Positions 1-20,205 of a stretch of 20,205 nt of DNA are shown piece by piece. Numbering within the stretch: position 1 is the stretch's first letter; the number at the start of each line of letters is the position of its first letter. A program made the position numbers and the translations under genes. A model generated the notes under the pieces. It was given only the letters and a program-made list of their open reading frames with translations, had not been told where the DNA came from and did not search any database. Origin of the DNA: a virus; IMG/VR virus record IMGVR_UViG_3300002835_001407, positions 1 through 20,205 of that record; one strand, written 5' to 3'.

Positions 1-1524
1 AGGGCCCAAGATATTATCAATTTCATCAACAAGATTGGAATTTAAAGATGTCAACTGTCTTCCTGTTTCCGTTAATCTTCCTGTTGCTGGGTCTGTATAA
101 TTTCCACTTTTTAATTGTGAGTTTAAACTTCTTTTTATTAAATCTAACAATTTAAGATTTGGTGTTTTAGGCAAAACTAAATTACCATTAGCATCATATC
201 CCAAAGTTCCATAATCGTATGGGTTAAATTTTTCTCCAGCAATTCTGGCATTTCTTTCTTCCGTGACCAAACCTTCTTTTAAGGCTGCTTTATAGGCAGG
301 GTCCTCTAAAAGAGTTTGCAATCTTTGTGATGTAACGGGTTTATTGCCCATGCTTTGAAAGGCTTCTTTATACAAAGGGGCAGCAGTTTCTTGTCCTAAT
401 TTTACACGTTCAGCCACAATGTCCGCAACGTCCTTTCCAATAGGACTTACGTTTTCAGCAATGGCTTTGTTAATACGCTCTGCCGATCCAGCCGCTTGAC
501 CAGAAAAATACTTTTGTGCCAGTTCTTCGCCTTGTGGATACATGGCCGAGGTTTCTGCCAAGCCTGAAATTTGTCTTGGTATCACATCCATCAAGGGCTT
601 TCCGCTTGTCGCCCATTCATTGATAACGGATTGATAATTATCAGGAAATTGTTTCTTTAGTTCATCTACAACCTTGTTGACAGCGCGAATATCGGCATCT
701 TTGTTTGTGCCAGCCATAGATTGAATATCAGCAAATTTTAACTGATCTAAATTGACAGGCAGTGTTTCTGTTGGCGTTTTGCCAGCAATTTTTTTAGCAA
801 TGGCACCACCTGCTGCACCTATGACTTTACCTCCACCAGCAAAACCTAACCCAGCCAACGCACCAGTACCCGCTTGAACGGCTTTTTGCGTAGTGTAATC
901 ACCTTCACCTGTTGATGGGGTAAACAACACTGATCCTATGGCACCTTCCCTAGCAACCCGTCCAAGTCTTTTTGCGCCTTCCATGAGAGGGCTAGAAACC
1001 TTGGGAATGGCACCTGCCGCTTTTGCTGCTTTGTAAGGGTACATAGCTGCTGCCGATGTAATCTCACCTACTGTTCTAGGGACATTAAACAGCCCTTGAT
1101 TAGTACGTGCAGCATCTTCCGCAGCAATTTGCTGCTCTCTTTGTCTCATAAAGGCGTTTATTTTATCGACATTGCGTGCAACATTTTCTTGCCCTGGCAA
1201 ACCCAATGCTTCAGACACGCCACCCGCAAGGTTAGCTGTTCCTTGCCCAAGTCCGTAAAATGACGTTAGTGCACCCGTGCCAAAGTCACTGGCTTGTTGC
1301 CCTAGCCTACTAGGCACATTCTGAGCCGCACGCAAGACTCTGCCGCCAATCCCTATGTCTTCTTGAGGTTGAGCAGGTTGTTGTTGTGGGGCCTGCTGTT
1401 GCGTGGGTTGAGATTGTTGCAAAGCCTCAGAAAACGCTGTGTTTAATTGATCCTGCGTTAATTCATTTGGGGAATCCAAAGTGTAAGACGCGCCATCAGA
1501 TGCTTTTAAAGTGTATTTAGGCAT
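1..1524 (-). CDS. Phage ejection / internal virion protein (partial, C-terminus beyond left edge)
   Basis: An open frame of 508 codons starts with ATG at 1524 and reaches base 1 without a stop, so the C-terminus lies outside. A good SD (AAGGTGA) precedes the start. The first 30 residues read as a short 'Y-x-L-x-x-x-D-G-x-x-Y-x-L' segment followed by a helix, which resembles the N-terminal motif of many phage internal virion proteins. A Q/P-rich linker follows (34-55). Residues 80-110 and 160-245 are rich in Gly and Ala and could interact with membranes. The part from about residue 370 onward resembles the 'LDLIKRSL...DPATGRLTETGRQL' pattern that I recall from large phage ejection proteins. 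It is the last visible gene of the virion operon, where P22 has its ejection genes 7, 20 and 16. The family role is delivery of DNA across the envelope; gp16-like is an inference from position. The exact P22 equivalent is uncertain. Confidence 0.65.
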   Translation of the reverse strand, partial: MPKYTLKASDGASYTLDSPNELTQDQLNTAFSEALQQSQPTQQQAPQQQPAQPQEDIGIGGRVLRAAQNVPSRLGQQASDFGTGALTSFYGLGQGTANLAGGVSEALGLPGQENVARNVDKINAFMRQREQQIAAEDAARTNQGLFNVPRTVGEITSAAAMYPYKAAKAAGAIPKVSSPLMEGAKRLGRVAREGAIGSVLFTPSTGEGDYTTQKAVQAGTGALAGLGFAGGGKVIGAAGGAIAKKIAGKTPTETLPVNLDQLKFADIQSMAGTNKDADIRAVNKVVDELKKQFPDNYQSVINEWATSGKPLMDVIPRQISGLAETSAMYPQGEELAQKYFSGQAAGSAERINKAIAENVSPIGKDVADIVAERVKLGQETAAPLYKEAFQSMGNKPVTSQRLQTLLEDPAYKAALKEGLVTEERNARIAGEKFNPYDYGTLGYDANGNLVLPKTPNLKLLDLIKRSLNSQLKSGNYTDPATGRLTETGRQLTSLNSNLVDEIDNILGP

Positions 1525-1530
1525 GATTTA

Positions 1531-2709
1531 TCACCTTGTGACTGTAACTGGACCAACACTAGTTTGTATAACGTTACCAGAAGCAGGCATCATAGGCTGT
1601 GCAGCATTTTGCGCGGGTTGCTGTCCCACATTTAATCCAAGACCTTCCACTGTGGGAATGGTGAAACCTTTGGGCGTTGCTCTTCCAGCACGGGCTTTAA
1701 TTGCTTCTATGTAAGCAGGTATAGCATTTAGCTTTTGTTTAATTGTGTCATCATCATCAAACCATGACGGTGTTATTTCTTCTATTTTTCGTCTGGCTTC
1801 ATCTTGGTTTTGTCCAGCACCTGTAGCCGCCTTTAACAAAGCATCCGCTATTGTTTCTGTTGCCTGAACAAATTGCTCTCTTTTTCCAGATCGAGCAATA
1901 CGAGGGCTTACAGGAATATATTTTGAATTTAAAAAAGCCTCCACAGCATTCGGTCTTTCTGCCCCTGATCTTTCACCTGGTTTGTTGTACAAAGATTTTA
2001 AAAGGTTTTCATATCCAAGACTTGCTTGTTGCAACAAATAGGACCCTTGTCTTTCCTCTCCAACCGTTGGATTTTTAGAATCCGACAAGAATAATTTGTC
2101 TGCAATTTTTTTATCCAATATTCTGCCTTTATATTCGGCAGTGCCATCTCCTAAATCTACAGGAGGAGCAGGAAGGTCGCTTAATTGCGGTTGTGGTTGC
2201 GGTGCACCTTGAGTGGGCATAGAAGGCCCCTGAGGCGGCAATGGCGCACCTTGAGGCATACGACCCTGCCCAACAGGTTTACGTTGCGTGGGTAAAGCAG
2301 GTTGCCGTTGAGATAGTGCAGAAGGTTGCCGTTGAGGTGCTGGCATCGTCATGGGTTGATTCATTCCACTCACATCACCCGTATTGTCCATCATCCCCAT
2401 GTTTTCAAACTGAATTTGAGAATTTGGGGCTTTTGCTCTTAGGTATAAGGCCTGTTCCCGAGGGGAAAGTCTTCTAACAAAATTGTATTCCTGAATAGCA
2501 GATGGCGTGTTTCCATTGTAGCCCTGTTCATAATTTTGCAAATCTTGCTGAAGTTTTTGCTGTCTTTGCGCTAAATCCAATTCGTTCTTTTGTTGGTCAT
2601 ATTGACGCTTAATGGCTTCATCCTGCAACTGCTGACGCATCATTGCGTCGTTGCGCATCTTTTCTAAAATATCAAACGGCTTATTTCTAAAACTCTCAAC
2701 GGTTGCCAT
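1531..2709 (-). CDS. Phage DNA ejection protein (P22 gp20-like by position)
   Basis: A 392-residue protein starting with ATG at 2709, four bases after the upstream stop; that stop region (GGGTGA) also supplies the SD. Residues 10-65 form a long Gln/Lys-rich helix, probably coiled coil. Residues 68-95 carry the pattern 'PSxxxEYxFxxxLSPxxQxxYLxxK', which I recall in phage ejection proteins. A long Pro/Gln-rich linker spans about 110-185. The region from about 225 to 345 (ending in 'WFDDDDTIKQKL...IEAIKARAGRA') resembles the C-terminal helical domain of the same proteins, where Phe-Pro-x-x-x-Asp and a Lys/Arg helix recur. It lies between two other ejection proteins, as gp20 does between gp7 and gp16. 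The assignment combines recalled family patterns and synteny; no catalytic motif is expected. Confidence 0.55.
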   Translation of the reverse strand: MATVESFRNKPFDILEKMRNDAMMRQQLQDEAIKRQYDQQKNELDLAQRQQKLQQDLQNYEQGYNGNTPSAIQEYNFVRRLSPREQALYLRAKAPNSQIQFENMGMMDNTGDVSGMNQPMTMPAPQRQPSALSQRQPALPTQRKPVGQGRMPQGAPLPPQGPSMPTQGAPQPQPQLSDLPAPPVDLGDGTAEYKGRILDKKIADKLFLSDSKNPTVGEERQGSYLLQQASLGYENLLKSLYNKPGERSGAERPNAVEAFLNSKYIPVSPRIARSGKREQFVQATETIADALLKAATGAGQNQDEARRKIEEITPSWFDDDDTIKQKLNAIPAYIEAIKARAGRATPKGFTIPTVEGLGLNVGQQPAQNAAQPMMPASGNVIQTSVGPVTVTR

Positions 2710-2712
2710 AAA

Positions 2713-3675
2713 TCACCCGATAACCTTCCAGTTACTTCCACGCATGCCTTTACTCAAACGCATGTTCTGTGCAGCGTTTTGCCTGCCAAATCCAGTCATA
2801 GGCCTTCTTGCACCAGTCCTTAATGGCATATCTGCTGATTTTGCAAAACTTGCTCTTCCTGGTAAAAAAGCACCACCACCCATATCATACAAAGAATTTT
2901 GTGGTTGCTGAACTTGAGCAGGTTCATTTCCAAAATTTGTTAAATAATCCCCTATACCACTCAAAATCGGGGCAGCACCACCGATCAAATTTCCTGTTAA
3001 ATTTGATCTTTCTTCCCCTCTGCTTGCACGATAATCTGCTCGATTAGCACCCATATCCAACATCAAATTGCCCATGCGAGTACCAGCCGTTTGACCTCGT
3101 GATGCCAAATTACCTAAAGCCTCGTTTTCAGTGTTAAATTTATTTAAATTCCGAGTGTAAACATTGTTAAACTGACCCTCAGCCATACCTTGGCCATACT
3201 GAGTAGCTTCTTTTAATGCACGGCCACTGCCAAGCAAACCAGATGCTGCTGCTTGCGTATTCAAACCGCGTTGACCTTGTTCTACTGCAAACTGATACCC
3301 TGGATCGTTATACAAATCTGCTTGATTGAAATTAAAGCCTCCCATAAGGCGATCAGAGAGCCTCTGGTTGGCCTGCGTGCCCGTTTGGTAGTATGGGTTC
3401 AAAAGCTGAGAGGCTTGCTCTCCAGCCTTTAATTGCGCCTCTAAAATGCCCTTATCAACGGTCCGGTTGTTATAATAATTGTATAAACCACCACCAACCT
3501 GACCAATGCCCCCAGCAAGATCATTGCCACCGCCACCGCCACCGCCGCCTCCAAACAAAGAACCAGCCAATGCACCACCAGCAGGACCACCAAAATACAT
3601 ACCAGCAGCACCAGCGGCAATGGGAGCCACTTTTTTTAATGCCTTACCAACACCCTTAAATACTTTGCCGCCCAT
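2713..3675 (-). CDS. Phage DNA transfer/ejection protein (P22 gp7-like)
   Basis: A 320-residue protein starting with ATG at 3675 behind a GGGGAT SD. The N-terminus is basic and then Gly/Ala-rich (residues 1-60), with nine consecutive glycines at 42-50. The middle part (about 85-200) carries the recognisable podovirus DNA-transfer pattern: 'LLNPYYQTGTQANQRL', then 'DPGYQFAVEQGQRGLN', then 'AAASGLLGSGRALKEATQYGQGMA'. Such proteins are packaged in the capsid and leave with the DNA to help it cross the cell envelope. It is the first of three consecutive ejection-type genes, the P22 7-20-16 order. The C-terminal 70 residues are loosely structured and rich in Arg and Gly. Family assignment is fairly secure; equivalence to P22 gp7 itself is positional. 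Confidence 0.7.
   Translation of the reverse strand: MGGKVFKGVGKALKKVAPIAAGAAGMYFGGPAGGALAGSLFGGGGGGGGGNDLAGGIGQVGGGLYNYYNNRTVDKGILEAQLKAGEQASQLLNPYYQTGTQANQRLSDRLMGGFNFNQADLYNDPGYQFAVEQGQRGLNTQAAASGLLGSGRALKEATQYGQGMAEGQFNNVYTRNLNKFNTENEALGNLASRGQTAGTRMGNLMLDMGANRADYRASRGEERSNLTGNLIGGAAPILSGIGDYLTNFGNEPAQVQQPQNSLYDMGGGAFLPGRASFAKSADMPLRTGARRPMTGFGRQNAAQNMRLSKGMRGSNWKVIG
3526..3552 (-). repeat. GGC/GGT microsatellite coding nine glycines
   Basis: Nine glycine codons in a row in the gp7-like gene (residues 42-50), mostly GGC/GGT alternation seen on the plus strand as a ccaccg repeat. Its 27 bases are a multiple of three; slippage by single codons would only change linker length. Confidence 0.7.
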
Positions 3676-3676
3676 A

Positions 3677-4114
3677 TTATATCCCCACCATTAAACAGCC
3701 TGTTTTTTTAAAGCCAAATTTCTTCCAAAGATTTTCAAACATCTTATCGTTTTTGTCATCAATGCCTGACCCACAAAGCGCATAAATCACCCGCGCATTA
3801 TTCGCAACGGCCAATCTTACAAGGTTTTCTGCTAACATTCTTGCAATCCCTGTCCCACGATACTCAGGTTGAACGTAAAACTTGTCAATATCCGCTTCCC
3901 GTTCCTCAAAAAACTCTGTGGCAATCACCAATGCCCCAAAACCCACCAATTTTCCATCAATTTCAGCAACTAAAATACTAGACCAATTTTTAATACATTC
4001 AAGAGCCTTTTCTCTCGAATACGTCATGACCTTTCCGTACATTGTTTGCTCTGCAAACTCACGACACAAAGCCTCTACGGCATTTATATCGTCGTTTGTT
4101 GCAAATCGAATCAT
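3677..4114 (-). CDS. GNAT-family N-acetyltransferase
   Basis: A 145-residue protein of full GNAT length. The fold order is visible: an N-terminal 'IRFATNDDI' strand-helix, 'ILVAEIDGKLVGFGAL' (strands 2-3, about 47-62), and 'IDKFYVQPEYRGTGIARML' (76-94) with the acetyl-CoA pyrophosphate-binding core R86-G87-T88-G89-I90-A91. Near the end is 'FENLWKKFGFKKTG' (126-139), the usual last helix and strand. It transfers an acetyl group from acetyl-CoA to an amine; the substrate is unknown. The start overlaps the stop of the upstream fibre-like gene by ATGA (4111-4114), so translation is coupled and the gene belongs to the virion operon. It occupies the place where P22 has gene 14. It could modify a virion or host protein, but nothing in the sequence tells which. 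Confidence 0.85.
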   Translation of the reverse strand: MIRFATNDDINAVEALCREFAEQTMYGKVMTYSREKALECIKNWSSILVAEIDGKLVGFGALVIATEFFEEREADIDKFYVQPEYRGTGIARMLAENLVRLAVANNARVIYALCGSGIDDKNDKMFENLWKKFGFKKTGCLMVGI

Positions 4115-4536
4115 GTTGCCTCTAAAACACCGCTTAGCGTTATCGTTTGCGTTTCGTTTGTCCAGTGCGGCAAGATCAAACGATCAGGATTGCTTTGCGA
4201 TATTCCCGTTCCAATGCTCCGATCACTAATCGCCGCATTAAAGCCACTCGATGCCAAAATCCTTAATGGAAACGTAGCGTAGCTTGAATGACCTGACGTT
4301 GTTGTGTGCGTGACAGGAACAATCACGATATTAAAATAGCACAAATACTGAGAAATTCTATAGAATTTTGCTGTGACCGTCATAGGATGGCTAAAGTTTG
4401 TCCAAACAGGGGTCCATGGTGTGCCTGAGTCACCCCTCCAGTCTTTGTTAAAATAGTCCCGCCATGGTAACGAGGCATGGCCCGAGCCATCCACAAGCAT
4501 TTCACGAATCGGAGGCTGAGGAACAACACCACTCAT
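4111..4536 (-). CDS. Small virion fibre / tail-needle-position protein
   Basis: A 141-residue protein. Residues 1-30 ('PQPPIREMLVDGSG...LPWRDYF') match a short N-terminal attachment segment I recall from phage fibre-like proteins. From W41 ('TPWTPVWTNF') the sequence is rich in Thr, Ser and aromatic residues in alternating beta patterns ('FYRISQYLCYFNIVIVP'), as in small beta-sandwich tips of phage structural proteins. Start and stop overlap both neighbours by ATGA-type junctions (4533-4536 and 4111-4114). It follows the gp10-like gene directly, the slot of the tail needle gp26 in P22, but the long trimeric coiled coil of gp26 is absent. A head or tail fibre is the best guess; a needle-tip replacement is possible. 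Confidence 0.45.
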   Translation of the reverse strand: MSGVVPQPPIREMLVDGSGHASLPWRDYFNKDWRGDSGTPWTPVWTNFSHPMTVTAKFYRISQYLCYFNIVIVPVTHTTTSGHSSYATFPLRILASSGFNAAISDRSIGTGISQSNPDRLILPHWTNETQTITLSGVLEAT

Positions 4537-5939
4537 GCGTTAAGATACCCCCCAATCAAACACCGCTTGACAGGGTCCGCAATTCTCACGCGAAACGTGA
4601 ATGTGGATGCTGTTCCCAGCCGTCTAAATATCACACGCTTTTTGTATTCACCGACTTTTCCCATAAAGCCTTCCAAAGGACCAAACCACGTGCGGCCATC
4701 GTCTTTGCTGACATACAAAAGCATTCTTGGATTCAATCCTTGGCCCGTTTGCGTGCCTACACCCGCCTCAAAGGCAATCTCTAAACTATCCGCCGAAAAA
4801 GGTTTGTTTTCTTCGTTAAGGTGCCCAAAAACACGCTCCCCAATCAATTCAAACGTGTCATCCATGGTATATTCTAAAGACATATCATAGATTTTTCCGT
4901 AGTCTTTGTGCGCCACAAGCGTTTTGTTGAATCCAGTAATCCCAAAAACCCCTAAATGCTGCTCAAAAAAGCCCGTTACAGGGCTAGAATACGCTCTTTC
5001 ATGCCATTGATCCGTTGTAAGGTCATAAACAAGGCTTGTCTCTAAATCACCGCCTGTAAGCACATAAAACGTGTGTCCGTCCTCTTGATACATATACGCA
5101 GACATAAGGCTTGGATTCATCACCTTGTGAATCTGACGCTCTATGAAGGGGTTACTAATCCTTTTGGGAGAAAGATTGTTCATCTGATAAACAATGCCAT
5201 CACCTTGCGCATTCCGAGAGACAAAAATAACCCCAAAAGCACTTGAAACAGCCGTTTCTGGGGCAAAAATACCAATATCAATTTTACCACCAGATGCTCT
5301 TTGAAAAGGAAACAAAGGGTCACCCGTGTTAGACCAAACCTCCGTTGTTCTTTCCCCTAAGAGCCACAATTCCCCATTAACGGCAATCACCTTTAAAATC
5401 TTGTCTGGTGACGATTCCGCCGATGCAAAATCTAAAGCAGACCACACCGTTCCGTCATTAACCGCACTAACAAAAAACTGAGTCGTGCCAGAAGAATTGA
5501 CGATAAAATAGCTATCCAAAAACGTGACATTATTCGCAACAGGAAAATCTAAATCTGAAATCTGAACAAACGTATTGCTAGAATACGTAAAGATGTAGCC
5601 ATTTGTCCCATCCACAAGCATCAACTGCGTGGGATTTTCAGCAAACGACACCAAACCCAAAGACGATGCCAACGTTCCCAAAACCGTGGCAACACCCAAA
5701 GAAGAAACTTCATACAAAACAGACCCAGCAACATAAAAAACCCTACCATTGTAGGAAGCAAACAATCCCCTGCTTTTGCTTAATCCCGTATCGCAAAAGA
5801 CAGAAAGCCCAGGAGTGCCATACAAAGCTGAAATTTCTTTGCCAGATTGATTCAATTCAGGATAAAAATTGATTGTTCTTTGGGCGTCGAAAGACAAACT
5901 TCTTTCAGAATATGACGGACCAACAAGACCCGTTTTCAT
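4533..5939 (-). CDS. P22 gp10-like packaged DNA stabilisation / tail accessory protein
   Basis: Read from ATG at 5939 this is 468 residues, close to P22 gp10 (472). That ATG overlaps the gp4-like stop (TGA at 5936-5938) as ATGA, so I prefer it; an in-frame GTG at 5948 would add three residues. The N-terminus has the family opening 'GPSYSERS...AQRTINFYPE...ISALYGTPGL', followed by repeated beta-propeller-like segments. The C-terminus ('YVSKDDGRTWFGP' then 'KRVIFRRLGTASTFTFRVRI', about 405-458) is the typical gp10 ending. In P22 gp10 binds beneath gp4 on the portal vertex, closes the DNA channel after packaging, and carries the needle. The gene directly follows the gp4-like gene, as expected. 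Confidence 0.88.
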   Translation of the reverse strand: MKTGLVGPSYSERSLSFDAQRTINFYPELNQSGKEISALYGTPGLSVFCDTGLSKSRGLFASYNGRVFYVAGSVLYEVSSLGVATVLGTLASSLGLVSFAENPTQLMLVDGTNGYIFTYSSNTFVQISDLDFPVANNVTFLDSYFIVNSSGTTQFFVSAVNDGTVWSALDFASAESSPDKILKVIAVNGELWLLGERTTEVWSNTGDPLFPFQRASGGKIDIGIFAPETAVSSAFGVIFVSRNAQGDGIVYQMNNLSPKRISNPFIERQIHKVMNPSLMSAYMYQEDGHTFYVLTGGDLETSLVYDLTTDQWHERAYSSPVTGFFEQHLGVFGITGFNKTLVAHKDYGKIYDMSLEYTMDDTFELIGERVFGHLNEENKPFSADSLEIAFEAGVGTQTGQGLNPRMLLYVSKDDGRTWFGPLEGFMGKVGEYKKRVIFRRLGTASTFTFRVRIADPVKRCLIGGYLNA

Positions 5940-6637
5940 CGAAACCACCCAGCGTAGATATTATCTGTTTGTCTAAAATCCTCATCATCGCCAAACACAA
6001 ACTTGCGATTCCGATTGATTGCCCGACGAATCCCCATTTTGGCATCATCCGCAATCTTCACAATGGCAGGGTCAACCGCCTGCTGGTACTCAGGAAACAA
6101 CATCACAGCCAAATTATACGCAATGGCCAACTCCCAACCCTCAGGGAACGAAATCACCGTGTCTAAAGACGCAATGGACGTTAAAGCCTTTTCAGAAAGA
6201 ATAAACAACTGATAATTCCGATCGGGAACAGGGTAAAACTTAATCACAGAAGAAGGATAATTATTGTTAAAATTATAACAATATGGAACACCAGTGATTG
6301 ATTTCATTGATATTTCGTTAGCATAATCACGATCGCTGATTTCTTTGACGGTATAATCTATAGACCCACTTCTTACATACATTGTCTGTATGGCAATAGG
6401 CTTAACCGTATTGAACGTTTGTCCTGTGCCAATCGTGTAGGACGAAACATTGCTAACAAGAGAAAAACTTTCTAAAGTTTGAGCAAAAACGTTTAGGTTA
6501 TCTGTGCTCCAACTGGACAGCATCATATTTAAAATCATCAAGGCATCGGCTGCCTCAGAAGCACTAGGATTCTCACCAGGGGCAAGAACCCTACATGCTT
6601 TTAACGCCCTTGTGATAAGGTCACGCGCCGTTGCCAT
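5936..6637 (-). CDS. P22 gp4-like tail accessory factor (head completion)
   Basis: A 233-residue protein starting with ATG at 6637. The N-terminal helix pair 'ARDLITRALKACRVL...GENPSASEAADALMILNMML' leading to 'WS' is typical of the gp4 tail-accessory family. 'YTIGTGQTFNT' and 'RPxxI-like' beta segments follow, and a C-terminal helix region contains 'WELAIAYNLAVMLFPEYQ' (about 167-184). P22 gp4 is shorter (166 residues), but longer family members with a C-terminal extension are common. In P22 twelve gp4 copies extend the portal and start tail assembly. It lies immediately upstream of the gp10-like gene and overlaps its start. The family call is firm; function is taken from P22. Confidence 0.85.
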   Translation of the reverse strand: MATARDLITRALKACRVLAPGENPSASEAADALMILNMMLSSWSTDNLNVFAQTLESFSLVSNVSSYTIGTGQTFNTVKPIAIQTMYVRSGSIDYTVKEISDRDYANEISMKSITGVPYCYNFNNNYPSSVIKFYPVPDRNYQLFILSEKALTSIASLDTVISFPEGWELAIAYNLAVMLFPEYQQAVDPAIVKIADDAKMGIRRAINRNRKFVFGDDEDFRQTDNIYAGWFR

Positions 6638-6640
6638 ACA

Positions 6641-6964
6641 TTACCCCGTTGTTACACGACCCGCGATGCTCTCAGGGCGCGTAACCAAAAACACATAATC
6701 AGCAGCCGCAGGGTCAAGGGCACCTGCCGTGGCATTGACAAAACGCACAGAAACGGTGTCCGCTGCCGTTACAAGAGCCCCAGCAATGCCCAAACCAGCG
6801 TTTAGCGTTGAAGGAGGCACCACAACAACAATGTCCCCAAGCAACACACCTGGAACTGTAATCGATTGCGCCGCTACTGTTGCCGCCGCTACAGACGCAG
6901 GGTTAAAGTTGACCACAACCGCACACATGGCAAAGATATTGCCTCCGATAATTCCTGAACTCAT
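6641..6964 (-). CDS. Small beta-rich virion protein, possible capsid decoration
   Basis: A 107-residue protein starting with ATG at 6964 behind an AGAGG SD. It is rich in Ala, Val and Thr. The core 'SITVPGVLLGDIVVVVPP...VTAADTVSVRFVNATAGALDPAAADYVFLV' matches a small beta domain I recall near coat genes and at the ends of phage structural proteins ('GxxxGD...V.aa.tV.vrf.N.t..a.D'). There is no signal peptide or membrane segment. It follows the coat gene but is separated from it by a hairpin terminator (6984-7011), so it may be made in lower amounts than coat. A decoration or head-stabilising role is an inference from position and fold type. Confidence 0.5.
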   Translation of the reverse strand: MSSGIIGGNIFAMCAVVVNFNPASVAAATVAAQSITVPGVLLGDIVVVVPPSTLNAGLGIAGALVTAADTVSVRFVNATAGALDPAAADYVFLVTRPESIAGRVTTG

Positions 6965-6983
6965 AAAAACCTCTCAAATGATT

Positions 6984-7011
6984 AAAAAGGGGGACAGTTT
7001 CCCATCCCCCC
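6984..7011 (-). terminator. Rho-independent terminator/attenuator after the coat gene
   Basis: Read on the minus strand, a perfect 6-base stem (GGGGGA at 7010-7005 pairing with TCCCCC at 6994-6989) with a 10-base loop is followed by five T (6988-6984). It begins a few bases after the coat stop codon and ends 20 bases before the next start. It would end or reduce transcription into the tail genes, giving an excess of coat message. A stem of six GC-rich pairs with only five T suggests partial read-through, which the downstream genes would need. Confidence 0.75.
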
Positions 7012-7016
7012 ATGCG

Positions 7017-8273
7017 TTACGCCGTAACCCGCACAGCCCACTCAGGACGAACAGGAACAAAACCGCCCAAAAAGTCTATTCTGAGGATGTACTGATCGGT
7101 TTTAATGTCGTGATCCGCCAAGACACGAATGGTCAAGCCATCCACAGTCTCTTGCGCCGCTTTGTCCATACCACCTGGCAAAATCAAAGGCACAGACGCA
7201 AAACGAAACGCATCCTTACAATACGTCAAAGAGTTTTGAAAGTTTGTACTTGTAGTTTTACCCGTTAAAAACACCACAGCCGCACCAGAACTCGGCAAAG
7301 CAGAAACGTTCTGCAATCCAACACCGGTAGAACTGTAAATGGTTGGGGAAACAGAAAGCGTGGCCGCACCAGAAGACGCCGTTGCCGTTGTCGTTACAAC
7401 AAAAGGCTGCAAAAACGGCAAGGTTGCTTTGGTAATAGGGTGAACCGCAAACGCACCTGCCACCGTAAACACAGTACCAGCAGTGATTGTCCCAGAGCCC
7501 GATAAACCCGTCACAGCAATGGTCGAAGCACCGTTGGTCATGTTTGCCGTTGTGGTAACCGAACCATCTGTTTGCGTTCCCGTACCCGTTGTGTGGGTGT
7601 ACATCAGGTTGTTACTCAAGTAAGTAAAACCATCCGCCTGACCCATTACACCGCGCTTGTATTGCTTAGAGATTTCCTCAGAAGACTGAAACAAACCTTT
7701 TCTCGCATCCACAGCCGAAGTTTTAGCACCAGGAGACAACAAAGCAATCCACTCGTTTTCACTACCTGTTGCCAGCAACTCAGACATACGCTGGTTAGCT
7801 TGCATCATGGTCAAGGTGTTAAACACCGTTGAACCAGCAGTACCAATAACGTTAGCCGTAGATTGACACGCCAACTGAATAAACGTTGATTCAATGCGCT
7901 GGGCCATTTGCGACACCAAAGGCTTTAAAACACGCACGGCAAACGAATCAAACGCCATATCTGTTGCAAACTCATTCGATGTCAACGCTACAGCCGCCGT
8001 AAACGACTGATTTAACGTCATTGCAACCTTTTCTTCGTTAATGTCTTGGATACCACCAGAGGTAATATCTCTGTTCGTTCCTGTCGTAAACCGAGGAGGC
8101 TTACTGATAAAAATCGTGTCACCAGGCTTGTAACCACCAGCTTGCGGGGCAAAATCTACCGAATCTTCCCGCGCAATGGTTTTTACAAACTGCATATCAT
8201 CAGCAAACATGGTCGCTGCCACTTTGGCAATCCGACCAGGAGCCGATTTATTTGTGTTAATTGTATTAGGCAT
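7017..8273 (-). CDS. Major capsid protein, P22 coat (gp5)-like
   Basis: A 418-residue protein (P22 gp5 has 430), starting with ATG at 8273 with an AAAGGA SD. The N-terminal arm and E-loop region ('FAPQAGGYKPGDTIFISKPPRF', about 41-62) and the block 'LKPLVSQMAQRIESTFIQLA' (about 116-135) match the P22-type coat family. Residues 230-335 are Thr/Gly/Ser-rich and contain 'ITAGTVFTVAG' and 'LQPFVVTTTATA', which align with the telokin-like insertion (I) domain of P22 coat ('MKRGDKISFAG...DATFSVVRV'). The end 'DQYILRIDFLGGFVPVRPEWAVRV' fits the P-domain C-terminus. It has the HK97 fold by family. It lies directly after the scaffold gene and is followed by a terminator. Confidence 0.88.
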   Translation of the reverse strand: MPNTINTNKSAPGRIAKVAATMFADDMQFVKTIAREDSVDFAPQAGGYKPGDTIFISKPPRFTTGTNRDITSGGIQDINEEKVAMTLNQSFTAAVALTSNEFATDMAFDSFAVRVLKPLVSQMAQRIESTFIQLACQSTANVIGTAGSTVFNTLTMMQANQRMSELLATGSENEWIALLSPGAKTSAVDARKGLFQSSEEISKQYKRGVMGQADGFTYLSNNLMYTHTTGTGTQTDGSVTTTANMTNGASTIAVTGLSGSGTITAGTVFTVAGAFAVHPITKATLPFLQPFVVTTTATASSGAATLSVSPTIYSSTGVGLQNVSALPSSGAAVVFLTGKTTSTNFQNSLTYCKDAFRFASVPLILPGGMDKAAQETVDGLTIRVLADHDIKTDQYILRIDFLGGFVPVRPEWAVRVTA

Positions 8274-8284
8274 CAGTTTTTCCT

Positions 8285-9109
8285 TTATCTAAGGTTATAT
8301 TTTTTCCTGATCTCATCAGGGGTCATGTCAGCAACGTCTTTTGTGTAAGTCCCCGTGCCCTTAACCGCCTGAATAGGCTTGGGAGCAGCAGAAACTTTCC
8401 TTGAATTCTCAATAAATTTTTGGCCTCGCACCTCAGCTTTAGCAAGAAATCTCAAGGCCTCTCGCCCGTCCATGTCCTCTAAATCCTCAATGCGACCTTC
8501 CTTCATCAAGGTGTAAAGAGCCAAAGCCCCATCCTCTGATTCCAAAATGGCCTTTTGAACATCCGCAGATAGATTAGGCAAAACGTCTTTTTCAATACGA
8601 TCACCAATAATCTCAAAATCAGAAATCCTCTCAGAATGCTTGTCAACACTCGCACCAAAGTCTTTAATTCTCTGGCTAAAGTATTCTTGCTCTTTCCGAG
8701 AAACCTCAGATTGTTTTTCTTGCAATGTTCTTTTTTCTAAAGTTGTTTTCACATTATGCTCAACCTTAGCCTCAAGATACTGATCCCAAGTCTCATAATC
8801 ATCAGGATTAGGAGCAGAATCAGATTTTGAAACCTCAGGTTCTTTTACCTGTGAAACCTGTTCTTTAGAGGGCACCTGCTGCAACTGAGCTTTAAGCTGC
8901 TCGTTTTCCGCACGCAGTTTTTCGATCTTCTTTTCACGCCTCGAAATAGCGTTTACAGCCTTCTTAGGAAAGGGCGTATCATCTTCAGGCTCGGCAATTT
9001 CTTCCTGAACCTCGGGACTCTCAACCTTACTTTCTTCAATCTGGCCTTCATCTGTTGCAACATCAGAGGAAACTTCCTCTTCATTTACAACGACATTTTC
9101 TTCATTCAT
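8285..9109 (-). CDS. Scaffolding protein (P22 gp8-like)
   Basis: A 274-residue protein (P22 gp8 has 303) located between portal and coat, the standard place for scaffold. Residues 1-45 are extremely acidic (Glu/Asp/Val). A clear coiled coil follows at about 52-80 ('RREKKIEKLRAENEQLKAQL'), then more charged helix around 105-150. The last 12 residues ('TPDEIRKKYNLR') form a short basic helix, as in P22 scaffold, where a basic C-terminal helix-turn-helix binds coat. Scaffold directs procapsid assembly and incorporation of portal and ejection proteins, then leaves. Sequence is poorly conserved in this family, so the call rests on position, composition and layout. Confidence 0.75.
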   Translation of the reverse strand: MNEENVVVNEEEVSSDVATDEGQIEESKVESPEVQEEIAEPEDDTPFPKKAVNAISRREKKIEKLRAENEQLKAQLQQVPSKEQVSQVKEPEVSKSDSAPNPDDYETWDQYLEAKVEHNVKTTLEKRTLQEKQSEVSRKEQEYFSQRIKDFGASVDKHSERISDFEIIGDRIEKDVLPNLSADVQKAILESEDGALALYTLMKEGRIEDLEDMDGREALRFLAKAEVRGQKFIENSRKVSAAPKPIQAVKGTGTYTKDVADMTPDEIRKKYNLR

Positions 9110-9140
9110 ACAGCACCTTTTTTAAAATTTCAATACACTT

Positions 9141-11294
9141 TTACATAACGGTCAGGGATTCCATCAATCCGTTGGCATCTCTGTTGATCGTGATGTTCTT
9201 TTTGCTCTGCATCAGGTTGGTTATTCCCTGAATTGCGGCACTGTTACCCTGCAAAAGAGCAAGCTCTAAATCCCTTGATCCATTATCACCTTCATCCTCT
9301 TTTTCCATCTCACCAGAATCATCGTCTTGGTTTTGGGCATTAAAGTTATTCGTCATAATCTCAAGTTCTTTTAATTCTTTCTGCATCCGCAATTCTTCCA
9401 AACGGATCATCAATTCCTGTTCTTTAATCTCAAGTTCTTTAAACTTTATCTCAAGTTCTTGCTGCTTTAACTGAGCATCTGTTTCCATTTCAGACTGCTG
9501 CAACGTCAATTTTGCGCTTTCAATTTCAACCTTGTTTTGTTCGCTCTGAACCTTTATCTGCGTGTCAGCTTGTTTGTTATCAAGCTGCTGTTGCATGGCT
9601 TGCATCTCTTGCGCTGCTGCCTGTAGCTGCTGCTGCATGGCTTCCATCTGCTGTTGATATTGCGCCGCCATAGGATCGTTTTCTTCGTCCAAAAGCCTCG
9701 GATCCATGGTTTTCTTGATTCTTTCCGATAAAGCCTCCGCACCTGGTAAATCCATGTACTTAAACACCAAATCACCAACAATCTGCATCATCTCAGGCTG
9801 GGATTGCGCAATCTTTCCAAAAAACTCCGCCGACTCTTGCCGCTTTGTCGTAAAGGATGGACCCGTTGTCACCTTCACAGTGTAACGTCCCCTTGTCAGG
9901 TCAACATCCTCTTGCTGATCCTCTGTTATCTCACCATTAACCCCAACCTTCTTAACGTTCCCCTCAAGGTCCATAACGTTCAAAATACGGGCCGTGTCGT
10001 AAATTTTAGGAATAGCAGATACAATCACCCTTCCTGCGTAAGATATTGCTTTCGTTAGGTTATCCGCAAAGTGAAACGTAGCCGTGTCACCTTCTTGCTG
10101 CCGTCTCTGAATCGCAATACCGCTGGTCTCGTTAGATTTATTCCCCAAAGACGCATCAAAAATACCCGTTGTGGCCTTAATGTCCTCTGCCATCGTTAAG
10201 GCAGCATTCACAATACCAGCAGGTATCTGAGGCGGCGGCAATCTTTGCGGTGAAGGATAAGCATTTCCTTTTTCATCCACAAGCTTGTATTGCACAACTA
10301 AAGAATTTGGGTTTTTCCATTCGTCTTCAAAGCCAGAAATCTGACCCTCAGCTACCATAGTAGGGGCAATTTGCTGTTTCATCAGCAATGACGTTTCAAC
10401 AGAACGCCAGTAGTTATACATCCTTTGCGGGTCTTTTGCCCGACGAATGGCACTTGCCAAATACCGCTTTCCCTCAACCCAATACTCTTCCCCAAACACA
10501 GGCACAACAGGAATATAATCCCCTGGAAACGTTGTCTTTTCTAAAATATCCTTGCCAGACACCAATACCCTGTGAATTATCTTCCTAACAACAGGACGGC
10601 GCATCGTTTCATCATCCGGCGATACAAGCTCTTCCTTTTTATTCTCAATATAAAAATGCTCGGCAATAAAAATACTATCTTCGTCTTTATACTGCCGCTC
10701 TATGCCGCCTTCTTTAAATGACGAAGGATCAAACTCAGGATAATCCTCTTTAAAATCTGAAACCAATATCTCTTGTAAGATTGTTGCATGCTTCATATCC
10801 GACCCATCTGCCTCAACAGACGTGCAATCAATATAAACACTGAGCGGGTTAGCCACCCTCTTTATACATATCTTTTGATTAAAAGACGTATCATCTTCGT
10901 ATTCCGTCTCAATGCGCATAAAGCCAATGCCACAACGTACAGACGACAAAGCAGCAGAATCATACACAGAATCCGCCATAGATTCGTATTCTATGTTCTT
11001 AATCAAACCAGACAGTATTTCCGCCACATCCTCGCTAGATTCACGATCCCCCGGAATCACCTTAATCGCCGGCGTGTTCATGCGTATATCATTCGCAATC
11101 TGATTCACCACAGATGAAAGCCTGTCAATGGTAAGTGCCGTGCCTATGGGCTTTTTAAGACCAACCCACTGCGCATCCGGTTCACCAGACAAAAACATCA
11201 TATCACGCTTGGCTTCATCATATATTGATGACCAATAGCCTTGATCTCTGTCAAACTTATCCTTAATTTTCTGGACTAAATCTTCGTCTTTCAC
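9141..11294 (-). CDS. Portal protein, P22 gp1-like
   Basis: A 717-residue protein (P22 portal 725). It starts with GTG at 11294; an AAAGGA SD lies about nine bases upstream and no earlier ATG fits. The N-terminal 'FDRDQGYWSSIYDEAKRDMMFLSGEPDAQW' and 'RPVVRKIIHRVLVSGKDILE', 'YIPVVPVFGEEYWVEGKRYL' and 'MYNYWRSVETSLLMKQ' are hallmark blocks of the P22-type portal. 'TTGIFDASLGNKSNETSGIAIQRRQQEGD' (about 373-400) is the family's conserved central block. From about residue 546 to 648 the protein is a very long Gln/Glu-rich coiled coil, taking the place of the P22 barrel helix. An acidic linker follows, and then a tail with 'ITINRDANG'. It forms the dodecameric DNA channel and docks the terminase. 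Confidence 0.9.
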   Translation of the reverse strand: MKDEDLVQKIKDKFDRDQGYWSSIYDEAKRDMMFLSGEPDAQWVGLKKPIGTALTIDRLSSVVNQIANDIRMNTPAIKVIPGDRESSEDVAEILSGLIKNIEYESMADSVYDSAALSSVRCGIGFMRIETEYEDDTSFNQKICIKRVANPLSVYIDCTSVEADGSDMKHATILQEILVSDFKEDYPEFDPSSFKEGGIERQYKDEDSIFIAEHFYIENKKEELVSPDDETMRRPVVRKIIHRVLVSGKDILEKTTFPGDYIPVVPVFGEEYWVEGKRYLASAIRRAKDPQRMYNYWRSVETSLLMKQQIAPTMVAEGQISGFEDEWKNPNSLVVQYKLVDEKGNAYPSPQRLPPPQIPAGIVNAALTMAEDIKATTGIFDASLGNKSNETSGIAIQRRQQEGDTATFHFADNLTKAISYAGRVIVSAIPKIYDTARILNVMDLEGNVKKVGVNGEITEDQQEDVDLTRGRYTVKVTTGPSFTTKRQESAEFFGKIAQSQPEMMQIVGDLVFKYMDLPGAEALSERIKKTMDPRLLDEENDPMAAQYQQQMEAMQQQLQAAAQEMQAMQQQLDNKQADTQIKVQSEQNKVEIESAKLTLQQSEMETDAQLKQQELEIKFKELEIKEQELMIRLEELRMQKELKELEIMTNNFNAQNQDDDSGEMEKEDEGDNGSRDLELALLQGNSAAIQGITNLMQSKKNITINRDANGLMESLTVM
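9357..9460 (-). repeat. Short direct repeats inside the portal coiled coil
   Basis: The 15-mer aatctcaagttcttt occurs at 9357-9371 and again at 9426-9440, and 13 of its bases recur at 9448-9460. On the coding strand these give repeated KELEI/QELEI units of the coiled coil. They probably arose by internal duplication of a heptad-like unit. Confidence 0.6.
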
Positions 11295-11355
11295 AAAGTT
11301 TTTCCTTTATTTTGTTTATAGGCTATAGTTAAAAAAACCTTAAAGTCAAACAAAA

Positions 11356-11745
11356 ATGTGGTCTAACCGATACTGGGCTAAAACATACTGGGCAGGCAAC
11401 TACTGGACACCCAACACCACAACGCAAGACGTGGAACTGTTAGGCGGCGGTGGCTATGTATACATTCCCGCACACCAAAAGAAACACAAAGTCCACATCG
11501 ACACCATCGTCACACAAATCATCACAAAGCAAATACCTAAAAAGAAGATCAAACAAGACTTAAAACAGCTTTCAGCCCTGTTTAACGTCTCAATCAAAAA
11601 ACCCCAAGACATTGCCAAAATAGACAAGCCATCACTCTTAAAAGAAACAAAAGCCTTAGAGATACTCTTAAAGATTTACCTAAACTTTATTATCAAAGAG
11701 GAAGACGAATTGTTGGTCTTACTCTTATTGTTAGACATGATTTAA
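11356..11745 (+). CDS. Unrecognised small protein with N-terminal Tyr-Trp repeats, opposite to the late operon
   Basis: A 129-residue protein on the plus strand, between portal and large terminase, which both run the other way. The N-terminus has three tandem aromatic units, 'RYWAK-TYWAG-NYWTP' (5-19), then a Gly-rich turn and a Lys/His stretch (45-50). The middle is Lys/Ile-rich and helical. The end is acidic followed by leucines ('EEDELLVLLLLLDMI'). I recall short phage proteins with this layout (tandem aromatic repeats, basic middle, Glu/Leu-rich end) near structural genes, but none with a known role. The start has no clear SD. Its stop (11743-11745) overlaps the terminase stop (11742-11744) on the other strand. 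The A-rich codon use differs somewhat from the flanking late genes. Confidence 0.55.
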   Translation: MWSNRYWAKTYWAGNYWTPNTTTQDVELLGGGGYVYIPAHQKKHKVHIDTIVTQIITKQIPKKKIKQDLKQLSALFNVSIKKPQDIAKIDKPSLLKETKALEILLKIYLNFIIKEEDELLVLLLLLDMI

Positions 11746-13019
11746 CCTGCACTCCAGTTTCCAAACGTATCCACAAGCCTTAGAGGCCTAGGCTCTTCAC
11801 GTCTTAGGTTCTTAAAGCCCTCACAGGCATACCGTAACGCATCAATGCAATGATCCGCCTGATTCTTTTCAAGCTCAGGCAACACCTTCCCGCTGTCTTT
11901 ATCCGTGGCATAGCTATAGAAAGACAACTCGTTTATTGTCTCTTCACACCGTGGATGCACCACAATCCTGTATCCCTTCAGCAACTCTATCCCCTCAATC
12001 ACGCTATTCTTGCCCTTAAGGCTTGGCATCACTTTAGGGAATCCATGACGTTTTAGATGCGATATGGTCTCAGGCCGTGATGAATCCGCCACGATAATAT
12101 ACCGCTGGCTCTCTGGTATGCTTAGGAACATCTTGGGCATGTCTATTGTCTCACACTGCTTAAGCACAAGCTCTTGGTCTATGTATAGTGTGCGCTCTTT
12201 CAGGTAACAGCGTATCAATACCGTGGGGTCTACACTAAAGCCAAAGTCACACCCAAACTGAAAGACAGCATCAGGGTCAGTATCAAAGGCCTTGATAGTC
12301 CAGTTGGTGAACACCGTCTTCTCATCTGGATCACTTGCAAACTGACCAAAGATAAACCGTTGTTTTTGTTGTTCATTCATATTCTCCATAAGCTGCTGGA
12401 TATAATCACTGGATATGTTCTGCACGTTATCGGCAGGATTTAGCACAAGCGATACATAATCACTAGGCGTGACGTGCTTTTCCTTGCTGTAGTAGTTTAT
12501 GCCTTGCACGAACATAGGGAAGGACCAGTGAGAGATATGCGGGGGATTCTGGTCGTAAAAGAACTTGTTCTTGGCCGCGCTCTTTTGGCTTAATCGTGAA
12601 TACATAAAAGACACGGTGCTAAACATCATCTCGCTGCATTCATTAAAATAGATGGTGGTGTATTCATTCCCCAACATCTTTTCCTTTGCGCCTTCATCCA
12701 CGCCCATAATCTCAATCATAGAACCGTTGGGGAAGGTGACAGTCATATCAGTCTTGTTCACCTTGAGAGCCACGCCAGCATACCTACTGGCTATCACATC
12801 TTGCACTGTGCCAAGCCATAACGAACGCCTTGCTGCTGTCTGTGTCTGCCTGATAATAGCGTGGCGCGTGTTCGGATACTTCAAGGCCCTAAGAAAGACC
12901 GTATGCGTTAAGAGAAACGTCTTACCAGAACGTGAACCGCCATAGAGCATGACATGCTTAGCATCGCTGCTAAGTAGCTTCAGAGCCTGTTTTTGCTTAT
13001 CCGTCCACGCAATAAGCAT
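11742..13019 (-). CDS. terL: Terminase large subunit (packaging ATPase and nuclease)
   Basis: A 425-residue protein. Walker A is 'GGSRSGKT' at 27-34; Walker B is 'TTIYFNE' at 121-127, with N126 and catalytic E127 ('FNECSEM' is a common variant in Terminase_3/PBSX-type subunits). The C-terminal RNase H-like nuclease shows D258 ('FGCDFGFSVDP'), D312 ('IIVADSSRPE') and the 'DHCIDALRY' motif (D389/D393). It cuts concatemeric DNA and drives it through the portal. Its ATG at 13019 shares a base with the stop of the small-subunit gene (TAATG), so the two are translationally coupled. All expected motifs are present. Confidence 0.93.
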   Translation of the reverse strand: MLIAWTDKQKQALKLLSSDAKHVMLYGGSRSGKTFLLTHTVFLRALKYPNTRHAIIRQTQTAARRSLWLGTVQDVIASRYAGVALKVNKTDMTVTFPNGSMIEIMGVDEGAKEKMLGNEYTTIYFNECSEMMFSTVSFMYSRLSQKSAAKNKFFYDQNPPHISHWSFPMFVQGINYYSKEKHVTPSDYVSLVLNPADNVQNISSDYIQQLMENMNEQQKQRFIFGQFASDPDEKTVFTNWTIKAFDTDPDAVFQFGCDFGFSVDPTVLIRCYLKERTLYIDQELVLKQCETIDMPKMFLSIPESQRYIIVADSSRPETISHLKRHGFPKVMPSLKGKNSVIEGIELLKGYRIVVHPRCEETINELSFYSYATDKDSGKVLPELEKNQADHCIDALRYACEGFKNLRREEPRPLRLVDTFGNWSAG

Positions 13020-13453
13020 TAAAGGTCCCTTTCATCAGGCGCAACAATAATAGGGTTGTCTTTCTGCCCACCGATATTGATTTTTGTGGCTTCATTAAAC
13101 CCATACATCGCGTTAAGCTCTTTTAAAGCCCCTGTGGCACCTTGTGCATGGTTTTGGTCCCTAGCTAGCTTGTATGTGTCCAACAGTGCCGTCATGGCCA
13201 TTTCACGGGTCCAAACAACACCTTGCTCTGCTCTTGCTTTCAAATCTGCAATCATCGCCGCAACATCACCGTTTTTAGCGACTTCATAAGCCTTGACTCT
13301 GTGCGTGTGTTTATTGTCTTTGGTTACATCATAAGCGTCTCTATATGAATCGACTTGAGATAATCCTTTAGCGATATTCCGAGCAAACTTCTCTTGCTTA
13401 GGTGTTAGCTTTTTCTTTTTGCTTTTCGTCGGCTTTTTATCTTTCTCATCCAT
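13019..13453 (-). CDS. terS: Terminase small subunit
   Basis: Read from the ATG at 13453 this is 144 residues. That start has a strong SD (GGGAGGA, four bases of spacing), whereas the in-frame ATG at 13486 has none, so I use 13453. A Lys-rich N-terminus (4-16) is followed by 'LTPKQEKFARNIAKGLSQVDSYRDAYDV', the DNA-binding helix-turn-helix opening of the Terminase_2 family, and by 'VAKNGDVAAMIADLKARAEQ', the family's next helix. It recognises phage DNA and hands it to the large subunit. It is the first gene of the leftward late operon, facing the divergent control region. Confidence 0.85.
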   Translation of the reverse strand: MDEKDKKPTKSKKKKLTPKQEKFARNIAKGLSQVDSYRDAYDVTKDNKHTHRVKAYEVAKNGDVAAMIADLKARAEQGVVWTREMAMTALLDTYKLARDQNHAQGATGALKELNAMYGFNEATKINIGGQKDNPIIVAPDERDL

Positions 13454-13473
13454 AAAATCCTCCCTTTTGTGTA

Positions 13474-13502
13474 TGTATGACAACAAAACCCTATAAAATC
13501 AA
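13474..13502 (-). promoter_or_regulatory. Possible leftward promoter of the terminase/late operon
   Basis: On the minus strand TTGATT (13502-13497) is followed after 17 bases by CATACA (13479-13474), about 20 bases upstream of the small terminase start. The -10 fits poorly (three of six), so this is weak; a phage-specific late activator site would also be possible. No other leftward candidate stands out. Confidence 0.25.
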
Positions 13503-13549
13503 GCCCTTTCTTTTTTCCTATTTTTTTTTCATTTTTTTGCATTTTCCTG

Positions 13550-13578
13550 TTGACATGCTGCAATAATTGCAGTATATC
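13550..13578 (+). promoter_or_regulatory. Rightward promoter P1 with a palindromic operator in the spacer
   Basis: A consensus -35 (TTGACA, 13550-13555) is followed by exactly 17 bases and TATATC (13573-13578). The spacer contains a perfect palindrome, CTGCAAT-A-ATTGCAG (13558-13572). A T-rich tract (about 13507-13547) just upstream resembles an UP element. The transcript would start near 13585 and lead into the gene at 13634. A dimeric repressor bound between -35 and -10 would block the polymerase. Confidence 0.75.
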
Positions 13579-13633
13579 TGTATATAACAACAACAACACA
13601 AGCGCTCAACACTCAACAAAGGAAACCAAGATC

Positions 13634-13879
13634 ATGACAGGATTTAAACCTTACCCTATCAAAGAAGCCCTAGAAATCATACAAAACGCGGAAAACGTTT
13701 ATGTTTTAGGACAAATATCTTTTAAAAAACCAAGCCCAGAAAGCAAGTTACGCCAGTATTCGTACTGTGTTGCCCTATCCAAAAAGGACAAAGCTGAAAT
13801 GATCAAAAAGTTTTCCGAATGGAGAGACGATCTAACAATGGACCTTGAAATAGACGGCGAAGAAATCTGTATCGGATAA
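13634..13879 (+). CDS. Unrecognised 81-residue protein, first gene of the rightward array
   Basis: Starts with ATG at 13634, preceded by an AAAGGAAACC leader that recurs before many genes of this block; the frame is open upstream to 13550 but that would run through the promoter, so the longer form is unlikely. The protein has an N-terminal helix ('IKEALEIIQNAENV'), a strand-rich middle ('VYVLGQISFKK', 'LRQYSYCVALS'), a charged helix ('KKDKAEMIKKFSEWRDDL') and an acidic C-terminal strand. There is no membrane segment or known motif. Being promoter-proximal behind P1 it should be made early and strongly once P1 is derepressed. Function unknown. Confidence 0.7.
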   Translation: MTGFKPYPIKEALEIIQNAENVYVLGQISFKKPSPESKLRQYSYCVALSKKDKAEMIKKFSEWRDDLTMDLEIDGEEICIG

Positions 13880-13951
13880 CACCATAACAACCTTTCCTTA
13901 ACCCCTTTTGTGTATTGTGTCTAAACACACACAACAAAAGGAACCCTAACC

Positions 13952-14014
13952 ATGTCTTTTCTTGAAACCCTATCCGTGATTGCCCTAGCCTTTTTTGTCT
14001 GGGGCAGCCACTAA
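13952..14014 (+). CDS. Very small (20-residue) hydrophobic peptide
   Basis: An ATG at 13952 preceded by AAAAGGAACCC, of the same type as its neighbours, opens a 20-codon frame ending TAA at 14012-14014. The peptide begins MSFLETLSV and continues as a hydrophobic helix rich in Ala and Phe, ending Trp-Gly-Ser-His. One short membrane-inserted helix is likely. The fitting leader, spacing between neighbours and clean stop argue for a real gene, but so short a frame could occur by chance. Confidence 0.5.
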   Translation: MSFLETLSVIALAFFVWGSH

Positions 14015-14041
14015 ACCAACACAACACAAAGGACCACAACC

Positions 14042-14233
14042 ATGAATCCCAAAATCACCCTAAAAATCACCAAAGGCAACGGCGGATACGTGCTGGGATA
14101 CCTTGTCAAATCAAACGGCAAAATCCTGTTCACAAAAAGAGAATCGTCGCAATTCGTTAGCAGACAAGCCGCCAACTACTACGGACAGTGCATCATCAAA
14201 GAAGCCACACAACTGGGATATTTCCCCGTTTGA
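14042..14233 (+). CDS. Unrecognised 63-residue protein
   Basis: ATG at 14042 follows an ACAAAGGACCACAACC leader. The product is basic and strand-rich at the N-terminus ('KITLKITKGNGGYVLGYLV', then 'GKILFTKRES') with a helix at 40-57 ('SRQAANYYGQCIIKEATQ'). It could be a small beta-hairpin-plus-helix domain; nothing points to a function. A frame beginning at 14103 on the same strand overlaps it, but that is the upstream open part of the next gene and lacks an SD. P2 lies 18 bases after its stop. Confidence 0.65.
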   Translation: MNPKITLKITKGNGGYVLGYLVKSNGKILFTKRESSQFVSRQAANYYGQCIIKEATQLGYFPV

Positions 14234-14250
14234 AAGATGCAATTTTTTCC

Positions 14251-14279
14251 TTTACATCCTGCAAGTATTGCCGTATTGT
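14251..14279 (+). promoter_or_regulatory. Rightward promoter P2 with a second copy of the operator
   Basis: TTTACA (14251-14256), 17-base spacer, TATTGT (14274-14279). The spacer holds CTGCAAGTATTGCCG (14259-14273), identical to the P1 palindrome at 12 of 15 positions and placed at the same offset (eight bases after the -35 begins). The leader ends in CAACAAAAGGAAACC before the ATG at 14310. P1 and P2 therefore look like duplicated, co-regulated promoters. Confidence 0.65.
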
Positions 14280-14309
14280 GTATCTATCATCAACAAAAGG
14301 AAACCAACC

Positions 14310-14699
14310 ATGACCAACATCGAAAACATAGAAAACAACATCGAATCCTTGGAAAACAGCTTGGAAAAGGCAAAAGCCGAGCTAGAATTTTCTAAATTCC
14401 TTTCGTGCTTTGAAGAGTTTATCCCAGATCCAAAAGGATCAAGCGAATACAATTCCTACAAATACAAAGCTTATAGAGAATCGCACCCAAACCGAATTGT
14501 TCAGTTTTTTTTAAAAGGCCGTCAATTTTTCATATCTGAACGTATTTTACGTAGTTTGCGTTTCACATGGCATGATAAAACCCGCACTATCACAATCCCT
14601 ATTGATAAAAAAACAAACGAATTTCTTAAAGATTTAAAGGATGTTCTAGAAAAACATAAGGATACTTTGGGTCCTATCACAAAGCATTCACCAGAATAA
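14310..14699 (+). CDS. Unrecognised 129-residue protein with N-terminal coiled coil
   Basis: I choose ATG at 14310, directly behind the AAAAGGAAACCAACC leader and the P2 promoter; the frame is open upstream to 14103 but that part has no SD and overlaps the previous gene. Residues 1-25 ('IENIENNIESLENSLEKAKAELE') form a heptad-like coiled coil. A globular part follows with 'NRIVQFFLKGRQFFISERILRSLRF' (about 63-87) and strands ending in 'ITIPIDKKT'. The C-terminal helix is Lys-rich. The basic 'KGRQFF...RILRSLRF' region might bind nucleic acid, but this is only a guess. First gene behind P2. Confidence 0.7.
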   Translation: MTNIENIENNIESLENSLEKAKAELEFSKFLSCFEEFIPDPKGSSEYNSYKYKAYRESHPNRIVQFFLKGRQFFISERILRSLRFTWHDKTRTITIPIDKKTNEFLKDLKDVLEKHKDTLGPITKHSPE

Positions 14700-14710
14700 G
14701 GAAACCAACC

Positions 14711-15148
14711 ATGACCGACGAAAACCCCTTAAAAACCCATTGCCTTGACGCACTAGAGGCACAACTTAATCGCAATCTTTTTGAAACAGAGCGTGAAACC
14801 CTAGACGTGATCTGCAATCTTTTGCCGCTGTATTATCACAGCCGCACGGGAGAACCACTTTATCCCAAGGTCAATGTTGCTCCGTCCCTTAGAAAGCTCG
14901 TTTTAACATGGGCCTTGCCTAGTATTGCTTACAATACATTTTCAATAAATTTTGGTGACGAAACCATCACAAACTATGTCATCAAAACACCTTATGAAAA
15001 CAAAGAAGTGCATCAAAAATTCTATCCAGACCTAAATAAAAGAAAGGAAATGGAACCAGCCTTTTTGTCAGGCCTTTATAAAGCCTACACCGATTTCTTT
15101 CTCGATCCCGACTATGAACCAAAACCCCAAAGGAACCATCACAAATGA
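14711..15148 (+). CDS. Unrecognised 145-residue soluble protein
   Basis: ATG at 14711 follows an AAGGAAACCAACC leader nearly identical to that of the preceding gene. The protein is mainly helical: 'HCLDALEAQLNRNLFETERETLDVICNLLPLYY' (10-42), a hydrophobic central part ('LRKLVLTWALPSIAYNTFSINFG'), and an acidic-aromatic end ('LYKAYTDFFLDPDYEPKPQ'). There is no clear transmembrane helix and no motif I recognise. Its stop overlaps the start of the HTH gene by ATGA (15145-15148), so the two are coupled, which suggests a functional pair. Confidence 0.7.
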   Translation: MTDENPLKTHCLDALEAQLNRNLFETERETLDVICNLLPLYYHSRTGEPLYPKVNVAPSLRKLVLTWALPSIAYNTFSINFGDETITNYVIKTPYENKEVHQKFYPDLNKRKEMEPAFLSGLYKAYTDFFLDPDYEPKPQRNHHK

Positions 15149-15336
15149 CACCCGAGCAATTTAAACAAGCAAGGCTACACTTGGGCGTCAGTCAAACAGG
15201 ACTATGCGCTCTTATAGAAAAATGCGTTCGCACGATCCGATCCTATGAATCCGGCGAATACCCCATCCCCAAATCCATGGAACTGCTTATCAAACACCTT
15301 ATCAAACAAAAGGATCAATCCAATGAACCAAAATAA
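15145..15336 (+). CDS. XRE-type helix-turn-helix DNA-binding protein
   Basis: A 63-residue protein that is essentially one HTH domain: 'MTPEQFKQARLHLGVSQTGLCALIEKCVRTIRSYESGEYPIP' (1-42) matches the phage/XRE pattern (helix 2 'SQTGLCALI', recognition helix 'CVRTIRSYESG'). It has no second domain for ligand binding or RecA-stimulated cleavage, so it is closer to a small Cro-like or accessory regulator. It lies inside the operon controlled by P1/P2 and is coupled to the preceding gene. It is one candidate to bind the CTGCAAT-A-ATTGCAG operator, but nothing here proves it. Confidence 0.8.
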   Translation: MTPEQFKQARLHLGVSQTGLCALIEKCVRTIRSYESGEYPIPKSMELLIKHLIKQKDQSNEPK

Positions 15337-15583
15337 CATTCTCACTTTTTCAATGATTGACAATCTCATCAATCAAATCTTTGGACAAACCGATGAACGC
15401 GAAAAACTGCAAGCCTTCGCCGCCCGTATTTTACTAGAGCAACAGAAACTCAATAGCCCATGCCTAACCAACCAATGGGGTAAAGAACACGCAGAAACGT
15501 CTTACGGCTACCGAGAATACAACCCCTATAGCCCCTTTAAATTCCCCATCATGACCCACCAAATCAAGGGAAACCAACCATGA
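15323..15583 (+). CDS. Unrecognised 86-residue protein
   Basis: I choose ATG at 15323, which has AAAGGATC upstream and overlaps the end of the HTH gene by 14 bases; a longer frame back to 15245 would run deep inside that gene. The N-terminal half is helical ('SMIDNLINQIFGQTDEREKLQAFAARILLEQQKL', 10-43). The C-terminal half is rich in Tyr, Asn and Pro ('YGYREYNPYSPFKFP') and probably poorly ordered. No known domain. The stop overlaps the next start (ATGA at 15580-15583). Confidence 0.65.
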   Translation: MNQNNILTFSMIDNLINQIFGQTDEREKLQAFAARILLEQQKLNSPCLTNQWGKEHAETSYGYREYNPYSPFKFPIMTHQIKGNQP

Positions 15584-15765
15584 TTAATGATTTTTTTATA
15601 GTTTTAGGCGTTTATAAATGGAGGCAATTACTCGTGGATGGATCTCACATTTGCACAGTAGATCTTGGCATAGGGTTTTGCCCTGTTTTTTCAACCCGAG
15701 AAGAGGCAGAAAAAGAATACCCAGATAAGGAAATTATGCAAATCAAAACAGAAAACAAAGGATAA
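15580..15765 (+). CDS. Unrecognised 61-residue protein
   Basis: ATG at 15580 lies directly behind an AGGGAAACCAACC leader and overlaps the previous stop by ATGA. The sequence has alternating strands ('FFIVLGVYKWRQLLVDG', 'ICTVDLGIGFCPVF') followed by a helix ('STREEAEKEYPD') and a last strand ('EIMQIKTE'). The 'PVFSTREEAEK...EIMQI' ending resembles small beta-alpha-beta phage proteins of unknown function. Soluble and acidic; no catalytic motif seen. Confidence 0.6.
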   Translation: MINDFFIVLGVYKWRQLLVDGSHICTVDLGIGFCPVFSTREEAEKEYPDKEIMQIKTENKG

Positions 15766-15770
15766 TAACC

Positions 15771-16001
15771 ATGAACACCATCTACATCCAAAAACTACGT
15801 GACCTTGGCTTTTACACGCGCTGCATGGTGCAAATGGAAGAACACGGACACAAAGCCCTCTTTGTACACGAAGAAGGCCGCAGGGCAACCGTAACGCTGG
15901 CAGAATGCAGAACAGAGATCAAGAACATCAACCATGACCTGATGCTGCTTAAAGCGTCCATGCCGCGTGAATGGACAGAACACTACAAAATCGTATCGTG
16001 A
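15771..16001 (+). CDS. Unrecognised 76-residue protein
   Basis: ATG at 15771 follows AAAGGATAATAACC, five bases after the preceding stop. The product reads as helix ('IYIQKLRDLGF'), two strands ('YTRCMVQMEEHGHKALFVHEEGRRATVTL') and a helix ('AECRTEIKNINHDLMLLKASMP'). It is soluble. No known motif. Tight spacing on both sides makes it part of the P2 operon. Confidence 0.65.
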   Translation: MNTIYIQKLRDLGFYTRCMVQMEEHGHKALFVHEEGRRATVTLAECRTEIKNINHDLMLLKASMPREWTEHYKIVS

Positions 16002-16008
16002 GGGAATT

Positions 16009-16239
16009 ATGGACAACAAAGAACACCTTAAAAAAGCCCTGTTTTTGACAGGCTACCTCTTGAAAAACATAGGAAACTTTTTCCTGATAATCCTTTTGCC
16101 CATCTTGGCATTGTATTATCTTGCCGGCATGACCGAAGACGCAGAAAAAATTATCAAAGTTTTGCCGTTTCCGATCCTGTGCCATGCTCTCAGGTTTTTC
16201 TGTAACCGCACTCTTAACCGATTAAAGGAATCACTATGA
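16009..16239 (+). CDS. Small membrane protein, 76 residues
   Basis: I choose ATG at 16009, with an AGGGA SD five bases ahead; an upstream in-frame start at 15967 would overlap the previous gene. One clear membrane helix ('FFLIILLPILALYYLAG', 24-40) is followed by a second, weaker hydrophobic segment at 50-64, with Lys/Arg-rich flanks. The stop overlaps the start of the next gene, also a membrane protein (ATGA at 16236-16239), which suggests that the two act together. Holin/antiholin or superinfection exclusion would be typical roles for such a pair, but no lysin is visible. Confidence 0.65.
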   Translation: MDNKEHLKKALFLTGYLLKNIGNFFLIILLPILALYYLAGMTEDAEKIIKVLPFPILCHALRFFCNRTLNRLKESL

Positions 16240-16502
16240 AAAGCCCATCCTTTTACATCATCCTTGATCTGTTTTTTATCCTTTTGTCTTTGCTGCTATG
16301 CTCAGGCTTTTTGTTCTTGCTTAAAAATGACGACGGCACATCCCTGCCTTTGCCCGTGATCCTAGCCCCTGTGGGCGTTGGTCTAGCCAGCCTGTGCCTT
16401 TGCATTGCCCTAGCCTCCCTTGCCGATTCCATCCACTTCTTTATGAAACGGAAACGCAAAAAACAACCCGAAGAAAAAAACGTCTACTCAATCTTGGACT
16501 AA
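16236..16502 (+). CDS. Small membrane protein with two helices and a basic tail, 88 residues
   Basis: Two strong transmembrane helices (about 6-29 and 39-63) are joined by a short 'KNDDGTS' loop. A basic cluster 'KRKRKKQPEEK' (71-81) follows, so the tail should face the cytoplasm with an N-in/C-in topology. Size and topology are compatible with a two-helix holin, though this is only a structural likeness. It is translationally coupled to the preceding membrane gene. Confidence 0.65.
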   Translation: MKSPSFYIILDLFFILLSLLLCSGFLFLLKNDDGTSLPLPVILAPVGVGLASLCLCIALASLADSIHFFMKRKRKKQPEEKNVYSILD

Positions 16503-16506
16503 ACCC

Positions 16507-16638
16507 ATGCAATACGAAATCTACACCCTGATTTATTTACTTAGGGGAGCAATTCTTAAATCCATGACCGGAAAACCTTTACCAGATGCAGCAAAACCTT
16601 TGATTCTAAAACTGAAAAAAGAACTGGAAAATCAATAA
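16507..16638 (+). CDS. Short 43-residue protein
   Basis: ATG at 16507 lies four bases after the previous stop and the frame ends at TAA 16636-16638, sharing a base with the next ATG (TAATG). It encodes an amphipathic helix ('YEIYTLIYLLRGAILKSMTG', 3-22) and a second helix ('DAAKPLILKLKKELE'). The SD is weak (GGACT), so it is probably translated by coupling. Exact junctions on both sides argue that it is real. Function unknown. Confidence 0.6.
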   Translation: MQYEIYTLIYLLRGAILKSMTGKPLPDAAKPLILKLKKELENQ

Positions 16639-17063
16639 TGCTAACGCGATTTATGACACGAAAAGAGTGCTATGAAAAAATTTGCTATATTTTAATACAT
16701 AAATCAAAAAAAGGATGGAATGGCTATAATGCGGAACCCATAAACCCAAAATCCGCAGTAAACACAATGCTTTTTTTGGCGGAACTACCAAAAGATATAG
16801 AAAGTCCACTTCCAATTTTTATATCCTGTGACGAAAACATACATTTGACGTGGCAAACCTCTCTAGCGCACCGCATAAAACACAGAAAAGAACACTATAT
16901 TTCAATGCACGTACATGCAAAGGAACAAACAATAACTATCAAAGGCAGCGCATTCGGAGAACACAAAAAACTTATCGGAACATCTCACGACTTTTCAAAT
17001 GGCATACCTAAGGAAGTCATTGATTTGTTGCAAGAAATAACCGACCTAAATTTAAAACACTAA
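16638..17063 (+). CDS. 'WNG'-type hypothetical protein, 141 residues
   Basis: After an N-terminal helix the protein has 'GWNGYNAEPINPKSAVNTMLFLAELP' (26-51) followed by 'PLPIFISCDENIHLTWQ' (57-73). This matches a family I recall, with 'W-D/N-G-x-x-A-x-P...A...F...LP...P....D.ei.l.W', found as small proteins in many bacteria and phages and without an established function. The second half is strand-rich ('HYISMHVHAKEQTITIKG') with a final helix. Another start at the ATG of residue 6 is possible; I use 16638 because it overlaps the preceding stop. Confidence 0.7.
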   Translation: MLTRFMTRKECYEKICYILIHKSKKGWNGYNAEPINPKSAVNTMLFLAELPKDIESPLPIFISCDENIHLTWQTSLAHRIKHRKEHYISMHVHAKEQTITIKGSAFGEHKKLIGTSHDFSNGIPKEVIDLLQEITDLNLKH

Positions 17064-17125
17064 ACCTTTTTTTAACCTTTTGTTGGTATGGTGCTTATAC
17101 ATCAACAACAAAGGAGACCACTACC

Positions 17126-17425
17126 ATGTTACCGTTTCAATACCTCTTTATTGCCGCCGCTGCTATGTGGGGACTATCCCAAATAATCCCCGCCAACCAT
17201 ATCCAAATCAAAATGCAAAGCACATCTGCGCTTATCATGATGATGATCGGCATGACCATCACAGGCGTTATCACCATCCCTCAATTCGAGCCTGAGAAGC
17301 CTCTGAAGTACCTTGAACCATCGCAAGCCGTGCTGCGCGAAAACAACACTGCCAGAATCAAGCCCATGGACACCTTCGGGCCAGATGACCTTGACCGCGA
17401 CATCAAACGCTTGGGGAAATACTAA
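17126..17425 (+). CDS. Two-helix membrane protein with acidic/basic tail, 99 residues
   Basis: ATG at 17126 follows CAACAACAAAGGAGACC, the best SD in the block. Two transmembrane helices (about 4-21 and 33-52, the second very Met/Ile-rich) are followed by a soluble, Pro- and charge-rich tail of 45 residues ending 'DDLDRDIKRLGKY'. It has its own 60-base upstream region (TTAACC at 17072-17077 and TATACA near 17096, a weak promoter), so it may be transcribed separately. It is the last gene of the array, just before the convergent terminator. Function unknown. Confidence 0.65.
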   Translation: MLPFQYLFIAAAAMWGLSQIIPANHIQIKMQSTSALIMMMIGMTITGVITIPQFEPEKPLKYLEPSQAVLRENNTARIKPMDTFGPDDLDRDIKRLGKY

Positions 17426-17430
17426 AAGAA

Positions 17431-17458
17431 AAAGGGACGGTGTTTAATCGTCCCTTTT
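17431..17458. terminator. Bidirectional hairpin terminator between convergent operons
   Basis: AAAGGGACG (17431-17439) pairs perfectly with CGTCCCTTT (17449-17457) across a nine-base loop. Rightward it is followed by TTTT-like bases; leftward the stem continues into TTTTTCTTTT. It begins five bases after the stop of the last rightward gene and can end both rightward and leftward transcripts. Confidence 0.8.
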
Positions 17459-17482
17459 AAACAAACCCCTATAGGTGCTTAG

Positions 17483-17570
17483 GGCTTGTTAAGGCTGTCT
17501 GTTTTGCAGCCTCTCAAGACAACCAGAAGCAAGCTAGGTTTTTTTCAAAACACCCCGCATGATGCGGCCT
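17483..17570. other. Intergenic stretch with nested hairpins; possible further terminator or small RNA
   Basis: AGGCTG (17492-17497) pairs with CAGCCT (17507-17512), flanked by TTGT/ACAA and GCTTG/CAAGC pairings, and a run of seven T follows on the plus strand (about 17539-17545). Further on, CCGCAT-G-ATGCGG (17555-17567) is a perfect short palindrome. No gene fits here. This could be a second terminator or a small structured RNA. Confidence 0.35.
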
Positions 17571-17594
17571 TTCACTTGCCTATACACCAAAAAC

Positions 17595-17840
17595 TTAATC
17601 ACATTTCTTCAAAGATTGCAAGACTTCTTTTCCCAATCTGGCTTGTTCTGCCTGCATAAATTCCCTTACCCATGGCGTGTCCTCTTCAGGATTCCGAACA
17701 CCAAATTCCCTAAGAATCTCTAATCCCAAAACCAGCAAATCATCATCATCAGCCATCGGTGATAGATACCCAAATCTTGTGCGGCGATGGCCAAACAAAT
17801 CATCAATCACATTGACAATTCTGTCTTCTAAAGGTTCCAT
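17595..17840 (-). CDS. Unrecognised acidic 81-residue protein, last gene of the right-hand operon
   Basis: I choose the ATG at 17840, which overlaps the preceding stop as TGATG; an upstream ATG at 17909 would give 104 residues but overlap the previous gene by 70 bases. The product is acidic and helical: 'LEDRIVNVIDDLFGHRRTRFG' (4-24), 'DDDDLLVLGLEILREFG' (31-47) and 'PWVREFMQAEQARLGKEVLQSL' near the end. No known domain. Position after the DnaA-N-like gene and coupled start suggest a partner, but the role is unknown. Confidence 0.6.
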   Translation of the reverse strand: MEPLEDRIVNVIDDLFGHRRTRFGYLSPMADDDDLLVLGLEILREFGVRNPEEDTPWVREFMQAEQARLGKEVLQSLKKCD

Positions 17841-18142
17841 CAATTCTGCCACCACATCGCTTTCGTTTCTTTCCTCGGCAGCACATAATCCCTTTCTTTC
17901 TTGATCCATTCAACCTTATTGCCTTTCATCATGCACACGTTGGGTTCTTCAAAGCATCTCTCTAGCGCGGACCCATAAAGCTGCACCACACTCCCCAAAT
18001 GCCGCCCAGGGAGCCTTAAAACCACCAACCCCTCAGACGGACGCGATTCAACCTCAAGCGTCTTTAAAAATATATCCACAAACCCCGCCTCTGTTCGCGG
18101 CAACACGTCCTTTAATCGCTGTATCACATCAAGGCGATTCAT
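17840..18142 (-). CDS. 100-residue protein resembling the DnaA N-terminal domain (tentative)
   Basis: I choose ATG at 18142 (SD AAAGGA); the longer frame to 18190 lies inside the preceding gene. The sequence 'VIQRLKDVLPRTEAGFVDIFLKTLEVES' (6-33), 'EGLVVLRLPGRHLGSVVQLYGSALERCF' (37-64) follows the spacing of DnaA domain I: a helix with L-x-x-x-LP, a helix ending in a W-like 'plxxxs', then a strand, 'aP-x-x-F/H' turn and a Tyr helix. Domain I binds replicative helicase and loader proteins. No ATPase or DNA-binding part of DnaA is present, so a helicase-recruiting or DnaA-interfering adaptor would be the reading. This is a visual match only. Confidence 0.55.
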   Translation of the reverse strand: MNRLDVIQRLKDVLPRTEAGFVDIFLKTLEVESRPSEGLVVLRLPGRHLGSVVQLYGSALERCFEEPNVCMMKGNKVEWIKKERDYVLPRKETKAMWWQN

Positions 18143-18344
18143 CTTTATCCTTTCTTTCATAAGGAGGAAATCCACCAAGTCTGTCAGCAATATCTATCAA
18201 TAGAAATAAAACAAATGGAATCCCAATAAGCAAAAAAATATAAATAAAAATTGCAACATTAAACAATTCAAATGCAATTATACCAATAATTCCTATTGTT
18301 CCTAAAACAGTAAAAAATTTTTTCATCACTTCAGCGCGATTCAT
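18129..18344 (-). CDS. Small membrane protein, 71 residues
   Basis: ATG at 18344 (GAGG upstream); the extension to 18398 overlaps the preceding gene and lacks an SD. Two transmembrane helices fill residues 11-27 and 28-52 (very rich in Ile and Phe), followed by a charged tail 'DRLGGFPPYERKDKDESP'. Its first codons closely resemble those of the next gene (MNRAEVMKK versus MNRLDVIQR). It overlaps both neighbours by 14 bases. Function unknown; membrane location is clear. Confidence 0.6.
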   Translation of the reverse strand: MNRAEVMKKFFTVLGTIGIIGIIAFELFNVAIFIYIFLLIGIPFVLFLLIDIADRLGGFPPYERKDKDESP

Positions 18345-18516
18345 ATTGGTGCCTCGCCCAAAACATAAAAAACCCTGCAAATCCAAACAAAAGCGCAAAA
18401 TCTACTAGGGAACGATTCTCAAAACCAAAAAGAATACCCGCAAAATACAAAGCCGTAACCCCGAACCAAAAGAAAATAAACATTTTCTCAATGCAAACAA
18501 ACAGCTTTTTAAGCAT
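18331..18516 (-). CDS. Small membrane protein, 61 residues
   Basis: ATG at 18516 overlaps the previous stop by eight bases; AGGGAT lies upstream. Two helices at about 12-31 and 36-53 are aromatic-rich ('FIFFWFGVTALYFAG', 'ALLFGFAGFFMFW') and end in 'ARHQYESR'. It precedes another two-helix membrane gene, so the two may form a complex. No family recognised. Confidence 0.55.
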   Translation of the reverse strand: MLKKLFVCIEKMFIFFWFGVTALYFAGILFGFENRSLVDFALLFGFAGFFMFWARHQYESR

Positions 18517-18952
18517 TTTTGTTATCCCTGATAGAGAAAGATTCAACCATACGGCCAACTCTGCGCCCCCCGTATGTCGTGTTACTTTTTAAAATGGCCT
18601 TAGAACACAAAGACCGAAGCAGGTTTGATGTTTTGCTTATGTCTATACCTGACCGATCACATATAGACCTACGGGTAGGCACAATGCCTTCCTCAGTTAG
18701 CTGTTTTATGGTGTCTAAAATTAACTGCTTTTCAGAAAAATGCTTCGAGTGTCCGTGTTCATATTCCTTTAGTAAAACATCATCTACACGGGGCCCGTCA
18801 AACTCCTCTAAAACCGCATACGCAAAACGCACAAGATCGTCATGGTCTTTAATATAAGCGTCGCTCATATTTGTAAACTTCCTCAATAACTGGCTTGGCT
18901 CCCCAAAAGTTTCCTTGATAACCTTTGAGATTCTCTCGTATTTATGCGTCAT
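18509..18952 (-). CDS. Winged-helix DNA-binding protein, 147 residues
   Basis: ATG at 18952 has GAGGAAAG upstream and overlaps the previous gene by 11 bases; a frame reaching 18985 would overlap more. Residues 1-65 are helical and charged. Residues 74-122 ('KQLILDTIKQLTEEGIVPTRRSICDRSGIDISKTSNLLRSLCSKAIL') form a classic wHTH: helix 1, a 'PTRRSI' start of helix 2, 'DISKTSNLLRSL' as recognition helix; then a Gly/Arg wing ('YGGRRVGRMVESFSI', 127-141). It could be a transcription regulator or a replication-origin binder; neighbours favour replication or early control. Confidence 0.75.
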   Translation of the reverse strand: MTHKYERISKVIKETFGEPSQLLRKFTNMSDAYIKDHDDLVRFAYAVLEEFDGPRVDDVLLKEYEHGHSKHFSEKQLILDTIKQLTEEGIVPTRRSICDRSGIDISKTSNLLRSLCSKAILKSNTTYGGRRVGRMVESFSIRDNKNA

Positions 18953-19199
18953 GGCTTTCCTCCTTTTGCTTAATAAAATCCTCAATCTCCGAAGGCAAAG
19001 GAATCCTGCCCGTTCTTTGAATAATCGCCTTCACCGCAACAACAACATCATCCCCCGAAAAACGCGCGGACAACATATCCTCCAAGGCATCACACACCCT
19101 TTTCGGATCACGTGTGCCAATGCCATACATATCCATCACACGACAAATACGGTTTATGTGGTAAAACAAATCGTTACGCTGCGGATCAGTCCAACTCAT
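18942..19199 (-). CDS. 85-residue helical protein with an 'IPxPxEI' motif, possible helicase-loader-like domain
   Basis: Starts at ATG 19199, overlapping the preceding stop by ATGA. Residues 29-75 read 'TRDPKRVCDALEDMLSARFSGDDVVVAVKAIIQRTGRIPLPSEIEDFI'. The pattern (helix, 'f...dVv.A...i...gr.iP.P.EI') resembles small helical domains in phage replication proteins that inspect or load the replicative helicase. The protein is just that domain. A similar pattern ends the 198-residue gene upstream. The role is inferred from pattern memory. Confidence 0.55.
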   Translation of the reverse strand: MSWTDPQRNDLFYHINRICRVMDMYGIGTRDPKRVCDALEDMLSARFSGDDVVVAVKAIIQRTGRIPLPSEIEDFIKQKEESHDA

Positions 19200-19492
19200 G
19201 ATTCATCCTCACTGACATTAATAATTTCAGAAGAGTATTTTAAATCATTATTTCTTCCTCGAAATAATGTAACCTTAATTTTAACCTTAACTTTAAGTGG
19301 TTTCCAATCGGAAACACCAGATGTCAAAGACTCTGTTTTTGTTGTAAAGTGTGAAAAACAATTTCTGATAAAATCTTCCATTTTGTAATGTAAAGGCACG
19401 GTGTCCGATAGTTCACATTGAAGCATTCCATCGTCTTCTTTATTCGCCTCAAACCATTCTTCAATCGTTGGAAGAATTTTCTCTTCAGTCAT
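19196..19492 (-). CDS. Unrecognised 98-residue acidic protein
   Basis: ATG at 19492 has a good SD (AAGGGAG) and follows the promoter at 19517-19545 directly, so it is the first gene of that transcript. It has an acidic N-terminal helix ('ILPTIEEWFEANKEDDG'), a mixed middle, a strongly alternating strand 'LKVKVKIKVTLFRG' (about 66-79) and an acidic tail. No known domain, no membrane segment. Its stop overlaps the next start (ATGA). Confidence 0.65.
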   Translation of the reverse strand: MTEEKILPTIEEWFEANKEDDGMLQCELSDTVPLHYKMEDFIRNCFSHFTTKTESLTSGVSDWKPLKVKVKIKVTLFRGRNNDLKYSSEIINVSEDES

Positions 19493-19516
19493 GATTCACT
19501 CCCTTGTTGTTGTGTA

Positions 19517-19545
19517 TGCATAACACAAACACAAACCACCGTCAA
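19517..19545 (-). promoter_or_regulatory. Leftward promoter of the right-hand operon
   Basis: On the minus strand TTGACG (19545-19540) is followed after exactly 17 bases by TATGCA (19522-19517), and then a CAACAACAAGGGAG leader before the ATG at 19492. The -35 overlaps the stop codon of the preceding gene. Its spacer lacks the palindrome of P1/P2 and instead carries GTTTGTGT-type repeats, so regulation probably differs. Confidence 0.55.
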
Positions 19546-20138
19546 GCATCATTTTTAGCTGCCATGTTCTGAATCTCTAACCTCTTAACAACCTCTTTTT
19601 CCAAACAAGAATTGTTTTTTGTCAAAGTATTAAACAATTCCGCAATCTCGTGATACTGTGGATACCACTGCGTATTTGATTCCTTGATCTGCTGATAAGC
19701 CACCAAAAGAGAAAGCGCAGAAATCTTCCCATGAAAATCCTCCGCAATCTCGTTTATCAAAATGGAAAGGGTGGCCTCACCATTCGATGCGTGTTTAAAA
19801 GCCATCAGACGGCTAAGGACATCAGTCAACATCTTTTTGCTTGCCACCACCCATTGCAACCTCAAGACATCATCGTAGAGGCTTCCTAGAGCCTTCTGGA
19901 CGCATTCGGCATCTTGAGGTTCCTCTCGCAACAGATCAAAACTTTCCGTTTTGGTTTTTGAATCGTACTTCAAACCGTAAATACCCTTAGGACTCAAGGC
20001 CGAGATTACGTCTGACATTGATGATTTTACGTTCGTAGTCAGTGAGTTTGGTAGGGAATCTTTGATTCTTTTCGTGTCCAAAGAAGACACCTTCACCTGA
20101 TTCACCGCCGTTGTTACCATTGTGCCAAGTCTCTGCAT
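19542..20138 (-). CDS. 198-residue protein with a possible phage replication (loader-like) C-terminal domain
   Basis: ATG at 20138 with GGGAG nine bases ahead; an internal ATG at 20120 is a weaker alternative. The N-terminal 60 residues are Ser/Lys-rich and probably flexible. Residues 75-115 are helical with an Arg/Leu/Trp cluster ('LYDDVLRLQWVVASKKML'). The part from 122 to 170 ('LSILINEIAEDFHGKISALSLLVAYQQIKESNTQWYPQYHEIAELFN') has the order 'edf......al.Ay..i......W-Y/F-P...Ei', which resembles domains in phage replication/helicase-loader proteins. The function is tentative. It is the first complete gene at the right end. Confidence 0.55.
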   Translation of the reverse strand: MQRLGTMVTTAVNQVKVSSLDTKRIKDSLPNSLTTNVKSSMSDVISALSPKGIYGLKYDSKTKTESFDLLREEPQDAECVQKALGSLYDDVLRLQWVVASKKMLTDVLSRLMAFKHASNGEATLSILINEIAEDFHGKISALSLLVAYQQIKESNTQWYPQYHEIAELFNTLTKNNSCLEKEVVKRLEIQNMAAKNDA

Positions 20139-20205
20139 TGTGTTTTCTCCCGTTGGTTTTGGTTTCTTTCGTTTCGTAAACTGTCTGCCATCCGCGCTCT
20201 ATTGC

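Follow-up and report, generated by a model that had tools for sequence, protein, structure and literature searches.

A conserved palindrome inside early promoters of uncultured phages and a small HTH protein as its candidate repressor

A 20,205-base virus record carrying phage terminase and portal genes, analysed here at its full length (the window), contains a promoter with a palindrome between its -35 and -10 hexamers. This raises the question of whether the palindrome is a regulatory site and, if so, which protein reads it. On the plus strand, the -35 hexamer TTGACA (13550-13555), a perfect match, is followed by the 17-nt spacer TGCTGCAATAATTGCAG (13556-13572), whose 3' part is the 15-base palindrome CTGCAATAATTGCAG (13558-13572), and by the -10 hexamer TATATC (13573-13578). 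Reading and indexing of the sequence confirmed that the palindrome is perfect, as an earlier note on this DNA had claimed, and its symmetry reaches 21 bp with one mismatched pair (ATGCTGCAATAATTGCAGTAT). The same note spoke of a consensus promoter; the hexamers and their spacing are as it described, but TATATC matches TATAAT at only 4 of 6 positions, which makes the term slightly generous. Because this 4/6 match lacks the final T, a consensus promoter scan of the window did not list the promoter. In most relatives the -10 is TATNNT at identical spacing, and the -35 occupies the same position. A T-rich tract at about 13507-13546, 5' of the -35 on the same strand, is a possible UP-like element, and a T-rich or T8A7 tract likewise lies 5' of the first-position sites in relatives. 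A structured RNA element was rejected, since an Rfam search of positions 13400-15400 gave no match.

By itself the palindrome proves nothing, because the window contains two odd-centred palindromes with 7-bp arms and shuffled sequence contains 1.77 on average. It is ordinary for the window; its location in the spacer and its conservation are not. The chance of such a palindrome falling inside a given 17-nt spacer of the local composition is about 3e-4, and conservation is stronger evidence than this figure that the site is real. A large-terminase search gathered relatives at 35 loci in IMG/VR, and most of those with enough upstream sequence carry CTGCAATWATTGCAG or a near copy in the same promoter. 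Across the fetched records of uncultured relatives there are 37 distinct related sites, placed between -35 and -10. Since the search pattern for this collection prescribed most core positions, CTGCA and ATTGC are invariant in part through selection; the unbiased view of conservation comes from promoters found via TTGACA and a loose -10 alone. Many relatives' copies carry one or two mismatches; perfection holds for the copy in the window. When up to three mismatches were allowed, the longer records showed two to four sites per genome, only in the early array of small genes, where they sit upstream of gene blocks and all face the array. The sites, their position, copy number and conservation, and the order of the genes are direct observations. 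A phage DNA search gave no match, and the GTDB species genomes, a thin sample of one genome per species, yielded no match to the site or the terminase and no host. We conclude that the palindrome is genuine and conserved, and take it for a switch site within early promoters.

The window contains a second promoter-operator, overlooked in the earlier note, in which TTTACA, TCCTGCAAGTATTGCCG and TATTGT keep the full spacing on the plus strand (14251-14279), with CTGCAAGTATTGCCG at 14259-14273 as the operator. Just 5' of the -35 at this second class of sites, at 14226-14250 in the window and at the equivalent positions in relatives, lies a conserved stretch that resembles ATGCAATTTCTTCC and includes TGCAAT, similar to a half-site. 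The array itself runs on the plus strand. Its first gene encodes 81 aa (13634-13879, within a listed ORF), has no Pfam or PHROG match and has homologues in relatives. It is followed by an ORF of 63 aa (14042-14233), conserved in relatives' arrays and distinct from the HTH gene. A 129-aa gene lies 3' of the second promoter (14310-14699), and the end of a 145-aa ORF (14711-15148) overlaps by 4 bases the start of an ORF for a 63-residue Xre-type HTH protein (HTH63; 15145-15336). The array genes are small and variable, and those directly behind each promoter vary between relatives. Most of 29 array proteins have no family; one matches a RusA-like resolvase and another a clamp-like family, so we read the array as an early region with accessory and probably some DNA-metabolism genes. 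Known Acr genes were rejected, since no Acr family was found among the 29 proteins in Pfam, NCBIfam and PHROGs; the array may hold unrecognised Acrs.

On the other side of the promoter, the divergent structural operon begins with the terminase small subunit gene (13019-13453, minus strand; PHROG match). The earlier note had suggested that one bound regulator could switch this operon together with the array, an idea that did not hold. In the conserved sequence before the terminase operon, a -35-like TTGATT lies on the minus strand (13502-13497), about 65 bp away from the centre of the palindrome, and no palindrome copy is present there; every site is directed towards the small-gene array. We therefore rejected the idea that this operator also controls the terminase operon.

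Two proteins had been put forward as binders, HTH63 and a winged-helix protein (18509-18952). The latter is an unlikely reader of the operator, because in G001, G006 and G007, which retain the site, nothing beyond its N-terminal third can be recognised. Past that third, the winged-helix gene is truncated or replaced in several relatives, which suggests domain exchange. The proposal of a regulator site inside the promoter, with HTH63 as its best candidate binder, is supported at the sequence level by conservation, gene order and co-divergence. In arrays with sites of the window's type (type A), the HTH63 gene lies 3' of the last operator. Among phages with that palindrome the protein is 82-100% identical, and G009 falls within this range although its best TerL segment is only 54% identical. 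An AlphaFold model of HTH63 has a four-helix Xre fold (pLDDT 92), and its PDB matches include C proteins, MqsA, HigA, P2 C and the anti-CRISPR-associated (Aca) proteins Aca1, Aca2, Aca7 and Aca10, none with E <0.001. The HTH family profile matched Aca10 (E 9.6e-6) and Aca2 (E 3e-5), and the HTH63 sequence alone matched Aca10 weakly (E 0.013). The fold does not single out Aca, because the profile scores similarly against 434 repressor, C proteins and HigA and no PDB match passes that E-value.

G002/G003 and G017/G018 have the same -35/-10 layout with different inverted repeats, GGAAATAGTTTC in G002/G003 and ACGCAAAGAATGCG in G017, and no copy of the type A site was found in G002/G003. The type B and type C repeats are imperfect. 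In G002, G003 and G017, where the HTH gene is covered, HTH63 identity is about 35-41%, and the presumed DNA-reading helix has changed as well. The identity of other shared genes remains high, with 90% for the 81-aa gene in G002 and 80-81% for a 99-aa gene in G002 and G003. Other early genes diverged too (52-58% for a 64-aa gene), and a 92-aa HTH protein, 52% identical in G002, shows the same divergence pattern as HTH63. The comparison, which covers two switched lineages, suggests that HTH63 and its operator may have been exchanged in coordination. As to the 92-aa HTH-like protein, its gene in G007 lies at L062 11035-11313 (minus strand), and it is 98-100% conserved in most relatives. Separately, the spacer repeats TGCACAATGTGCG of G019 (L082, 5934) and GCACAGTGTGC of G017 (L080, 5346) resemble the published Aca1 sites GGCACAATGTGCC and GGCACACTGTGCC.

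A search with the HTH profile returned 80 viral loci. Several unrelated ones contain promoters in which other inverted repeats stand between TTGACA and TATA: GGGCCAGTGGCCC (L114), TAGGCAATGCTTGCCTA (L126) and AGGTACATTGTACCT (L106). Paracoccus phage Pkon1 (L169 4239-4713) has a perfect 17-bp palindrome, TAGCGCCATTGGCGCTA, in the spacer of a TTGACA promoter, and Pasteurella phages Pmp12 (L167 about 2825-3626) and Pm86 (L168 about 2805-3596) carry TGTTCTAACCTTAGAACA and TGTTCTGATCTTAGAACA. Behind the Pkon1 promoter, p72-p71 form a two-gene unit with the Xre protein last that looks acr-aca-type; the Pasteurella phage repeats lie 5' of a small gene and the HTH gene, with a promoter-like spacer in Pmp12. 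We scored spacer palindromes in 22 clusters of the HTH family, drawn from viral contigs as well as named phages, with 100 shuffles and the opposite strand as controls. A register-free score of at least 7 was reached by 6 of the 22 clusters; the shuffles averaged 0.46 (at most 3 in any of the 100), and the opposite strand gave 1. A score of at least 6 was reached by 7 clusters, versus a shuffle mean of 1.43 (maximum 4) and 2 for the opposite strand. A fixed register gave 5 clusters against 0.06 expected, but that register was picked with the hits in view, and more weight belongs to the register-free counts. When a single representative stood for each cluster, 4 of the 22 scored at least 6, and none did on the opposite strand. 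None of the type B, type C and 29-member clusters reaches significance on its own. As judged from sequence comparison, the association of HTH homologues with spacer palindromes is real but not universal, because two of the six register-free cases are centred outside the common register (the L113 hit and the L168 hit, which scores equal to the in-register L167) and many of the 22 clusters have no clear spacer palindrome. A wider reading, possible but rather doubtful, is that repressor and operator form an exchangeable specificity pair. The HTH family would then spread through unrelated phages with matching spacer palindromes in fixed register and mark islands of regulated early genes, some perhaps for anti-defence, which the promoter-operator signature could help to find.

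For the phages of the window's type, we consider it likely that the palindrome is an operator in a strong early promoter and that a dimer of HTH63, made from the same operons, binds it and shuts off all two to four early promoters. Bound to the inverted repeat of 15-21 bp in the spacer, the dimer would exclude RNA polymerase, the mode we think most likely because the Aca10 dimer and the core-promoter repeats of Aca families are worked examples. HTH63 would be encoded at the end of the block transcribed from the operator-bearing promoters. Upon infection, the early promoters would fire unrepressed, and accumulating HTH63, as an autorepressor, would then turn off every site-bearing early promoter, including that of its own gene, in a negative feedback. 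Binding, dimerisation, repression, early timing, shared transcripts and promoter activity are what we infer here. For uncultured phages, the locus defines a candidate pair of repressor and operator that can be tested, together with a putative early regulon of several promoters. Its promoter-operator signature points to early accessory genes, and with the naturally occurring variants of the palindrome one could test directly which protein residues set operator specificity.

Another phage protein could read the operator while HTH63 acts elsewhere, above all the 92-aa HTH protein, whose identity is 98-100% among genomes that carry this palindrome and 52% in G002, where the palindrome differs. We find this unlikely: in G001 its gene is on the opposite strand at a distance of about 10 kb, and the protein has no significant HTH match in Pfam. 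The evidence from unrelated phages concerns HTH63 homologues, but the comparison is uneven, since the search with the 92-aa protein matched close relatives only and could not tell the two candidates apart. Equally phage-centred is the notion of a lysogeny (immunity) operator at which a CI-like repressor silences the prophage. The placing of operators in early promoters and the existence of lineages whose palindromes differ do recall immunity groups, and G007 encodes Erf and O-like replication proteins beside an SU10-type portal and capsid and a lysozyme. Yet this 38.5-kb genome is almost complete, its two ends lying about 20-30 bases apart within one array gene, and no integration or lysogeny gene and no integrase or recombinase family was seen among its ORFs of at least 60 aa and all but the weakest PHROG rows. 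With no divergent repressor promoter seen beside the operators and the GTDB result given above (one genome per species), we hold an immunity operator to be quite improbable.

Binding of the site by a regulator of the host, for example a LexA-like or global repressor, is very improbable. The CTG...CAG ends recall LexA boxes, but the site is CTG-N9-CAG and the gammaproteobacterial box, as generally known, is CTGT-N8-ACAG; moreover, closely related phages have other repeats at this position, and their own HTH protein has diverged as well. A chance palindrome in an ordinary promoter is hardly credible. About 1.8 such palindromes are expected per window, but 37 distinct sites at a fixed position, the low chance per spacer and the conservation contradict it.

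The proposed repression by HTH63 can be set beside several known systems. Lambdoid Cro, acting at OR1 of PR, is likewise a small HTH protein that represses early promoters from an operator in the -35/-10 spacer; the difference is that no paired CI gene, tripartite operator or integrase was seen here. The MqsA C-terminal HTH domain (TIGR03830) matches 14 of 14 aligned HTH members, but in the HTH part only. The window protein scores 30.9 bits against a curated cut-off of 61.8, below what MqsRA assignment takes, and no MqsR toxin was identified in the analysis. In archaeal viruses, conserved early regulatory sequences are reported to have been used to find anti-defence genes (PMC11065993). The likeness is a shared regulatory sequence ahead of diverse early small genes, whereas here the element is a bacterial sigma-70-type promoter with an operator and an anti-defence role is only possible. 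In the bacterial Aca families surveyed, an inverted repeat lies within the core promoter (PMC9410906), and the Aca10 dimer binds a 21-bp palindrome between TTGCAA and TATTCT, the -35 and -10 of its own operon (PMC9410881). Like Aca1, Aca2 and Aca10 (PMC9410906, PMC9410881), HTH63 is a small Xre-fold HTH protein encoded in the operon it would regulate, with an inverted repeat apparently inside the strong core promoter of that operon; as with Aca10, the repeat stands between -35 and -10 and runs into the -10. Unlike the Aca operons, the window's array contains no known acr gene, some of its genes look like replication or recombination genes, and phages of this type have two to four operator promoters each. 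Because no Acr family occurs in the operon, we do not file HTH63 as an Aca. Negative feedback by an operon-encoded HTH protein is an established type of regulation, and most likely these uncultured phages use it, as do, with less uniformity, some unrelated phages.
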